DNA of 64,000 nt, from positions 62,001 to 126,000 of the forward strand of contig NZ_JACXBU010000008.1 in NCBI RefSeq assembly GCF_014700075.1, written 5' to 3'. The position numbers and the translations under genes are program-made. This DNA comes from Pseudomonas sp. JM0905a. GTDB taxonomy: Bacteria; Pseudomonadota; Gammaproteobacteria; Pseudomonadales; Pseudomonadaceae. This document shows positions 1 through 64,000 of this stretch, piece after piece. Numbering within the stretch: position 1 is the first letter of the stretch; every line of letters starts with the position of its first letter. Below the pieces are notes generated by a model, which was not told the origin of the DNA, did no database searches, and worked only from the letters and a program-made list of their open reading frames with translations.

Positions 1-168
1 GGTGCTGCCTGGAGCCCGAACGACGACGTGACCGTCGACGTCGCCTATTCCTACCTGAAGGAAGAAGACGCCGACATCAACCAGGCCAGCGCCAGCAAGG
101 GGGCCTACCGCGCCACCTACAAGAACAGCGCCCACGGCCTGGGTGCGCAGCTGACCTATCGCTTCTGA
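1..168 (+). CDS. Outer membrane protein, FadL/OmpP1 type, C-terminal end only
   Basis: The window begins inside this gene; only the last 55 residues are visible. They alternate polar and hydrophobic residues as in beta-strands of a barrel and end in an aromatic residue (…LTYRF), the C-terminal signature by which the BAM machinery recognises outer membrane barrels. The stretch DDVTVDVAYSYL followed by an acidic loop resembles the last strands of FadL-type long-chain fatty acid transporters. The neighbour order (this gene, glutathione peroxidase, MFS, MarR, cob operon) also matches my memory of PAO1, where a FadL-like outer membrane protein sits here. Family assignment from so short a piece is an inference. 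Confidence 0.6.
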   Translation, partial: GAAWSPNDDVTVDVAYSYLKEEDADINQASASKGAYRATYKNSAHGLGAQLTYRF

Positions 169-182
169 TCAGGCGGCTGGAA

Positions 183-214
183 AAAAAAAGCCCGGACGAG
201 TCCGGGCTTTTTTC
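183..214. terminator. Bidirectional rho-independent terminator
   Basis: A run of A, then GCCCGGAC-GA-GTCCGGGC, then a run of T. The A tract on one side and T tract on the other let the same hairpin end transcription both of the porin gene on the plus strand and of the convergent glutathione peroxidase gene on the minus strand. Confidence 0.9.
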
Positions 215-224
215 TGCCTGTCGA

Positions 225-779
225 TCAGGGTTGGCTGGCCAGCGCCTGCTCCACCGCTTTCAGCAGGTCGGGGTCATCCGGCTTGGTCAGGCTGGAAAAG
301 TGGGCGATCACCTTGCCCTGGCGGTCCACCACGTACTTGTAGAAGTTCCAGCGCGGCGTCTGTCCGGACTGGGCGATCAGCTCTTTGTAGAGCGGTATCG
401 CCTCGTCGCCGGTGACGTGCTGAGGCTGGGTCATGGCGAAGGTCACGCCGTAGTTCACGTAGCAGACCTTGGCGGTCTCCTCGTTGGAGGCGGCTTCCTG
501 CTTGAAGTCATCCGAAGGCACGCCCAGCACTTCCAGGCCCTGGTCCTTGTAGCGCTTGTAGAGCGCCTCCAGGCCCTTGAACTGCGGGGTGAAACCGCAA
601 TGGCTGGCGGTGTTGACCACCACCAGCGGCTTGCCGGCGAAGCGCTGGCAGAGATCGATGGTGTTCTTGGAGCGGAGTTGCGGCAGGTTGTGCTGCAGCA
701 GCGAGGGACACTCGGCGGCCATGGCCTGGCCGCCGAACAGGGCCAGCAGCGACAGTGACAGGATGGGCAAGGCTTTCAT
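225..779 (-). CDS. Glutathione peroxidase family thiol peroxidase, exported
   Basis: A 184-residue protein with a clear Sec signal peptide ([21 protein letters not shown], cleavage after AMA near residue 21), so it should act in the periplasm. The mature part carries the family signature [12 protein letters not shown] with the peroxidatic Cys in place of selenocysteine, and the [14 protein letters not shown] motif that supplies the catalytic Trp and Asn. It reduces peroxides, in bacteria usually with thioredoxin-like donors rather than glutathione. Length is normal for an exported family member. It is convergent with the porin gene and shares its terminator. Confidence 0.93.
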
Positions 780-834
780 GGCGGGCTCCGGCGCAAATCG
801 AGTGATCTGACTACGCTACCGCCGGGCAGGCCGA

Positions 835-954
835 CTAGCAATTGAATCCCAACTGCATCAGTGCCAATCCGCCTTGCTGCCAGCCCCACCAGACGAGGGC
901 CAGCAGCAGGCCAGCCGCCAAGGCGCCGATAGCCCAACACAGGCGCAGGCTCAT
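835..954 (-). CDS. 39-residue single-span membrane protein overlapping the MFS gene
   Basis: A small gene whose start codon overlaps the stop of the MFS exporter gene as ATGA, a typical arrangement for translational coupling. The product MSLRLCWAIGALAAGLLLAL… has one strong transmembrane segment (about residues 7-25), then a WWGWQQGG stretch and a short tail ending FNC. No family is recognised. The overlap, the membrane segment and the position last in the operon argue for a real small protein, possibly a partner of the transporter, but that role is inference. Confidence 0.6.
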   Translation of the reverse strand: MSLRLCWAIGALAAGLLLALVWWGWQQGGLALMQLGFNC

Positions 955-2156
955 GCCGCCCCGACGGGCTGCAGGCGCGCCACCGGTTGCTCGCGCACCG
1001 GCCAGTTCAGCACCGCTGCCATCAGACTGAGGAAAATGGATATCTGCCATACCAGTTCGTAACTGCCCGTGTGGTCATAGAGATAGCCCCCCAGCCAGCC
1101 GCCGAGGAAGGCGCCCAACTGGTGGAACAGGAAAACGATACCACCGAGCATGGACAGGTTGCGCACGCCGAACAGGGTTGCGACGGTGCCGTTGGTCAGG
1201 GGAACGGTGGACAGCCACAGCAACCCCATGGCCATGCCGAAGGCGTAGGCGCTCCAGATGGTCAGCGGCGAATAGACGAAGGCCACGATCACCACGCCGC
1301 GCAGCAGGTACAGCGCAGTGAGCAGCTTCGGCTTGGCATGGCGGCCGCCGAGCCAGCCGGCGATATAGGTACCGAACACGTTGAACAGCCCCACCAGCGC
1401 CAGCACCGTGGTGCCCACCGAGGCCGGCAGATGCTGGTCCACCAGATAGGCCGGCAGGTGCACGCCAATGAACACCACCTGGAAGCCGCAGACGAAGAAA
1501 CCCAGGGCCAGCAGCCAGAAGCCGGAATGACCGGCGGCTTCGCGCAGCGCCTCGACCAGGCTCTGTTCATGGGCCTGGGGCGGTGGCGGATTGTCCTTGA
1601 GCAGCCCCACCAGCGGCACGATCAGCGCGACCAGCAGGCCCAGCGCCAGCAGCGCGGACGACCAACCGAGCCAGCCGATCAAACCGAGGGTGCCGGGCAG
1701 CATGGCGAACTGACCGAAGGAACCGGCGGCCGCAGCGATGCCCATGGCCATGCTGCGCTTCTCCATTGGCACGGCACGCCCGACGACGCCGAGGATCACC
1801 GAGAACGAAGTGCCCGACAGACCGATACCAATGAGCAGACCGGCGCTGACCGACAACGACAGGGCCGAATCGGAGAACCCCATCAGCACCAGTCCCACAG
1901 CGTAGAGCACGCCGCCGACGATCACCGTCTTCGCCGCGCCGAAACGGTCGGCCAGGGCGCCGGTGAAGGGCTGCGCCAGGCCCCAGATGAGGTTCTGCAA
2001 GGCGATGGCGAAAGCGAACACTTCCCTGCCCCAACCGAACTCGTTGCTCATGGGTGCCAGGAACAGGCCGAAGCCATGGCGAATGCCGAGCGACAACGCC
2101 AGGATCAGCGACGCCCCCAAGAGAACCCAGCCACTCGTACGCCATACCGAAGTCAT
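951..2156 (-). CDS. MFS transporter
   Basis: A 401-residue major facilitator superfamily protein with twelve predicted hydrophobic segments. The stretch GALADRFGAAKTVIVGG after the second segment is the MFS loop 2-3 motif, and GWLGGRHAKPK is the equivalent in the second half. I chose the MTSVWRTSG start because the in-frame upstream extension runs through the palindromic operator at 2170. The substrate cannot be read from the sequence. The gene lies directly downstream of a marR-type gene and has its own copy of the palindrome in front, so export of a toxic or phenolic compound under MarR control is the likely role. Confidence 0.88.
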   Translation of the reverse strand: MTSVWRTSGWVLLGASLILALSLGIRHGFGLFLAPMSNEFGWGREVFAFAIALQNLIWGLAQPFTGALADRFGAAKTVIVGGVLYAVGLVLMGFSDSALSLSVSAGLLIGIGLSGTSFSVILGVVGRAVPMEKRSMAMGIAAAAGSFGQFAMLPGTLGLIGWLGWSSALLALGLLVALIVPLVGLLKDNPPPPQAHEQSLVEALREAAGHSGFWLLALGFFVCGFQVVFIGVHLPAYLVDQHLPASVGTTVLALVGLFNVFGTYIAGWLGGRHAKPKLLTALYLLRGVVIVAFVYSPLTIWSAYAFGMAMGLLWLSTVPLTNGTVATLFGVRNLSMLGGIVFLFHQLGAFLGGWLGGYLYDHTGSYELVWQISIFLSLMAAVLNWPVREQPVARLQPVGAA

Positions 2157-2169
2157 AGAAAGTCCTTTG

Positions 2170-2183
2170 CGGGTATATACCCG
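2170..2183. promoter_or_regulatory. Palindromic operator before the MFS gene
   Basis: CGGGTATATACCCG is a perfect 14-bp palindrome lying 14 bp before the MFS start codon. The same core occurs 8 bp before the marR start at 2622, so this is probably the binding site of that regulator. Confidence 0.7.
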
Positions 2184-2199
2184 TTTTCCAGCGAAAATA

Positions 2200-2613
2200 T
2201 CAGCCGATATGTTCCAGATCATCCAGCAGCGCCATCAGCTCTGCTCGCTTTTCCAGTCCTATGCGTTGCCCCAGTCGCACCTGCACCTGTTCCCAGGCCT
2301 GCAGCGCCTCATCGAGGCAGGCGCGCCCGGCCGGCGTCAGGGAAACCAGGCGATTGCGCTGGTCCTCGCCACCTTCCAGATGCACCAGTTCCCTGGCCTC
2401 CAGTACCTTGAGGTTGCGTCCCAGCGTGCTGCGATCCAGCCCCAGCGCTTCGGCCAGGCTGGTGATGCTCGGCTGGTCCAGGCGGGCCAGGTTCTTCAGC
2501 AGCGAATACTGGGCGACATTCACCCCGACACCGGCGAGGGCATCGTCGTAGAGCCGGGTCACGTTGCGGGTGGCGCGGCGCAGCTTGGTACAGAGGCATT
2601 GGGTCGGCAACAT
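2200..2613 (-). CDS. MarR family transcriptional regulator
   Basis: A 137-residue protein with the whole MarR fold: an N-terminal dimerisation helix, the winged helix (ITSLAEALGLDRSTLGRNLKVLEARELVHLEGGEDQRN in pieces, about residues 48-88) with the DxR wing (GEDQRNR), and C-terminal dimerisation helices. Members repress themselves and a neighbouring exporter until a ligand binds. The gene is followed after about 43 bp by the MFS gene on the same strand, with matching palindromes before each, which supports local autoregulation. Confidence 0.92.
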   Translation of the reverse strand: MLPTQCLCTKLRRATRNVTRLYDDALAGVGVNVAQYSLLKNLARLDQPSITSLAEALGLDRSTLGRNLKVLEARELVHLEGGEDQRNRLVSLTPAGRACLDEALQAWEQVQVRLGQRIGLEKRAELMALLDDLEHIG

Positions 2614-2620
2614 GAATGCG

Positions 2621-2634
2621 TGTATATACCCGCA
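2621..2634. promoter_or_regulatory. Second copy of the MarR-type operator
   Basis: TGTATATACCCGC with the flanking GCG matches the palindrome at 2170-2183 at all but one core position (GTGTATATACCCGC against CGGGTATATACCCG). It sits just upstream of the marR start codon, where a repressor would block its own transcription. Confidence 0.65.
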
Positions 2635-2784
2635 TCAGCCAGGAGGTCAATCGAAGCCTGCGCGAAGCGATGGCCGGACACCTGCCGATTGTCCCAAGTG
2701 CCAGACGAAGCCGTTGCCGCTGCCAAGGCTGCCGCCCTGCCCGACCTCGTATAAACCGGGCCATCAACGCACGCCGAGGTCACC

Positions 2785-4602
2785 ATGCCCAGCTACAAAG
2801 CCCCGCTGCGCGACATGCGCTTCCTGCTCAATGAAGTCTTCGACTTTCCCGCCCACTATCGCGCCCTGGCCAACGGCGCCGAGGCCACGCCGGACATGGT
2901 CGAAGCCATCCTCGGCGAATGCGCTCGGCTCTGCGAAGAAGTGATCGCCCCGCTCTACCAGAGTGGCGACGAGGAAGGCTGCCACCTGGAGAACGGCGAA
3001 GTCCGCACGCCCAAGGGCTTCAAGGAAGCCTACGACGCCTATGTGGCCGGCGGCTGGCAAGGTCTGTCGCACCCGGTGGAATACGGTGGCCAGGGCCTGC
3101 CCATGAGCCTGGGCGCGCTGAAGCAGGAAATGCTCGGCACCGCCAACTGGCCCTTCTCCATGTACCCCGGCCTCTCCCTGGGCGCCATGAACACCCTGAT
3201 GCAACACGGCACCGAGGAGCAGAAGCAGACCTACCTGGTGCCCCTGACCGAAGGCCGCTGGGGCGGCACCATGTGCCTCACCGAACCCCAGTGCGGCACC
3301 GACCTGGGCCAGGTGAAGACCCGCGCCGAGGCCAATCCCGATGACAGCTACGCCCTGACTGGCACCAAGATCTTCATCTCCTCCGGCGAGCATGACCTGA
3401 CCGAGAACATCGTGCACATCGTCCTCGCCCGCCTGCCGGACGCGCCCAAGGGCACCCGAGGCATCTCCCTGTTCATCGTGCCGAAATTCCTCCCCGCCGA
3501 CGGCGGCCTCGGTCCGCGCAACGGCGTGAGCTGCGGCGCGCTGGAGAAGAAGATGGGCATCAAGGCCTCCAGCACCTGCGTGATGAACTTCGACGGCGCC
3601 ACCGGCTTTCTCATCGGCCCGCCGAACAAGGGCCTGGAATGCATGTTCACCTTCATGAACAGCGCCCGCATCGGCACCGCCATCCAGGGCGTGGCCACCG
3701 CCGAACTGGCCTACCAGGGCGCCCTGGCCTACGCCCGCGAACGCCGCTCGATGCGCGCGCTGTCCGGAACCAAGGAGCCCGGCTCGGTGGCCGACCCGCT
3801 GATGGTCCACGGCGACGTGCGACGCATGCTGCTGACCCAGAAAGCCGTGGCCGAAGGTGGCCGCGCGCTGGTCTACCTCGCCACCCAGTACGCCGACCGC
3901 ATGATCGAAGGCATCCTGCACAAGGACGACCGGCAGTACGCCCACTGGGACGACAAGCTCGGCTTCCTCACCCCCATCCTCAAGGGCTGCCTGACCGAGC
4001 TGGGCCTGGAAAGCGCAAACCTCGGCATGCAGGTCTTCGGCGGCCACGGCTACATTCGCGAGCACGGCATGGAGCAGATCGTCCGCGACGCGCGCATCGC
4101 CACCCTCTACGAAGGTACCACCGGCATCCAGGCTCTCGACCTGCTGGGCCGCAAGGTGCTGCTGATGACCCAGGGCAAGGCCGTGCGCGACTTCACCGGC
4201 CAGATCGCCCGCTTCGCCGTCGAGTTGCTGAAAACCGAACCCGCCATGCGCGGCCGCGCCCTGGTACTGCTGAAGCTTGCGGCCGAATGGAACTGGCTGA
4301 CCCTGCGCATCGCCCTGCGCGCCCGCAAGGACCGCGACCTGGTCAGCACCGCCAGCCACGACTTCCTCATGTACTCCGGCTACGCGGCACTGGCCTATGC
4401 CTGGTCCCTCCAAGAGCACGCGGCTCGCGTGCGGCTGCGCGAAGGCGGCGCGGAATCCACCGACTTCTACCGCGCCAAGCTGGCCACCAGCGACTTCTAC
4501 TTCGCCCGCCTGCTACCCCGCGCGAAAGGACATGCGGCGGCAATGCTGAAGCCAACGGGGTCGGTGATGGGACTGGCGAGTGAGCATTTTGTGTTTGAGT
4601 AG
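2785..4602 (+). CDS. Acyl-CoA dehydrogenase, long form with extra C-terminal domain
   Basis: A 605-residue flavoprotein of the acyl-CoA dehydrogenase superfamily, about 200 residues longer than the classical enzymes. The N-terminal and middle domains carry GGTMCLTEPQCGTDLG and the ISSGEHDL stretch of the beta-domain; the helical domain has FGGHGYIREHGMEQIVRDARI followed by YEGTTGIQALDLLGRK; the last part is the acetyl-CoA-dehydrogenase-like C-terminal extension seen in AcdN and DmdC-like enzymes. It oxidises an acyl-CoA at the alpha-beta bond, passing electrons to ETF. Which acyl-CoA is not readable from the sequence. The gene stands alone, divergent from marR. Confidence 0.92.
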   Translation: MPSYKAPLRDMRFLLNEVFDFPAHYRALANGAEATPDMVEAILGECARLCEEVIAPLYQSGDEEGCHLENGEVRTPKGFKEAYDAYVAGGWQGLSHPVEYGGQGLPMSLGALKQEMLGTANWPFSMYPGLSLGAMNTLMQHGTEEQKQTYLVPLTEGRWGGTMCLTEPQCGTDLGQVKTRAEANPDDSYALTGTKIFISSGEHDLTENIVHIVLARLPDAPKGTRGISLFIVPKFLPADGGLGPRNGVSCGALEKKMGIKASSTCVMNFDGATGFLIGPPNKGLECMFTFMNSARIGTAIQGVATAELAYQGALAYARERRSMRALSGTKEPGSVADPLMVHGDVRRMLLTQKAVAEGGRALVYLATQYADRMIEGILHKDDRQYAHWDDKLGFLTPILKGCLTELGLESANLGMQVFGGHGYIREHGMEQIVRDARIATLYEGTTGIQALDLLGRKVLLMTQGKAVRDFTGQIARFAVELLKTEPAMRGRALVLLKLAAEWNWLTLRIALRARKDRDLVSTASHDFLMYSGYAALAYAWSLQEHAARVRLREGGAESTDFYRAKLATSDFYFARLLPRAKGHAAAMLKPTGSVMGLASEHFVFE

Positions 4603-4686
4603 ATCGGGGGAGTCGCGGGGGAGTTTCGGACGGCTCCGAGGCTGATTGCATGCAAGATCGAGTCTTTCCACATGGGAGGAATAGCC

Positions 4687-5070
4687 ATGGAAAGGCTCGA
4701 GTTCGCCAGGCAGCTCAGGGTGGAGCAGACGGATGCGGAGCGCACGTTATGGCATCGCCTACGCAACAGGCAGTTGGCAGGAACGAAATTTCGACGACAA
4801 CAACCGCTGGGGCTGTACTTCGCAGATTTCTACTGCCACGAGCTGAAGCTTGTCATTGAGATTGATGGCGGCCAGCATCTCGACAGTGCACACGACAATA
4901 CGCGAGATGCCTGGCTCAATAAGCAGGGGTATCGCGTTCTGCGCTTCTGGAATCATGACGTGCTGGGACAGACGGATGTGGTGCTGGAAGCAATCTGGCG
5001 GGTGATCTCTGAATCGAAGCACGCCGACGCCCCCTCACCCCCGGCCCCTCTCCCTAGGGGCGAGGGGTGA
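4687..5070 (+). CDS. DUF559 (endonuclease-fold) protein
   Basis: A 127-residue protein of the DUF559 family, related to very-short-patch-repair and restriction-endonuclease folds. Visible family features are FARQLRVEQTDAERTLWHRLRNRQL, KFRRQQPLG, FADFYCHELKLVIEIDGGQH (with the E-x-D metal-binding type residues) and YRVLRFWNHDVL. The ATG at 4687 has a GGAGGAATAG-like ribosome site before it. The last dozen residues (PSPPAPLPRGEG) are not family sequence: they are the translation of a type C palindromic repeat that provides the stop codon. Biological role is unknown; such genes are often scattered singly in genomes. Confidence 0.88.
   Translation: MERLEFARQLRVEQTDAERTLWHRLRNRQLAGTKFRRQQPLGLYFADFYCHELKLVIEIDGGQHLDSAHDNTRDAWLNKQGYRVLRFWNHDVLGQTDVVLEAIWRVISESKHADAPSPPAPLPRGEG
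5030..5070. repeat. Type C repeat, CCCCTCTCCC family
   Basis: A CCCCTCACCC…GGCCCCTCTCCCTAGGGGCGAGGGG palindrome fused in frame to the end of the DUF559 gene. Related copies stand at 5131, 13341, 20159 and 40406. Confidence 0.75.
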
Positions 5071-5130
5071 CTCGGCTGAAACCACAGAGCATCAGGGATG
5101 CTTTGCAGCCATCACCAAGCGCGGTCAGTT

Positions 5131-5166
5131 CCCCTCTCCCTCTGGGAGAGGGGCTAGGGGTGAGGG
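5131..5166. repeat. Type C repeat between convergent genes
   Basis: CCCCTCTCCCTCTGGGAGAG then GGGCTAGGGGTGAGGG, a strong perfect hairpin between the DUF559 gene and cobS. It could serve as a terminator for either strand, but no T run follows. Confidence 0.75.
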
Positions 5167-5170
5167 CTGG

Positions 5171-5905
5171 TCAGGCCAGCGCAAGTGCCACCCCCACCAA
5201 CACCCCCACTTCAACAATCTCCACCATCGCCCCCGCCGTATCCCCGGTCGTCCCCCCCAACCGCTGCACAAATCGCCCACGCAGCCACGCGAAGACAACC
5301 AGCGCCATCACCAACGCAATCCACGCCGCCCATCCCAGCACGAGCAACACCACCGCCTGCCCGCCCAACCACACCGGCAGTTCCTGACGCGGCAGGTGTT
5401 CGGCCAGCGTCTGGCCCAGACCGCCGGCGCGCACGTAGGGAGTAGTGAGGAACAGCAGCGGCAGCATGCCCCGCGCCAGCCAGGGCGCCAGCAGCAAGGG
5501 CAGCCATTGTCCCGTCTGTAACAGCGCAGTCAGCGCGGCGAACTTGAGCAACAGCACCGCCACCAGCACGACCACCGCGATGGGGCCGCTGCGGGGGTCT
5601 TTCATGATGGTCAGGGTGCGTTCACGATCGCCGTAGCCGCCCACCCAGGCGTCCGCCGTATCGGCCAGACCGTCCAGATGCAGGCCGCCGGACAGGCCCA
5701 CCCAGAGCACCAGCAGCAGTGCGGACGAGAGCATTACCGGGCGTCCGTCCAGCAGCCAGGCACCCGCCAGCAGCAGGGCGCCGATCAGTATGCCTACCAG
5801 CGGATACCAGAGCAGCGAGCGGCCGATCTGCCGGGGCTCAGGCATGCCCGGCAGGCGTACGGGCAGACGGGTGAGGAACTGCAGGGCGATCAGCAACGGC
5901 GTCAT
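5171..5905 (-). CDS. cobS: Adenosylcobinamide-GDP ribazoletransferase
   Basis: A 244-residue polytopic membrane protein with the family motif GGLHLDGLADTADAWVGG near residues 78-95 and the following KDPRSGPIAVV stretch. It joins adenosylcobinamide-GDP to alpha-ribazole(-phosphate), the last step that closes the lower nucleotide loop of adenosylcobalamin, at the inner membrane. In Pseudomonas naming it is also called cobV. Its ATG overlaps the stop of the upstream phosphatase gene (ATGA), and it is the last gene of the B12 operon. Confidence 0.95.
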   Translation of the reverse strand: MTPLLIALQFLTRLPVRLPGMPEPRQIGRSLLWYPLVGILIGALLLAGAWLLDGRPVMLSSALLLVLWVGLSGGLHLDGLADTADAWVGGYGDRERTLTIMKDPRSGPIAVVVLVAVLLLKFAALTALLQTGQWLPLLLAPWLARGMLPLLFLTTPYVRAGGLGQTLAEHLPRQELPVWLGGQAVVLLVLGWAAWIALVMALVVFAWLRGRFVQRLGGTTGDTAGAMVEIVEVGVLVGVALALA

Positions 5906-6468
5906 GGGCGTTCCCGCAAACCCTGTTCGTCGAAAGCCAGGTGGAACAGCTCGCCGTGAGCGACTCCCACCTGCATCAGCTGACTACGCGGCAGTTGCCG
6001 AGCGCGGGCCACCAGAATCCGGATCACCCCGCCGTGGGTGACCAGCAGCACCCGCTTCCCGGCGAAGCGTTCCCGCAAGCGTTCACCGGCCGCCAGCACC
6101 CGTGTTTCGAAATCCAGCAGGGTTTCGCCGTCCGGTGGCGTGTAGCTGTAGGGATCGTTCCAGAACGACCCCAGGCCTTCGGCATGGTCCTCCATGAGTT
6201 GCGCCGCGCTGCGGCCCTCCCATTGGCCGAAGTGCAGTTCGCGCAGGTCGGCATCGAAACTCAGCGGCAGACCGAGTCGCGCTTCGAGCTCGCGAGCGAA
6301 GGCGGCGCAGCGTTGCAGGGGCGAGCTCACCAGCGCATCCCAGGGGCCCGCACCGTCGATGCCGGCGCGCATCTGTGCCCAACCGGTTTCGGTCAGAGCG
6401 TCGTCCAGGCTGCCGCGAAAGCCGCCGCCCAGTTCGGTTTCGCCATGGCGCAGGAGGTCGAGTTTCAT
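5902..6468 (-). CDS. cobC: Alpha-ribazole phosphatase, histidine phosphatase family
   Basis: A 188-residue histidine phosphatase. The catalytic histidine lies in [13 protein letters not shown] at the N terminus, the second in [12 protein letters not shown] near residue 145, with [10 protein letters not shown] as the acid/phosphate pocket segment. In this context it should dephosphorylate alpha-ribazole-5'-phosphate or adenosylcobalamin-5'-phosphate. The start is the ATG that overlaps the cobT stop codon (ATGA), and its own stop overlaps the cobS start the same way. Membership in the cob operon makes the substrate assignment much firmer than sequence alone would. Confidence 0.9.
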
Positions 6469-7523
6469 GCCGGGCGGTCCGACACGGAGGCTTCGGCGAA
6501 GGTAGCCATGCCACCGTGCAGGTCGCAGGCCAGTCGCAGCAGCGGCAGGGCGATGGCCGCGCCACTGCCTTCGCCCAGGCGCAGGCCCAGGTCCAGCAGC
6601 GGTTGCGCTTCCAGCGCCTCGAGCACGGCGACATGGCCGGGCTCGGCGGAACGATGGGAAAACAGCAGCCACTCGCGGCACGCGGGGTTCAGGCGCACGG
6701 CACACAGCGCCGCCACGCTGCAGATGAAGCCATCCACCAGGGCTGGCAGGCCCAGTTGCGCGCAGGCGAGGTAGGCGCCGGTCAACGCCGCCACTTCGAA
6801 GCCACCGAGGCGGCGCAGGGTTTCCTGCGGGCTGTCACAGTCCTTCCGGTGCAAGGCCAGGGCATGCTCGATCACCTGGATCTTGTGCGCCACGCCCTTG
6901 CCATCCAGCCCGGTGCCCGGCCCGGCCAGCGCGGTGGCCGGCAGGTCCAGCAAGGCGCAAGCCAGGGCACTGGCGGTGGTGGTGTTGCCGATGCCCATCT
7001 CACCGCCGACATAGAGGTCGGCACCCGCGCCCAGGGCGCGTTCGACACTGGAGCGACCGGCTTGCAGGGCGATCAGGCACTGCGCGGCGGTCATCGCCGG
7101 CTCACGGGCAAAGTTCGCCGTACCGGCCCCGACCTGCAGGTGCAGCACACCCGGCAGCGGTTCCAGCGGCAGTGCGGTGCCCAGGTCCACCAGTTCCAGG
7201 GTGGCACCGAGGCTTTTGGCCAACACGCTGATGGCGGCGCCGCCTCGGACGAAGTTGCGCAGCATCTCGCCGGTCACCGCCTGCGGGTAGGCGGACACGC
7301 CCTCCTCCACCACACCGTGGTCACCGGCGAACACGGCGAACCAGGGACGGTCGACGGCCGGCCGCTCACGCCCCTGCTGGGCGGCCAGGGTAATGGTCAG
7401 GTCCTCCAGCTGGCCGAGTGCGCCGCGGGGTTTGGTCAGTTGGTCCTGGCGGGCCTGGGCCTTGGCGCGGGCCACCGGGTCGAGCGGCTGGCAGGGCGCC
7501 TGCCACCAATGCAGTGAAGTCAT
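6465..7523 (-). CDS. cobT: Nicotinate-nucleotide--dimethylbenzimidazole phosphoribosyltransferase
   Basis: A 352-residue cytosolic enzyme that makes alpha-ribazole-5'-phosphate from dimethylbenzimidazole and nicotinate mononucleotide. Hallmarks are the N-terminal [34 protein letters not shown], the [14 protein letters not shown] segment near residue 170 and [10 protein letters not shown] in the C-terminal part. Length is that of the family (about 350). In older Pseudomonas naming this is cobU. It overlaps both neighbours by four bases. The substrate base is probably supplied by BluB, encoded upstream in the same operon. Confidence 0.96.
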
Positions 7524-8041
7524 AGGGGGTCTCCCTTGAGAATCATGGGCAGGCCGGCGACCGTGAAGATCACCCGTTCGCAGCGTTCGGCCAGGGCCTG
7601 GTGCAGCCAGCCGGCTTCGTCGACGTAACGACGGGTCAGCTCGCCCAGGGGCACGACGCCCAGGCCGGTTTCATTACTGACCAGCAGCACGCGGCCGGGC
7701 AGGACGGCGATGCAGCCGAGCAGCGCCTCGCGCTCCTCGTCCAGACGCGCCGGGTCGTCCAGCATCAACAGGTTGGTCAGCCAGAGCGTGAGGCAGTCCA
7801 CCAGCAGACAGGTATCGGCGGCGGCGTTCTCGCGCAGCACGCGGGCGAGTTCCAGTGGTTCTTCCACCAGGCCCCAGTGCTCCGGGCGGCGGGCGCGGTG
7901 ATGGGCCACCCGCGCGCGCATTTCGCCATCGAGCGGTTGGCTGGTGGCGATGTAGACGACCTGCAGGCCGCTTTCAGCCGCCAGCTTCTCCGCCAGCCGG
8001 CTCTTGCCGGATCGGGCTCCGCCAAGGATGAGTTCAGGCAT
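7520..8041 (-). CDS. cobU: Bifunctional adenosylcobinamide kinase / guanylyltransferase
   Basis: A 173-residue protein starting [20 protein letters not shown], where GGARSGKS is the nucleotide-binding P-loop at residues 7-14. Further family marks are [25 protein letters not shown] (guanylylation site region), [14 protein letters not shown] and [11 protein letters not shown]. It phosphorylates adenosylcobinamide and then transfers GMP to give adenosylcobinamide-GDP. Called cobP in Pseudomonas. The ATG at 8041 gives an 8-bp overlap with the end of cobQ; a much longer in-frame extension upstream lies inside cobQ and is not used. Confidence 0.95.
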
Positions 8042-9503
8042 GGGGCATCTCCTGGAGGCCACAGAGGTCAGCGAGCAGGCGTGTATCCAGATGCTGCTCC
8101 ACCTGGTCGGCCAGACGATCGATGTCACGCTCGCGCAGGGCGTGATAATCCACCGACTGCACGACGGAAAGTCCGGCCCAACGCAGGATGGCCGCCGCGG
8201 CGGCGGACGATTCGAACAGGCCGTGCAGGTAAGTGCCCATGACCTGGCCATCGGCACTTCGCGCGCCGTCGGCACGGTCATCGTCCAGCATCACGGCAGG
8301 ACGTTCCAGGCCCGCGCCGGTGGTGACGCCGGCATGGATCTCGTAGCCGCTCACTGCCGCGCCGTCCGGCAGCAGGCGGCCGCTGACGTTGCGCAGCTGC
8401 TTCTCCGGCTCCAGCACGGTATCCACGTCCAACAAGGCGAGACCCACGCTCTCCCCTGCCGGGCCTTCCAGGCCATGGGGGTCGGCGATGCTGCGGCCAA
8501 GCATCTGGTAGCCGCCGCAGATGCCCAGCACTTTGCCGCCGTAGCGCAGGTGGCGCTGCAGGGCCTGGTCCCAGCCGTGCTCACGCAGCCGCGTGAGGTC
8601 GGCGCGCACGCTCTTGGAGCCGGGCAGGATGATCAGGTCCGCCGGCGGAATGAGCTGGCCGGGGGCGACGAAGCTGAGTTGCACCTGCGGATGCAGGCGA
8701 AGGGGATCGAAGTCGGTGTGGTTGCTGATGCGCGGCAGCACCGGCACCGCCACCCGCAGCAGTTCGCCGGACTTGGCGGCCTGGCGCTGGTCGATGGCGT
8801 CCTCGGCTTCCAGGTGGAAGTCGGTGAGGTAGGGCAGCACGCCGAGCACCGGTTTTCCGGTGCGCTGTTCCAGCCAGTCCAGCCCCGGTTTGAGCAGGGC
8901 GATGTCGCCCCTGAAGCGGTTGATGACGAAACCCTTCACCCGCGCCTGCTCGCTTTCCGAGAGGAGTTCCAGGGTGCCCACCAGATGGGCGAAGACGCCG
9001 CCGCGGTCGATATCCGCCACCAGGATCACCGGGCAGTCCACCGCCTCGGCGAAGCCCATGTTGGCGATGTCGTTGGCCCGCAGGTTGATCTCCGCAGGTG
9101 AACCGGCGCCTTCGACCATGACCACGGAATACTGGCTGCAAAGGCGCTGGTGGGACTCCAGCACCGCCGCCATCGCGACCTTCTTGTAGTCGTGGTAGGC
9201 AACGGCATTCATGCTGGTGACAGCGCGGCCATGGATGATCACCTGGGCGCCGATATCCGTATTGGGCTTGAGCAGCACCGGGTTCATGTCGGTATGCGGC
9301 GCCAATCCGCAAGCCTGGGCCTGCACCGCCTGGGCGCGACCAATCTCGCCACCGTCAGCGGTCACCGCGCTGTTCAGCGCCATGTTCTGCGGCTTGAAGG
9401 GCGCCACCGCCACACCCTCGCGCTTGAGCCAGCGGCACAGCGCCGTCACCAGGGTGCTCTTGCCGGCGTCGGAGGTGGTGCCCTGCACCATCAGGGTGGT
9501 CAT
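8034..9503 (-). CDS. cobQ: Cobyric acid synthase, glutamine-hydrolysing
   Basis: A 489-residue two-domain amidotransferase. The N-terminal domain begins [22 protein letters not shown], a deviant P-loop of the dethiobiotin-synthetase type, and contains [22 protein letters not shown]. The C-terminal class I-like glutaminase domain has [11 protein letters not shown] with the nucleophilic Cys and [10 protein letters not shown] with the His. It amidates side chains b, d, e and g of adenosylcobyrinic acid a,c-diamide. It sits in mid-operon and overlaps cobU and the threonine-phosphate decarboxylase gene. Confidence 0.97.
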
Positions 9504-10492
9504 GGACGCTCCTTGGAGTAGTCGATCAGGGCCTGGCCCAGCCGCGCCCAGCCGGCCTCGTCCGGCGGCAGGCCGAAGCGCAGGCTGGGCGGCGTTTCGA
9601 ACAACCGGGTGAGGATGCCGCGAGCGGCGAGAAATTCGTGCAGGGCCAGCGCGTCGTCACGCAGCAGGCGCTGGAACAGCGCCGTGCCGCCACTGGCTGG
9701 CAGGCCGCAGTCGCGCAGCAGGCTCTCCAGCCGCTGTCCGTCCCTCAACAGGGCTTCCCGCTGCCGGGTCTGGCCCGCCTGATCCGCTAGCAGGGCCTTG
9801 GCCAGCGCGCGTGCCGGGCCGCTCACCGCCCAGGGGCCGAGCCACTCTTCGAGCCGCTGCAGCAGCTGCGGCTCGGCCAGCACGAAGCCCAGGCGGATAC
9901 CCGCCAGGCCGAAGAACTTGCCGAAGGAACGCAGCACCACCAGCCCCGGCAACGGGCAATCACCCGCCAGGCTTTCCTGCGGCGTGCAATCCATGAAGGC
10001 TTCGTCCACCAGCAGCCAGCCGCCCTTCCCCGCCAGCCTCGCCCGCCACTCCAGCAGGGTTTGCCGGTCAAGACGCTGACCGGTGGGGTTGTTGGGGTTG
10101 ACCACCAGCAGCACGTCGAATCGTTCCAGTTCCCGCTCGGCGGTTTCCGCATCCAGCGCTTCGAGCTCGTGACCCTCGCGGCGCCAGGCATGGGCGTGCT
10201 CGGCGTAGCACGGCGAGATCACCCCTACCCGGCTGCGCTCACGCAGGCGCGGCAGGGCCTGGATCGCCGCCTGGGAACCGGCCACCGGCAGCAGGGATGC
10301 ACAGCCGTAATAGCGGCGGGCCGCCTCTTCCAGGCCGTCGTCCAGTTCGGGCAGGCGCGCCCAGGCCGCTGCCGGAATGGCCGGCAAGTCCCAGCCATAG
10401 GGCGCGATGCCGGTAGAAAGATCGAGCCAGTCGGCCTCGGCTATGCCGTAGCGCCGCACCGCTGCGCGCAGCCGTCCGCCATGTTCAAGCAA
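9500..10492 (-). CDS. cobD: Threonine-phosphate decarboxylase, PLP-dependent
   Basis: A 330-residue fold-type I PLP enzyme of the histidinol-phosphate aminotransferase group. It has [15 protein letters not shown] near the N terminus, [25 protein letters not shown] and the lysine-bearing [20 protein letters not shown]. It makes aminopropanol phosphate for the loop; called cobC in P. denitrificans naming. I place the start at the TTG at 10492 ([16 protein letters not shown]), because a GGAGG lies eight bases upstream and homologues begin at this point. This start overlaps the cbiB stop region by eight bases. Confidence 0.92.
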
Positions 10493-11393
10493 GGAACCAG
10501 CCTCCGATGAAAAGCGCCGCCAGCCAGAGCAGCACGCCCTGGCGCACAAGGTCCATGGCGCGGCTGATATCTTCCGCCCGCGCCGCCGGGCCTTCGCCCA
10601 GCACCGGTCGTTGATGCAACTCGCCGTGGTAGACGGCAGGTCCCCCCAGGGCCACGCCCAGGGCGCCGGCACCTGCGGCCATCACCGGACCGGCGTTGGG
10701 GCTGTCCCACTGCGGGGCCTGGCGGCGCCAGCAGCGCAGGGCCAGGGCGGTCTTGCCGAGCAGCGCGTAGGTCAGCGCCACCAGACGGGCCGGGATGTAG
10801 TTGAGCACGTCGTCAATGCGCGCCGCTGCCCAGCCGAAGCGCTCGAAGCGCTCATTGCGGTAGCCCCACATGGCGTCGAGTGTGTTGGACAGCCTATAGA
10901 GCACCACGCCCGGGGCGCCGGCCAAGGCGAACCAGAACAGCGCAGCGAACACCGCATCGCTGCCGTTCTCCAGCACCGACTCGGTGGCAGCGCGGGCCAC
11001 GGCGGACTCATCCAGCTCACGGGTTTCGCGGCTGACCATGTAGCCCACGCGCTTGCGTGCTTCCGGCAGATCGCCCGTTTGCAGCGCATTGGCCACGGGC
11101 TCGGCGTGTTCATTGAGACTACGCAGGCCGATGGCGGCATAGAGGGCGATCACCCCCACGAGCCAGCCAATGTAGGGCAGCTCCGAGAGCAGCCAGACGC
11201 CTAAAGTCAGCGGCAGTACTGCCAGCACCCAGGCACTCACGCCATGGCTGCGCCAGCCACGGCCGCCCGGATTGAAGCGGCGCTCCAGGCGGTTGGCGAA
11301 CTTGCCGAAGGCCACCAGCGGGTGCCAGCCCTTCGGCTCGCCGAACAGGGCGTCCAGCGCCACCGCGCCGAGGGTGAACAGTCCCAGGCTCAT
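10485..11393 (-). CDS. cbiB: Adenosylcobinamide-phosphate synthase
   Basis: A 302-residue integral membrane protein (cobD in Pseudomonas naming). Family features are the N-terminal [62 protein letters not shown] near the middle and the C-terminal [20 protein letters not shown]. It joins the aminopropanol arm to cobyric acid. The ATG at 11393 overlaps the bluB stop as ATGA, which decides against the longer start five codons upstream. Confidence 0.95.
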
Positions 11394-12040
11394 GGGCGCT
11401 GCCCCCATTGGTTCTCGAACACCAGATCGGCCAGCGGACGCGGCTCGGCCCAGCCTTCGAGCGCAAGCATGGGCGCCGGATAGAACCCGCTTACCGGGCC
11501 CAGGCAGAGTACCGCCAGGGGCTTGCTGCCCTCGGGCATTCCCAGCAGTTCAGCCAGGGCCGCAGGATCGAACAGCGACACCCAGCCCATTCCCATTCCT
11601 TCAGCACGAGCCGCCAGCCAGAGGTTCTGGATGGCGCAGGAAAGCGAGGCGAGGTCCATTTCCGGCAAGGTACGGCGGCCGAACACATGGGCTTCGCGGC
11701 CATCCATCAAGGCCGCCACCAGCAGTTCGGCGCAATCGCGGATGCCTTCCACCTTGAGCCGCATGAATTCGTCGGAGCGTTCGCCCAGGGCCTCGGCAGT
11801 GCGTACCCGCTCGGCTTCCACCAGGGTATGAATGTTTTCCCGCAGCTCGTTGGAGGTAACGCGAATAAAACGCCAGGGCTGCATCAACCCGACGCTGGGC
11901 GCCTGATGGGCCGCCTCCAGCAAGCGCGCGAGCAGCTCTGGGGCCACCTCGCCGCCACTGAAGTGGCGCATGTCGCGGCGCTCGGCGATGGCCCGGTAGA
12001 CCGCCGCGCGCTCATCAAAGCTGAAGGCGTGTTCGCTCAT
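11390..12040 (-). CDS. bluB: 5,6-dimethylbenzimidazole synthase
   Basis: A 216-residue nitroreductase-fold flavoprotein. [22 protein letters not shown] and [19 protein letters not shown] near the N terminus, and [36 protein letters not shown] in the C-terminal half, are typical of BluB rather than of ordinary nitroreductases. It cleaves reduced FMN with oxygen to give the lower-ligand base. Its presence means the host can make its own dimethylbenzimidazole aerobically. It overlaps cobB and cbiB by four bases each. Confidence 0.94.
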
Positions 12041-13335
12041 GGTCGGAACAGCTCCACGGCCGCCCGGGGATTGGACGGCAGGTAGAAGTGAATGTAGGAG
12101 GCGGTCAGCCGGCCGCTACGGAACACTGCCTCGGCCACCGGTTTGTCGTTCGGGCAGAGGCCGCGAACCAGGGGTTCCAGCGGTGAATCCAGCAACGAAT
12201 GGTGGAAAGTGTGGCCGCGCAGGCTGCCTGCCGGCAGGAGTGCTTCCTGCAGAGCCAGCGCCGCCAGGCGCTTCTGCATGGTGGCGCGACCGGGGAGCAG
12301 GCCAACCAGTTCGGCGCTTTCTCCGCTCGCGTCGGTCAGGGCGTCGAGCAGGTAGAGCATGCCGCCGCATTCGGCGAGGATCGGCTTGCCGGCCCCATGG
12401 TGCGCGCGGATGGCCTCGGCCATGGCACGGTTGCCTTCCAGCTGGTGCAGATGCAGTTCGGGATATCCGCCGGGCAGGTAAAGGCTGTCCACCTCGGGCA
12501 GGTGCTCATCGGCCAGTGGCGAGAAGTACACCAGTTCGGCGCCCAGTCGCTGCAGCAGGTCGAGGTTGCCCTGATAGAGGAAGGCGAAGGAGGTGTCCCG
12601 CGCGACGCCGATGCGCACGCCGGCCAGCTCTTCACCGAGCACTTGGACCTCGGGCGCGGCGAAGTTCACCGCCGGCGGCAAGGCCACTTCGGCGCTGGCG
12701 GCCAGGGCATCGGCGGCGGCGTCCAGACGCGCGTCCAGGTCCGCCAGTTCTTCGGCCTGCACCAGGCCCAGGTGACGGCTGGGCAGCTCCACATCCGCGC
12801 TGCGCGGCAGGGCGCCGTACCAGCCAATCCAATCCGGCAAGCTGTCGCGGATCAGGTCGCTGTGACGCTGGCTGCCGACGCGATTGCCGAGCACGCCGGC
12901 AAAGGGCAGGTCCGGCTGGTAGGTGGCCAGGCCCACGGCGAGGGCGCCGAAGGTCTGGGCCATGGCGGCGCCATTGATCACGCCGAGCACCGGCACACCA
13001 AAGTGGCGAGCCAGATCAGCGGCCGAGGGCGATCCGTCGAACAGCCCCATTACGCCCTCGATCAGGATCAGATCGGCCTCCCCCGCCGCTTCCCAGAGCA
13101 GGCGGCGGCTTTCCGCCTCGCCCACCATCCACAGGTCCAGCTGGTAGACCGGAGCCCCGGATGCTCGGGCAAGGATCATGGGGTCAAGAAAGTCCGGTCC
13201 GCACTTGAACACCCGCACGCGCTTGCCCTGCCGAGCATGCAGGCGGGCCAGAGCGGCGGTGACGGTGGTCTTGCCCTGGCCGGAGGCCGGGGCAGCAATC
13301 AGGAGTGCGGGGCAGCTCCGGGTGAGGTCAGACAT
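12037..13335 (-). CDS. cobB: Cobyrinate a,c-diamide synthase
   Basis: A 432-residue amidotransferase, homologous in layout to CobQ. APASGQGKTTVTAALARLH is the P-loop, FKCGPDFLDPMILARASG and IEGVMGLFDGSPSAADLARHFGVP follow, and the C-terminal glutaminase domain carries YLPGGYPELHLHQLE and LAECGGMLYLLDAL with the catalytic Cys. It amidates the a and c carboxylates of (hydrogeno)byrinate. I chose the MSDLTRS start at 13335; the upstream extension (MPPLPSGRGQGRG) is translated type C repeat. Confidence 0.95.
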   Translation of the reverse strand: MSDLTRSCPALLIAAPASGQGKTTVTAALARLHARQGKRVRVFKCGPDFLDPMILARASGAPVYQLDLWMVGEAESRRLLWEAAGEADLILIEGVMGLFDGSPSAADLARHFGVPVLGVINGAAMAQTFGALAVGLATYQPDLPFAGVLGNRVGSQRHSDLIRDSLPDWIGWYGALPRSADVELPSRHLGLVQAEELADLDARLDAAADALAASAEVALPPAVNFAAPEVQVLGEELAGVRIGVARDTSFAFLYQGNLDLLQRLGAELVYFSPLADEHLPEVDSLYLPGGYPELHLHQLEGNRAMAEAIRAHHGAGKPILAECGGMLYLLDALTDASGESAELVGLLPGRATMQKRLAALALQEALLPAGSLRGHTFHHSLLDSPLEPLVRGLCPNDKPVAEAVFRSGRLTASYIHFYLPSNPRAAVELFRP

Positions 13336-13340
13336 TGCGA

Positions 13341-13378
13341 GCCCTCTCCCCTGCCCTCTCCCTGAAGGGAGAGGAGGC
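13341..13378. repeat. Type C repeat between cobO and cobB
   Basis: CCCTCTCCCCTGCCCTCTCCCTGAAGGGAGAGGAGG, a hairpin of the CCCTCTCC family inserted in the 66-bp gap between cobO and cobB inside the operon. It may pause or stabilise the transcript; there is no T tract. Confidence 0.7.
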
Positions 13379-13401
13379 AAAAGCAGCGACGGTGCCGATC
13401 A

Positions 13402-14013
13402 TCAGAACTCCACGCCCTTCTGGGCTTTCACGCCGGACTTGAAAGCGTGCTTGACCAGGGTCATTTCGGTGACGGTGTCGGCGGCGTCGATCAGCCCCTG
13501 GGGCGCGCCACGGCCGGTGGCGACCACGTGCTGGTGCTCGGGGCGGGATTCGATGTCCCGCAGTACGTCATCCAGTTCCAGGTAGCCGTGCTTGAGGGCG
13601 ATATTCAGCTCATCCAGCACCACCAGACCTACTTGCGGATCGTCCAGCAGGCCACGGGCCACGGCCCAGGCAGCGCGTGCTTTCTCGATGTCACGCTGGC
13701 GGTCCTGGGTGTCCCAGGTGTAGCCCTCGCCCATCACGTGGTAGCTGACTTCTTCAGGGAAGCGGCGGAAGAAGTTCTCTTCACCCGTGGACATGCCGCC
13801 CTTGATGAACTGCACCACGCCAACCTTGAGCCCGTGGCCGAGGGCACGGGCGACCATGCCGAAAGCCGAGCTACTCTTACCCTTGCCATTGCCGGTGTGC
13901 ACCAGCAGCAGGCCGTACTCATCCTGGGCCTGGGCGATCTTCTCGTCGATCACGGCCTTCTTGCGTTGCATGCGCGCCTTGTGGCGGGCGTCGCGGTCGG
14001 CGGATTCGGTCAT
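13402..14013 (-). CDS. cobO: Cob(I)yrinic acid a,c-diamide adenosyltransferase
   Basis: A 203-residue CobA/CobO/BtuR-type adenosyltransferase. The ATP-binding loop LLLVHTGNGKGKSSSAFGMVARALGHG is near residue 35, with FIKGGMSTGEE and LVVLDELNIALKHGYL (Walker B-like) and VVATGRGAPQGLIDAADTVTEM downstream. It attaches the upper adenosyl ligand to cob(I)alamin or its precursors. It follows btuB by 13 bp, so imported corrinoids are adenosylated by the next gene product. Confidence 0.95.
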   Translation of the reverse strand: MTESADRDARHKARMQRKKAVIDEKIAQAQDEYGLLLVHTGNGKGKSSSAFGMVARALGHGLKVGVVQFIKGGMSTGEENFFRRFPEEVSYHVMGEGYTWDTQDRQRDIEKARAAWAVARGLLDDPQVGLVVLDELNIALKHGYLELDDVLRDIESRPEHQHVVATGRGAPQGLIDAADTVTEMTLVKHAFKSGVKAQKGVEF

Positions 14014-14026
14014 CGGATGTTCCTCG

Positions 14027-15895
14027 TCACAGAGCTTGGTAACGGACGGTGAAAAACACTGCCTGCCCCGGCTGGTTGAAGTCCAGCGCGGTTTCGTAGT
14101 CGGCGTTCAACAGGTTGGTCACCTTGGCCTGCAGGCGCCATTCCTCGGTCAGCCAGTATTCGCCACGCAGGTCGACAGTTGCATAGCCCGCCAGGCGGTC
14201 GTCGTTTTCCACGTCGTCGAAACGTCGTCCTTCGGCATGCAGGGTTGCGCCAAGACCGAAGCGCCCGATACGGCGATCGAGATCCAGGTTGAAGACCTCG
14301 CGGGCGCGGCGCGGTAGTTCATTGCCGTGGTTGGCGTCGTGGGCGCGGTTCTCGGTGTCGAGAAGGGTCGCGTTGGCCTGCCAGTCCCAGCCCAACCAAT
14401 GGCTGCCGAGCACCAGTTCGATGCCGTCGATGCGTGCCTTGCCGATGTTGTTGGGGCTGCCGAACAGCCCAAGCCCGGAGTTCGCGTCATGCACGATCAT
14501 GTCATCGACATTGGTGCGAAAGGCGTTGGCGGACCAACGCCCCCAGTCGTACTCACCGGCCAGGCCGACTTCGAAGGTCTCGGAGGTTTCCGCGTCCAGG
14601 TTCGGGTTGCCGTAGTCAGGGAAGTACAGCTCGTTGAAGCTCGGCGCCTTGAAGGCAGTGCCGTAGCTCAGGCTGAAGCGCACCGCGTCGGTCAGGGCGT
14701 AGCCCCAGGCGGCGTTGCCGGTGTCGTGGGTGCCGAACTGCTCGTTGTCGTCGCGGCGCAGGCTGAGCTGCCAGTCCTGGCGCCCGTGCTCGCCCAGGTA
14801 CTGGGCGAACCAGCCCTTGTTCAGCCGCGAATCCTTGTCGAAGGCAGTGGAACCGCTGACTTCGTCCTGCTGCCAGTCGTAGCCCAGGGTCAGCACATGA
14901 CCTTCGGCCAGGGTCAGGTCGTTCAGCCAGGATGCCGAGTTGCGCTGGGAATCGAATTGCGACGAAAAGAGACCGCCGGTTTCCTCGCGAGAGAGGTCTT
15001 CGCTGCGACCCGCCTGCAGGGTCACGTCCCAGGGCTCCAGCGGACTGAAGCGTGCGCGACCGCCGATGAGCCGCTGCTCGTTGTCGGCATTGGCGTTCCA
15101 CCCACCGCCCACGCTGTAGGGGCTGACCAGGTCGTAGTCGTTGTGGGCCTTGGCGCGCATCAGGGTGCCGTCGAGTTCCAGGCCATTGTCGAAGCGATAG
15201 CCGGCGCGCAGGTTACCGGACAGGTTGCGATATCCGTCGGCATCAGGCTCGTGATAGCTGCTGCGCGCATTGAGTGCGTCGATGCCGTCGGTGTCCTGGC
15301 TGCTGACGCCGAGGCTGTACCAGGCCCGGCCGTCGCCGCCGGAAACGCCGGCACTGCCGTCATAGCTGTCGTGAGTACCGTAGCCCGCCGAGAACCAGGG
15401 CTTGGCCCCGTCCTGCCCGCCGTTGCGGGTGAAGATCTGGATCACGCCGCCAATGGCTTCGGAGCCGTAGAGACTGGAACGCGGGCCGCGAACCACTTCG
15501 ATGCGGTCGATCAGTTCCACCGGCAGGTCCTGGAACGCGGTAAGACCGTTGCTGACCGAGCCCACCTTGACCCCGTCTATCAGCACCAGCACGTGATCCG
15601 ACTCGGTACCACGAATGGATACCGAAGTCTGCTTGCCCGGTCCACCATTGTTGCTGAGGGTCACGCCCGGCACCCGGCGCAGAAGCTCAAGCACCGAACG
15701 GGCCTGGCTGCGTTCGATCTCTTCGCGGTCGATCACGGTGCTGGCGGCCAGGCTGGCGCGCACCGGCCGTTCGCTACGGGTCGCGGTGACCACCTGTTCG
15801 TCCAGCGTCAGGGGCGCGGCGATCAGGAAGGGGGAAATGGACGTACCGCCGAGCAGCGCAAGCGCCGCCGGCCTGAAGAAAGGCTTGCGAATCAA
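14027..15895 (-). CDS. btuB: TonB-dependent vitamin B12 receptor
   Basis: A 622-residue outer membrane receptor. After a signal peptide (RPAALALLGGTSISPFLIAAP) comes a TonB-box-like LDEQVVTATRSERP, then the plug domain with SVLELLRRVPGVTLSNNGG, VSIRGTESDHVLVLIDGVKVG and VVRGPRSSLYGSEAIGGVIQIFTR, then a beta barrel ending FFTVRYQAL. I place the start at the TTG at 15895 because GGAG lies eight bases before it and it gives a normal signal peptide; a longer in-frame extension runs into the riboswitch. First gene of the B12 operon. Confidence 0.93.
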   Translation of the reverse strand: MIRKPFFRPAALALLGGTSISPFLIAAPLTLDEQVVTATRSERPVRASLAASTVIDREEIERSQARSVLELLRRVPGVTLSNNGGPGKQTSVSIRGTESDHVLVLIDGVKVGSVSNGLTAFQDLPVELIDRIEVVRGPRSSLYGSEAIGGVIQIFTRNGGQDGAKPWFSAGYGTHDSYDGSAGVSGGDGRAWYSLGVSSQDTDGIDALNARSSYHEPDADGYRNLSGNLRAGYRFDNGLELDGTLMRAKAHNDYDLVSPYSVGGGWNANADNEQRLIGGRARFSPLEPWDVTLQAGRSEDLSREETGGLFSSQFDSQRNSASWLNDLTLAEGHVLTLGYDWQQDEVSGSTAFDKDSRLNKGWFAQYLGEHGRQDWQLSLRRDDNEQFGTHDTGNAAWGYALTDAVRFSLSYGTAFKAPSFNELYFPDYGNPNLDAETSETFEVGLAGEYDWGRWSANAFRTNVDDMIVHDANSGLGLFGSPNNIGKARIDGIELVLGSHWLGWDWQANATLLDTENRAHDANHGNELPRRAREVFNLDLDRRIGRFGLGATLHAEGRRFDDVENDDRLAGYATVDLRGEYWLTEEWRLQAKVTNLLNADYETALDFNQPGQAVFFTVRYQAL

Positions 15896-15969
15896 GGTTG
15901 GATCTCCGTCGTGCCACCCGCGCGACATCTCAGTGGGTACTGCATGCGGATCGATCCGCGATGCCCTGT

Positions 15970-16150
15970 GTGCGACAGGCCGGTCTCCGGGCTTGCGAGT
16001 GGAGCGATGCGCTCCTGTGCCGCGCCTTCCCATGCTGGAGCACAGTGGCCGATTGCGGCATTCGACTCGCCTACCGTTGCGGGGGCAGCGCCGGAATCTT
16101 CGTAAGAATGGACCGGCTTCCCTGTTTCACCCCGTAGGCCAAAGCCAAGG
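15970..16150 (-). promoter_or_regulatory. Cobalamin (AdoCbl) riboswitch before btuB
   Basis: Read on the minus strand the leader shows, in order, GGTGAAACAGGGAAGCCGGTC (about 16111-16131, read in two pieces), GATTCCGGCGCTGCCCCCGC then AACGGTAGGCGAG (about 16070-16100), GCCACTGTGCTCC, and a B12-box-like GCCCGGAGACCGGCCTGTC (about 15974-15993). These are the conserved blocks of the cobalamin riboswitch in the right order and spacing. It lies about 75 bases before the btuB start. High AdoCbl should shut down btuB and the coupled operon. Confidence 0.95.
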
Positions 16151-16241
16151 GGCACCTGAGGCAGCGGCGAAGGTTAGAGGGTCGGAGGATGAGCGTCAAA
16201 CTCGACGGATCGAGCGAACCCTGCAGCCTGCGCTGAAGCCC

Positions 16242-16273
16242 GTAGGTTGGCGTAGAGCGGAGCGAAACCCAAC
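16242..16273. repeat. Type B repeat (GTAGGTTGG…CCCAAC)
   Basis: GTAGGTTGGCGTAGAGCGGA followed by GCGAAACCCAAC: a hairpin-forming dispersed repeat related to copies at 44486, 45512, 59211 and 62734. It lies between the riboswitch promoter region and the HNH gene. Confidence 0.7.
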
Positions 16274-16292
16274 ACCCGGCTGATGCGTTCAT

Positions 16293-16613
16293 TCAGTGCC
16301 TCGGGGTGAAGCCTGCCGGCTTGCCCGCCAACCAGTCGACGAAAGCGCGCAGGCGCTCGTCGCCCAGCAGGGCATCGCGGTTGTTGTAGGCCAGGGCCAG
16401 TTCCTTCTCGCTGAACAGCTTGTGGATCTGGTTGTGACAGGGGCGGCAGACCCAGAGGGTGGCGGAGATGCGCTCGCTCTTGCCGAAGCGCTTCTGCACA
16501 TAGGGCTTGTCGTGCAGCGCCTTGGGGATCAGGTGATGGCGGGTCAGCGTCGATGCGCGACCACAAAGTTCACAGGCATCGGGCTGGGGTGGAAGGCGGA
16601 TTGGCTCGGGCAT
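16293..16613 (-). CDS. HNH endonuclease-domain protein
   Basis: A 106-residue protein built around a zinc-stabilised HNH fold: DACELCGRASTLTRHHLIPK near residues 13-32 gives the first Cys pair and the catalytic His pair, WVCRPCHNQIHKLFSEKELA near residues 53-72 gives the second Cys pair and the HNxxH. It is a small stand-alone HNH protein of the kind found across proteobacteria; the substrate is not known. It lies five bases downstream of the O-methyltransferase gene on the same strand and is probably cotranscribed with it. Confidence 0.85.
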   Translation of the reverse strand: MPEPIRLPPQPDACELCGRASTLTRHHLIPKALHDKPYVQKRFGKSERISATLWVCRPCHNQIHKLFSEKELALAYNNRDALLGDERLRAFVDWLAGKPAGFTPRH

Positions 16614-16618
16614 GCCCT

Positions 16619-17269
16619 TCAGCGCTTGCGGCAGAGGGTCAGGCCATCACCCACCGGCAGCATCGAGAGGTCGACGCGCTGATCGTCTTTCAAGGCCAGA
16701 TTGAGCGCCTGGATGGCGCAGGTGTCGGGGTCATCCGGCTGTGCTTCCAGGACCCGGCCGCTCCAGAGCACGTTGTCGAACAGGATCAGACCGCCCGTGC
16801 GGGCCAGACGCAAGGCCTCTTCCAGATAGGCCGGGTAATTGGCCTTGTCGGCGTCGATGAAGATCAGGTCGAAACTGCCGTCTTGCAGGCCGGCAAGGGT
16901 ATCCAGCGCTGGCGCGAGGCGCAGTTCGATTCGCCCGGCAAGGCCTGCCTCCTGCCAATAACGACGGGCGATGGCGTTGTAGTCGCCGGGCAGGTCACAG
17001 CAGATCATTTGCCCGTCGTCAGGCAGCTCGGCGGCCATGCACAGGGCACTGTAGCCGGTGAAGGTGCCCACCTCGAGGATGCGCCGAGCGCCAGTGAGCT
17101 TGACCAACATGGCCATGAACTGCCCCTGCTCCGGTGCGATCTGCCAACGGGCCATGGGCAGTGCCGCGGTTTCAGCGCGCAGACTTTCGAGAAGGGGCGT
17201 CTCCCGCAGCGAAACCTCAAGGAGATAGCCATAGAGGGCGTCATCCAGGTTCAGCGTGCGGTTGGTCAT
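16619..17269 (-). CDS. SAM-dependent O-methyltransferase (catechol-OMT-like)
   Basis: A 216-residue class I methyltransferase of the cation-dependent O-methyltransferase family. RRILEVGTFTGYSALCMAAELP near residue 60 is the SAM-binding glycine loop; FDLIFIDADKANYPAYLEEAL near residue 130 supplies the metal-ligand Asp residues, with LILFDNVLWSGRV after it. Members methylate catechol-like hydroxyls; the natural substrate here cannot be told. It lies seven bases downstream of an NlpC/P60 gene, same strand. Confidence 0.9.
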   Translation of the reverse strand: MTNRTLNLDDALYGYLLEVSLRETPLLESLRAETAALPMARWQIAPEQGQFMAMLVKLTGARRILEVGTFTGYSALCMAAELPDDGQMICCDLPGDYNAIARRYWQEAGLAGRIELRLAPALDTLAGLQDGSFDLIFIDADKANYPAYLEEALRLARTGGLILFDNVLWSGRVLEAQPDDPDTCAIQALNLALKDDQRVDLSMLPVGDGLTLCRKR

Positions 17270-17276
17270 GGGTGCC

Positions 17277-17801
17277 TCAATGGGATTGCGCCAGACGTGG
17301 ATCGAAGATTACGCGCTTGGCGCTGAGATAGCTTCGTTGCCAGTAGCTGTTCGACAGGCTGTCGAGCCGCACCGTTCCGCCGGTACGTGGCGCATGGACG
17401 AAGCGCCCTTCGCCCACATAGATGCCGGCGTGGCTGACCTGGCCGCCGCCATTGGTGGCGAAGAACACCAGATCGCCGCTTTGCAGGGCATTGATGCCGA
17501 TGCTGGGGGCGCGCATGGAAATCAGTTCGCGAGTGGAGCGCGGCAGGCTGATGCCTGCGGCGTCGCGGTAGACGTAGCCGATGAGGCCACTGCAGTCGAA
17601 ACCGCTGTCCGGGGTGTTACCGCCCCAGCGATAGGGCGTGCCTACCAGGCCGAGAGCGCGGAATAGCACGTCTTCGGCTGCCGGCGAGAACTGCTGGACG
17701 GGGGTGGCGACGACAGGTGGGGAAGGCGGCGGCGCCTTGCTCGCACAAGCGGTGAGCAGCGAGGCCAGGGCAAGAATGGCAAGGCGGTCCGGTGCGAGCA
17801 T
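17277..17801 (-). CDS. NlpC/P60 family peptidoglycan endopeptidase, lipoprotein (copy 1)
   Basis: A 174-residue protein with a lipoprotein signal (ASLLTAC, Cys near residue 19), so it should be anchored in the envelope. The NlpC/P60 domain carries the catalytic Cys in SGFDCSGLIGYV, the first His in VSHAGIYVG and the third residue in RFVHAPRTGG. Such enzymes cut D-Glu-mesoDAP type bonds in peptidoglycan stem peptides. A second, diverged copy lies directly upstream; the two share the layout of lipobox, short linker and catalytic domain. Confidence 0.92.
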   Translation of the reverse strand: MLAPDRLAILALASLLTACASKAPPPSPPVVATPVQQFSPAAEDVLFRALGLVGTPYRWGGNTPDSGFDCSGLIGYVYRDAAGISLPRSTRELISMRAPSIGINALQSGDLVFFATNGGGQVSHAGIYVGEGRFVHAPRTGGTVRLDSLSNSYWQRSYLSAKRVIFDPRLAQSH

Positions 17802-17885
17802 GGCAAGTCAGTCCTGACTTGAAGAATGCTCGCTAATTTGCTGATCTCACAGTGATATTGCAAGAGGCAGCTGTGCAATTGTGCA

Positions 17886-17925
17886 CAAAAAAGCCGAGGC
17901 GGCCATGAAGGCCGCCTCGGCTTGT
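17886..17925 (-). terminator. Rho-independent terminator after NlpC/P60 copy 2
   Basis: On the minus strand: AAGCCGAGGCGGCC-TTCATG-GGCCGCCTCGGC type stem followed by six T. It stands between the two nlpC-like genes, so they are separate transcription units. Confidence 0.9.
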
Positions 17926-17944
17926 CGTCTCGAACCAGGCTGGA

Positions 17945-18565
17945 TCAGCGATGCAGCGGGTGGCGAGTCGCGGTGTTCATGGCCAGGACGCGCTTGGCCT
18001 CCATGTAGCTGGCCTTCCAGTAGCGGTCGTCGAGGCTGTCGACGCGCACACCGCCGCTGCGGCTGCTACTGGAGTGAATGAACTGGTCGTCGCCAATATA
18101 GATGCCGGCGTGGCTGACGCGGCCACGGCCACGGTTGTTGAAGAATACGATATCGCCTGGTTGCAGCTCGCTGCGGGCGATCACCGGGGCATTCAGGTTG
18201 ATCATCTCGCGAGTGGAGCGCGGCAGTTGGATACCGGCCTCTTCCTTGAACAGATAACCCACGAAGCCACTGCAGTCGAAGCCGGTCTTCAGGGAACGGC
18301 CACCGAAGCGGTACGGGGTGCCCACCAGCTCGAAACCACGCTCCAGCAGGCCATCGGCCAGGGACGGCATCTGGTAGGGCTCGTCATCGGTGAGGTTGGC
18401 CAGGTCCAGGGCAGTGGGTTCACGATCCATCAGCAGCAAATCGGGAGCGCCGTCGGCTACGGGAGCCGCAGTCTGGAACTGGGGTTGCTGCTGCACGTTG
18501 TTTGCGCAAGCGGCGAGAAACAGGGCGAAGGTGAGAGGCACGAGGGGTGCGAAGCGCTTCAGCAT
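17945..18565 (-). CDS. NlpC/P60 family peptidoglycan endopeptidase, lipoprotein (copy 2)
   Basis: A 206-residue lipoprotein: MLKRFAPLVPLTFALFLAAC gives the lipobox with Cys 20, followed by a Gln-rich linker and the NlpC/P60 domain with the catalytic Cys in TGFDCSGFVGYL, His in VSHAGIYIG and FIHSSSSRSGG. The linker is about 40 residues longer than in copy 1. A strong terminator follows. In Pseudomonas such paralogous pairs are thought to act in cell wall growth in the manner of E. coli MepS, but that link is family-based inference. Confidence 0.92.
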   Translation of the reverse strand: MLKRFAPLVPLTFALFLAACANNVQQQPQFQTAAPVADGAPDLLLMDREPTALDLANLTDDEPYQMPSLADGLLERGFELVGTPYRFGGRSLKTGFDCSGFVGYLFKEEAGIQLPRSTREMINLNAPVIARSELQPGDIVFFNNRGRGRVSHAGIYIGDDQFIHSSSSRSGGVRVDSLDDRYWKASYMEAKRVLAMNTATRHPLHR

Positions 18566-18634
18566 GGGCACGACCGTGTCGGACAGTTTTTGATGAAGGC
18601 GCGACTATGCCCTCTATCAAACTCATTTGCAAAT

Positions 18635-19399
18635 TTAATCGCCCGAAATGTGACTTAGGAGTCCCTGCAAAACATCTAAGGCCTTTCCTCTGAGGTGTAC
18701 ATCGACGACAGGGCTGAGGTCGGTGAGCGCCGGATTGATTTCCACGGTGAAACCGCCTGCGTGGCGGGTGCGGATAACGGGCTCGATGATGTAAGGAAAG
18801 CTCGCCGTGGTTCCCACCGAGATCACCGCATCGAATCCCTTGCGTAGCTCGGCGTAGAGGCTGTCGATCGCCTGCTCAGGGAGCATTTCGTCGAACAGCA
18901 CCACGGGTGGGCGGAGAATACCACCACACTCATGACATTTGGGAGGCATTTCCCCTGCCAGATGTCGGACAAGGTCGGAACTTTCCGCCCCGCAGGATTG
19001 GCAGAACAGCGGCGACAGTTCGCCATGGATCTCGATCAGCCGCTCCGGCGGCGAACCCGCCTGGCGATGGTAGCCGTCGATGTTCTGGGTCAGCACCCAG
19101 CACTCCGGCTTGAGCTGTTGCAGCTGCGCGATGGCTTCGTGACCGGCGTTCGGCCGTGCACCGAGGCAGGCGCGGCCAAGCTGGGCAAGGTACTTCCAGC
19201 AAAGCGCCGGATTGCGCCGCAGCATCGGGCCGGAAAGCGCTTCCTCTATAGGCAGGCCCTCCTCCGTCACGCCGTTGTAGAGGCCGCCCAGGCCCCGGTA
19301 GGTGGGCAGCCCCGAGTCGGCCGACAGACCGGCCCCAGTGATCACGAGAATTCGTTCGGCAGCCTTCAGGATCGCCGCTACACGCTGGATATCCGACAT
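18635..19399 (-). CDS. Sir2 family NAD-dependent protein deacylase
   Basis: A 254-residue sirtuin. ILVITGAGLSADSGLPTYRG near residue 20 is the NAD-binding motif, VLTQNIDGYHRQAGS holds the catalytic His, and the zinc ribbon is formed by CQSC and CHEC (about residues 128-160). SVGTTASFPYI and TVEINPALTDLS complete the Rossmann part. It removes acyl groups from protein lysines using NAD; the substrate is unknown. The start MSDIQRV was chosen because the longer form has no ribosome site and no family homology. Confidence 0.92.
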   Translation of the reverse strand: MSDIQRVAAILKAAERILVITGAGLSADSGLPTYRGLGGLYNGVTEEGLPIEEALSGPMLRRNPALCWKYLAQLGRACLGARPNAGHEAIAQLQQLKPECWVLTQNIDGYHRQAGSPPERLIEIHGELSPLFCQSCGAESSDLVRHLAGEMPPKCHECGGILRPPVVLFDEMLPEQAIDSLYAELRKGFDAVISVGTTASFPYIIEPVIRTRHAGGFTVEINPALTDLSPVVDVHLRGKALDVLQGLLSHISGD

Positions 19400-19466
19400 G
19401 GTTCGTCCCCCTGCTCTGCTCGGCGCCCAGTGTCCGCCCGTGGCAACGGGCGGTGCAACCACCGGT

Positions 19467-20138
19467 TCAGTGGTTGACGGTGTGGGCCAGCATCACGGAA
19501 AGCTGGCAGAGCGGACGGCCGCTTTCGGCGTGCCACTGGTTGAAGGCGGCCTGCACCTGGGCCAGGTCTTTCTGGCTGGTGGGGGCCTTGTCGATGATGT
19601 CCTGGGCCTTGAGGGCCGCGACCATGTCATCGGTGGGGATGAAGGTGTCCTTGCCGACCATGCGCAGGAAGCGCGGCGCCGACAGCCCGCCCAGCTGGTT
19701 GCCGTGCTTGGCCAGGTATTTCCACAGGCCGACGATGTCGGTCGCCGGCCAGTCGGCGATCAAGGCACCGAAGCTGCCCTTCGCCCGCGCCACATCCAGC
19801 ACGAACTGGGCATTGCGCGGCACGCTCTTGAGCTTGCCCAGGTGGCGGATCAGGCGCGTGTCCTGCATCAGCCGCTCCAGGTGCTCGGCGCCCATCAGCA
19901 CCACTTTCTGCGGGTCGAAGCCGAAGAACGCCTCCTCGAAGGCCGGCCACTTGGCATCCACCAGGCTGTGCTTGAGGCCCGCACGAAACACCCGCAACGC
20001 CATCAGCGACAGGTAGCGGTCATCACTGAGCGCCCGCAGCTCGGCATCGCTGCGCGGCTGCGGCAGGCGCGCTTCCAGGGCCTCGGCCGAGCCAAAGCGG
20101 TTCAGGCAATACTCATGGAGCCAGCGGTAATCGCGCAT
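19467..20138 (-). CDS. DNA-3-methyladenine glycosylase I-like protein
   Basis: A 223-residue helical protein beginning MRDYRWLHEYCLNRFGSAEA. Proteins of this type in pseudomonads are annotated as DNA-3-methyladenine glycosylase I, a base excision enzyme; features are LMALRVFRAGLKHSLVDAKWP, HLGKLKSVPRNAQFVLDVA and the C-terminal PLCQLSVMLAHTVNH. The HhH-glycosylase fold is plausible, but the sequence departs from E. coli Tag, so the substrate is uncertain. It follows ttcA after 52 bp that contain a type C repeat. Confidence 0.8.
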   Translation of the reverse strand: MRDYRWLHEYCLNRFGSAEALEARLPQPRSDAELRALSDDRYLSLMALRVFRAGLKHSLVDAKWPAFEEAFFGFDPQKVVLMGAEHLERLMQDTRLIRHLGKLKSVPRNAQFVLDVARAKGSFGALIADWPATDIVGLWKYLAKHGNQLGGLSAPRFLRMVGKDTFIPTDDMVAALKAQDIIDKAPTSQKDLAQVQAAFNQWHAESGRPLCQLSVMLAHTVNH

Positions 20139-20158
20139 GGAGAATCCTTTCAGGCAGC

Positions 20159-20190
20159 GCCCCTCCCCCGCAGGGAGAGGGGACGGGGCA
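20159..20190. repeat. Type C repeat between ttcA and the glycosylase gene
   Basis: GCCCCTCCCCCGCAGGGAGA followed by GGGGACGGGGC; a hairpin of the same family as at 5131, sitting in the 52-bp spacer. Confidence 0.65.
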
Positions 20191-21015
20191 TCAGATGTTG
20201 ACGACGTCCAGGGTGCGCGGCGCCGCGGTTTCGTCGATGCGCAGGTTGACGAAGTCGAACAGGTTGCGGTCCGCCAGCTGCGACGGCACCACGTTCTGCA
20301 GGGCGCGGAACATGATCTCGGTGCGGCCCGGCGACTTGCGTTCCCAGTCGTTGAGCATTTCCTTGACCACCTGACGCTGCAGGTTCTCCTGGGAACCACA
20401 AAGGTTGCACGGGATGATCGGGAATTCCTTGAGGATGGAGTAAGCCTCGATGTCAGCCTCGTTGCAGTAGGCCAACGGGCGGATCACCACGTTGCGGCCG
20501 TCGTCCGCGCGCAGCTTCGGCGGCATGGCCTTGAGGGTGCCGCCGTAGAACATGTTGAGGAAGAAGGTTTCCAGGATGTCGTCGCGGTGGTGACCCAGGG
20601 CCATCTTGGTCGCGCCGATCTCGTCGGCGTAGGTGTAGAGCGTGCCACGACGCAGGCGCGAGCAGAGCGAGCATGTGGTCTTGCCTTCCGGGATTTTCTC
20701 CTTCACCACCGAGTAGGTGTCCTTCTCGATGATGTGGTACGGCACGCCGATGGATTCCAGGTAGGCCGGCAGCACGTGCTCGGGGAAGCCGGGCTGCTTC
20801 TGGTCCATGTTGACGGCCACGATCTCGAACTTGATCGGCGCGACCTTCTGCAGGTACAGCAGCACGTCCAGCATGGTGTAGCTGTCCTTGCCGCCGGACA
20901 GGCAGACCATGACCTTGTCGCCATCCTCGATCATGTTGAAGTCGGCGATGGCTTCGCCGGCCAGGCGGCGGATGCGTTTCTGCAGTTTGTTCTGGTTGAC
21001 CGAAAGGGTGCCCAT
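20191..21015 (-). CDS. ttcA: tRNA 2-thiocytidine(32) synthetase
   Basis: A 274-residue PP-loop ATPase. [22 protein letters not shown] near residue 37 is the PP-loop, and the two Cys pairs [10 protein letters not shown] (about 117-126) and [13 protein letters not shown] (about 200-212) bind the iron-sulphur cluster that TtcA needs. It thiolates C32 of certain tRNAs in the cytosol. Length and motif order match the family exactly. Confidence 0.96.
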
Positions 21016-21115
21016 GGTGCTCTGAAATCCGGGGGAGATGCGAAAAGCTGGCTATTTTACGCACAAAGCGGGCGCGGCCCCAGCCCCATCGACGGGCCGT
21101 GCTAGGCTTGCGCCG

Positions 21116-21715
21116 ATGAATAGCGACCTCGACCCGTCTCTCGACCTCAGCGACCAGCTCCTCGAACTCTTGCGCGGGGCCCCCGAAGGCCTGAGCGAGC
21201 ATCAGCTGATCCAGATCCTCAAGGCCCGCCACTCCACCCACATCCCCCACCTGGAACTCACCGACAAGCTGGTGCTGTTCCGCACCCACTTCCTGATCTT
21301 CAACGCTCTCTATCGCCTACGCGACCGCCTGAACGGCAGCAGCGAGGCGCAGCTTTCCATCAGCCCATTGTGCGTGCAGCTGCTGCCATACGTGCCCGGC
21401 ACCGCAGCGGCGCTCAGCGAGCTCGACCCGTTGCGCGACTATTACCTGGACCTGAAGAACCTGCGGGATACCACAGAGGAAGACGTGGAACGGCTGCTGG
21501 CCAGCTTCTGGACGCGCATGCAGGGCAGCGAGGAAAAGCTCGCGGCACTGGAGCTGTTCGGCCTGCACAACGGCAGCCAACCGCTCAGCCTGGCCGTGAT
21601 CAAGCAGCGCTACCGCCAACTGGTGAGCCAGCATCACCCCGACCGGGGCGGCAGCACATCGCGCCTGCAATCGATCAACAAGGCCATGGAAATACTACAA
21701 CGCTATTACAGCTGA
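21116..21715 (+). CDS. DnaJ-related protein with C-terminal J domain
   Basis: A 199-residue protein. The N-terminal 130 residues match the DnaJ-related domain seen in gammaproteobacteria (LLRGAPEGLSEHQLIQILK, LFRTHFLIFNALYRLRD, DPLRDYYLDLKNL). The last 60 residues are a J domain with the HPD motif in SQHHPDRGGSTSRLQSINKAMEIL. J domains stimulate DnaK ATPase; the client is unknown. It is divergent from ttcA. The ATG at 21116 gives the best family fit; an upstream in-frame ATG extends into non-homologous sequence. Confidence 0.88.
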   Translation: MNSDLDPSLDLSDQLLELLRGAPEGLSEHQLIQILKARHSTHIPHLELTDKLVLFRTHFLIFNALYRLRDRLNGSSEAQLSISPLCVQLLPYVPGTAAALSELDPLRDYYLDLKNLRDTTEEDVERLLASFWTRMQGSEEKLAALELFGLHNGSQPLSLAVIKQRYRQLVSQHHPDRGGSTSRLQSINKAMEILQRYYS

Positions 21716-21870
21716 CGCCGAATCTTCGATTCGCTCTAAGGCGACGCCGGATGACCTGCCTATACTGCGACATAAGGTCGCATGAGTCGGTCGGGTACCG
21801 GTCAGCGCTGTCCACGCGCTACGGGCACTTCGCTGGGGGGCGGCCTCATAATAATGAGGAGGTGTTCAGC

Positions 21871-22470
21871 ATGATCCACCACGTTTGGGGGCTCTTCACC
21901 CATCCCGATCAAGAGTGGCAAGAGATCCGTGGCGAAGACGAAAGCGTCGGCCATATGTACCTCACCCACGTCCTGATCCTTGCTGCAATTCCCGTGATTT
22001 CCGCCTATATCGGCACAACCCAGGTCGGCTGGGTACTGGGCAAGGGCGATCCTGTGATGCTCACCCAGGCCAGCGCGTTGCAGATGTCCATCATGTCGTA
22101 CCTGGCGATGCTCGCCGGCGTGGCGGTGATGGGCGGGTTCATCCACTGGATGGCGCGCACCTACGACGCCAACCCAAGCATGACCGAGTGCATCGTTTTT
22201 GCCGCCTACTGCGCGACCCCGCTGTTCATCGGCGGCCTCGCGGCGCTCTACCCGCACCTCTGGTTTGGCGCGACGGTAGGAACCCTGGCCATCTGCTACA
22301 CGGTCTACCTGCTCTACGTGGGCATACCGACGTTCATGAATATTCCGAAGGACGAAGGCTTCCTGTTCTCCAGCTCGGTGCTGGCAGTGGGCCTGGTAGT
22401 GCTGGTGGCGATGATCGCCTCCGCCGTGATCCTCTGGGGCTTCGGCCTGGGTCCGGTGTACACCAGCTGA
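21871..22470 (+). CDS. Yip1 family inner membrane protein
   Basis: A 199-residue protein with five to six hydrophobic segments and the start MIHHVWGLFTHPDQEWQEIRGE, which is characteristic of the bacterial Yip1-domain proteins of Pseudomonas. A strong ribosome site (GAGGAGGTGTTCAGC) precedes the ATG. Function is not known; the eukaryotic family acts in membrane traffic, which says little about bacteria. A terminator follows directly. Confidence 0.88.
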   Translation: MIHHVWGLFTHPDQEWQEIRGEDESVGHMYLTHVLILAAIPVISAYIGTTQVGWVLGKGDPVMLTQASALQMSIMSYLAMLAGVAVMGGFIHWMARTYDANPSMTECIVFAAYCATPLFIGGLAALYPHLWFGATVGTLAICYTVYLLYVGIPTFMNIPKDEGFLFSSSVLAVGLVVLVAMIASAVILWGFGLGPVYTS

Positions 22471-22486
22471 CAACATCCGCTGACAG

Positions 22487-22517
22487 AAAGGCCGTCCTGG
22501 GGGCGGCCTTTTCTTTT
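22487..22517 (+). terminator. Rho-independent terminator after the Yip1 gene
   Basis: AAAGGCCGTCCTGGGGGCGG then CCTTTTCTTTT: a GGCCG-loop-CGGCC stem followed by a T-rich tract, 17 bp after the stop codon. Confidence 0.8.
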
Positions 22518-22597
22518 GGCCGGGAATGACCGCTCGGCGCCATCAACTTCGGCAACACCAGGCTTTACGGCATAATTCCGTGCCAACGGAGTGCCCT

Positions 22598-23089
22598 ATG
22601 CCCGAGCAGCTACTTGCCCGCGTCGAGGCCTGCTATCAACAGGCCGAAGCCTTTTTCAAATGCCGATTCACCCGCCCCGAAGTGAGTTTCAAGCTGCGCG
22701 GGCAGAAGGCCGGTGTCGCCCATCTGGACGAGAACAAGCTGCGCTTCAACCCGCAGCTCTACCGCGAAAACCAGGAAGACTTCCTGCGCCAGACGGTGGC
22801 CCACGAGGTGGCGCACCTGGTGGCCCATCAATTGTTCGGCCCACGCATCCAGCCCCATGGCGAGGAATGGCAGCTGATCATGCGCGGGGTCTACGAACTG
22901 CCGCCCAATCGTTGCCACAACTACGAAGTGAATCGGCGCAAGGTGACGCGCTACCTCTATCGCTGCGCCTGCCCCGACGGCCATCCCTTCTCCGCCCAGC
23001 GCCACGCCCTGGTGGCGCGCGGCCGGCGCTATTACTGCCGGCGCTGCCGGGTGACGCTGGTGTTCAGTGGGGAGCAGAGTCAGGTCTAA
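22598..23089 (+). CDS. SprT family zinc metalloprotease
   Basis: A 163-residue protein with the zinc-binding HExxH in TVAHEVAHLVAHQLFG near residue 70, the third ligand region PHGEEWQLIMR, and a C-terminal zinc ribbon (YRCACPDGHPFS…YYCRRCRVTLVF). E. coli SprT is of this type; the family resembles the DNA-protein crosslink protease SPRTN, but activity in bacteria is not well defined. The start at 22598 removes a 24-residue extension without family homology. Confidence 0.9.
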   Translation: MPEQLLARVEACYQQAEAFFKCRFTRPEVSFKLRGQKAGVAHLDENKLRFNPQLYRENQEDFLRQTVAHEVAHLVAHQLFGPRIQPHGEEWQLIMRGVYELPPNRCHNYEVNRRKVTRYLYRCACPDGHPFSAQRHALVARGRRYYCRRCRVTLVFSGEQSQV

Positions 23090-23120
23090 ACACCTACGCC
23101 TATGCCGCCGCTTGCTTTTC

Positions 23121-23219
23121 TGTGGGGGCGAATTCATTCGCTGAGGACCGCGTAGCGGTCCCCCGAACCTTTGAAGGGCAGGCCTTCGGCCTGCTTTTGC
23201 GAATGAATTCGCCCCCACA
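23121..23219. repeat. Type A paired palindromic element (99 bp)
   Basis: Perfect 21-bp inverted arms (TGTGGGGGCGAATTCATTCG plus one base, and the reverse complement) at 23121-23141 and 23199-23219. Between them lie two perfect 7-bp stems with 3-base loops, GGACCGC-GTA-GCGGTCC (23145-23161) and GCAGGCC-TTC-GGCCTGC (23178-23194). Other paired copies are at 30295, 54558, 58112 and 62844. Confidence 0.9.
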
Positions 23220-23243
23220 AGATTTCCCACAAACCCGAACACC

Positions 23244-24425
23244 CTACCCCACCACTTTCGCCGCTTTCAGTGCTTCGATCCGCTCGGGGCTCAAGCCCAG
23301 TTCGGCCAGCACGTCCGCCGTATGGGAACCCGCGGGCCCGCCAGCATGGCGCGGCGCAGGCAAGCCGGCGGAAAACTTGATCGGGCAGGCGATCTGCTTC
23401 TGCGGCGGCAGGCCGTCGCGCGGCACCTCCACCACCAGCCCACGAGCCTTGATCTGCGGATGCTCCACCGCTTCGGACAACGGCAACATGGGCTCCACGC
23501 AGGCATCCAGGGCAGCGAAGATTTCCACCCATTCGGCGAAGTCGCGCTTCTCGAATTCGATCTCGATGGCGCGCTTCAGCTCGCGCTGGTCCTCGGGCTT
23601 CGGTGACAGGCCCTTGGCCGCCAGCCCAGGGCAGCCGATGGCGGCACAGAACTGCTGCATGAACTGCGGCTCCAGGCTGCCCACCGAGAACCAGCGACCA
23701 TCGCGGGTGCGGTAGTAGTCGTAGAAGCTGCCGCCATTCAGCGCCTGGTTCTCCATGTCCGGCTCCACGCCCGCCCCGAGATAGCCGGCACCGGCCATGC
23801 CGTGGAGCGCGAACGCGCAGTCGGTCATGCTGACGTCCACATGCTGCCCCTCCCCTGTCGCCTGGCGATGAATCACTGCCGCCAGCAGCCCCATCACTCC
23901 ATGCAGGGAGCCGCCGCCGATATCCGCCAGTTGCACCCCCAGGGGCAGCGGCCCGCTGTCACGGCGACCGGTATAGGACGCGATGCCCGCCAGGGCCAAG
24001 TAGTTGATGTCGTGCCCGGCGCGATCCCGATAGGGGCCGCTCTGGCCGTAACCGGTGATGGAGACATAGATCAGCTTCGGATTGACCGCCTTCAGCGCTT
24101 CATACCCCAGCCCCAGGCGTTCCATTACACCGGGGCGGAACTGTTCGAGGACGATGTCGTAGTCGCGCACCAGTTGCTTGACCAGCTCCACCGCTTCCGG
24201 CTGCTTCAGGTCCAGGGCGATGCTGCGCTTGTTGCGGTTGAGGTAGGCATGGCTGGTGGATTGACCGCCATCGTGGGGCGGCAGCACGCGCACCAGGTCC
24301 ATGCGCGTGGGCGACTCGACCCGCAACACATCGGCGCCCATGTCGGCCAGCAGCAACGAGGCGAAGGGCCCCGGCAGCAGGGTGGAGAAATCGAGGACTT
24401 TCAGCGAAGACAACGGGCCTTTCAT
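23244..24425 (-). CDS. CaiB/BaiF family (family III) CoA-transferase
   Basis: A 393-residue protein of the family III CoA-transferases. It starts MKGPLSSLKVLDFSTLLPGPFASLLLADMGADVLRVE (read in parts), has NRNKRSIALDLKQPE, QFRPGVMERLGLGYEAL, and VDVSMTDCAFALHG with the catalytic Asp near residue 170. The NGGSFYDYYRTRDGRWFSVG stretch places it near alpha-methylacyl-CoA racemase and related enzymes, so racemase activity is an alternative. It follows the acyl-CoA ligase gene by 29 bp and is last in the operon. Confidence 0.88.
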   Translation of the reverse strand: MKGPLSSLKVLDFSTLLPGPFASLLLADMGADVLRVESPTRMDLVRVLPPHDGGQSTSHAYLNRNKRSIALDLKQPEAVELVKQLVRDYDIVLEQFRPGVMERLGLGYEALKAVNPKLIYVSITGYGQSGPYRDRAGHDINYLALAGIASYTGRRDSGPLPLGVQLADIGGGSLHGVMGLLAAVIHRQATGEGQHVDVSMTDCAFALHGMAGAGYLGAGVEPDMENQALNGGSFYDYYRTRDGRWFSVGSLEPQFMQQFCAAIGCPGLAAKGLSPKPEDQRELKRAIEIEFEKRDFAEWVEIFAALDACVEPMLPLSEAVEHPQIKARGLVVEVPRDGLPPQKQIACPIKFSAGLPAPRHAGGPAGSHTADVLAELGLSPERIEALKAAKVVG

Positions 24426-24454
24426 GGCAACTCCTGATGCGTGTGTTCGGGCGG

Positions 24455-26092
24455 TCATTCCCAATGCAGCGCCTGGCGCGCATCGAGACGATCGACCGCC
24501 GGGGCGTAACGGGCTTCCAGCACGTTGCGGCGAATTTTCATGGTGGGGGTCATGCAGCCGTTATCCACCGTCCAGGGCTCGCGCACCAGCAGCAGATGAC
24601 TGACGCGTTCATGGGGCAGCAGCCGGCCGTTGAGCTGTTCGAGGGTAGCCAGCAGGTCCGCTTCCACCTGGGCCCGGGCCTGCTCGCGGGCCGCGGGGCT
24701 CAGTTCGATCAGCGCCAGCGGCTGGTCCAGGCCGCTGCCCATCAGGCACACCTGCTCCACCCAGTGGCTCTTGGCGATCTCGCCCTCAATGGGCGCCGGC
24801 GCCACGTACTTGCCCTTGCTGGTCTTGAAGATGTCCTTCACCCGGCCGGTGATGCGCAGGTAGCCATCGGCATCGATCTGCCCCTTGTCACCGGTGTGCA
24901 GCCAACCGTCGCGCAGGGTTTCCTGGGTCTTTTCCGGTTCCAGGTAATAGCCGCTCATGAGCGAGGGGCTGCGGTAGAGGATTTCACCGTCGTCAGCGAT
25001 GCGCAGTTCGTTGTCCGGCATCACCCGCCCCACGGTGCCGAAGCGCACCTGGCCCGGTCTATTGAAGTTGCCGTAGGCGAAGTTCTCGGTCATGCCATAG
25101 CCCTCGCAGATGGTCAGGCCGATGCGCCGATACCACTCCAGCAACGCCACGGGGATCGGCGCGGCGCCGCTCACCAGCACCCGCGCACGGTCCAGCCCAA
25201 GCCCCCGACGGATCTTCCACGCCACCAGCGCGCCGAGCAGCGGAAGCGCCAACAGGCGGTCGAGTCGACGCTGGGGCAGCTTCTCCAGCACGCCCTGCTG
25301 GAAGCGCGTCCACAGACGCGGCACCGAGAAGAACTGGGTCGGGCGGATTTCCCGCAGGTCCTCGGCGAAGGTCTCCAGGGACTCGACGAAGGCTATGCCA
25401 CCACCGCTATAAAGGCTGTTGGTAGCCACCAGGAAACGCTCGGCGGCGTGGGACAGCGGCAGGTAGGAGAAGAACTGGTCTTCCGGCCCCAGCCCCATCT
25501 CCCGCACCGAGCGGCTGGAGGCGAAGGCGAACGCCCGCGCCGTCTGCATCACGCCCTTGGGCTGGCCGGTGGTGCCGGAGGTATAGAGGATGCTGAGCAG
25601 GTCGTCGGGGCGCTGTTCATGGGTTTCGCGCATCGGCTCGTGGCACGCCAACAGCTCTCCCCAGAAGTGGTCGGCACGCAAGGTCGGATAGGGCATGGCG
25701 ATGCGTACCACCTCGGCGGGAATGCCCGGTTCGAGGCTCTCGGCATCATCCAGCTTGCCGAGGATGATCACCTTGCACGCCGAGTGGCGCAGCACATAGT
25801 CGATGCTCTCGGCCGACTGCAGCGAATAGAGCGGCACGCTGACCAGCCCGGCGAGCATGATCGCCATATCGCTCAGGATCCATTCCGCGCAGTTCCTCGC
25901 CAGGATCGCCACCCGGTCCCCGGGCTCGCAGCCCAGCGCGCGCAGTGCACTGGCCAGGCGCCGGGCACGGTCGTCGGCCTCACGCCAGGTGATCGGGTGC
26001 CAGCTCCGCGCCACAGGCTGGCGCAGCCAGACGCGGTCCGGCGTAGCCGCCACCCAATGGGCAAAACAGTGCAACGGCAGTTGCTCGCTCAT
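24455..26092 (-). CDS. AMP-dependent acyl-CoA ligase
   Basis: A 545-residue ANL-superfamily ligase. ILYTSGTTGQPKGVMQTARA is the AMP-binding P-loop motif near residue 170, EGYGMTENFAYGNFNRPG near 325 is motif II, GWLHTGDKGQIDADGYLRITGR near 405 and the KTSKGKYVAPAPIE hinge-Lys region complete the set. The sequence sits near long-chain and aromatic acyl-CoA ligases; the actual acid is unknown. Together with the upstream acyl-CoA dehydrogenase and the downstream CoA-transferase it makes up a small catabolic operon. Confidence 0.9.
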   Translation of the reverse strand: MSEQLPLHCFAHWVAATPDRVWLRQPVARSWHPITWREADDRARRLASALRALGCEPGDRVAILARNCAEWILSDMAIMLAGLVSVPLYSLQSAESIDYVLRHSACKVIILGKLDDAESLEPGIPAEVVRIAMPYPTLRADHFWGELLACHEPMRETHEQRPDDLLSILYTSGTTGQPKGVMQTARAFAFASSRSVREMGLGPEDQFFSYLPLSHAAERFLVATNSLYSGGGIAFVESLETFAEDLREIRPTQFFSVPRLWTRFQQGVLEKLPQRRLDRLLALPLLGALVAWKIRRGLGLDRARVLVSGAAPIPVALLEWYRRIGLTICEGYGMTENFAYGNFNRPGQVRFGTVGRVMPDNELRIADDGEILYRSPSLMSGYYLEPEKTQETLRDGWLHTGDKGQIDADGYLRITGRVKDIFKTSKGKYVAPAPIEGEIAKSHWVEQVCLMGSGLDQPLALIELSPAAREQARAQVEADLLATLEQLNGRLLPHERVSHLLLVREPWTVDNGCMTPTMKIRRNVLEARYAPAVDRLDARQALHWE

Positions 26093-26144
26093 CCTTCAGC
26101 CCTCTTGTTCTTGTTGTCGGCTCGATTTCCGATGGCCCAACACT

Positions 26145-26290
26145 CTAGAGCTTGAACACCCTCTGCGCATTGGCCCGGAGAAACTTCTCCCGCACCTCGT
26201 CCGACAACCCCAGCTCCCCCGCCTGCTCCATGCAGCGGGAAAGCGACAGCTGCGGGAAGTTGCTGCCGGGCGCCATGCGCACCGCTAGCC
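26145..26290 (-). pseudogene. Remnant of an amidohydrolase gene, 3' end only
   Basis: Between the acyl-CoA dehydrogenase and the ligase a reading frame ends …LSDEVREKFLRANAQRVFKL, which is the typical C terminus of TIM-barrel amidohydrolases of the type often encoded beside acyl-CoA ligases. Only about 45 residues remain; the catalytic part and start codon are gone and the remnant joins sequence just behind the dehydrogenase stop. I read it as the scar of an internal deletion. The family call rests on a short tail. Confidence 0.55.
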
Positions 26291-27430
26291 TTAGAGCTTC
26301 ATCCCGCGGCTGATGATCTCTTTCATGATTTCCGAGGTGCCGGCGAAGATTCGCTGGATACGCGCGTTCGCGTACATCTTGCAGATGGGGTATTCCCACA
26401 TGTAGCCCCAGCCACCATGCAGCTGCACACCCTCGTCCACCACCTTGCACAGCAACTCGGTGGTGAACAGCTTGGCCTCGGCGGCCACCTCGGGGGTGAG
26501 CTTTTTCTGGTTGTGATCCATCACGCAGCGGTCGGTGAACACCTGGGCGACGTCGATCTGGGTGCGCATTTCCGCCAGCTTGAAGCGAGTGTTCTGGAAG
26601 TGCGCCACCGGCCGGTCGAAGGCCTTGCGCTCCTTCACGTAGTCGATGGTTGTGAGCAGTGCCGCCTCGGCACCGGCCACCGCACCGCAGGCGTTGGTCA
26701 GGCGTTCCTGGGCGAGCATGTTCATCAGGTAGAAGAAGCCGCCCTTGGCGTCGCCCAGCAGGTTCTCCTTCGGCACCTTGACGTTATTGAAGAACAGCTC
26801 GGCGGTGTCCTGGCTCTTCATGCCCAGCTTCTTCAGGTTGCGGCCGCGCTCGAAGCCTTCCATGTCCCGCTCCACCAGGAACAGGCCCATGGCGTGCTTG
26901 TTCGACGGATCGGTCTTGGCGGCGACGATCACCACATCGGCCAGCAGGCCGTTGGAGATGAACACCTTGGAACCGTTGAGCAGGAAGTGGTCGCCCTTGT
27001 CCACGGCGGTGGTACGCATGCCGGCCAGGTCGGAGCCAGCGGACGGTTCGGTCATGGCCACGGCGAGAATGGTCTCGCCACGGATGATCCCCGGCAGGAA
27101 GCGCGCCTTCTGTTCGGCGTTGCCGTACTCGGCGATGTAGGGACCGCAAAGCGCCGAATGCAGCGGAATCATGAAACCCGGCTCGTTGATGTAGGCCAGC
27201 TCCTCGCACATGATCTGCTCGTAGCGGAAGTCCTTCAGTCCGGCGCCGCCGTATTCCTCATCCGCCCAGGGCAGCAGGAAGCCCATCTCCCCCGCTTTCT
27301 TCCACACGCTGCGGTCGACCACGCCGGCGGCCTCCCACTCGTCCTGGTGCGGGACCACTTCCTTCTGCAGGAAGGCGCGAAAAGCGTCGCGGAACAGGTT
27401 GTGCTCGGTTTCGAAATGAATGCGCTGCAT
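26291..27430 (-). CDS. Acyl-CoA dehydrogenase
   Basis: A 379-residue acyl-CoA dehydrogenase of classical size. AVAMTEPSAGSDLAGMRTTA near residue 125 is the flavin-contacting signature, FNNVKVPKENLLGDAKGGF follows, and the C-terminal QLHGGWGYMWEYPICKMYANARIQRIFAGTSEIMKEIISR carries the usual second signature with the region of the catalytic Glu (given here as separate pieces in the protein). It oxidises an unknown acyl-CoA. First gene of the catabolic operon; I chose the MQRIHFETEHN start because GGAGGCAACGCC stands before it. Confidence 0.92.
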   Translation of the reverse strand: MQRIHFETEHNLFRDAFRAFLQKEVVPHQDEWEAAGVVDRSVWKKAGEMGFLLPWADEEYGGAGLKDFRYEQIMCEELAYINEPGFMIPLHSALCGPYIAEYGNAEQKARFLPGIIRGETILAVAMTEPSAGSDLAGMRTTAVDKGDHFLLNGSKVFISNGLLADVVIVAAKTDPSNKHAMGLFLVERDMEGFERGRNLKKLGMKSQDTAELFFNNVKVPKENLLGDAKGGFFYLMNMLAQERLTNACGAVAGAEAALLTTIDYVKERKAFDRPVAHFQNTRFKLAEMRTQIDVAQVFTDRCVMDHNQKKLTPEVAAEAKLFTTELLCKVVDEGVQLHGGWGYMWEYPICKMYANARIQRIFAGTSEIMKEIISRGMKL

Positions 27431-27554
27431 GGCGTTGCCTCCCTGGGGCGAAGTCGTGCCGCAGGTTAGGCGCCAGCCGCTCGCCCCCTCAATGACGCAA
27501 GCGCTCAGGGGCATTGACGCAATCGGTCAGGCGAAAACAGCCCAACAAGGGCGA

Positions 27555-27573
27555 GAATGAATTCGCCCCCACA
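27555..27573. repeat. Single arm of a type A element
   Basis: GAATGAATTCGCCCCCACA, one arm of the type A repeat without a partner, in the gap between dctA and the acyl-CoA dehydrogenase gene. Confidence 0.75.
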
Positions 27574-27589
27574 AGGAACAATGCAGACA

Positions 27590-27622
27590 AAAAAAGCCCG
27601 GCTACGGGGGCCGGGCTTGAGA
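27590..27622 (-). terminator. Rho-independent terminator of dctA
   Basis: On the minus strand AAGCCCGGCCCCCGTAGCCG then GGCTTTTTTT, about 40 bp after the dctA stop codon. Confidence 0.9.
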
Positions 27623-27663
27623 AAGTCTCCTCACCAGGAGGAGAACGCTGTAGCAGGTGTCGA

Positions 27664-28959
27664 TCAGGCAGCGGTCTGCGGTGCGGCCGGAGCTTCAGAC
27701 TTGCCGCCGGAAGCCAGCTCGCGCTGCAGGGTGTCTTCGTCCAGCTGCTTGCACCACTTGGCGACCACGATGGTGGCAACGCCGTTGCCGATCAGGTTGG
27801 TCAGGGCACGAGCTTCGGACATGAAGCGGTCGATGCCGAGGATCAGCGCCAGGCCGGCAACCGGCAGGTGGCCGACGGCGGACAGGGTGGCAGCCAGCAC
27901 GATGAAGCCGGAACCGGTGACACCGGCGGCACCCTTGGAGGCGATCAGCAGCACGGCCAGCAGGGTCAACTGGTGGGTAATGTCCATGGTGGTGTCAGTA
28001 GCCTGAGCGATGAACACTGCAGCCATGGTCAGGTAGATGGAAGTCCCGTCCAGGTTGAAGGAGTAGCCGGTGGGAATGACCAGGCCGACCACGGACTTCT
28101 TGGCACCCAGCTTTTCCATCTTGTTCAGCATGCGCGGCAGAGCCGACTCGGACGACGAGGTGCCGAGCACGATCAGCAGCTCCTCGCGGATGTACTTGAT
28201 GAAGCGCAGGATGCTGAAGCCGTGGGCACGGGCGATGCCGCCCAGGACCACCAGGATGAAGAACACGCAGGTGATGTAGAAGCACAGCATCAGCTGGCCG
28301 AGCTGCACCAGCGAGCCCACGCCGTACTGGCCGATGGTGAAAGCCATGGCGCCGAAGGCACCGATGGGGGCGACCTTCATGATCATGTTGATGATGCCGA
28401 ACATGACCTGGGCGATGCGGTCGATGAACTCCAGCACCGGCTTGCCGTAGTCACCCATGCGCTGCAGGGCGAAGGCGAAGATCACGGAGAAGAACAGCAC
28501 TTGCAGGATGTCGCCCGAGGCGAAGGCACCGACGATGGTGCTCGGGATCACGTTCAGCAGGAAGGCAATGGTGCTCTGCTGTTCGCCAGCGGCGGCAAAG
28601 GCGGCAATGCCCTTGGTGTCCAGGGTGGACGGATCGACATGCATGCCGACGCCAGGCTGGACGATGTTGACCACGACCAGGCCGATGAGCAGGGCAACAG
28701 TAGAAACGATTTCGAAATACAGCAGCGCGTAGCCGCCGGTCTTGCCCACTGCCTTCATGTCCTGCATGCCGGCGATGCCGCTGACCACGGTGCAGAAGAT
28801 GATGGGCGCGATAGCCATCTTGATCAGTTTGACGAAGCCGTCACCCAGGGGTTTGAGGGCGACGCCGGTTTCCGGATAGAAGTGACCCAGCAGGATACCG
28901 ATGGCGATGGCGACGATGACCTGTACGTACAGGCTCTTGTAGAACGGTTGGCGGGACAT
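27664..28959 (-). CDS. dctA: C4-dicarboxylate:cation symporter
   Basis: A 431-residue DAACS-family inner membrane transporter for succinate, fumarate and malate. Visible marks are [18 protein letters not shown]-like N-terminal helices, [20 protein letters not shown] (serine-rich hairpin), [23 protein letters not shown] and [18 protein letters not shown]. Length and motif order are those of DctA. A sigma-54 type promoter lies upstream, as expected for control by a DctB/DctD system. A terminator follows. Confidence 0.96.
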
Positions 28960-29087
28960 GGCAGTGTTCCTTTCAAGTGATCCCGACCTGTTCCGTAAGG
29001 CCTGGCGTCACTGTGATCGACATATCTCCCTGTCTGGGAGACTTTTGTTGTTGTGCGGTCCAGTCGAATGGACGGCACTGTCCCTAT

Positions 29088-29104
29088 TGCAGCCGCTATG
29101 CCAA
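29088..29104 (-). promoter_or_regulatory. Sigma-54 type promoter of dctA
   Basis: On the minus strand TTGGCATAGCGGCTGCA: GG and GC are separated by exactly ten bases, matching the -24/-12 pattern TGGCAC-N5-TTGC. It is about 130 bp before the dctA start. DctD/RpoN control of dctA is established in pseudomonads and rhizobia. The remaining 28960-29282 gap is AT-rich around 29110-29155 and probably also holds the promoter of the divergent regulator. Confidence 0.7.
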
Positions 29105-29282
29105 GTCTTGAATTTAAATAAAATCCTTATATTTCAATATCTTAAATACAAAACCAGGCCGCACTCCAATCGGCATCGGGCGGATTTCCGCCAAGCCCCC
29201 AGGGGGATTTCCGCCACTTGCGCCCTTGTGGCCGCCTCCAGCCGCGCCCTACCATCGGCCACCCCGACCATGGATCGTCCCC

Positions 29283-30281
29283 ATGCGTGAGCGCACCATC
29301 GCCAGCCATTTCGTCCGGGCCGCCCTGCGCGGCGCCATGCGCCAGGGCGTGGATTGGGCGCCTGTCCTGCGGGCAGCCGGCATCCAGCCGGCGCTGCTGG
29401 ACGAACCACGGGCGCGGGTGGCCCCCGAACAGTTCACCCGGCTGCTGCAATTGCTCTGGGAAACGCTGGACGACGAGTACATGGGCTTCGGCCTGCAGCG
29501 CAGCAAGCGCGGCACCTTCGCCATGATGTGCCACGCCATCATCCACTGCCGCACCCTGGACAGGGCCCTGGGTCGAGGCACGCTCTTCTACGGGCTGTTT
29601 CCCGATGGGCCACGCATCACCCTTGCGCGCGATGGCGACTTCGCCGTGCTGACGGTGGACGACGCGACGCTCTGGGACCCGGACCACTTCCTGGTGGAAA
29701 GCCTGCTGGTGATCTGGCACCGCCTGGGCAGTTGGCTGATCGGTCAGCGCATACGCCTGGAGGAAGCCACCTTCAGCTACGCCGAACCGGCCCATGCCGG
29801 CGAGTACGAACTGCTCTTCCCCACCAGCCGCCAGTTCGCTGCACCGCGCACCAGCCTGCGCTTCCATGCCCGCTACCTGGCGATGCCGCTGCTGCAGGAC
29901 GAACGCACTCTCCGGCACTTCCTCGAACATTCCCCGGCCGACCTGCTGGCACGCCCGGATGGCGGCGACAGCCTCACCAGCCAGATCCGCCGCCTGCTCG
30001 GCCGCGACTGCCGCACCTGGCCGGACCTGGAAGCGGTGGCGCAACAGCTGCACACCAGCCCGCAGACCCTGCGCCGCCACCTGCGGGAAGAAGGTTCGAG
30101 CTTCCAGGAACTGAAGGACCACCTGCGCCGCGACCTGGCCATCTACCACCTGGGCCGGGATGAACTGTCGATCCAGGACATCGCCGAACAGCTCGGTTTC
30201 TCCGAACCTTCGGCCTTCCATCGGGCCTTCAAGAAATGGACGGGGCTGACACCGGGGGCATATCGGGCGCAGGAGACTTGA
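29283..30281 (+). CDS. AraC family transcriptional regulator
   Basis: A 332-residue regulator with an N-terminal ligand-binding domain of the AraC arabinose-binding type 2 class (DEYMGFGLQRSKRGTFAMMCHAIIHCRTL) and a C-terminal double HTH (LEAVAQQLHTSPQTLRRHLREEG; ELSIQDIAEQLGFSEPSAFHRAFKKWTGLTPGAYR). Regulators of this class often control nearby fatty acid or CoA-metabolism genes, so the acyl-CoA dehydrogenase/ligase operon beyond dctA is a possible target. It is divergent from dctA. Confidence 0.9.
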   Translation: MRERTIASHFVRAALRGAMRQGVDWAPVLRAAGIQPALLDEPRARVAPEQFTRLLQLLWETLDDEYMGFGLQRSKRGTFAMMCHAIIHCRTLDRALGRGTLFYGLFPDGPRITLARDGDFAVLTVDDATLWDPDHFLVESLLVIWHRLGSWLIGQRIRLEEATFSYAEPAHAGEYELLFPTSRQFAAPRTSLRFHARYLAMPLLQDERTLRHFLEHSPADLLARPDGGDSLTSQIRRLLGRDCRTWPDLEAVAQQLHTSPQTLRRHLREEGSSFQELKDHLRRDLAIYHLGRDELSIQDIAEQLGFSEPSAFHRAFKKWTGLTPGAYRAQET

Positions 30282-30294
30282 GGCGCGCCTTTAC

Positions 30295-30390
30295 TGTGGG
30301 GGCGATTTCAATCGCTATGCAGGCCGAAGGCCTTCCCTGCAACCCCTTGGGGCAGCTTCGCTGCCCATCGCGAATGAATTCGCCCCCACA
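30295..30390. repeat. Type A paired palindromic element (96 bp)
   Basis: Arms TGTGGGGGCGATTTCAATCG… (30295-30315) and …CGAATGAATTCGCCCCCACA (30370-30390). Inside lies a 7-bp stem with a TTC loop, GGGCAGC-TTC-GCTGCCC (30350-30366), and a shorter GGCC-GAA-GGCC hairpin. It separates the convergent AraC gene and phoQ. Confidence 0.88.
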
Positions 30391-30407
30391 AGGAAATCGG
30401 GCCGTAT

Positions 30408-31775
30408 TTACAACAACGGAAACCGAATCCTGAACTCCGCCCCGCCCAGCGGCGACTCTTCCAGGAACAGTTCGCCGTCGTAGCTCTCGATGATGTCCTT
30501 CACCACCGCCGTGCCGATGCCCTGCCCCGGATGCTGGCCGTCCAGGCGTTCGCCGCGCTTGAGGATGCGATCGCGCTGGTCCACCGGCACGCCGGGGCCG
30601 TCGTCTTCCACCTTCAGTTCGCAATAGCCATCGCGCACCCGTGCACTGACGCGAATCTGCCCCAGGCACAGGCGGAAGGCGTTCTCCATCAGGTTGCCAA
30701 GCAACTCCAGCAAGGCGCCCTGCTCCATGGGGATCATCAGGGCCTTGTCGAAATCCCGCTCCACGCGCACGCGTTTTTCCCGGTAGACCTTGTCCAGCGC
30801 ATCACAGAGGGTGTCCAGCAAAGGCGCCAGTTGCACCCGATGGCGCACCAGGCCGCTCTTGCGCAGGGAAGCGCGCTGCAACTGGTAGCTGATCTGCTGG
30901 CTCATGCGCTCGATCTGGCTCTGCAGCACCCGCGCCTGCTCGCGGTCGTCGGGGCGGGCGGCGATGTTCTCGCTCACGCCCTGCAATACCGAGAGCGGCG
31001 TCTTCAGACTGTGGGCCAGGTCGTCCAGGGAATGACGGTAGCGCTCGCGCTGGCGGCGCTCGCTATCCAGCAAACGGTTAAGGGATTTGGTCAGGCGCAG
31101 CAGCTCGCGGGGGTGTTCATCGCTCAGGCTGTCGCGGCTGCCGGATTCCACCTGGTCCAGCTCCGCGCTGAGCCCACGCAGGCTGCGAAAGCCCCAGGTC
31201 AGGCCGAACCAGAGCAGGCCCAACAACACCAGCAACGCACCGCCCAACCAGACGTAGAGCTGCTTGAGGAAGCCGTCGTACATGGACTGGTAGTCGCTCA
31301 CCGGCTGCATGGTGACGACGCTGTAGGCCGCCTTCTGCCCGCGCAGCAGGTCCACCTCCACGTCATAGACGAAGAACTCGCGCCCCCGGGCATCCGCAAC
31401 CCGGAGGAATTCGTGCCCCTGGCCGTCGTAACGCGGGCTGTACCCCACACGCTCATCCCGCGACGAAAGCGACTGCCAGACCAGCCGCCCCTCGCTGTCA
31501 TAGATGTAGCCCAGCTGGCTGGCTTCCAGGTTGTCGAATTCCTCGTTGGGCAGCTTGTCGGGCATCTCCAGTTGGCCGTTTTCCACTCGGGCGGCAGCGA
31601 TCAGCGCGCTGGCGTCGGCGGCCAGGCGCTGCTGGATGGACTGGTCGAGCGCAATGACGAAGGCCCCGCGCAGGGCCGGCAGCAGGGCGAGCATGAACAG
31701 CACCGCCATCACCGCGGCGCCGAGCATCAGTCGCAAGCGCAGCGACGATCCCAACTTGCGCCAATTGCGGATCAT
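30408..31775 (-). CDS. phoQ: Sensor histidine kinase PhoQ
   Basis: A 455-residue inner membrane kinase: TM1 near residues 13-35, a periplasmic sensor domain of about 145 residues, TM2 (LYVWLGGALLVLLGLLWFGL) near 170-190, a HAMP-like linker, the dimerisation/phosphoacceptor segment HSLDDLAHSLKTPLSVLQG with the catalytic His, and an ATPase domain with NLMENAFR, VEDDGPGVP and GQGIGTAVVKDI. It senses low Mg2+ and, in enteric bacteria, cationic peptides. The ATG overlaps the phoP stop (ATGA). Family and oprH-phoP-phoQ order agree. Confidence 0.95.
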   Translation of the reverse strand: MIRNWRKLGSSLRLRLMLGAAVMAVLFMLALLPALRGAFVIALDQSIQQRLAADASALIAAARVENGQLEMPDKLPNEEFDNLEASQLGYIYDSEGRLVWQSLSSRDERVGYSPRYDGQGHEFLRVADARGREFFVYDVEVDLLRGQKAAYSVVTMQPVSDYQSMYDGFLKQLYVWLGGALLVLLGLLWFGLTWGFRSLRGLSAELDQVESGSRDSLSDEHPRELLRLTKSLNRLLDSERRQRERYRHSLDDLAHSLKTPLSVLQGVSENIAARPDDREQARVLQSQIERMSQQISYQLQRASLRKSGLVRHRVQLAPLLDTLCDALDKVYREKRVRVERDFDKALMIPMEQGALLELLGNLMENAFRLCLGQIRVSARVRDGYCELKVEDDGPGVPVDQRDRILKRGERLDGQHPGQGIGTAVVKDIIESYDGELFLEESPLGGAEFRIRFPLL

Positions 31776-32449
31776 CGGCAGCGCTCGGTGAACAGGTAGC
31801 CCTGGCCGCGCACGGTGTCGATCGGCTTGAAGCCACTGCCGCCCTCCAGCTTGCGGCGCAGGCGCCCCACCAACACTTCGATCACATTGGGATCGCGTTC
31901 CTCGTCATTCGGATACAGCTGCTCCATCAGCCGCTCCTTGGCCACCACCTGCTGGTGATGCCGCATGAGGTATTCGAGGATGCGGTACTCGTAGGCGGTG
32001 AGCGCAATCGGCTCGCCATCCAGCTGTGCCTGCTTGCGATTCAGGTCCAGCAGCAACGGCCCGGCTTCGATGGTGGACTGGACGAAGCCGGACGAGCGCC
32101 GCAACAGGGCATTGAGCCGCGCCTCCAGCTCCTCGAACTGGAACGGTTTGACCACGTAGTCGTCGGCGCCGGCGGCCAGGCCTTCGACCTTGTCCTGCCA
32201 GTTGCCGCGGGCGGTGAGAATGAGGATGGGGAAGCTCTTGCCCTGGCCGCGCAGCTGGCGGATCAGGTCCAGCCCGCTGATGCCGGGCAGGCCGAGGTCG
32301 ACCACGGCCAGGTCATGGTTGTATTCGGCGGCGCGATAGAGCGCCTCCTCGGCGTTGGGAACGGCATCCACCACGTGACCCTGCTCGCCCAGGCGGGTGT
32401 AGAGGTGATGGCGCAGCAGCGCTTCGTCTTCCACAACCAGCAGTTTCAT
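31772..32449 (-). CDS. phoP: Response regulator PhoP
   Basis: A 225-residue OmpR-type regulator. The receiver domain starts MKLLVVEDEALLRHHLYTRL, with the phospho-acceptor Asp in DLAVVDLGLPGISGLDLIRQ and the conserved Lys in DDYVVKPFQFEELEARL. The C-terminal winged helix has ALTAYEYRILEYLMRHHQQV and NVIEVLVGRLRRKL. It should activate the oprH-phoPQ operon through the repeated GTTCAG sites before oprH, and polymyxin-resistance genes elsewhere. Confidence 0.96.
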   Translation of the reverse strand: MKLLVVEDEALLRHHLYTRLGEQGHVVDAVPNAEEALYRAAEYNHDLAVVDLGLPGISGLDLIRQLRGQGKSFPILILTARGNWQDKVEGLAAGADDYVVKPFQFEELEARLNALLRRSSGFVQSTIEAGPLLLDLNRKQAQLDGEPIALTAYEYRILEYLMRHHQQVVAKERLMEQLYPNDEERDPNVIEVLVGRLRRKLEGGSGFKPIDTVRGQGYLFTERCR

Positions 32450-32474
32450 GGGCAGTTCTCCCTTTCAATGAGTT

Positions 32475-32494
32475 GGCCGGGCAAAAGCCCGGCC
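32475..32494. promoter_or_regulatory. Hairpin between oprH and phoP
   Basis: GGCCGGGCAAAAGCCCGGCC: an 8-bp perfect stem with a 4-base loop in the 65-bp spacer inside the oprH-phoPQ operon. No T run follows on the minus strand, so it is more likely an mRNA-processing or stability element that lets oprH be made in excess over phoPQ. That role is inference. Confidence 0.6.
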
Positions 32495-32514
32495 TGATGC
32501 TGAACAAGGGCGGA

Positions 32515-33120
32515 TCAGAACTTGTAGTTCGCGCCGATGTAGGCCTGGCCACTGCTGTGCAGGTCCAGGGAGCCCAGGCGCGGGCCGCCGTGTTCACCCA
32601 TGTCGGTGCTGACGTTGGTACGCAGGTAACGGTAGCCGGCTTCGATCGACGCGTTCTTGCTCAGGTCCTGGAGGATACCGGCCTGCAGGCCAGCGGCGTA
32701 GTTGATGTTGCTGTCGCGGCTCATGCCCTTGCTTTCCTGCTCCAGCTTCACCAGGCCGAGGGTGGCACCGCCAAACAGCTTGGTGTTGTAGTCACCCACG
32801 GGTACGAACACATCGTAGCTGCCGAGCAGGTTCTGCTGGCGCAACTTGTTGCCGCTGTCGGTATCGGAGAAGTTTTCGTAGGTCATGTAATAGCGGCCGC
32901 CATCAGTCATCTGGCCGGCTCGCACACCCCAGGTGCCAGTCTTGTGGATAACTTTGTCCAGTTTGGGGTTGTTCAGGTTCGCGTTCAGCGAATCGGACTT
33001 CTGGATGTTGTTGTTGGTCTGGCCCCAGGTCAGGCCAACAAAGTTGTCAGCGGCCTGGGCACCAGCAGCGGCGAGGGCCAGGGCGGAAGCGAGGGCGATA
33101 CGGCTGAAAATCGGGTTCAT
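32515..33120 (-). CDS. oprH: Outer membrane protein OprH
   Basis: A 201-residue eight-stranded beta-barrel protein with a signal peptide (MNPIFSRIALASALALAAAG, cleavage after AQA) and a final …GQAYIGANYKF. It is the Mg2+-starvation-induced protein that binds LPS and replaces divalent cations at the Pseudomonas surface, first gene of the oprH-phoP-phoQ operon. The start at 33120 gives a proper signal peptide; the longer frame upstream runs through the promoter. Confidence 0.95.
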   Translation of the reverse strand: MNPIFSRIALASALALAAAGAQAADNFVGLTWGQTNNNIQKSDSLNANLNNPKLDKVIHKTGTWGVRAGQMTDGGRYYMTYENFSDTDSGNKLRQQNLLGSYDVFVPVGDYNTKLFGGATLGLVKLEQESKGMSRDSNINYAAGLQAGILQDLSKNASIEAGYRYLRTNVSTDMGEHGGPRLGSLDLHSSGQAYIGANYKF

Positions 33121-33185
33121 GATGTGATTCCTCTTCGAGTGGTCGAGTAGTTGGCTGAACTCGGAGCTAGATTGCTCGCCGCCCA

Positions 33186-33224
33186 CTGAACCGCTCCTGA
33201 ACCCTTCTTGAACCTGAGCTGAAC
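33186..33224 (-). promoter_or_regulatory. Four PhoP-like half sites in 11-bp register before oprH
   Basis: On the minus strand GTTCAG occurs at 33224-33219, GTTCAA at 33213-33208, GTTCAG at 33202-33197 and GTTCAG at 33191-33186, each exactly 11 bp apart. PhoP boxes are direct repeats of a 6-bp half site with 5-bp spacing, so this is two boxes in tandem. The last half site is followed after 11 bp by CAATCT, a possible -10 hexamer, the class II PhoP promoter spacing. Confidence 0.8.
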
Positions 33225-33301
33225 GAAACCTCATACACCGTCCTAACGCACTTTTTGTAAGACGGGCTTCAGCGTATCCGCCATTTCCCCCTGAATCGCG
33301 G

Positions 33302-33332
33302 GCAAAAAAAACGGGAGCCCATCCGGGCTCCC
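33302..33332 (-). terminator. Orphan rho-independent terminator upstream of oprH
   Basis: On the minus strand CGGGAGCCCGGATGGGCTCC then CGTTTTTTTT: a strong stem and an eight-T tract. No minus-strand gene ends here: the next gene upstream, the phosphopantetheinyl transferase, runs on the plus strand from 33533. The rest of the 33121-33532 gap contains the oprH promoter and AT-rich sequence near 33460-33485. The terminator may belong to an unannotated small RNA. Confidence 0.75.
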
Positions 33333-33532
33333 GCACTCAATTCAGAGAAAATGTCCGGAACCGGCACTGCCAGGCTTCCAGACTACAACCTCACCTGCGT
33401 TCCAGAAGAAACGCCCGGCTAGTCTGGCAAAAACCGGGACCCGGCTTCCGTTTCGCTTTGTTTGCCATTTGCAAACATATGTAAACGGCCGCTCCGCTGG
33501 CCGATTCCGACGACGCCGGGCAGAATGCCGCC

Positions 33533-34249
33533 ATGACTTCGAACCACCCCGCCTGCTGCAGCCCCTTCGACGCCACCTGGCCCTTCCCTGAAGCCTTGCC
33601 GGGCGTGGTCATGCATTCCTGCCGCTTCGACCCGGCCCTGCTCGCCGCCGACGACTTTCCCCGCAGCGCCATTGCCGCACCGGCCAATATCCAGCGCTCG
33701 GTGGCCAAGCGGCAGGCGGAATTCCTCGCCGGCCGCCTCTGCGCCCGCAGCGCCCTCCTCGCCCTGACCGGCCGCGCCGATGTGCCCGCCCTTGGCGAAG
33801 ACCGCGCTCCGGTCTGGCCCGCCGGCATCAGCGGGTCCATCAGCCACAGCCATGGCCTGGCCACCGCCCTGGTCGCCAGCAACACGCAATGGCGCGGCCT
33901 CGGCCTGGACCTGGAAGAGCGCATGTCAGCCGAGCGTGCCCTGCGCCTGGCAAAAGAAATCCTCACCCCGGCCGAACTGCAACGGTTGGATGGCCTCACG
34001 CCCGAGCAGAAGGCCGAGCGCATCACCCTGGCCTTCTCCATCAAGGAGAGCCTGTTCAAGGCGCTCTACCCCCTGGTGCGCAAGCGCTTCTACTTCCACG
34101 ACGCGGAAATGCTGGACTGCGATGGTGCGCGCGCGCGCCTGCGGCTGCTGATCGACCTGTCGGGAGAATGGAAGGCGGGAAGCGAACTGGACGGATGGCA
34201 CTGCCTGTTCCAGGACAGGGTGCTGAGTCTGGTGGCCATCCAGGCCTGA
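33533..34249 (+). CDS. pcpS: 4'-phosphopantetheinyl transferase
   Basis: A 238-residue protein of the Sfp/EntD superfamily. SVAKRQAEFLAGRLCARSAL near residue 55 binds CoA, ISGSISHSHGLATALVA holds the conserved Ser-His, WRGLGLDLEERM gives the Mg2+-binding Asp/Glu, and FSIKESLFKALYPLVRKRFYF is the KxxxK signature. It primes carrier proteins of fatty acid, polyketide or non-ribosomal peptide synthesis. In P. aeruginosa a single enzyme of this type, PcpS, serves all, and the position beside the two-component pair and nrdAB fits. Confidence 0.92.
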   Translation: MTSNHPACCSPFDATWPFPEALPGVVMHSCRFDPALLAADDFPRSAIAAPANIQRSVAKRQAEFLAGRLCARSALLALTGRADVPALGEDRAPVWPAGISGSISHSHGLATALVASNTQWRGLGLDLEERMSAERALRLAKEILTPAELQRLDGLTPEQKAERITLAFSIKESLFKALYPLVRKRFYFHDAEMLDCDGARARLRLLIDLSGEWKAGSELDGWHCLFQDRVLSLVAIQA

Positions 34250-34262
34250 ACCCTCGAGGGGT

Positions 34263-34276
34263 AATTCGCCCCTACA
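34263..34276. repeat. Partial arm of a type A element
   Basis: AATTCGCCCCTACA, a degraded single arm, between the convergent phosphopantetheinyl transferase and sensor kinase genes. Confidence 0.5.
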
Positions 34277-34298
34277 AAGTGTGCCCATACGGGCCGTG

Positions 34299-35915
34299 TT
34301 ACAGCGTCTCCGCCTCACTCTGCCGGCGCGGCCATACCAGGCTGAACCGCGCGCCGCCCAATGACTCGCTGCGGCCGACCTGTGCGCGGCCGGCGTGCCA
34401 GTAGATGATCCGCCGCACGATGGACAGCCCCAGGCCGTGGCCGCCGGAGGCGCGAGTGCGGCTGTCGTCCAGCCGCATGAAGGGTTTGAAGATCTTCTCC
34501 CACTGGCTTTCCGGCACGCCGGGGCCATCGTCCTCGACGTCGATGCGGCAGCGCTTGTGGCCGATCTGGTAATTCAGCTGCACCCGTGATTCCGCATGGC
34601 GCATGGCATTGCTCACCAGGTTCTGCAGGGCGCGGTGCAGGTAGCGCGGTTCGGCCTCGACCCAGGCCCCGTCGTTGCCGACGTTCAGGCACAGGCCGCG
34701 CTCGATGCGTACCGAGGCGCGCAAGGGGGACAGTTCGGCGATTACCTGGTCGAACAGCGCATCCAGGTCCACGCGCTGGAAATGCAGGGCCGGCGAGCCC
34801 TGCTCCAGGCGCGCGTAAGTCAGCATCTCGTCCACCAGCTTGTCCAGTTCCTGGATGTCGCCGTCCATGCCTTCCATATACTTGCGCCGGGACTCGTCAT
34901 TGTCGGCGTCGCCGATCATCTCCAGGCCAAAGCGCAGCCGCGCCACCGGGGTACGCAGCTCATGGGACACCGCGCGGATCAGTTCGCGTTGCAGCATCAG
35001 CAGGCGCTGCAACTGCTCGGCCATTCCATTGAAAGCGGCGGCCAGGCGTCCCACTGAGTCGGCGCCCCTGGTAGGAACCCGCGCATCCAGCTTGCCCTGG
35101 GCGATGTCGGTGGCAGCACTCTCCAGCCCCATCAACCGATGCTCCAGCTGACGCACCAGGAAATACACGGTCAGGCCGATCAGGGTCAGACCGAGAAAGC
35201 CGATCAGCACCAGCATCTGTGGCGGATAGGGGTTCATCTGATGCAGCGGCCCCATCTCCAGCACCCAGGGCGTGTCCACCATGCCGGAGAATACGCGGAT
35301 GGAATCACCATCCTTGCCCAGGGCCATCACCGTATCGCCCTCATCCACCCGGCGACGCTGATCGACGTCCAGGTCGGCGTCTTTCAGCGGGATCAGCCGC
35401 ATGTCGAAGCCGAACTGCTTGTTCTCCTTGATGGACGCCAGGCGCTGGGGCTGCTCGTTCACCGGGAAGCGCACCAGCTCGTCCATCAATAGATAGACGG
35501 TGGCCCGCGCCAGCTGCTCGCTGATCTGCTCCACGTCACCAGTCAGCAGCAGCCGCTCGCCCACGCTCACCAGGGCGAACACCCGCGCCGCATGGGGGCC
35601 GGTTTGCTCCACCAGCACCTGGCCGCGCGTCAGGCGATTGCGCGCGCTGTTGTCCAGCTTCGAGCCCTCCATGGGCTGCAGCTCCAGGGGAATGCCCAGC
35701 AGGCGTCCCCAGAGCACCACCGCGCGGCGGCGCTCCACTTCATTCATGGGCTGGAGGTTGTCGGCCATCAGGCGGAAGGTGCCGCGGGCCAGGCTCTCGC
35801 GGTACTGGTCAGAGCGCACCTCGTTGACCTGGTGGATGGTGAAGACGCCGAGCAGCGCCACCAGCACCAAGGTCACCAGCATGCCGCCGTAAATGCGCAG
35901 GAAGATCGAGTTCAT
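34299..35915 (-). CDS. Sensor histidine kinase, RstB-like
   Basis: A 538-residue inner membrane kinase: TM1 at residues 8-28, a periplasmic domain of about 220 residues, TM2 (MLVLIGFLGLTLIGLTVYFLV) near 245-265, HAMP (GLESAATDIAQGKLDARVP), phosphoacceptor LIRAVSHELRTPVARLRFGL, and ATPase motifs NLVSNAMRHAE, VEDDGPGVP and GGHGLGLSIVRRI. Signal unknown. The arrangement with its regulator upstream and nrdAB beyond matches the PAO1 pair that I recall beside nrdA. Domain layout resembles RstB. Confidence 0.9.
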   Translation of the reverse strand: MNSIFLRIYGGMLVTLVLVALLGVFTIHQVNEVRSDQYRESLARGTFRLMADNLQPMNEVERRRAVVLWGRLLGIPLELQPMEGSKLDNSARNRLTRGQVLVEQTGPHAARVFALVSVGERLLLTGDVEQISEQLARATVYLLMDELVRFPVNEQPQRLASIKENKQFGFDMRLIPLKDADLDVDQRRRVDEGDTVMALGKDGDSIRVFSGMVDTPWVLEMGPLHQMNPYPPQMLVLIGFLGLTLIGLTVYFLVRQLEHRLMGLESAATDIAQGKLDARVPTRGADSVGRLAAAFNGMAEQLQRLLMLQRELIRAVSHELRTPVARLRFGLEMIGDADNDESRRKYMEGMDGDIQELDKLVDEMLTYARLEQGSPALHFQRVDLDALFDQVIAELSPLRASVRIERGLCLNVGNDGAWVEAEPRYLHRALQNLVSNAMRHAESRVQLNYQIGHKRCRIDVEDDGPGVPESQWEKIFKPFMRLDDSRTRASGGHGLGLSIVRRIIYWHAGRAQVGRSESLGGARFSLVWPRRQSEAETL

Positions 35916-35930
35916 GGACTGTCGCCAGCG

Positions 35931-36653
35931 TCAGAGGCCTTCGGCGGCCTCTCTGACAAATAGATAGCCCTTGCTGCGTACCGTCTTGATCAGGCGCGGA
36001 TGCATGGGGTCGTCACCGATCTTCGGACGTATGCGCGAAATGCGCACGTCAATGGAGCGGTCCTGGCCGTCGTATTCGATGCCGCGCAGGGAATTGAAGA
36101 TCTCCTCGCGGGAAAGGATGCGCCCGGCGTTCACCGCCAGCAGCCACAGGAGGTCGAATTCGGCACTGGTCAGCTCGATGCTGCGCTCGTTGAGCCAGGC
36201 CTCGCGCATGGCGTTGTCGATCACCAGCGGACCGAACTCCAGGCGGCGCTGGTTTTCCACAACGGGAACCTCGGCGACCACCTCGCTACGCCGCAGCAGG
36301 GCACGGATACGCGCCAGCAGCACTCGCGGGCGCACCGGCTTGCACACATAGTCATCGGCCCCCAACTCCAGGCCCAGTACCTGATCCATGTCGTCGGTGC
36401 GTGCAGTGAGCATCAGGATCGGCCCCTCGTACTGGCCGCGTAGCTTGCGGCAGATGGACAGGCCATCCTCCCCCGGCAGCATCAGGTCCAGCACCACCAG
36501 ATCCGGGCGCTCCTTGAGGATGCGCGCCACCGCCTGGCCGCCATCGGACTCGATGGAGACCCGCAGGCCGTTGCCTTCCAGGTATTCACGGGTCAGATCG
36601 GCCAGTCGCTGATCGTCTTCGACTATGAGGATTCGCCAGGCTTCTTGCTCCAC
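35931..36653 (-). CDS. OmpR-type response regulator, RstA-like
   Basis: A 240-residue regulator: receiver domain ILIVEDDQRLADLTREYLEG with the phosphorylated Asp in DLVVLDLMLPGEDGLSICRK and Lys in DDYVCKPVRPRVLLARI; winged helix with ELTSAEFDLLWLLAVNAGRI and SIDVRISRIRPKIGDDP. I chose the GTG at 36653 (M-EQEAWRILIVEDD) since AGGGAG lies six bases upstream; longer forms run through the promoter. It is followed after 15 bp by its kinase gene. Confidence 0.9.
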   Translation of the reverse strand: MEQEAWRILIVEDDQRLADLTREYLEGNGLRVSIESDGGQAVARILKERPDLVVLDLMLPGEDGLSICRKLRGQYEGPILMLTARTDDMDQVLGLELGADDYVCKPVRPRVLLARIRALLRRSEVVAEVPVVENQRRLEFGPLVIDNAMREAWLNERSIELTSAEFDLLWLLAVNAGRILSREEIFNSLRGIEYDGQDRSIDVRISRIRPKIGDDPMHPRLIKTVRSKGYLFVREAAEGL

Positions 36654-36750
36654 CACGCACTCCCTAGACAGCGTCAGGACCATCGAAAAACGGGTCCGCA
36701 TTGTATCAATGCCGGATGGATAGCACAGCGCATGCCAGATACGAGCGAAA

Positions 36751-36766
36751 ACACAAGATATTGTGT
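36751..36766. promoter_or_regulatory. NrdR-box-like palindrome
   Basis: ACACAAGATATTGTGT is palindromic at 14 of 16 positions and fits the NrdR consensus (ACAC-W-A-TATA-T-W-GTGT type). It lies about 100 bp before the response regulator start and about 600 bp before nrdA, so it could serve either. Confidence 0.55.
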
Positions 36767-36897
36767 TAGCTTGCGACGCCATCGACAGCGCCGCACTACC
36801 TCGAAAACCGTCCATTCGGCGGCGACGAACGGCAGAGCCTAGAGCCACCGGGCCTTTGCCTCCGTTACCCTGCAGTCACCCACAAATCACCCACAAG

Positions 36898-36906
36898 TTA
36901 TCCACA
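36898..36906. promoter_or_regulatory. DnaA box upstream of nrdA
   Basis: TTATCCACA, the perfect DnaA consensus, preceded at 36881-36895 by ACAAATCACCCACA-like degenerate copies. DnaA control of nrdAB is established in E. coli. The 36654-37368 gap (715 bp) otherwise shows no gene. Confidence 0.65.
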
Positions 36907-37169
36907 GGCTAGATGTTGTGGCTCGCCTTGCAATACCCCCAACAGCGCATTATCTTGTACCCCCATCGAGCTCAGCCCCTACATATAGGGGTGAGGGCGT
37001 ACCACCGGACACTAATTAGAATCAAGCGCTAAAGGCTTTTTCCGAGCCTGACCACCGGTGTGTCACAAGCGGTATTTCACCCACCAAACGCCTCTGGCGA
37101 GTGGTGCCGGCCCAGGACACAAAGAACGTGACTGGGGGTCGGAAGCCGGTGAGGCGCCAACAGCGCCCA

Positions 37170-37185
37170 CCACTAGGTATTGTGG
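37170..37185. promoter_or_regulatory. Second NrdR-box-like palindrome, nrdA-proximal
   Basis: CCACTAGGTATTGTGG, about 185 bp before the nrdA start; the inverted CCACWA/TWGTGG ends resemble NrdR boxes. TTGACT at 37214 could be a -35 element downstream of it. Confidence 0.5.
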
Positions 37186-37368
37186 TTGTCACGGATCTTT
37201 AACACCGTGGCGATTGACTTGTAGGGCCAGGAAGGCACTTGAGTCCTGTCCTTCAGCCCCGAAGCACCACGTGTTCGCGCCCGGCGCCGTTGCCGTGCGT
37301 ATTGCGTTGTGAAAAGGGAACGAAGGCGATTCAGGCGCCCTTACATAAATCAGAACATGGAGAACCCC

Positions 37369-40266
<2,898 letters not shown>

Positions 40267-40405
40267 GTGCGCGTCGCTGAGCGGCGTCCGCGTTGTTGCC
40301 CGGCTGGCCGGCCCCCATCACGTACGTGCGTACGCTCAGGGGCTCCAGCCAACCGGGCGCCTAGCGATCACTCGCACAGCACCACGCTCGACCGGGAGTG
40401 AAATT

Positions 40406-40444
40406 CCCTCCCCTCTCCCTCTGGGAGAGGGGCCGGGGCGAGGG
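40406..40444. repeat. Type C repeat between nrdA and nrdB
   Basis: CCCTCCCCTCTCCCTCTGGG then AGAGGGGCCGGGGCGAGGG. The 343-bp gap between nrdA and nrdB also holds a CGTACGTGCGTACG palindrome near 40320 and no gene that I can see. Confidence 0.75.
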
Positions 40445-40609
40445 AAACCTCAGGCAGCACCCAGTTCAACAAGCCCACCCACAAACCGGGTGTGCACAGG
40501 CCAGGGCAATCCACCGCCCCGTCCTTGATCCAACGCTTTCGCGTGCATCCATCCACGCACCCAAACACCCAGGCCGGCACAGACCGGTCCGCAGACCAGG
40601 AGAGGAACA

Positions 40610-41857
40610 ATGCTCAGCTGGGACGAATTCGACAAAGAAGACCCCACCGAAGCCAAGGCAGCCCCCGCCGTTGCCCAGGCCGCAGCCAAGAACATCGACA
40701 AGCTCGACGACGAAGCCGCCGGCTCCGTTGAAGACGCCCGCGCCGTATCGGCCGACGACTCCGACGCCGTCGCCCGCGCCAAGAAGGCCCTCGACGCCCT
40801 CGACATCCAGGAAGGCCTGGACGACCTCGAAGGCTCCGCCGCGCGCGTGCAGGTTGGCGACAAGCAGATGATCAACGCCCGCGCCGACCTCAACCAACTC
40901 GTACCCTTCAAGTACGACTGGGCCTGGCAGAAGTATCTGGATGGTTGCGCCAACCACTGGATGCCGCAGGAAGTGAACATGAACGCCGACATTGCCCTGT
41001 GGAAGAGCAAGGACGGCCTGTCCGAAGACGAGCGCCGCATCGTTATGCGCAACCTCGGCTTCTTCTCCACCGCCGACTCCCTGGTTGCCAACAACCTGGT
41101 GCTGGCCGTGTACCGCCTGATCACCAACCCCGAATGCCGCCAGTACATCCTGCGCCAGGCCTTCGAAGAGGCGATCCACACCCACGCCTACCAGTACTGC
41201 ATCGAGTCGCTGGGCATGGATGAAGGCGAGATCTTCAACATGTACCACGAGATCCCGAGCGTCGCGAAGAAAGCGTCCTGGGGCCTCAAGTACACCCGCT
41301 CGATCTCCGACCCCGAGTTCAAGACCGGCACCCCGGAGACCGACCGCCAGTTCCTGCGCAACCTGATCGCCTACTACTGCGTACTGGAAGGCATCTTCTT
41401 CTACTGCGGCTTCACCCAGATCCTCTCCATGGGCCGCCGCAACAAGATGACCGGCACTGCCGAGCAGTTCCAGTACATCCTGCGTGACGAGTCCATGCAC
41501 CTGAACTTCGGCATCGACGTGATCAACCAGATCAAGATCGAGAACCCGCACCTGTGGGATGCCCAGATGAAGGACGAAGCCACCCAGATGATCCTGCAGG
41601 GCACCCAGCTGGAGATCGAATACGCTCGCGACACCATGCCGCGCGGCGTACTGGGCATGAACGCGGCCATGATGGAGGACTACCTCAAGTTCATCGCCAA
41701 CCGCCGCCTGACCCAGATCGGCCTGAAAGAGGAATACCCGGGCGCGACCAACCCGTTCCCGTGGATGTCCGAAATCATGGACCTGAAGAAAGAGAAGAAC
41801 TTCTTCGAAACTCGCGTTATTGAATACCAGACCGGCGGTGCGCTGAGCTGGGATTGA
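40610..41857 (+). CDS. nrdB: Ribonucleoside-diphosphate reductase, beta subunit (class Ia)
   Basis: A 415-residue radical-generating subunit. The diiron ligands lie in [31 protein letters not shown] and [14 protein letters not shown], with an N-terminal Asp in the [16 protein letters not shown] region. The first 80 residues are acidic and Ala-rich and longer than in E. coli NrdB; the C terminus ([10 protein letters not shown]) is the peptide that docks on NrdA. Preceded by GGAGAGGAACA. It is separated from nrdA by 343 bp but should belong to the same regulatory unit. Confidence 0.97.
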
Positions 41858-41929
41858 ATCCGGGTCAAGACATTAGGAAAACATAAACGCTTTGCCTGAA
41901 ATGGAAGTTCGGGGTAGCGAAGAAAGACG

Positions 41930-41956
41930 AAACCCCGCCTAGTGCGGGGTTTTTTA
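41930..41956 (+). terminator. Rho-independent terminator of nrdB
   Basis: AAACCCCGCCTAGTGCGGGG then TTTTTTAT. It ends only 11 bp before the start codon of the DUF4062 gene, marking the junction between core and accessory DNA. Confidence 0.92.
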
Positions 41957-41966
41957 TGAGGAAATC

Positions 41967-42938
41967 ATGGCAAAACCGCGAGTTTTCATTAGCTCAACAT
42001 ACTTCGATTTAAAGAACGTACGCGCCGACCTTGAGCGTTTCATAAGAACCCAAGGCTATGAACCTGTCTTAAATGAAAGGGGCCACATCGCCTACGGAAA
42101 CAAAGAAAAATTAGAAGAGTATTGCTACAAAGAAATTCAAATCAGTGACATCCTTGTCTCTATTGTAGGCGGTAGATTTGGTAGTCAATCCCGCTCAGAT
42201 AGCCACTCGATCTCAAATCTTGAGCTAAAGACAGCCATCGACCTTGGAAAGCAGGTATATATATTCATAGATCGCGCTGTTTACAACGAATTCAGAACAT
42301 ACGAAAGAAACAAGGGAAACAAAGAAATCTCCTACGCATCAGTTGACGATCGTAGAATATTTAGCTTTATAGAGGAAATCCAGAGCCTACCAATTAACAA
42401 CCCAATTTCGAGCTTTGAAACCAGTTCAGAAATCACAGAATACCTAAAAGAACAGTGGTCAGGCTTATTCCAGAGACTTCTCTCTGAAAACTCAAAGCAA
42501 AAAGAAATTGCAGCACTTGACGAAATAAGAACCACTGCAAAAACACTCAATCAACTTGTTAGCTTCCTAGTCGAAGAAAGAAAAAACGGCGACCAAGCCT
42601 TCAAAGAAATACTGCTATCAAACCACCCCGCCTTCAATGAAATAAAGTCACTCATCAACATCCCTTATCGAATATTTTTCTCCAACATCAACGAACTTGA
42701 TGAATTACTGAAAGCCAGATCATTCAACCCGGTTGACGAAGAGAACTGGGACACCAAGGACTATATGGAATGGCTTAATAGCAAAATATCACCCGGACAA
42801 CTCCTGAAAATCCATACCTCCGTATTTGATGAAGAAAGAAAACTAAAAATAATCGCCCCAGACCAATGGAGTGCAAACTTAGTCTTAATCTCTGATTGGT
42901 CTCCAACTGATGATTTTGACGACGACATCCCATTCTAG
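41967..42938 (+). CDS. DUF4062 domain protein, AT-rich, candidate defence effector
   Basis: A 323-residue protein. The N-terminal 110 residues are a clear DUF4062 domain: KPRVFISSTYFDLKNVRADL, KEIQISDILVSIVGGRFGSQ and SISNLELKTAIDLGKQVYIF. DUF4062 is a TIR-like sensor/effector domain that elsewhere is fused to STAND ATPases. Here no ATPase follows; the remaining 200 residues are charged, partly helical (LSENSKQKEIAALDEIRTTA) and unlike any family I know, ending in an acidic DDFDDDIPF tail. The gene is near 40% GC, far below its neighbours, and follows the nrdB terminator, so it is a recent acquisition. A role in phage defence is inference. Confidence 0.85.
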   Translation: MAKPRVFISSTYFDLKNVRADLERFIRTQGYEPVLNERGHIAYGNKEKLEEYCYKEIQISDILVSIVGGRFGSQSRSDSHSISNLELKTAIDLGKQVYIFIDRAVYNEFRTYERNKGNKEISYASVDDRRIFSFIEEIQSLPINNPISSFETSSEITEYLKEQWSGLFQRLLSENSKQKEIAALDEIRTTAKTLNQLVSFLVEERKNGDQAFKEILLSNHPAFNEIKSLINIPYRIFFSNINELDELLKARSFNPVDEENWDTKDYMEWLNSKISPGQLLKIHTSVFDEERKLKIIAPDQWSANLVLISDWSPTDDFDDDIPF

Positions 42939-42975
42939 CGTGGCTAGCTTGGATGCTATCTACGCTCAGGCTCCC

Positions 42976-43005
42976 GTAGGGTGGATGACGCTCTTTTCAT
43001 CCACC
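42976..43005. repeat. REP copy left of the transposase (type B)
   Basis: GTAGGGTGGATGACGCTCTT then TTCATCCACC: 30 bp, itself a hairpin (GGTGGATGA…TCATCCACC). The exact inverted copy lies at 43588-43617 on the other side of the transposase gene. Confidence 0.92.
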
Positions 43006-43033
43006 GCTCTACAGGACAACTCACGGAGGAGTG

Positions 43034-43567
43034 ATGTCCAACTACCGCCGTGCACGAATGCCGGGCGGCACGTACTTCTTTACCGTCAACCTGCGCGACC
43101 GCCGCGACAACCTGCTGGTGCGTGAAATCGACCTGCTGCGCAGCGTGGTCCGCTCAGTCAAACAACGTCACCCGTTCCATATCGATGCCTGGGTTGTGCT
43201 GCCCGAACATATGCACTGCCTCTGGACGCTGCCTCCCGGCGACATGGCATTTGCGAATCGTTGGAAGGCAATCAAATTCGCTTTCTCGAAACGCTTGTCG
43301 AATGCCGAATCACGCACGTACCGCGAACACGCCCGTGGTGAACGGGGAATCTGGCAGCGCCGCTATTGGGAACACCTGATTCGTGACGATTTCGATTACC
43401 AGCGGCACTTCGATTACATCCACTTCAATCCGGTCAAACATGGTCATGTGCAATGCGTGCGGGATTGGCCGTATTCGAGCTTTCACCGAGCGGTGCAGGA
43501 TGGGATATATCCGGTGGATTGGGCGGGGAATGCTTTGGAGAACGATGCGGGTAATTGGGGTGAATGA
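43034..43567 (+). CDS. REP-associated tyrosine transposase (RAYT)
   Basis: A 177-residue Y1 transposase of the IS200-like/RAYT class. It starts SNYRRARMPGGTYFFTVNLRDRR, carries the HUH-type metal motif in VVLPEHMHCLWTLPPGD, and the catalytic Tyr region in WEHLIRDDFDYQRHFDYIHF then NPVKHGHV. RAYTs bind and cut REP hairpins as single strands and are credited with spreading REPs. Both sides bear perfect 30-bp inverted REP copies, the expected layout. The ATG at 43034 follows GGAGGA by four bases. Confidence 0.93.
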   Translation: MSNYRRARMPGGTYFFTVNLRDRRDNLLVREIDLLRSVVRSVKQRHPFHIDAWVVLPEHMHCLWTLPPGDMAFANRWKAIKFAFSKRLSNAESRTYREHARGERGIWQRRYWEHLIRDDFDYQRHFDYIHFNPVKHGHVQCVRDWPYSSFHRAVQDGIYPVDWAGNALENDAGNWGE

Positions 43568-43587
43568 GCGTGGGATTGGCTCTGCTT

Positions 43588-43617
43588 GGTGGATGAAAAG
43601 AGCGTCATCCACCCTAC
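43588..43617. repeat. REP copy right of the transposase, inverted
   Basis: GGTGGATGAAAAGAGCGTCA then TCCACCCTAC, the exact reverse complement of 42976-43005. Confidence 0.92.
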
Positions 43618-43693
43618 GTGACTTCATGCCTCCCAATCAGCCAAATCCCACGCTGCAACTGCATTGCCGCTTCCCTGCTCCGCCCATAGCCTC

Positions 43694-43912
43694 TGTCCCC
43701 GGCGCCTAAGAAACGCTTACTCACCTAGCGGCCAGACCGCTCCCGAAAGCTCAGCGGCTTTTTTGTGCCTGCGGCATACTCGCGCCCGCACAAAACCTCT
43801 GTTCTGCCGGGAGTGGGCTAATACAAGACCCGAAAGGGAAATACGTCCGGCCCTCTAGGTGGGGTTTCTTAACTCCCGGCGCCACAGCCTTAAGAAAGCT
43901 GATTGAGACCTA
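43694..43912 (+). ncRNA. Structured 'ash'-like element before the BRO-N gene
   Basis: A block that I recognise as the sequence upstream of phage-island genes annotated as 'ash family protein'. Translated it gives GILAP…GLIQDPKGKYVRPSRWG FLTPGATA, but this frame opens after a TAA at about 43709 and has no ATG before its TAG near 43913. It can fold: a 9-bp perfect inverted repeat GCCGGGAGT / ACTCCCGGC (43806-43814 and 43872-43880) encloses a CCC-GAAA-GGG hairpin (43829-43838), and GCGG-CCAGA-CCGC lies at about 43729-43741. I favour a structured RNA or regulatory element over a protein. Confidence 0.6.
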
Positions 43913-43922
43913 GCAGAGGTAA

Positions 43923-44438
43923 ATGGATATGCCCGAGTTCCCCCAGTTTCACCCCGCTCCTCCCCCGCACGCCGAAGTCCTGATGCCCGCCACCTTCATT
44001 CGCCACAAGCGCCAGTTGCGCGCGGTGCTGCTGGATGAAGAGCCCTGGTTTTCCGCCAGCGACCTTGCCCGGTTGATCAACCACGCGCCGCTGCCCGAAC
44101 GGGTGTCGCGCAACCTGGATGAAGACCAGTTGCAGCACGTCTGGATGCGCAACAGCCATGGCGATTTCGAGCAGGAATTGCTGATCAGCGAGTCCGGCGT
44201 CTATGCCGTGCTGATCCTCTACTACCACCCGGAAAACCGCTGCATTCGCCAATGGATTACCCAGCAGGTGATACCGCGATTGCGGGAAGCGGAACGCTTC
44301 GACGGCAGAGGCCCTTACCGGGAAGTGATCCAATGGCAGGAGCGGAGCTTGGAAGTGCTGCACTGGCAGGGCAAGGCATGGCTGTATCTGGGCGATTGCC
44401 CGGACCTGCTCCAGCGCCCGCCGATTGTGATCGGCTGA
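43923..44438 (+). CDS. BRO-N domain protein (phage antirepressor-like)
   Basis: A 171-residue protein with a BRO-N/Bro domain over most of its length: FIRHKRQLRAVLLDEEPWFSASDLARLI, then LDEDQLQHVWMRN, LLISESGVYAVLILYYHPENR and IRQWITQQVIPRLRE. BRO-N domains bind DNA and are common in temperate phages as antirepressors. There is no C-terminal KilA-C or similar domain. No other phage gene is near, so this is a phage-derived single gene behind the structured element. The ATG at 43923 follows AGAGG; an alternative ATG is at 43929. Confidence 0.88.
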   Translation: MDMPEFPQFHPAPPPHAEVLMPATFIRHKRQLRAVLLDEEPWFSASDLARLINHAPLPERVSRNLDEDQLQHVWMRNSHGDFEQELLISESGVYAVLILYYHPENRCIRQWITQQVIPRLREAERFDGRGPYREVIQWQERSLEVLHWQGKAWLYLGDCPDLLQRPPIVIG

Positions 44439-44485
44439 TCTGAAGCGGTGCTCAGCAAGCGGAGCGATGCCACCGCGACAAGATT

Positions 44486-44517
44486 GATGGGTTTCGCTCC
44501 GCTCTACCCATCCTACG
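44486..44517. repeat. Type B repeat
   Basis: GATGGGTTTCGCTCCGCTCT then ACCCATCCTACG, a hairpin between the convergent BRO-N gene and the 134-residue membrane protein gene. Confidence 0.75.
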
Positions 44518-44548
44518 AATCTGTAGAGCAACTTGCAGGCCACAAGGA

Positions 44549-44953
44549 TCAGAGTGTGATAGTGGCAGCTGGATAGAACAAAACATTGAGCACGAAGAGG
44601 ATCATCCAGAAGCCGATCTCCAATGTTTCGGTGATCGGCTGGATGCGTTTGATGGCGCCATATACATGCACGACAAACATCAGCGTGAACACCAGAAAGA
44701 GAATATCGAAGGCATAGCTGTAACTGGTGCCAGTCGTGACAGAGCGAAACATGGTTATTTCAACGATGAGGATAAAGGCGCCAAGGCATCGGCCAAAATA
44801 AATAGCCAGGTGCTGATGCTCCGGAATGGTCCAGCGCATGGCTCTTGCCCAGGCTAGCGGGGCAACGAATATGGGCAGGGCAAAAAACAGCGTGGTCACG
44901 ATCATCAGAGTGGTGATGTATTCCTTGCTGTATTGCGCGTAGTAACCAAGCAT
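44549..44953 (-). CDS. Small four-span membrane protein of unknown function
   Basis: A 134-residue protein starting MLGYYAQYSKEYITTLMIVT with four hydrophobic segments (about residues 13-33, 50-70, 78-98 and 108-130). The middle contains RWTIPEHQHLAIYFGRCLGA and VVHVYGAIKRIQPITETLEI. I do not recognise the family, though the size and helix pattern recall small oxidoreductase-free membrane proteins common in Pseudomonas. GGAGTTCTGTG precedes the ATG. Its base composition is near 50% GC, lower than the core genes. Confidence 0.7.
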   Translation of the reverse strand: MLGYYAQYSKEYITTLMIVTTLFFALPIFVAPLAWARAMRWTIPEHQHLAIYFGRCLGAFILIVEITMFRSVTTGTSYSYAFDILFLVFTLMFVVHVYGAIKRIQPITETLEIGFWMILFVLNVLFYPAATITL

Positions 44954-45327
44954 CACAGAACTCCTTGTTCCGCAGCCACAAGAGGGCATTGCTGGATAGT
45001 TATTGTTATTTCCGATGGGTTTGCGGCGGCAAGAATTGTAATGACAGGTCACATGCGTCAAGCGCACGAAGTAAAACCGCTACCAAATAACGCAATAGGT
45101 GAAATAAGGATTACTACACAAGTGCAACTTTCTGGCGGCAATCGGGCACCTGAACGGCCAGCTCAAGGGGGGGGCGAAACCCAGACTGCAGCCGGGGTTA
45201 CGAGGTATCGCAGAAGCACGCAGATGCCCATCGGCAGGCCCTTTCGCCCGCTCGTTCCATCCCTCAGGTGAGGCAGCAATCGCCGATCTACCCTCTGGTT
45301 GTTGGCGCCCCACCGGAGTGAGAAACG
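44954..45327. other. Gene-free stretch with duplicated leader
   Basis: No gene seen. From about 45217 to the start codon at 45328 the sequence repeats the leader at 48131-48244, including identical CGCCCGCTCGTTCCATCCC and GATCTACCCTCTG blocks and CCACCGGAG as ribosome site. A run of eight G lies at about 45163. Confidence 0.7.
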
Positions 45328-45504
45328 ATGAACACGAACGACAAGCCGAACCTCGACAAACTCAGCCGGAAACCCATCGATCCTTCAGAGCCAACGCCGT
45401 CCGCACGGGGCAAGGCGCGGTTCCAGATCGAAGCGCGTTGCAGCGGTGAAGGGCGAACCAGTGGAATGGATCGGGCGGCGCACCACGAGGAGCGAAACCC
45501 ATAG
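45328..45504 (+). pseudogene. Truncated copy of the small DRRxGxDRR protein gene
   Basis: The frame starts MNTNDKPNLDKLSRKPIDPS and continues SARGKARFQIEARC, clearly homologous to MNNDDKPNLDGLSLEPIAPT…SRGKAVFKIDTRG at 48245. After that similarity stops: the basic DRRKGTDRR tail is missing and the frame runs into a type B repeat that supplies the TAG stop. Its leader is also duplicated. I read it as a second copy cut short by a repeat; a working 58-residue protein cannot be excluded. Confidence 0.65.
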
Positions 45505-45511
45505 CGTTTCG

Positions 45512-45543
45512 TTGATGGGTATCGCTCCGCTCCACGCCATCCC
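45512..45543. repeat. Type B repeat at the end of the truncated gene
   Basis: GATGGGTATCGCTCCGCTCC then ACGCCATCCCACG; together with GAGCGAAACCCAT at 45489-45501 it forms a hairpin pair. Confidence 0.65.
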
Positions 45544-45580
45544 ACGAGCTACCCTCGGAGGCCACATCCGCTAGGCGAGG

Positions 45581-46240
45581 TCACGCAAAGCCCCGCGCCA
45601 GCACGATGTCGAACACGCCTCTGCGCAATTCGCCGTCCTGCTCCAGCTCGATGGTGTTGGTGGTCCGCTCGTGGGCCCAGGGGTCGCCGGCGATGAAGGG
45701 GTCTCCCTTGAAGTAGAGCTGCAGGGTCACGGGCACATGAAGCGCCTCCATGACCCGGAAGTGAATGTGCGCGGGGCGCATGATCCCGCCGTACTTCTCC
45801 AACCCCGGCAAGTTCGGTGGCACGGGATAGCGGCCCGGCATCACGGTCTCGATGCGGTACTTGCCCTGGGCATCGGTGTAGAGCATTCCGCGCAGGCGGA
45901 AGTTGCCCTTGTCGGTGTAGTTGCCGGGCGTTTCGGTGTCGTACAAGCCGGCGCCGTTGGCCTGCCAGACCTCCACCAATGCGTTCGGTACCGGCGTGCG
46001 GCAATCCGCGCTGAACACGGTGCCGGTCACCACCAGGCGCTCGCCCGGCTCTTCGGGCCCGGCCAATCGTGACTGGAAGGGTGCACCGAAGCGGTAGTAG
46101 GGACCGAGGATATCGCCCTGGGTGATTGGGCAACCCTGCTGCGCGAGGGCCGACCCTGCCAACAGTCCACCGCCCAGAAGCACCATGCTTCCGCCCAGGA
46201 AGTGACGCCGCGAGATGCCAGCCAATGCATGCTTGTCCAC
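45581..46240 (-). CDS. Intradiol-dioxygenase-like protein with Tat signal
   Basis: A 219-residue protein of the protocatechuate 3,4-dioxygenase beta-chain fold. ISRRHFLGGSMVLLGGGLLA is a twin-arginine signal, so it should be exported folded. The core has ILGPYYRFGAP, VVTGTVFSADCRTPVPNALV, EVWQANGAGLYD, the iron-binding Tyr region MPGRYPVPPNLPG and RPAHIHFRVMEA with the His ligands. Substrate unknown; exported members may act on aromatic or protein targets. The GTG at 46240 follows GGAGG by five bases and is preferred to longer frames. Confidence 0.85.
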   Translation of the reverse strand: MDKHALAGISRRHFLGGSMVLLGGGLLAGSALAQQGCPITQGDILGPYYRFGAPFQSRLAGPEEPGERLVVTGTVFSADCRTPVPNALVEVWQANGAGLYDTETPGNYTDKGNFRLRGMLYTDAQGKYRIETVMPGRYPVPPNLPGLEKYGGIMRPAHIHFRVMEALHVPVTLQLYFKGDPFIAGDPWAHERTTNTIELEQDGELRRGVFDIVLARGFA

Positions 46241-46487
46241 ACCCGCCTCCTCCCCATTAAGGGCCCGGCCACAGTGACGACGGCACGCCAGACTTCCCCA
46301 ACGACGAGGCGTGTGTATGAGGAGTCTAGCCATAGGCCAGTACCTCGCCAGGCGCCGATTTGGGGACGCGTTGGAACCCGTTCCACCTCTTCCTGCGAAC
46401 GGAATACCGATGTTCACAAATCAGGCTAGCGGACCGAATGATGGCCTTTTACCATTCGCGCCATAACCAGAGCCAAGGGAGCGGCAC

Positions 46488-47585
<1,098 letters not shown>

Positions 47586-47631
47586 GCTACCGCTCCAATC
47601 CATGCAGTAGCAGCAACAGCGGAGGACCAGG

Positions 47632-48120
47632 ATGATCGCCAGCAAACTGCACATCTACGTATTCGCCACCACAACACTGGGCTTTGCCCTTGGCCTGCTT
47701 CCCGGCTTGGACGGCATCGATCTCCTGGTCCACCTCACGCCGTCAGGTTCGGGACTTGCCACGAAGCAGGATGGAGCAACTGCGGTAGGCTTCAACCTTG
47801 CCCTGTTGCTTACGGTCATTGCAGTTATCAGCCATGCGATATCCAGCGACGATATCGAGGATGTCGCCATTTTCGAGTGGTATGGCTGCCTGATCTTTGG
47901 AGGCGCACTCGCTGTTTCGATGTTCGGCCTGGCAACCTTCGTATGGTCAGAAGGCTTTCCATCCATCACATACGGCCGCGGAGCACGCGCGCTTTATCAG
48001 CTCTCCAGCAGACACGTACTGGTGCTGTACTGCACCTGCCTCGGGCTCTTCCTGCTAGGCGGATTCGGTCTGTACCTGCTGGCCAAGGTTCCACAATTGC
48101 TCAAGCTGCGACTCAACTGA
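47632..48120 (+). CDS. Four-span membrane protein of unknown function
   Basis: A 162-residue protein with hydrophobic segments at about residues 8-25, 55-72, 85-108 and 130-152. Between the first two lies a loop VHLTPSGSGLATKQDGATAV and between the second and third a charged SSDDIEDVAIFEWYG. No family recognised. GGAGGACCAGG precedes the ATG, and the 46-bp spacing suggests cotranscription with the QE-repeat protein, so the two may form one complex. Confidence 0.7.
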   Translation: MIASKLHIYVFATTTLGFALGLLPGLDGIDLLVHLTPSGSGLATKQDGATAVGFNLALLLTVIAVISHAISSDDIEDVAIFEWYGCLIFGGALAVSMFGLATFVWSEGFPSITYGRGARALYQLSSRHVLVLYCTCLGLFLLGGFGLYLLAKVPQLLKLRLN

Positions 48121-48244
48121 GTTGTTCCGAACACGCTGATGGAACCCATCGGCCGTCCAATTCGCCCGCTCGTTCCATCCCCCAAGTGCGGGGAAAAACC
48201 CCGATCTACCCTCTGTTCAGAAGTCGATCCACCGGAGCACAGCG

Positions 48245-48478
48245 ATGAACAACGACGACAAACCGAACCTAGACGGACTCAGCCTTGAACCCATTGCGCC
48301 AACTGCAGCAGCGCCTTCTTCCCGAGGTAAAGCGGTGTTCAAGATCGATACCCGTGGAGGGGGTGATCGGCGCAAGGGCACTGATCGTCGTCAGTCGATT
48401 CGCTTCGAGCAGGACCGCCGCCAGGTCGACCGGCGCGCGAAGAGCAGCGATCCCTGGAGTCAGAGCACCGATCTCTGA
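48245..48478 (+). CDS. Small basic protein with DRRxGxDRR motifs
   Basis: A 77-residue protein: an N-terminal MNNDDKPNLDGLSLEPI part, a Ser/Ala-rich linker, SRGKAVFKIDTRGGGDRRKG and TDRRQSIRFEQDRRQVDRRA with three DRR repeats, and a short Ser-rich end. No family function is known to me; the basic repeats might bind nucleic acid or phospholipid. A truncated copy with a shared leader is at 45328. The CCACCGGAG ribosome site is conserved between the two. Confidence 0.7.
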   Translation: MNNDDKPNLDGLSLEPIAPTAAAPSSRGKAVFKIDTRGGGDRRKGTDRRQSIRFEQDRRQVDRRAKSSDPWSQSTDL

Positions 48479-48914
48479 TCACCGTCGGCCCATGGCCTTC
48501 CCTGAAGGACGCAATAGAAGGCACGCAGCGGGCTGTGAGTAGCCCGCTGCCTCGAAACATTCCCTCCAAAACCACGATGTCCCGGGCCCGCCTGGCTCTT
48601 TTCATCCCGGCGGATGGCCCAGCACATCTCCCCGCTGCATTTAGACGATCTGCATCAAAGCTCGTACTTTCTGAACCCAAAAGCTAGGCGCGCGAGGCAA
48701 CACTATCTCCACGCCCAACGCATACCGCGTGGGGTGAGCGGGAGATGACCCATCAACGGCTCGAATGTGGTCGGTAACTGACGCCCCCTGGCGTGAGGGG
48801 CACGGAACAACGACTCGGTTGTTTTCACGCAGGTTGCACGTTGAACCATCGTCCCCCGGCCGCTCAGCCAGAGGTGTCGGGACGCCCCTAGCCAAGTTAC
48901 GAGAAGCACGACAA
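48479..48914. other. Gene-free stretch with one strong hairpin
   Basis: Holds a perfect 10-bp stem GCAGCGGGCT-GTGAGT-AGCCCGCTGC at 48525-48550, 47 bp after the small basic protein gene. It is a likely transcript end or stability hairpin though no T tract follows. Nothing else recognisable up to the DUF417 gene, whose promoter must lie here. Confidence 0.6.
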
Positions 48915-49424
48915 ATGAACACCTTGAACATCACCAGCAATGCCAACACCGCTCAACCGAACAACTTGTCCCTCGGGGCCTTCACCACAGCCATTGGAAC
49001 CTACGGCATCTACTTCGCCCTTGCCGTCATCTACTTCTGGTTCGGCGGCATGAAGTTCACGCAGTACGAAGCAGAGGGGCTGGTTCCCCTCGTGAGTCAC
49101 AGTCCGCTGCTGGGCTGGCTCTACGACCTGTTCAGCGTGCGGACTTTCTCCACCCTGCTCGGTTTCCTTGAGGTGTCCATCGGTCTGTTGATTGCAGGGC
49201 GATTGCTGTCGCCGAAGCTTTCGCTGGTGGGTGGCGCCCTCTCCGCCGGGCTGTTCTTCACCACGCTGAGCTTCATGTTCTCGACCCCCGGCGTGATCGA
49301 GCCCAGCGTGGGTTTCCCCGGCATCAGCGTTGCGCCGGGCCAGTTCCTCCTCAAGGACCTGGGGCTGCTCGCCGCTTCCATATTCGTCGCCGGCCATTCG
49401 CTGAGCCGCCTGGAAAACCGCTGA
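48915..49424 (+). CDS. DUF417 family membrane protein (RclC/YkgB type)
   Basis: A 169-residue protein with four hydrophobic segments and the DUF417 features GTYGIYFALAVIYFWFGGMK, YEAEGLVPLVSHSPLLGWLY and a C-terminal FLLKDLGLLAASIFVAGHSL. E. coli RclC, a member, is induced by reactive chlorine; the function here is unknown. It is the first core-like gene after the accessory region and is followed by a terminator. Confidence 0.88.
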   Translation: MNTLNITSNANTAQPNNLSLGAFTTAIGTYGIYFALAVIYFWFGGMKFTQYEAEGLVPLVSHSPLLGWLYDLFSVRTFSTLLGFLEVSIGLLIAGRLLSPKLSLVGGALSAGLFFTTLSFMFSTPGVIEPSVGFPGISVAPGQFLLKDLGLLAASIFVAGHSLSRLENR

Positions 49425-49439
49425 GCCTCAGCTTGCAGA

Positions 49440-49472
49440 AGGGCCTGCACGCACAACTGCGTCCAGGCCCTT
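49440..49472 (+). terminator. Terminator after the DUF417 gene
   Basis: AAGGGCCTGCACGCACAACT then GCGTCCAGGCCCTTT: an AAGGGCCTG / CAGGCCCTT stem, weak T tract. Confidence 0.65.
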
Positions 49473-49554
49473 TGCATTACCGTCGGCCAATACATTGCCG
49501 GGCTTCAAGCGAGCTGATAAAAGCGGAATCGACATTCATAAAATCGATACTGCC

Positions 49555-50439
49555 ATGAGCGAAAGTGATAAATCGAATACCCGCCTGTTCGACCTCGACC
49601 TGCTCCGGGCCATCGTCACGGTGGCCGACTGCGGCAGCTTCACCACCGCCGCGACGCGCCTGCATTCGACCCAATCCACCATCAGCCAGAAGATCCGCCG
49701 CCTGGAGGAAATGGCCGGGCATCGCCTGCTGGAGCGCGGCAACCGCGACGTGCTGCCCACCGACGCTGGCGAGACGCTGCTGGGCTATGCGCGGCGCCTG
49801 CTGGCGCTGAACGACGAGATGGTGGAGGCGCTCTCCGGCGCCACTGTGGCGCTGACGGTGCGCATCGGCGTGCCGGATGACTTCGCCAGCGGACGCACCA
49901 CCGAGCAACTGGCCGCCTTCAACCGACGCTACCCACAGGTGAAGCTGGAGGTCACCAGCGGCCTCAGCCGTGACCTTTCCGCCAGCTACGACCGTGGCGA
50001 GCTGGACCTGGTACTGCTCAAGCAACGCCAGAACAGCCGCGAGGCGGTGGCCTGCTGGCCGGAGAAGACGCGCTGGGTGGACAGCGCCCGGAACCCCTGC
50101 ATCGACCTCGACCCGCTGCCCATCGTCACCTTCCCCCCGCGCGGGGTGTACCGCGACGAGATGATCGCCGCCCTGGAAGCCGTGGGCCGGCGCTGGCACA
50201 TCAGCTTCACCAGTTCGAGCCTCTCCGGCATCCAGTCGGCCATCGCCGACGGCATGGGCATCGGCCTGCTGCCACTGCGCGCGGTGACGGCGGGCCACGC
50301 CGTGATGCCGAAGAACACCGGCTTGCCGTCTGTGGATGTGTTCGAGGTGGCGTTGCTGCACCGCCCCGCGGCGGACCCGATGGTGAAGGAACTCGCTCGC
50401 GTGCTTTCGCGGGTGCTGGCCCAGGACACACGGGCCTGA
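49555..50439 (+). CDS. LysR family transcriptional regulator
   Basis: A 294-residue regulator. The N-terminal HTH is FDLDLLRAIVTVADCGSFTT with ATRLHSTQSTISQKIRRLEE (about residues 13-60), and the effector domain follows with VRIGVPDDFASGRTTEQLAA, DLVLLKQRQNSREAV and a GMGIGLLPLRA pocket. It is next to a ureidoglycine aminohydrolase-like gene on the same strand. LysR regulators often act on a neighbour, but here both genes point the same way, so regulation of that gene is only suggested. Confidence 0.9.
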   Translation: MSESDKSNTRLFDLDLLRAIVTVADCGSFTTAATRLHSTQSTISQKIRRLEEMAGHRLLERGNRDVLPTDAGETLLGYARRLLALNDEMVEALSGATVALTVRIGVPDDFASGRTTEQLAAFNRRYPQVKLEVTSGLSRDLSASYDRGELDLVLLKQRQNSREAVACWPEKTRWVDSARNPCIDLDPLPIVTFPPRGVYRDEMIAALEAVGRRWHISFTSSSLSGIQSAIADGMGIGLLPLRAVTAGHAVMPKNTGLPSVDVFEVALLHRPAADPMVKELARVLSRVLAQDTRA

Positions 50440-50624
50440 GCGGTGCCGATCAAACATTTGAAAACTGAATACGGGGGATTCCAACATTTAATTTGTGCAT
50501 GAACCCATCGCTGGATATGGTGGTTCCCAGCGACGGCCAGCGCCCCGGTGGCGCACCGATCTGCACGAATTGTTCGACCTGGCGCCGCGCGTCAGGCAGC
50601 AAGACAACAATGAGGAATTACCCC

Positions 50625-51461
50625 ATGGCCAAATCCACCTATTACGCGCCGCACGGCGGGCACCCGGCACAGACCGAGCTGCTCACCGACCGCGCGATGT
50701 TCACCGAAGCCTATGCCGTGATCCCGAAGGGCGTGATGCGTGACATTGTCACCAGCCACCTGCCCTTCTGGGACAACATGCGCATGTGGGTCATCGCCCG
50801 CCCGCTGTCCGGTTTCGCCGAAACCTTCTCCCAGTACATCGTTGAACTCGCCCCCAACGGCGGCAGCGACAAGCCGGAGCAAGACCCGAACGCCGAAGCC
50901 GTGCTGTTCATCGTGGAAGGCGAGCTGAGCCTGACCCTGCAGGGCCAGGTCCACACCATGCAGCCGGGCGGCTATGCCTTCATTCCGCCGGGCGCCGACT
51001 ACAAAGTGCGCAACACCTCCGGCCAGCACACCCGCTTCCACTGGATCCGCAAGCACTACCAGAAAGTCGACGGCGTACCGCTGCCGGAAGCCTTCGTCAC
51101 CAACGAGCAGGACATCCAGCCGCTGGTGATGCCGGATACCGAAGGTCGCTGGAGCACCACCCGCTTCGTGGACATGAGCGACATGCGCCACGACATGCAC
51201 GTGAACATCGTGAACTTCGAGCCGGGCGGCGTGATTCCCTTCGCCGAAACCCACGTGATGGAACACGGCCTGTACGTTCTGGAAGGCAAGGCGGTGTATC
51301 GCCTGAACCAGGATTGGGTCGAAGTGGAAGCCGGTGACTTCATGTGGCTGCGCGCCTTCTGCCCGCAGGCCTGCTACTCGGGCGGCCCTGGTCGCTTCCG
51401 CTACCTGCTGTACAAGGATGTGAACCGTCACATGCGTCTGACCCTGAACCAGCCGCACTGA
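50625..51461 (+). CDS. allE: (S)-ureidoglycine aminohydrolase-like bicupin protein
   Basis: A 278-residue protein with two cupin domains. The first has AVLFIVEGELSLTLQGQVHT then MQPGGYAFIPPGADYKVRNT; the second has NFEPGGVIPFAETHVMEHGL, YVLEGKAVYRLNQDWVEVEA and the C-terminal GRFRYLLYKDVNRH. This matches UGHY/AllE, which releases ammonia from (S)-ureidoglycine in allantoin breakdown in a Mn2+-dependent way. No other purine-ring catabolic gene is visible. The start at 50625 follows GAGGAATTACCCC. Confidence 0.85.
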   Translation: MAKSTYYAPHGGHPAQTELLTDRAMFTEAYAVIPKGVMRDIVTSHLPFWDNMRMWVIARPLSGFAETFSQYIVELAPNGGSDKPEQDPNAEAVLFIVEGELSLTLQGQVHTMQPGGYAFIPPGADYKVRNTSGQHTRFHWIRKHYQKVDGVPLPEAFVTNEQDIQPLVMPDTEGRWSTTRFVDMSDMRHDMHVNIVNFEPGGVIPFAETHVMEHGLYVLEGKAVYRLNQDWVEVEAGDFMWLRAFCPQACYSGGPGRFRYLLYKDVNRHMRLTLNQPH

Positions 51462-51473
51462 TGATTCACCTCG

Positions 51474-51494
51474 ACGGGAGCCTTAGGGCTCCCG
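51474..51494 (+). terminator. Hairpin terminator after the aminohydrolase gene
   Basis: CGGGAGCC-TTA-GGGCTCCCG followed by TTGTCGTTTC, about 12 bp after the stop codon. Confidence 0.75.
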
Positions 51495-51532
51495 TTGTCG
51501 TTTCTGCCTTTCCCCCACCCCGCGCTCTTCCT

Positions 51533-51571
51533 ATAGGGGCGAATTCATTTGCCAAGGGCGGCGCAGCCGCC
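51533..51571. repeat. Single-armed type A element with internal stem
   Basis: TATAGGGGCGAATTCATTTG plus GC (51533-51553) matches one arm. It is followed by a GGCGGC-GCA-GCCGCC stem with a 3-base loop (51557-51571), the same design as in the paired copies, but no right arm is present. Confidence 0.7.
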
Positions 51572-51727
51572 TCGCAGATTGGTCCGAGTGCAGCGAGTGC
51601 CAACGCGCCCTACGAACGCCACTCGAATTCCCTTGGCGCCACGGAACCGCCCGGTCATAAATCTGTCGCATAGCCGAAGCTGGCCCTGGGCCGGTGAATC
51701 CAGCACAACGACAAGGAGGTTGAGCCA

Positions 51728-53494
51728 ATGGCCACCAACGATTTTCTACTCGGCCCGGTGCTGTCATTTCGCGGCGTCGGCCAGGACGGTACCTGGAAGG
51801 TAACGGCGCTCATCGGTATCCGGGAAGGCGCCGAGGTGCCGAAGCTACGCGTGGAGGGGCGCGCCTGTGCGGCACCGACACAACTGCTGATCATCAGGAA
51901 GGAGCGCTACCTGCGCTACGACCTCTCCTGCAAGGCGCACAAGGATGAGCGCCGGGTCGAATACGGCGTCGAGGGTGGGCCGTTATGGCACTTCACCGTG
52001 CCGGGAAAGGACTTCGCTCCACGCATGGCCTATGTATCCTGCAATGGTTTTTCCGACCCTGCCGGCATGCGCAGGCTGGTGCGTCCGGCCAATGCCGTGT
52101 GGGAAGACCTGCTCGTGAGCCACGACAAGCTGCTGCGCGGCAGGGCGCTGCTGGACAAGGAGCAGCTCTGGCACGAGGTGCGTATCCACGACAAGGGCCT
52201 GCAACGCTTCCATGTGCTGCTGATGGGGGGCGACCAGATCTACTTCGACTCCATCTGGGAAGACATCCCCGAGCTCAAGCACTGGGTATCCCTCGCCCGC
52301 GCCGAGCAGTTGAAGTTCAGTGTCTCTACCACCCTGGAGCGCAAGATCGAAGCCTATTACTTCACCCTGTATCGCCAGCGCTGGCTGTCGGAAAAGCGCC
52401 GGCCCTGGGGGACGGGCGAACCCAATCGCGATGCTGCCGACGCCCTTGCGCGCATTCCCACGGTGATGATGTGGGATGACCACGACATCTTCGACGGCTG
52501 GGGCTCCTACACACCGGAGATGCAGCGCTCGCCACTTTTCCAGACGCTTTTCCGCCACGCCCGCCGTGCCTTCTGGGTATTCCAGATGCAGCATGCACTG
52601 GACGACCTACCTGAACTGGTGGACGGCACACCGCCGGGGTTCTCCTCGCAGGACCCGATCCTGACGCCCATTGCCTGGAGCATGCGACTGAAGAAGGACT
52701 CGCTCGCCCTGCCCTTGCTGGATAACCAACCCGGGTTCACCTCGGTGTTCCAGGCCGGCCCGCTGGCCCTGGTGGTCGCGGACCTGCGTACCGAACGTTC
52801 GCGCACCCAGGTGCTCGGCGCGCAAACCTGGAGGCAGCTCAAGGACTGGTTGAGCAAGCTGGATACCTCGGTCGCCCCCAGGCATCCGGGTACTCGCTGC
52901 CAGCATCTGCTGTTCATGTCCTCGGTGCCCGTCGCCCATCCCAAGCTGGGCCTGGCCGAGGGCGTGCTGGACAACGTCGGACAGGACCATGTGCTGGATA
53001 GCAGCGCCGACGATCTTCGCGACCATTGGTCCCACGACGATCACGAAGGCGAGCGCAAACGCTTGCTGGAGGTGCTGTCGGAAACGGCGCGGCTGAAACG
53101 CCTGCGGGTGTCACTGCTGTCCGGCGACGTTCACGTGGCAGCCTGGGGTACCGCCTACCGACGGGATCTGCCGGCAAGTGAAACCTGGGCGCAGATCCAG
53201 CAGTTCACCTCATCGGCGGTGGTGCATCCGTCCCTGATGGGCGTGGTCGAGCGATTGTTCCTGGGTGTGCTCAACTCCAGCGCCAGGACGCCGCAAACCA
53301 TCGACGTGCAGTACAACGTGGAGATGATGCTGTTCCCCGGGCAAAGCAAGTACGTGATGCCGGCACGCAACTGGCTGGCATTGGAGCTGGATGTGGGGAA
53401 CGACGAGGCGAAGCTGTGGGCGACCTGGCGTTGCGAGACGGAAACCGCCTTCTCCAACCACCTGCAGACGGTTCCGCCAGCGCGTCAGGGCTGA
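51728..53494 (+). CDS. PhoD-like (alkaline phosphatase D family) phosphatase
   Basis: A 588-residue metallophosphatase of the PhoD-like class. Metal-binding motifs are HVLLMGGDQIYFDSIW (near residue 165), VMMWDDHDIFDGWGSY (near 245) and RVSLLSGDVHVAAWGTAYRR (near 460). There is no signal peptide or Tat motif, so unlike secreted PhoD it should be cytoplasmic. Substrate unknown; the fungal and bacterial relatives of this shape are uncharacterised. GGAGGTTGAGCC precedes the ATG. Confidence 0.88.
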   Translation: MATNDFLLGPVLSFRGVGQDGTWKVTALIGIREGAEVPKLRVEGRACAAPTQLLIIRKERYLRYDLSCKAHKDERRVEYGVEGGPLWHFTVPGKDFAPRMAYVSCNGFSDPAGMRRLVRPANAVWEDLLVSHDKLLRGRALLDKEQLWHEVRIHDKGLQRFHVLLMGGDQIYFDSIWEDIPELKHWVSLARAEQLKFSVSTTLERKIEAYYFTLYRQRWLSEKRRPWGTGEPNRDAADALARIPTVMMWDDHDIFDGWGSYTPEMQRSPLFQTLFRHARRAFWVFQMQHALDDLPELVDGTPPGFSSQDPILTPIAWSMRLKKDSLALPLLDNQPGFTSVFQAGPLALVVADLRTERSRTQVLGAQTWRQLKDWLSKLDTSVAPRHPGTRCQHLLFMSSVPVAHPKLGLAEGVLDNVGQDHVLDSSADDLRDHWSHDDHEGERKRLLEVLSETARLKRLRVSLLSGDVHVAAWGTAYRRDLPASETWAQIQQFTSSAVVHPSLMGVVERLFLGVLNSSARTPQTIDVQYNVEMMLFPGQSKYVMPARNWLALELDVGNDEAKLWATWRCETETAFSNHLQTVPPARQG

Positions 53495-53517
53495 TTGAGG
53501 AAAAGGGGCCGGGGCGC

Positions 53518-54369
53518 TCACTGCGCCCCGAACATCACCGTCCAGTAGATGCCTGCATCACTTTTCGGGTCCACCGCGTAGGCGGCGCCCAGTTCGCGGA
53601 ACTGCGGGTTCATCAGGTTGGCGCAGTGGCCGGGACTGGCCAGCCAGCCTTCCACCACCTTACTGGCGCTATCCAGGCCGGCGGCGATGTTCTCGCCGAT
53701 CAGCTGGGCGGTGTAGCCGGCCAGTTCTGCGCGGTCGCCGGGGGTGCGACCGTCGCGGTCCTTGTGGTCGAAGAAATTCTGGTTGGCCATGGCACGGGTG
53801 TGTTCCTGGGCGGCACCGGCGAGGGTGGCGTTCCAGGTCAGGGGCGCCGCGGCGGAGAAGGATTGGGAGCCGCACTGGCGAGCCTGGGTCCGGGCGGTGT
53901 TGATCTGCTCCAGCAGCTTTTGTCCTTCCACCTGCCAGTCGCCCAGGCCTCCGGCCAGCAGCGGCCGTGCCAGCACAATGCGCCAGTCCTGGCCCTCGCG
54001 GCTGACGCCGACATCGACGAACTGCGGGTCCAGCACCACCTGGCAGAAGCTTTCCTGCAAGGCCTTCATTGCCGCCTGCGCATCGCGCGGGCCGGAAAGG
54101 TTGACCGCCTGCACGTTGACCAGCGGATAGGCCGTGCGGGTCAGTGCCTGTTGCAGATCGCCGATGCTGCCGGCCGGCAGGATCAGGCGCGGGTCGGGCT
54201 TGAGCGGAGGCAGCTCCATCGAGGCCTGGCCGGCGCAGGGCTGCGCCTGGCTGCGATAGGCGTTGATGGACTCCACCAGCTGCGTCTCTTCACTGGCGAC
54301 TGCGTTACTGGCGAGCGCCACTCCCAGCGACAGCGCGGCAAGGCGCAGAACGGATGACATGACCTCCAT
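53518..54369 (-). CDS. CAP/SCP domain exported protein
   Basis: A 283-residue protein with a signal peptide (MEVMSSVLRLAALSLGVALA, cleavage after VAS). The N-terminal half is Pseudomonas-specific; the C-terminal half is a CAP domain with LLEQINTARTQARQCGSQSF, AAQEHTRAMANQNFFDHKDR, IGENIAAGLDSASKVVEGWL and SPGHCANLMNPQFRELGAAY. Such secreted CAP proteins are of unknown activity, with calcium-binding or envelope roles proposed. It is convergent with the PhoD-like gene. Confidence 0.88.
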   Translation of the reverse strand: MEVMSSVLRLAALSLGVALASNAVASEETQLVESINAYRSQAQPCAGQASMELPPLKPDPRLILPAGSIGDLQQALTRTAYPLVNVQAVNLSGPRDAQAAMKALQESFCQVVLDPQFVDVGVSREGQDWRIVLARPLLAGGLGDWQVEGQKLLEQINTARTQARQCGSQSFSAAAPLTWNATLAGAAQEHTRAMANQNFFDHKDRDGRTPGDRAELAGYTAQLIGENIAAGLDSASKVVEGWLASPGHCANLMNPQFRELGAAYAVDPKSDAGIYWTVMFGAQ

Positions 54370-54721
54370 GGAAACCTCCCTCGAACTGACTGCGCCCAAT
54401 GATGCGCGATTCCGCCCCATCCTGTGCACTCTCCGTGGCAATTGGCGGCGCGCGGGTCGGTTCTTCACCCTACTACGCCCTGGATAAGGCTTTGTTACCC
54501 AGTGCCGCGCTCGGGTTCCCCATCGCTGCGGAAGCAGACATGGGTAACGCTCAACCTTGTGGGGCGATTTCAATCGCCAAGCAGCCCGAAGGGCTGCCCG
54601 TGGGAGGCGCAGAGGGCAACTGCGTTGCCCTTAGCGAATGAATTCTCCCCCACAGAAATCAGCTCGCCGGAGACGCCATCAGCCCGGATGCGGCGACCTG
54701 AAGGGAAATAGACGGCTTGAG
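54370..54721. other. Gene-free stretch with type A element
   Basis: Between the CAP gene and the convergently placed diguanylate cyclase gene end. Apart from the repeat at 54558-54654 and the CAP gene promoter nothing is recognised. Confidence 0.6.
54558..54654. repeat. Type A paired palindromic element (97 bp)
   Basis: Arms TGTGGGGCGATTTCAATCGC (54558-54577) and GCGAATGAATTCTCCCCCAC+A (54634-54654). Inside: GCAGCCC-GAA-GGGCTGC (54581-54597) and GGGCAAC-TGC-GTTGCCC (54614-54630), both 7-bp stems with 3-base loops. Confidence 0.88.
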
Positions 54722-56488
54722 TCAATGACACTCGATTCGATTGCGGCCGCCCCGCTTGGCGCGGTAGAGCGCCATGTCGCTGCGCGACAATGTGGTTTCG
54801 GTGTTCACATCCGAAGCATTGATAGCGGCGATACCGACGCTGACGGCCAGGGAGATGCGTGCATCGGCGTGCAGCACGGGCGCATTGGCGAGTTCGCTCT
54901 GGATGCGCCGGGCAAATGTCACGGCCTGGTCAATGCTGGCATCGCTCAGCACCACCGCAAACTCTTCGCCGCCCATCCGCCCCGCTGCGTCGGTCTTGCG
55001 CAGCTGCGAGTTGAGGATCGCCGCGAAATGCCGCAGCGCCTGGTCGCCCACGGAATGCCCCCAGCGGTCGTTGATCGCCTTGAAGTGGTCCAGGTCGAAC
55101 ATCAGGATCGTCGCACAGTAGCCTGTCGTGCGCTGCACCCGCGCCAGCTCGGCACCGAGTTGCTGCATGAAGTGCCGACGGTTGGATAGCAGGGTGAGGG
55201 AGTCGGTGGTGGCGAACACCTGCAGTTCGGCTTCGATCTGCTTGCGCTCGGTCACATCGGTGATGAAGCCGTGCCAGACCAGGCTGCCGTCCTCCAGCTG
55301 CCTGGGGCGTGCATCGCCCTGCCGCCAGGAGTCCCCTCGCCCAGGCAATCGCACCCGGTATTCCAGGCGCCAGGGCGTCAATGTGCGTGCCGAGTCATCG
55401 AAGGACGCCTGGTATCGGCCCAGGTCGTCCGGGTGGATGATCCCCAGCAACGCCTCTTCACTGGCCGCCAACTGTTCCGGGCTCAACCCGTAGATGTCCC
55501 GGACCCCGGCACTGACGTAGGAAAAGTAGGATCGGCCGTCCGGCAGGCGCCGATACTGGAAGGCCATCCCCGGAATCTCGTTGGTCAGGTCGGTCATCAG
55601 CGCGGCGGTCTGCTGCACCTGCTCAGACATCAGGCGCATGGCGGTGATGTCGGTGGTCGTACCGATCATGCGCAATGGCTTGCCGGTCGCATCACGCTCG
55701 ACCACCTTGCCCCGGCTGCACACCCACTTGTAACTGCCGTCCTTGCAACGCAGGCGATGCTCAACCTCGTATGACTCGGTTCGTTGCTCGAAGTGGGCCT
55801 GGATGGTCGCCTTGACATACTCCAGGTCCGCCGGATGGACGCGCGTGTAGCTTTCCTCGATGCGGTTGCCCACTTCGTGTTCGGCATAGCCCAGCAATGC
55901 TTTCCAGCCGTTGGAGTAGTGTATTTCGCCCGTAGCTGCGTTGCGGTCCCAGATGCCGGTGCCGCTTCCGGCGATGGCCAGGGCCATCCGCCTCTCGCTC
56001 ACGCGCAGCGTGTCCAGCTCCCGCTCCAGATGAGCGTCCGCCTGCTCCCGTGCCAGCAGGCTGGCGGCAATCCTGGCCAACTCGCGGAGCACCTGCTGCT
56101 GGGTCGGGTCCAACTCGCGAGGCTGGTCGTGCAGCAGGCAGATCGTGCCGAGTATCGCCCCGTCCGGAGCCGGCAGCGGGCAGGCGGCGAGAAAGCGCAC
56201 ATGGGGCGACGCCACCACCAGGTGGTGATCGCGGAAGCGTTCATCGCAATGGGCATCGGGCACCACGAGCACCGTGTCGGTGCGGCGCCAGGCGAGGTCC
56301 AGGGGATAGAGCCCGGAGGCGTTGCCCAGAGCCAGGCCATCGCAAGTCAGAACCTGCTGGCTTTCCCCGACGCCTGTCGTCAGCAATGCGGCCATGACCC
56401 CGAAATGGCTCCGGGCCAGGCGGGTCAGACCATCGAATCGCTCATCGTTGGCGCTCTCTGACGCCTTGAGAGAATACAGCGGCTGCAT
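54722..56488 (-). CDS. Diguanylate cyclase with GAF and two PAS domains
   Basis: A 588-residue cytoplasmic signalling protein. A GAF domain fills about residues 15-155, PAS/PAC domains follow at about 170-295 (GTGIWDRNAATGEIHYSNGW; TESYEVEHRLRCKDGSYKWV) and 305-420, and the GGDEF domain closes the protein (DSLTLLSNRRHFMQQLGAEL; DLDHFKAINDRWGHSVGDQA; GRMGGEEFAVVL with the GGEEF active site). It should make cyclic di-GMP. No EAL domain. No transmembrane segment, so the signal is likely intracellular or redox/light sensed through the PAS/GAF domains. Confidence 0.94.
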   Translation of the reverse strand: MQPLYSLKASESANDERFDGLTRLARSHFGVMAALLTTGVGESQQVLTCDGLALGNASGLYPLDLAWRRTDTVLVVPDAHCDERFRDHHLVVASPHVRFLAACPLPAPDGAILGTICLLHDQPRELDPTQQQVLRELARIAASLLAREQADAHLERELDTLRVSERRMALAIAGSGTGIWDRNAATGEIHYSNGWKALLGYAEHEVGNRIEESYTRVHPADLEYVKATIQAHFEQRTESYEVEHRLRCKDGSYKWVCSRGKVVERDATGKPLRMIGTTTDITAMRLMSEQVQQTAALMTDLTNEIPGMAFQYRRLPDGRSYFSYVSAGVRDIYGLSPEQLAASEEALLGIIHPDDLGRYQASFDDSARTLTPWRLEYRVRLPGRGDSWRQGDARPRQLEDGSLVWHGFITDVTERKQIEAELQVFATTDSLTLLSNRRHFMQQLGAELARVQRTTGYCATILMFDLDHFKAINDRWGHSVGDQALRHFAAILNSQLRKTDAAGRMGGEEFAVVLSDASIDQAVTFARRIQSELANAPVLHADARISLAVSVGIAAINASDVNTETTLSRSDMALYRAKRGGRNRIECH

Positions 56489-56629
56489 GCGGACTCCGGC
56501 CGTGCCAGGACTTCGGACGACACCTGGCGATGATCGTTCATGGGGAATTGCAGTCTATCCATAATGGCAATCCAGCGTCACATCACCATTACGGCGGGCC
56601 CTGCGCGGATTTGCCATGCAGCTCCCGGC

Positions 56630-57385
56630 TCAGCGGAAGTGTTTTACCGCTTCTGTCAGATCCGCCGCTACCCAGGCCGACGGCGCCCGCGACTCATCGC
56701 CCGCACGGTATTTGCCCGTGCGCACCAGGCAGGCGGGCAGCCCGGCCTGCTGAGCCCCCAGGACGTCGGCTTCCACATCGTCGCCGATCATCAGCGTGGA
56801 CGCCGCGCTGGTCCCCAGATCATCCAGCGCACTGGCGAAGAAGGCGGCGGAAGGCTTGCCCAGCACCAGTGCCGAGGTGCCCGCCGCGAACTCCAGCGCC
56901 CGCACGAATGGGCCGGCGTCCAGGTGCAGGGCGCCCTGGCTGCGGAAGTAGCGGTTGTCGCCCATGCAGATCAGCGGCGCGCCGTCGACGAGCAACTGGA
57001 AGGCGCAGTCGAGGTGGGCATAGTCGAAGCGTAGCTCCGCATCGCCCAGCACCACAGCGTTGGGATCGGGCAGGTCCAGCAGGTCGGCGAACTCCTCCTC
57101 CAACCCCGGATGGATCAGGCAATACGGCCTCAGCCCCTGGGCCCGTACATGCCGCAGCACGGCCCGGGGCGCAGTGAAGATCTGCTCGGGGTCCACGGCA
57201 AAGCCCATCGCCGTCAATTGCCGATGGAGCGCCGCCCGTCCCTGGCGCGAGGTATTGGTGATCAGGCGCAGCGGCACGCCCCGCGCCTGCAGCAGGCGCA
57301 CCGCTTGCAGCGCGCCCGGCAGGGGCTGGTCGTCCACATGCAGGACGCCACTGATATCGAGAAGAACCGCCTGCAGCATGGCCAT
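56630..57385 (-). CDS. HAD-IIA phosphatase, LHPP-like
   Basis: A 251-residue HAD hydrolase. Motif I is AVLLDISGVLHVDDQPLPG, in which the usual second Asp is Ser, as in mammalian LHPP (phospholysine phosphohistidine inorganic pyrophosphate phosphatase). LRLITNTSRQGRAAL is motif II, LVLGKPSAAFFASAL holds the motif III Lys and LMIGDDVEADVLGAQQAGL motif IV. A capping domain of type C2 lies between. Substrate in bacteria is unknown; protein phosphohistidine is the analogy. Confidence 0.88.
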   Translation of the reverse strand: MAMLQAVLLDISGVLHVDDQPLPGALQAVRLLQARGVPLRLITNTSRQGRAALHRQLTAMGFAVDPEQIFTAPRAVLRHVRAQGLRPYCLIHPGLEEEFADLLDLPDPNAVVLGDAELRFDYAHLDCAFQLLVDGAPLICMGDNRYFRSQGALHLDAGPFVRALEFAAGTSALVLGKPSAAFFASALDDLGTSAASTLMIGDDVEADVLGAQQAGLPACLVRTGKYRAGDESRAPSAWVAADLTEAVKHFR

Positions 57386-57590
57386 GTCGACCCTTCAGGT
57401 GAATGGTCCGGAGCCCTTGCGAGCACGGAATCCGTGCCTGAACAGTCTAGGCAGCCCCTCCCGCCCCTCCCGCCCTATCCGCCCCATCCGTCCGCCAGAC
57501 GCCATTCACTATGCTTTGAGGTAGCAACGGCGGCGGAATGGCCGTTGCGGTCAGCTGCTGAATCCACCTGGCAACCTGGGAGATACGGCC

Positions 57591-58067
57591 ATGACCTTCC
57601 GACTTGGCTCCACCGCATTCACCCACAACGGGACGATTCCCGCCCTGCACACCTGCGACGGCCGCGACCTCTCGCCCCCGCTGATCTGGACCGAACCGCC
57701 AGCAGGCACCCGCAGCCTGGTGCTGATCGTCGACGACCCGGACGCTCCGGACCCCGACGCACCGAAGATGACCTGGACCCACTGGGTGCACTACAACCTG
57801 CCACCCACCGCCGGCATACTGCCCGAAGGCGTGCAGGACAACGCCTTGCCACCGGGCACCCTGCAAGGGCTGAACGACTGGCAGCGCACGGGATACGGCG
57901 GCCCCTGCCCACCGATCGGCAATCACCGCTACTTCCACAGGCTGTTCGCCCTGGACAAGACGCTGCCCGACATGCGCCGTCCCACCAAGGCGATGCTGAT
58001 CCACTCGATGGACGGGCACGTCCTCGCCCAGGCGGAGCTGATCGGCCGGTATCAGCGGCATCGCTAG
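57591..58067 (+). CDS. YbhB/YbcL family PEBP-like protein
   Basis: A 158-residue phosphatidylethanolamine-binding-protein-like protein. Family features are HNGTIPALHTCDGRDLSPPL, LVLIVDDPDAPDPDAPKMTW with the DPDAP anion-pocket motif, WVHYNLPPTAGILPEG, and GGPCPPIGNHRYFHRLFALD. Bacterial YbhB/YbcL proteins bind small ligands; their function is unsettled. No signal peptide is seen. Confidence 0.92.
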   Translation: MTFRLGSTAFTHNGTIPALHTCDGRDLSPPLIWTEPPAGTRSLVLIVDDPDAPDPDAPKMTWTHWVHYNLPPTAGILPEGVQDNALPPGTLQGLNDWQRTGYGGPCPPIGNHRYFHRLFALDKTLPDMRRPTKAMLIHSMDGHVLAQAELIGRYQRHR

Positions 58068-58111
58068 GCTCGGCGGCCTTCACAGGGTGTGTCGCACGCA
58101 CCGCAAAGGCT

Positions 58112-58151
58112 TGTGGGAGCGAATTCATTCGCGATTGAAATCGCTCCCACA
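58112..58151. repeat. Type A element, arms abutting (40 bp)
   Basis: TGTGGGAGCGAATTCATTCG followed at once by CGATTGAAATCGCTCCCACA; here the internal stems are absent, so this is the minimal form of the element. Confidence 0.88.
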
Positions 58152-58264
58152 GAGAGGCGCCCCGCAACTGGCGCACACCAACCCGACGAGCCAACTGGCA
58201 GCCTCCCCCGCGGCCCCAGTAGAATCGTCGCCCGTCTCCAATTCGAACCTGCGAGAGAGCCGAC

Positions 58265-58969
58265 ATGGGCGCCCAGTGGAAAGCCAAACCTAAAGAAGCC
58301 GCCGCCAACGCCCGAGGGAAGATCTTCGGCAAGCTGGTGAAAGAGATCATGATCGCCGCGCGTAACGGCGCCGATCCGGACATGAACCCCAAATTGCGCC
58401 TTGCCGTGCACCAGGCCAAGAAAGCCTCCATGCCGAAGGACACGCTGGAGCGCGCCATCAAGAAAGGCGCTGGCCTTTCCGGCGAAGTGGTCAACTACGA
58501 CCGCACCCTGTACGAAGGCTTCGCGCCGCACCGCGTGCCGGTGATCGTCGAGTGCCTGACCGACAACGTGAACCGCACCGTCGCCGAAGTGCGCGTACTG
58601 TTCCGCAAGGGCCAGCTGGGCACCTCCGGCTCCGTGTCCTGGGACTTCGACCACCTGGGCATGATCGAGGCCGAGCCGGCCAGCGCCGACGCGGACGTTG
58701 AACTGGCCGCCATCGAAGCCGGCGCCCAGGACTTCGAAGCCGCCGAAGACGGCGCCACCCTGTTCTACACCGATCCGACCGACCTGGACGCCGTGTGCAA
58801 GGCCCTGCCGGAATTCGGTTTCACCGTGCAGTCGGCCAACCTGGGCTACAAGGCGAAGAACCCGGTCAGCCTGTCCGGCGCCGAGCTGGAGGAAGTGGAA
58901 GCCTTCCTCGAAGCCCTGGACAACCACGACGACGTACAGAACGTCTATGTCGGCCTGCAAGTCGACTGA
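58265..58969 (+). CDS. YebC/PmpR family protein
   Basis: A 234-residue protein of the YebC/PmpR family: [20 protein letters not shown], then [40 protein letters not shown] and [20 protein letters not shown]. Members are described as transcriptional regulators and, more recently, as factors that relieve ribosome stalling at proline-rich stretches. The GAQWKAK start marks the shorter YeeN-like branch rather than the AGHSKW branch. The following small gene overlaps its 3' end. Confidence 0.92.
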
Positions 58970-59198
58970 TCCCCAGAGCCGCCGGCAGTTCCACCAGGAA
59001 CATGCCGAGCAGGCCCTGGCCGAAGCGTTGCGCCTGCTGGCGCAGCGCGAGGCCATGGGCCCGCGCTGGCTGGCCTGGGTCGCCACCGAGCTCTACCACC
59101 TCAAGCCTTCGGCGTTCGCCAACATGGTGCGCCGCGAACTGGAACGCCTGAGCACGGCGGACCGCCAGTTCGGCCAGGCTTCCAAAGAAGTGCATTGA
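58947..59198 (+). CDS. 83-residue protein overlapping the yebC-like gene
   Basis: Starts [20 protein letters not shown] within the last 23 bases of the yebC-like gene and continues with a helical [40 protein letters not shown] and [11 protein letters not shown]. No family recognised. Codon use is like that of the core genes, and no other frame explains the 200 bases after the yebC-like stop, so it is probably real and translationally coupled. Confidence 0.65.
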
Positions 59199-59210
59199 GC
59201 ACACCGGCGC

Positions 59211-59243
59211 CCGTAGGTTGCGGCTGAGCACAGCGAAGCCCAA
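59211..59243. repeat. Type B repeat, degenerate
   Basis: CGTAGGTTGCGGCTGAGCAC then AGCGAAGCCCAAC, between the 83-residue gene and the EamA gene. Confidence 0.55.
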
Positions 59244-59293
59244 CAACGCGGGAATCGGAGCAATCCTTGGGCCGCGCGTCGCTTGGCGCCCCC

Positions 59294-60193
59294 CTACGAT
59301 TGCGCCTGTGCCGCCCGGCGCAGGTTGAAGCCCCAACCCTGCTGCATGCCCAGCGCCGCGACGAGGATGGCCATCACGCCAACCCACTGCAGCAGTTCGA
59401 GGTGTCGACCGAAGGCGAACCAGTCGACGAAGATCGCCGCGATCGGGTAGATGAACGACAGCGCACCGGTCATGGCAGTTGGCAGTTTCTGGATCGCGCC
59501 ATAGAGCAGCACGTACATCACACCGGTGTGGATCACGCCAAGGGTCAACAGGATCGACCAGGTGTCGCTGCCCTGCGGCAGGCTCGACAGGTTGGCCATG
59601 GGCGCCAGCAGCAGCACGCCGGTGCAGACCTGGATCAGCGCGATCAGGTGCGGCGGCACTCCACCCAGCCATTTGATGATCAACGCGGCGATGGCATAGA
59701 GCAGCGCAGCTCCCAGCGCCAGGGCGATGCCCGCCAGGTAGTCGCCGCCTCCCTCGCCCTGCCCGCCATGGGCACTGACGATGGCCAGCATCCCGGCGAA
59801 AGACACCACCAGCCAGCCGAGCTTGCGCGCGGTGATCTTCTCGCCGAGAAACAGCGCTGCCAGCCCCACCAGTATGAAGGGCTGGACGTTGTAGATCGCC
59901 GTGCCGATGGAGATGGACGCCCGCGAATAGGAGGCGAACAGCAGTACCCAGTTGCCGACGATGGCCACGCCGCTGAGTACCGCCAGGAGGAAGGTGGTGC
60001 GGGTCAGGATGCCGGGGCGCAGGAAGCCCATGAAAGCGCAGATGACCAGCAGGGTCGCCGCGCCGAACAGGCAGCGCCAGAACACCACGTCCAGTACCGG
60101 CAACCCGGAAAGCATCACCAGCCAACCGATGGTGCCGGAGATGAGCATGGCGGCGACCATTTCCAACGAACCGCGATGAATTGATTTGTCCAT
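59294..60193 (-). CDS. EamA family (DMT superfamily) transporter
   Basis: A 299-residue inner membrane protein with ten hydrophobic segments in two EamA repeats (MVAAMLISGTIGWLVMLSGL at the start; ALLYAIAALIIKWLGGVPPH at the start of repeat two). YSRASISIGTAIYNVQPFIL and FLGEKITARKLGWLVVSFAG are typical. Substrate may be an amino acid or metabolite for export. I chose the ATG at 60193, which follows AGAGGAG by seven bases. It is divergent from an Lrp/AsnC-type gene that probably regulates it. Confidence 0.9.
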   Translation of the reverse strand: MDKSIHRGSLEMVAAMLISGTIGWLVMLSGLPVLDVVFWRCLFGAATLLVICAFMGFLRPGILTRTTFLLAVLSGVAIVGNWVLLFASYSRASISIGTAIYNVQPFILVGLAALFLGEKITARKLGWLVVSFAGMLAIVSAHGGQGEGGGDYLAGIALALGAALLYAIAALIIKWLGGVPPHLIALIQVCTGVLLLAPMANLSSLPQGSDTWSILLTLGVIHTGVMYVLLYGAIQKLPTAMTGALSFIYPIAAIFVDWFAFGRHLELLQWVGVMAILVAALGMQQGWGFNLRRAAQAQS

Positions 60194-60258
60194 GATTGAG
60201 CTCCTCTGCATGGGGCACAGTATGACGAGCCAGATCAGGCAAACTCCATGCGAAAGCG

Positions 60259-60282
60259 AAGGTAGTTTTCCTCATCTACCTT
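60259..60282. promoter_or_regulatory. Inverted repeat between EamA and Lrp genes
   Basis: AAGGTAG-N10-CTACCTT, 7-bp arms in the 131-bp divergent intergenic region; AAGGTA recurs at 60290. A likely binding site of the Lrp-type regulator. Confidence 0.6.
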
Positions 60283-60324
60283 TACTATCAAGGTACTTTC
60301 AATCAGTCACCTAACGAGGTAGCC

Positions 60325-60762
60325 ATGACCGACGATATCGACCAGCTGTTGATTTCCGCGCTGATGGAAGACTCCCGCCGCTCCCTCAAGGCCCTGGCGC
60401 AGATCAGCGGCCTCTCCTCCCCCAGCGTGGCGGAGCGGCTGCGCAAGCTGGAGGAACGCGGCGTGCTCACCGGCTACACGGTGGAAGTGGACCCGAAGGC
60501 GTTCGGCTACCAGTTACAGGCCATCGTCCGCATCCGCCCCCTGCCCGGCCAGTTGCAGGTGGTGGAACGCAAGATCCAGGACATTCCGGAGTTCACCGAA
60601 TGCGACAAGGTGACCGGCGACGACTGCTTCATCGCCCGCCTCTGCGTGCGCTCCATGGAGCAGTTGGACACCCTGCTCGATCGCATCAACGTCTATGCCG
60701 AAACCAGCACCGCCATCGTCAAGAAAACCCCGGTGAAACGCCGCCTGCCGCCGATGGCGTGA
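60325..60762 (+). CDS. Lrp/AsnC family transcriptional regulator
   Basis: A 145-residue regulator: N-terminal HTH (DQLLISALMEDSRRSLKALA, QISGLSSPSVAERLRKLEER) and a C-terminal RAM ligand-binding domain (QLQAIVRIRPLPGQLQVVER, ECDKVTGDDCFIARLCVRSM). Such regulators respond to amino acids and often control an adjacent exporter; the divergent EamA gene fits this. Confidence 0.93.
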   Translation: MTDDIDQLLISALMEDSRRSLKALAQISGLSSPSVAERLRKLEERGVLTGYTVEVDPKAFGYQLQAIVRIRPLPGQLQVVERKIQDIPEFTECDKVTGDDCFIARLCVRSMEQLDTLLDRINVYAETSTAIVKKTPVKRRLPPMA

Positions 60763-60887
60763 GCGTGACGTCACCGAGGCGCCCCGATATCAGCCACGCC
60801 GATAAGCCGTATCAGCCGGGAGACGTCGCGATGCGGCCGGCGCTGGAGTAAGGTCGCCACATTTCCGTAACAGAAGGCAGGTGGGCG

Positions 60888-62733
<1,846 letters not shown>

Positions 62734-62735
<2 letters not shown>

Positions 62736-62812
62736 GATGTGGCGCGCGCATCGACACCCATCAACCGACATGATGGGTATCGCATAGCTCCACCCATCCT
62801 ACGAATCCACCC
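62734..62812. repeat. Type B paired repeat
   Basis: CGTAGGATGTGGCGCGCGCA… and …TAGCTCCACCCATCCTACG with an inner CACCCATCAACCGACATGAT-GGGT pair; a larger hairpin just behind the ABC transporter stop codon, possibly acting as its transcript end. Confidence 0.7.
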
Positions 62813-62843
62813 GCCGCACACAGGACTCGACCGTAGGCCGCCC

Positions 62844-62913
62844 TGTGGGAGCGAATTCATTCGCGAATCCCGGCAGGTCTTCGACCTGCATCGCGATTGA
62901 AATCGCTCCCACA
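62844..62913. repeat. Type A paired palindromic element (70 bp)
   Basis: Arms TGTGGGAGCGAATTCATTCG… (62844-62864) and …CGATTGAAATCGCTCCCACA (62893-62913) with one internal stem GCAGGTC-TTC-GACCTGC (62873-62889). Confidence 0.88.
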
Positions 62914-62933
62914 CAAATCCGCCCTGAACGCCC

Positions 62934-63257
62934 CTAATCCTCTCCCTCCAGTACGTCCCCCGCCCAGCTCAGGGCGGCGACCACCGTTGGGAAGCCGATG
63001 GTGCTGGTCAGCGCCAGCAGGGCGTGGTGGATCTGTTCGGGGGTGGCGCCGGCTTCCAGGGCGCGACGGGTGTGGCTGTGAACCGCACCTTCGGAGTGAA
63101 CGGCGGCAGCCGCCGCAAGCTGGATTAGCTGCAGGCTGCGCTCGTCCAGGGGGCCGGCCTGGCGCACCACGGCGCCGAGGGTTTCCACCGCCTGGAAATA
63201 CGCCGGGTGCTGTTTCTTCAGGCGCTTGTAGGTATCGAGACCGTGTTTGCGTTCCAT
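62934..63257 (-). CDS. Carboxymuconolactone decarboxylase (CMD/AhpD-like) family protein
   Basis: A 107-residue CMD-domain protein: TLGAVVRQAGPLDERSLQLI, QLAAAAAVHSEGAVHSHTRR, ALEAGATPEQIHHALLALTS. The redox Cys pair of AhpD (ExxxCxxC) is absent (AVHSEGAVHSH has Ser at both places), so it is not a peroxiredoxin reductase of the usual kind. It may be a decarboxylase-like or structural member. Substrate unknown. Confidence 0.88.
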   Translation of the reverse strand: MERKHGLDTYKRLKKQHPAYFQAVETLGAVVRQAGPLDERSLQLIQLAAAAAVHSEGAVHSHTRRALEAGATPEQIHHALLALTSTIGFPTVVAALSWAGDVLEGED

Positions 63258-63437
63258 GGGGCCACCTCGCTGGGATATGCCCTTTCAGCTTAGGAAAGCT
63301 GGTGCAATCGGTCCGGGAACCTGGCCAATCCACCCGGGGCGTCTATACCGAATCCGTGGATATTCGGTGCCAGGCCTCTTTGCCCGGAAACAGACGAGCA
63401 ATGCTTGGCCGCTTTTTCCCATGCGGAGACTCCCTCG

Positions 63438-64000
63438 ATGGACTTCAGACTCTCGAACAAACTCGCCCTGGTTTCCGGTTCGACCAAGGGCATCGGCTTC
63501 GCCATTGCCCAAGGGCTGGCGCGGGAAGGTGCTCGGGTGATCGTCAACGGCCGCTCCCAGGTTTCGGTGGACGAAGCCATTTCCCGGCTGCTCGCGGCGC
63601 AACCGGGGGCCAAGGTGGAAGGCTTCGCCGGCGACCTGGCCGACCCGGCGCAGATCGACGCCCTGACGGCGCGCTACCCGGCGGTGGACGTGCTGGTGAA
63701 CAACCTGGGCATCTTCGATCCCAAGCCCTTCGAGGACATCCCGGACGAGGACTGGCTGCGCTTTCTCGACATCAACCTGATGTCCGGCGTGCGCCTGTCC
63801 CGCGCCTACCTGCCGAAGATGAAGGCGAAGAACTGGGGCCGGGTGGTGTTCATCAGCAGTGAAAGCGGCGTGCAGATCCCCGTGGAGATGATCCACTACG
63901 GCGTCACCAAGATCGCCCAGCTCGGACTGTCACGCGGGCTGGCGGAAAGCTGCGCCGGCACCGGAGTGACGGTCAATTCCGTGCTGCCCGGCCCGACCAG
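63438..64000 (+). CDS. SDR family oxidoreductase, cut by the window end
   Basis: The first 187 residues of a short-chain dehydrogenase/reductase. LALVSGSTKGIGFAIAQGLA is the NAD(P)-binding TGxxxGIG motif, DVLVNNLGIFDPKPFEDIPD holds the NNxG, and the catalytic triad is seen in VVFISSESGVQIPVEMIHYG VTKIAQ (Ser, Tyr, Lys). The substrate is not predictable. GGAGACTCCCTCG precedes the ATG. The C-terminal third is outside the window. Confidence 0.92.
   Translation, partial: MDFRLSNKLALVSGSTKGIGFAIAQGLAREGARVIVNGRSQVSVDEAISRLLAAQPGAKVEGFAGDLADPAQIDALTARYPAVDVLVNNLGIFDPKPFEDIPDEDWLRFLDINLMSGVRLSRAYLPKMKAKNWGRVVFISSESGVQIPVEMIHYGVTKIAQLGLSRGLAESCAGTGVTVNSVLPGPT

What the first reader, a model, noticed from the sequence alone, without database searches (positions are those of the whole stretch)
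43694..43922. 'ash'-like conserved sequence before the BRO-N gene looks like a structured RNA, not a protein gene
The translated string GLIQDPKGKYVRPSRWG is the one annotated as ash family protein in phage islands. In this copy the frame opens at a TAA, has no ATG and ends just before the BRO-N start, yet the nucleotide sequence can form a 9-bp closing stem (43806-43814 with 43872-43880) around a CCC-GAAA-GGG hairpin, plus a GCGG/CCGC hairpin upstream. That suggests a leader RNA controlling the BRO-N gene and that the ash annotation may often be wrong.
Basis: partly seen in the sequence, partly recalled or inferred. Interest (0 to 1): 0.75.

Follow-up and report, generated by a model that had tools for sequence, protein, structure and literature searches.

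The report
Antisense RNA guarding a phage-type switch
This stretch encodes a small RNA, so far known mainly as a plant-pathogen RNA of unclear purpose, that appears to shut off its neighbouring phage-type switch gene by pairing with two matching tags, one before and one after itself.

Summary
It is a full-length match to Rfam RF02221, sRNA-Xcc1, at 43806-43888 (71.7 bits, cut-off 53), so the RNA itself is not new. The "ash" frame shows no coding signal. New here is how it probably works. Two exposed parts of Xcc1, the hairpin-2 loop (b') and the joining strand after it (a'), are complementary to two tags: a1/b1, 84-99 nt upstream and before a terminator-like hairpin, and a2/b2, beside the BRO-N ribosome-binding site. 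These pairings co-vary. Over 84 distinct hairpin-2 sequences, 75 match upstream and 46 downstream by at least 12 nt; swapped RNAs do so in 3.1% and 1.3%. Viral and named-genome sets repeat it. The window RNA's double tag occurs in 5.79 Mb only at its own two sites. Phage P4's C4/CI RNA has the same layout. The next genes often belong to antirepressor families. Best reading: Xcc1 is a second, sequence-distinct class of C4/CI-type antisense RNA that represses antirepressors and sometimes SymE toxins, rather than a general trans-acting virulence sRNA. No experiment was done.

The parts
43664..43692 (+). promoter-like hexamers: TTGCCG 43664-43669, 17-nt gap, TAGCCT 43687-43692
   Evidence: positions; over 175 units the best -10-like hexamer lies 16-21 nt before a1 in 145. 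Inference, no transcript data
43707..43714 (+). tag a1 (TAAGAAAC), complementary to the Xcc1 joining strand
43722..43728 (+). tag b1 (CACCTAG), complementary to the Xcc1 hairpin-2 loop
   Evidence: predicted duplex of this region with Xcc1 -24.2 kcal/mol
43727..43764 (+). two mutually exclusive hairpins: AGCGG-CCGCT (43727-43741) and CCGCT-AGCGG plus T-run (43737-43764, terminator-like)
   Evidence: sequence; a T5 run lies 15-50 nt after b1 in 86 of 109 units against 4.3% of random windows, each after a stem of at least 4 bp
43806..43888 (+). sRNA-Xcc1 RNA (RF02221)
43849..43866 (+). Xcc1 hairpin 2; variable loop (b'), CTAGGTG 43855-43861
43864..43872 (+). Xcc1 joining strand (a'), GTTTCTTAA
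43890..43897 (+). tag a2 (TTAAGAAA)
43908..43913 (+). tag b2 (ACCTAG), directly before the Shine-Dalgarno AGAGG 43915-43919
   Evidence: predicted duplex of this region with Xcc1 -20.2 kcal/mol
43923..44438 (+). BRO-N domain gene (171 aa; the ATG at 43929 is better spaced from AGAGG and may be the true start)
   Evidence: PF02498, 36.8 bits against a cut-off of 25.6; start choice is inference
43636..44438 (+). conserved unit: 8 of 27 related units compared (L002, L012, L014, L021, L024, L031, L062, L073) align to the window only across about this span, with unrelated flanks
   Evidence: loci of about 3 kb

Best explanation
The locus is a self-contained C4/CI-type antisense unit: promoter, tag 1 (a1b1), terminator-like hairpin, Xcc1 RNA, tag 2 (a2b2) beside the ribosome-binding site, BRO-N gene. 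Proposed working: the leader transcript is processed to release the roughly 83-nt Xcc1 RNA. Its hairpin-2 loop and joining strand pair with a2b2 and block translation of BRO-N, and with a1b1 in new transcripts, where pairing frees an arm of the terminator hairpin and ends transcription early. BRO-N, a protein of phage antirepressor type, stays off while Xcc1 is present. SHOWN by computation: the RNA family; the layout; complementarity at both tags that co-varies between copies; the uniqueness of the double tags in this genome; the link to antirepressor and SymE genes; the same layout in P4. INFERRED: that the pairing happens in the cell, that it represses, the termination switch, the processing, and what BRO-N acts on.
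For: Double matches (a and b elements together, 12 nt or more) in 75 of 84 distinct units upstream and 46 of 84 downstream, against 3.1% and 1.3% for swapped RNAs and 2.6% of 307 windows elsewhere in the same loci. Swapping only among RNAs with the same joining strand, loop matches of 7 nt or more fall from 63 and 39 of 84 to 5.2% and 4.5%. Repeated in 98 viral copies: 83 and 74, swapped 9.7% and 4.8%; and in 104 copies of named genomes, partly the same genomes: 96 and 54, swapped 13.3% and 6.0%. The window's double tag occurs in the whole genome only at its two own sites, beside Xcc1 itself; same for the second copy; reversed-pattern controls 0. P4 C4/CI run through the same comparison gives a1 7, b1 8, a2 7 and b2 9 nt in the same order. 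Terminator-like element after b1. Next genes often antirepressor families. In the same genome C4 RNAs precede two BRO-N paralogs.
Against: No wet experiment. Of 84 distinct units 32 have only the upstream tag, 3 only the downstream tag and 6 neither; the 14 Xanthomonadaceae-type copies printed all have the upstream tag, but none has a convincing tag at the ribosome-binding site. The window's b2 is only 6 nt. RF01695 (C4) does not match the window. Chen et al. 2011, whose title calls Xcc1 trans-acting and under HrpG/HrpX control, could not be read. Many next ORFs, notably in the genome and named sets, match no antirepressor family.
Confidence: 0.85

Rival explanations
1. Xcc1 is a trans-acting sRNA with many cellular (virulence) targets, and its place beside BRO-N is incidental.
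For: Title of Chen et al. 2011 as cited; 212 predicted targets for the Xylella copies named in a section heading of PMC12189769 (passages).
Against: The variable loop follows its own flanking tags; the double tag occurs nowhere else in this genome. Single-element trans targets were not tested.
Confidence: 0.07
2. The complementarity works only inside one transcript, as an attenuator or leader switch; no free RNA acts.
For: Tags and RNA lie on one strand within about 200 nt; terminator-like hairpin after b1; many copies have only the upstream tag.
Against: Xcc1 was detected by Northern blot as an RNA of about 100 nt (mapped 88 nt) in X. campestris (PMC2996969, passages); the P4 relative acts as a processed RNA (PMC4825925, passages).
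Confidence: 0.07
3. The stretch encodes an ash-type protein.
For: Open frame of 67 codons; in the second copy a similar frame runs on into BRO-N.
Against: No start codon, stops in 58 of 117 copies and no codon-position bias, no Pfam or NCBIfam match.
Confidence: 0.01

Closest known systems
sRNA-Xcc1 (Rfam RF02221)
   Same: Full-length profile match above cut-off.
   Different: The papers whose passages I saw treat it as a virulence, vesicle or integron RNA; none of those passages describes pairing with its own flanking tags or a link to antirepressors.
C4 antisense RNA of P1/P7 and CI RNA of P4 (Rfam RF01695, target family RF03163)
   Same: RNA with a closing stem, two hairpins and a joining strand (structure lines); a' and b' pairing elements; tags upstream and at the ribosome-binding site; terminator-like element after the upstream tag (P4 tested); genes of antirepressor type; C4 lies before BRO-N paralogs in this same genome. 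Mechanism of C4 and CI from passages in PMC5320573 and PMC4825925.
   Different: Different sequence family: RF01695 does not match the window at E up to 10; different hairpin 1; Xcc1 also precedes SymE genes.
P22 sar RNA and E. coli SymR
   Same: Antisense RNAs that silence an antirepressor (sar; PMC12197685, passage) or SymE (SymR; PMC12444791, passage).
   Different: Here the RNA lies upstream on the same strand and has two copies of its tag; the opposite-strand arrangement of SymR and the layout of sar are recalled, not tested.

Membership tests
sRNA-Xcc1 RF02221 | Profile match above the curated cut-off | tested here: met
   71.7 bits against 53, model positions 1-87 of 87
sRNA-Xcc1 RF02221 | Expressed as a small RNA | not testable with these tools
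   No transcript data for this organism; shown for X. campestris in PMC2996969 (passages)
C4 antisense RNA RF01695 | Profile match above the curated cut-off | tested here: not met
   No RF01695, RF03163 (c4-a1b1), RF02944 (c4-2) or RF01394 (isrK) match in 43600-44000 at E up to 10
C4/CI-type antisense mechanism | Two pairing elements that match a tag upstream of the RNA | tested here: met
   75 of 84 distinct units against 3.1% swapped; window yes
C4/CI-type antisense mechanism | Same elements match a tag at the ribosome-binding site of the next gene | tested here: met
   46 of 84 against 1.3% swapped; window yes, 8 plus 6 nt; missing in the Xanthomonadaceae-type copies printed
C4/CI-type antisense mechanism | Release by RNase P and repression in trans | not testable with these tools
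   Known for C4 from passages in PMC5320573
Phage_ASH PF10554 | Profile match of the translated frame | tested here: not met
   0 families at E up to 1

The most novel reading that the evidence does not exclude
Xcc1 is a second, widespread class of C4-type immunity RNA whose changeable loop acts as a password. Solo chromosomal Xcc1-BRO-N units like this one form a small mobile system, with coexisting copies tending to carry different passwords, that controls resident prophages through BRO-N and, in trans, silences antirepressors of incoming phages that carry the same tag. The reported virulence role of sRNA-Xcc1 would then be a by-product.
Probability: 0.3. Interest if true: 0.8.

Novelty: new variant of a known kind. 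Interest (0 to 1): 0.7.

Why it matters
sRNA-Xcc1 is a named Rfam family that passes its cut-off in 40 of 398 sampled genomes of the phylum and is discussed as a virulence or vesicle RNA (passages of PMC12189769, and PMC8780938). If it is a C4-type antisense RNA, such target predictions need re-reading, the family belongs functionally beside C4, and each copy comes with a predicted pairing that can be tested with point mutants. It also makes directly testable how the symE genes that lie behind Xcc1 in Xanthomonas integron cassettes (PMC12444791, passages) are regulated.

Tried and rejected
Protein reading of the ash frame: rejected. Minus-strand mir-933 match: 16.5 bits against a cut-off of 100, chance. 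Password difference between copies in one genome: 2 of 67 within-genome pairs share 6 nt or more; in the window's genus 0 of 15 within against 47 of 310 between genomes, permutation P 0.086, so suggestive only. A P1 region was opened but does not hold its C4 gene, so P4 alone served as positive control. A search for a paper on c4-2 found none. Structure prediction of BRO-N was not run.

Rows dropped: by my count about 153 distinct places stand; 116 were taken, mostly those over the cut-off, and about 37, mostly weak, were left out. With 7 annotated records this makes 123 copies: 117 distinct RNAs, 114 with full flanks, 84 distinct hairpin-2 sequences. Of 124 viral pattern matches 98 were distinct with full flanks. 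Pfam was run on 93, 67 and 65 next ORFs, a choice from 299 distinct complete ones; the rule for choosing the ORF (longest starting within 130 nt) can pick a wrong one. In some searches one of 45 rows (L043) is a wrong stretch and is still in the counts. Of 14 pattern loci checked against Rfam, 12 reached the RF02221 cut-off; L141 and L175 did not.

Full report
What is there. The window lies in a 5.79 Mb genome (G000, contig 42). Equal contig lengths suggest that its genus group includes P. otitidis, P. resinovorans and P. taiwanensis (inference). Between ribonucleotide reductase genes, a DUF4062 gene and a Y1-transposase-like gene on one side and an unnamed ORF and a dioxygenase on the other sits a compact unit: promoter-like hexamers, a leader, an RNA and a BRO-N gene. 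Nine flanking proteins were scanned with Pfam; none matched a phage family, so the unit does not look like part of a prophage. The RNA is sRNA-Xcc1, RF02221. A second copy elsewhere in the genome also precedes a BRO-N gene.

Not a protein. The ash frame has no start codon and no family match, and shows neither frame conservation nor third-position bias over the copies examined (117 for stops, an 18-sequence group for codon positions). Eight of 11 predicted pairs carry changes on both sides that keep the pair (one of 45 rows is misplaced).

The key result. Aligned Xcc1 copies show a conserved core and a very variable hairpin-2 loop. In each copy that hairpin was compared with its own flanks. 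An exact reverse-complement match of 7 nt or more lies within 200 nt upstream in 99 of 123 copies and within 70 nt downstream in 64 of 122; hairpins swapped in from other copies give 9.6% and 4.8% (first numbers converted from the printed fractions). The single strand after hairpin 2 also matches, just 5' of each loop match, in the right antiparallel order. Taking both elements together, 102 of 114 copies match 12 nt or more upstream (swapped 4.2%) and 70 of 114 within 60 nt downstream (swapped 1.7%). Counting each hairpin-2 sequence once: 75 and 46 of 84, against 3.1% and 1.3%. Swapping only among RNAs with the same joining strand isolates the loop: matches of 7 nt or more fall from 63 and 39 of 84 to 5.2% and 4.5%. 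The result repeats in 98 viral copies (83 and 74; swapped 9.7% and 4.8%) and in 104 copies from named genomes, partly the same genomes as the first set (96 and 54; swapped 13.3% and 6.0%).

Anatomy. In the units printed the a1 element typically lies in a small hairpin, b1 follows, then usually CGG and a hairpin ending in a T-run. Over 109 units with a confident b1, a T5 run lies 15-50 nt after b1 in 86 (random windows 4.3%), each after a perfect stem of at least 4 bp. A promoter-like -10 sits 16-21 nt before a1 in 145 of 175 units. In the window b1 overlaps one arm of a small hairpin (43727-43741) that competes with the terminator-like hairpin (43737-43764), so pairing of Xcc1 with b1 could favour termination (inference). 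Downstream, b2 ends 1 nt before the Shine-Dalgarno AGAGG. In this genome the double tag of each copy occurs only at its own two sites and in the RNA itself.

What it controls. In the seven annotated records opened, the RNA lies just before a gene annotated as antirepressor, BRO, AntA/AntB or KilA-N in six, and before a hypothetical ORF in one Moraxella phage. Pfam on next ORFs: 67 from viral contigs give KilA-N 15, P22_AR_C 14, Bro-N 12, pRha 10, AntA 9, P22_AR_N 6, ORF6N 6; 93 from the first set give Bro-N 29, SymE 7, pRha 4, P22_AR_N 3, AntA 2, KilA-N 2; 65 from named genomes give Bro-N 15, pRha 3 and a few others. Counts overlap within proteins, and many ORFs match nothing. Of the seven SymE units four have a downstream double match of 12 nt or more (L050, L074, L085, L115) and three less (L033 11, L092 10, L078 7).

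Mobility. Of 27 related units compared with the window, 8 align only across about -180 to +635 around Xcc1 (window about 43636-44438) and have unrelated flanks; others share longer stretches, among them the transposase-like gene. So the unit moves as a compact block, by a route not identified.

Against and limits. Of 84 distinct units 32 have only the upstream tag, 3 only the downstream tag and 6 neither. In the 14 Xanthomonadaceae-type copies printed all have the upstream tag at 12 nt or more; two reach 12 downstream, but inside the coding start and through a GGAGG, which looks fortuitous. These copies may act only by early termination. The window's b2 is short. Everything is sequence evidence.

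Comparison with the known. P4's C4/CI RNA (RF01695 at L003 8420-8507), run through the same comparison, shows the same parts in the same order. Passages in PMC4825925 and PMC5320573 describe how CI and C4 work: pairing upstream and downstream, early termination, b' over the ribosome-binding site, a' for specificity, cutting by RNase P. PMC10111431 (passages) already reports CI and seqA relatives in Bro genes of satellites by the C4 and isrK profiles. So Xcc1 works like C4/CI, but is not a member of RF01695 by sequence. The same genome also holds five C4 RNAs. Of four opened, two (L490, L492) precede BRO-N paralogs 33-36% identical to the window's; L490 and L491 show both tags, L492 only the a element, L493 mainly a downstream b match (hairpin positions approximate). 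The two RNA classes thus serve the same gene family.

Literature. Xcc1 was found by cDNA cloning and Northern blot in X. campestris (PMC2996969, passages). It is discussed as a virulence, vesicle or integron RNA (PMC12189769; PMC12444791; PMC8780938; passages only). No held paper contains both "sRNA-Xcc1" and "antirepressor". Among papers with at least two of six terms, only PMC12189769 holds both "C4 antisense RNA" and "Xcc1", and the passages seen list them as separate table entries. The Rfam 15 paper lists RF02221 and RF02944 (c4-2) as separate families (passage). Chen et al. 2011 is not held and most subscription papers are not searched, so priority is not certain.

Verdict. A known RNA family with a newly inferred, strongly supported mechanism: a sequence-distinct class of C4/CI-type antisense RNA guarding antirepressor and sometimes SymE genes.

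Noticed in passing
G000:C11:784756-784841, C11:370032-370118, C8:60534-60619, C11:735342-735431, C42:194596-194692 (L490-L493 hold the first four): The same genome carries five C4 (RF01695) RNAs over the cut-off; two of the four opened precede BRO-N paralogs of the window gene.
   Followed up: partly
window 42940-43625: A Y1-transposase-like gene (43031-43567, PF01797) is flanked by similar GTGGATGA...TCATCCAC stretches in opposite orientation, as in REP-associated transposases (recalled); stretches of it also occur near several other Xcc1-BRO-N units.
   Followed up: no
L249, L256, L271, L278, L285, L289, L292, L293, L301, L317, L318, L323, L329, L345 (Xanthomonadaceae-type copies): These copies keep the upstream tag and terminator-like hairpin but lack a convincing tag at the ribosome-binding site; two of the next ORFs, L292 and L317, are XAC0095 family proteins.
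   Followed up: partly
L033, L050, L074, L078, L085, L092, L115: In seven units the next gene encodes a SymE-type toxin, fitting the Xcc1-symE integron cassettes of Xanthomonas in PMC12444791.
   Followed up: partly
L003 (phage P4) 8168-8584, minus strand: The CDS annotated as cI matches Phage_ASH over residues 22-85, a stretch that overlaps the C4/CI RNA, and an Icd-like model over 85-132: the ASH profile may partly model translated RNA-gene sequence.
   Followed up: no
window 15961-16174, minus strand: Cobalamin riboswitch, 104.8 bits.
   Followed up: no
window 46488-46560: The ORF 46488-47585 starts with a long Gln-Glu repeat, possibly slippage-prone; no Pfam match.
   Followed up: no
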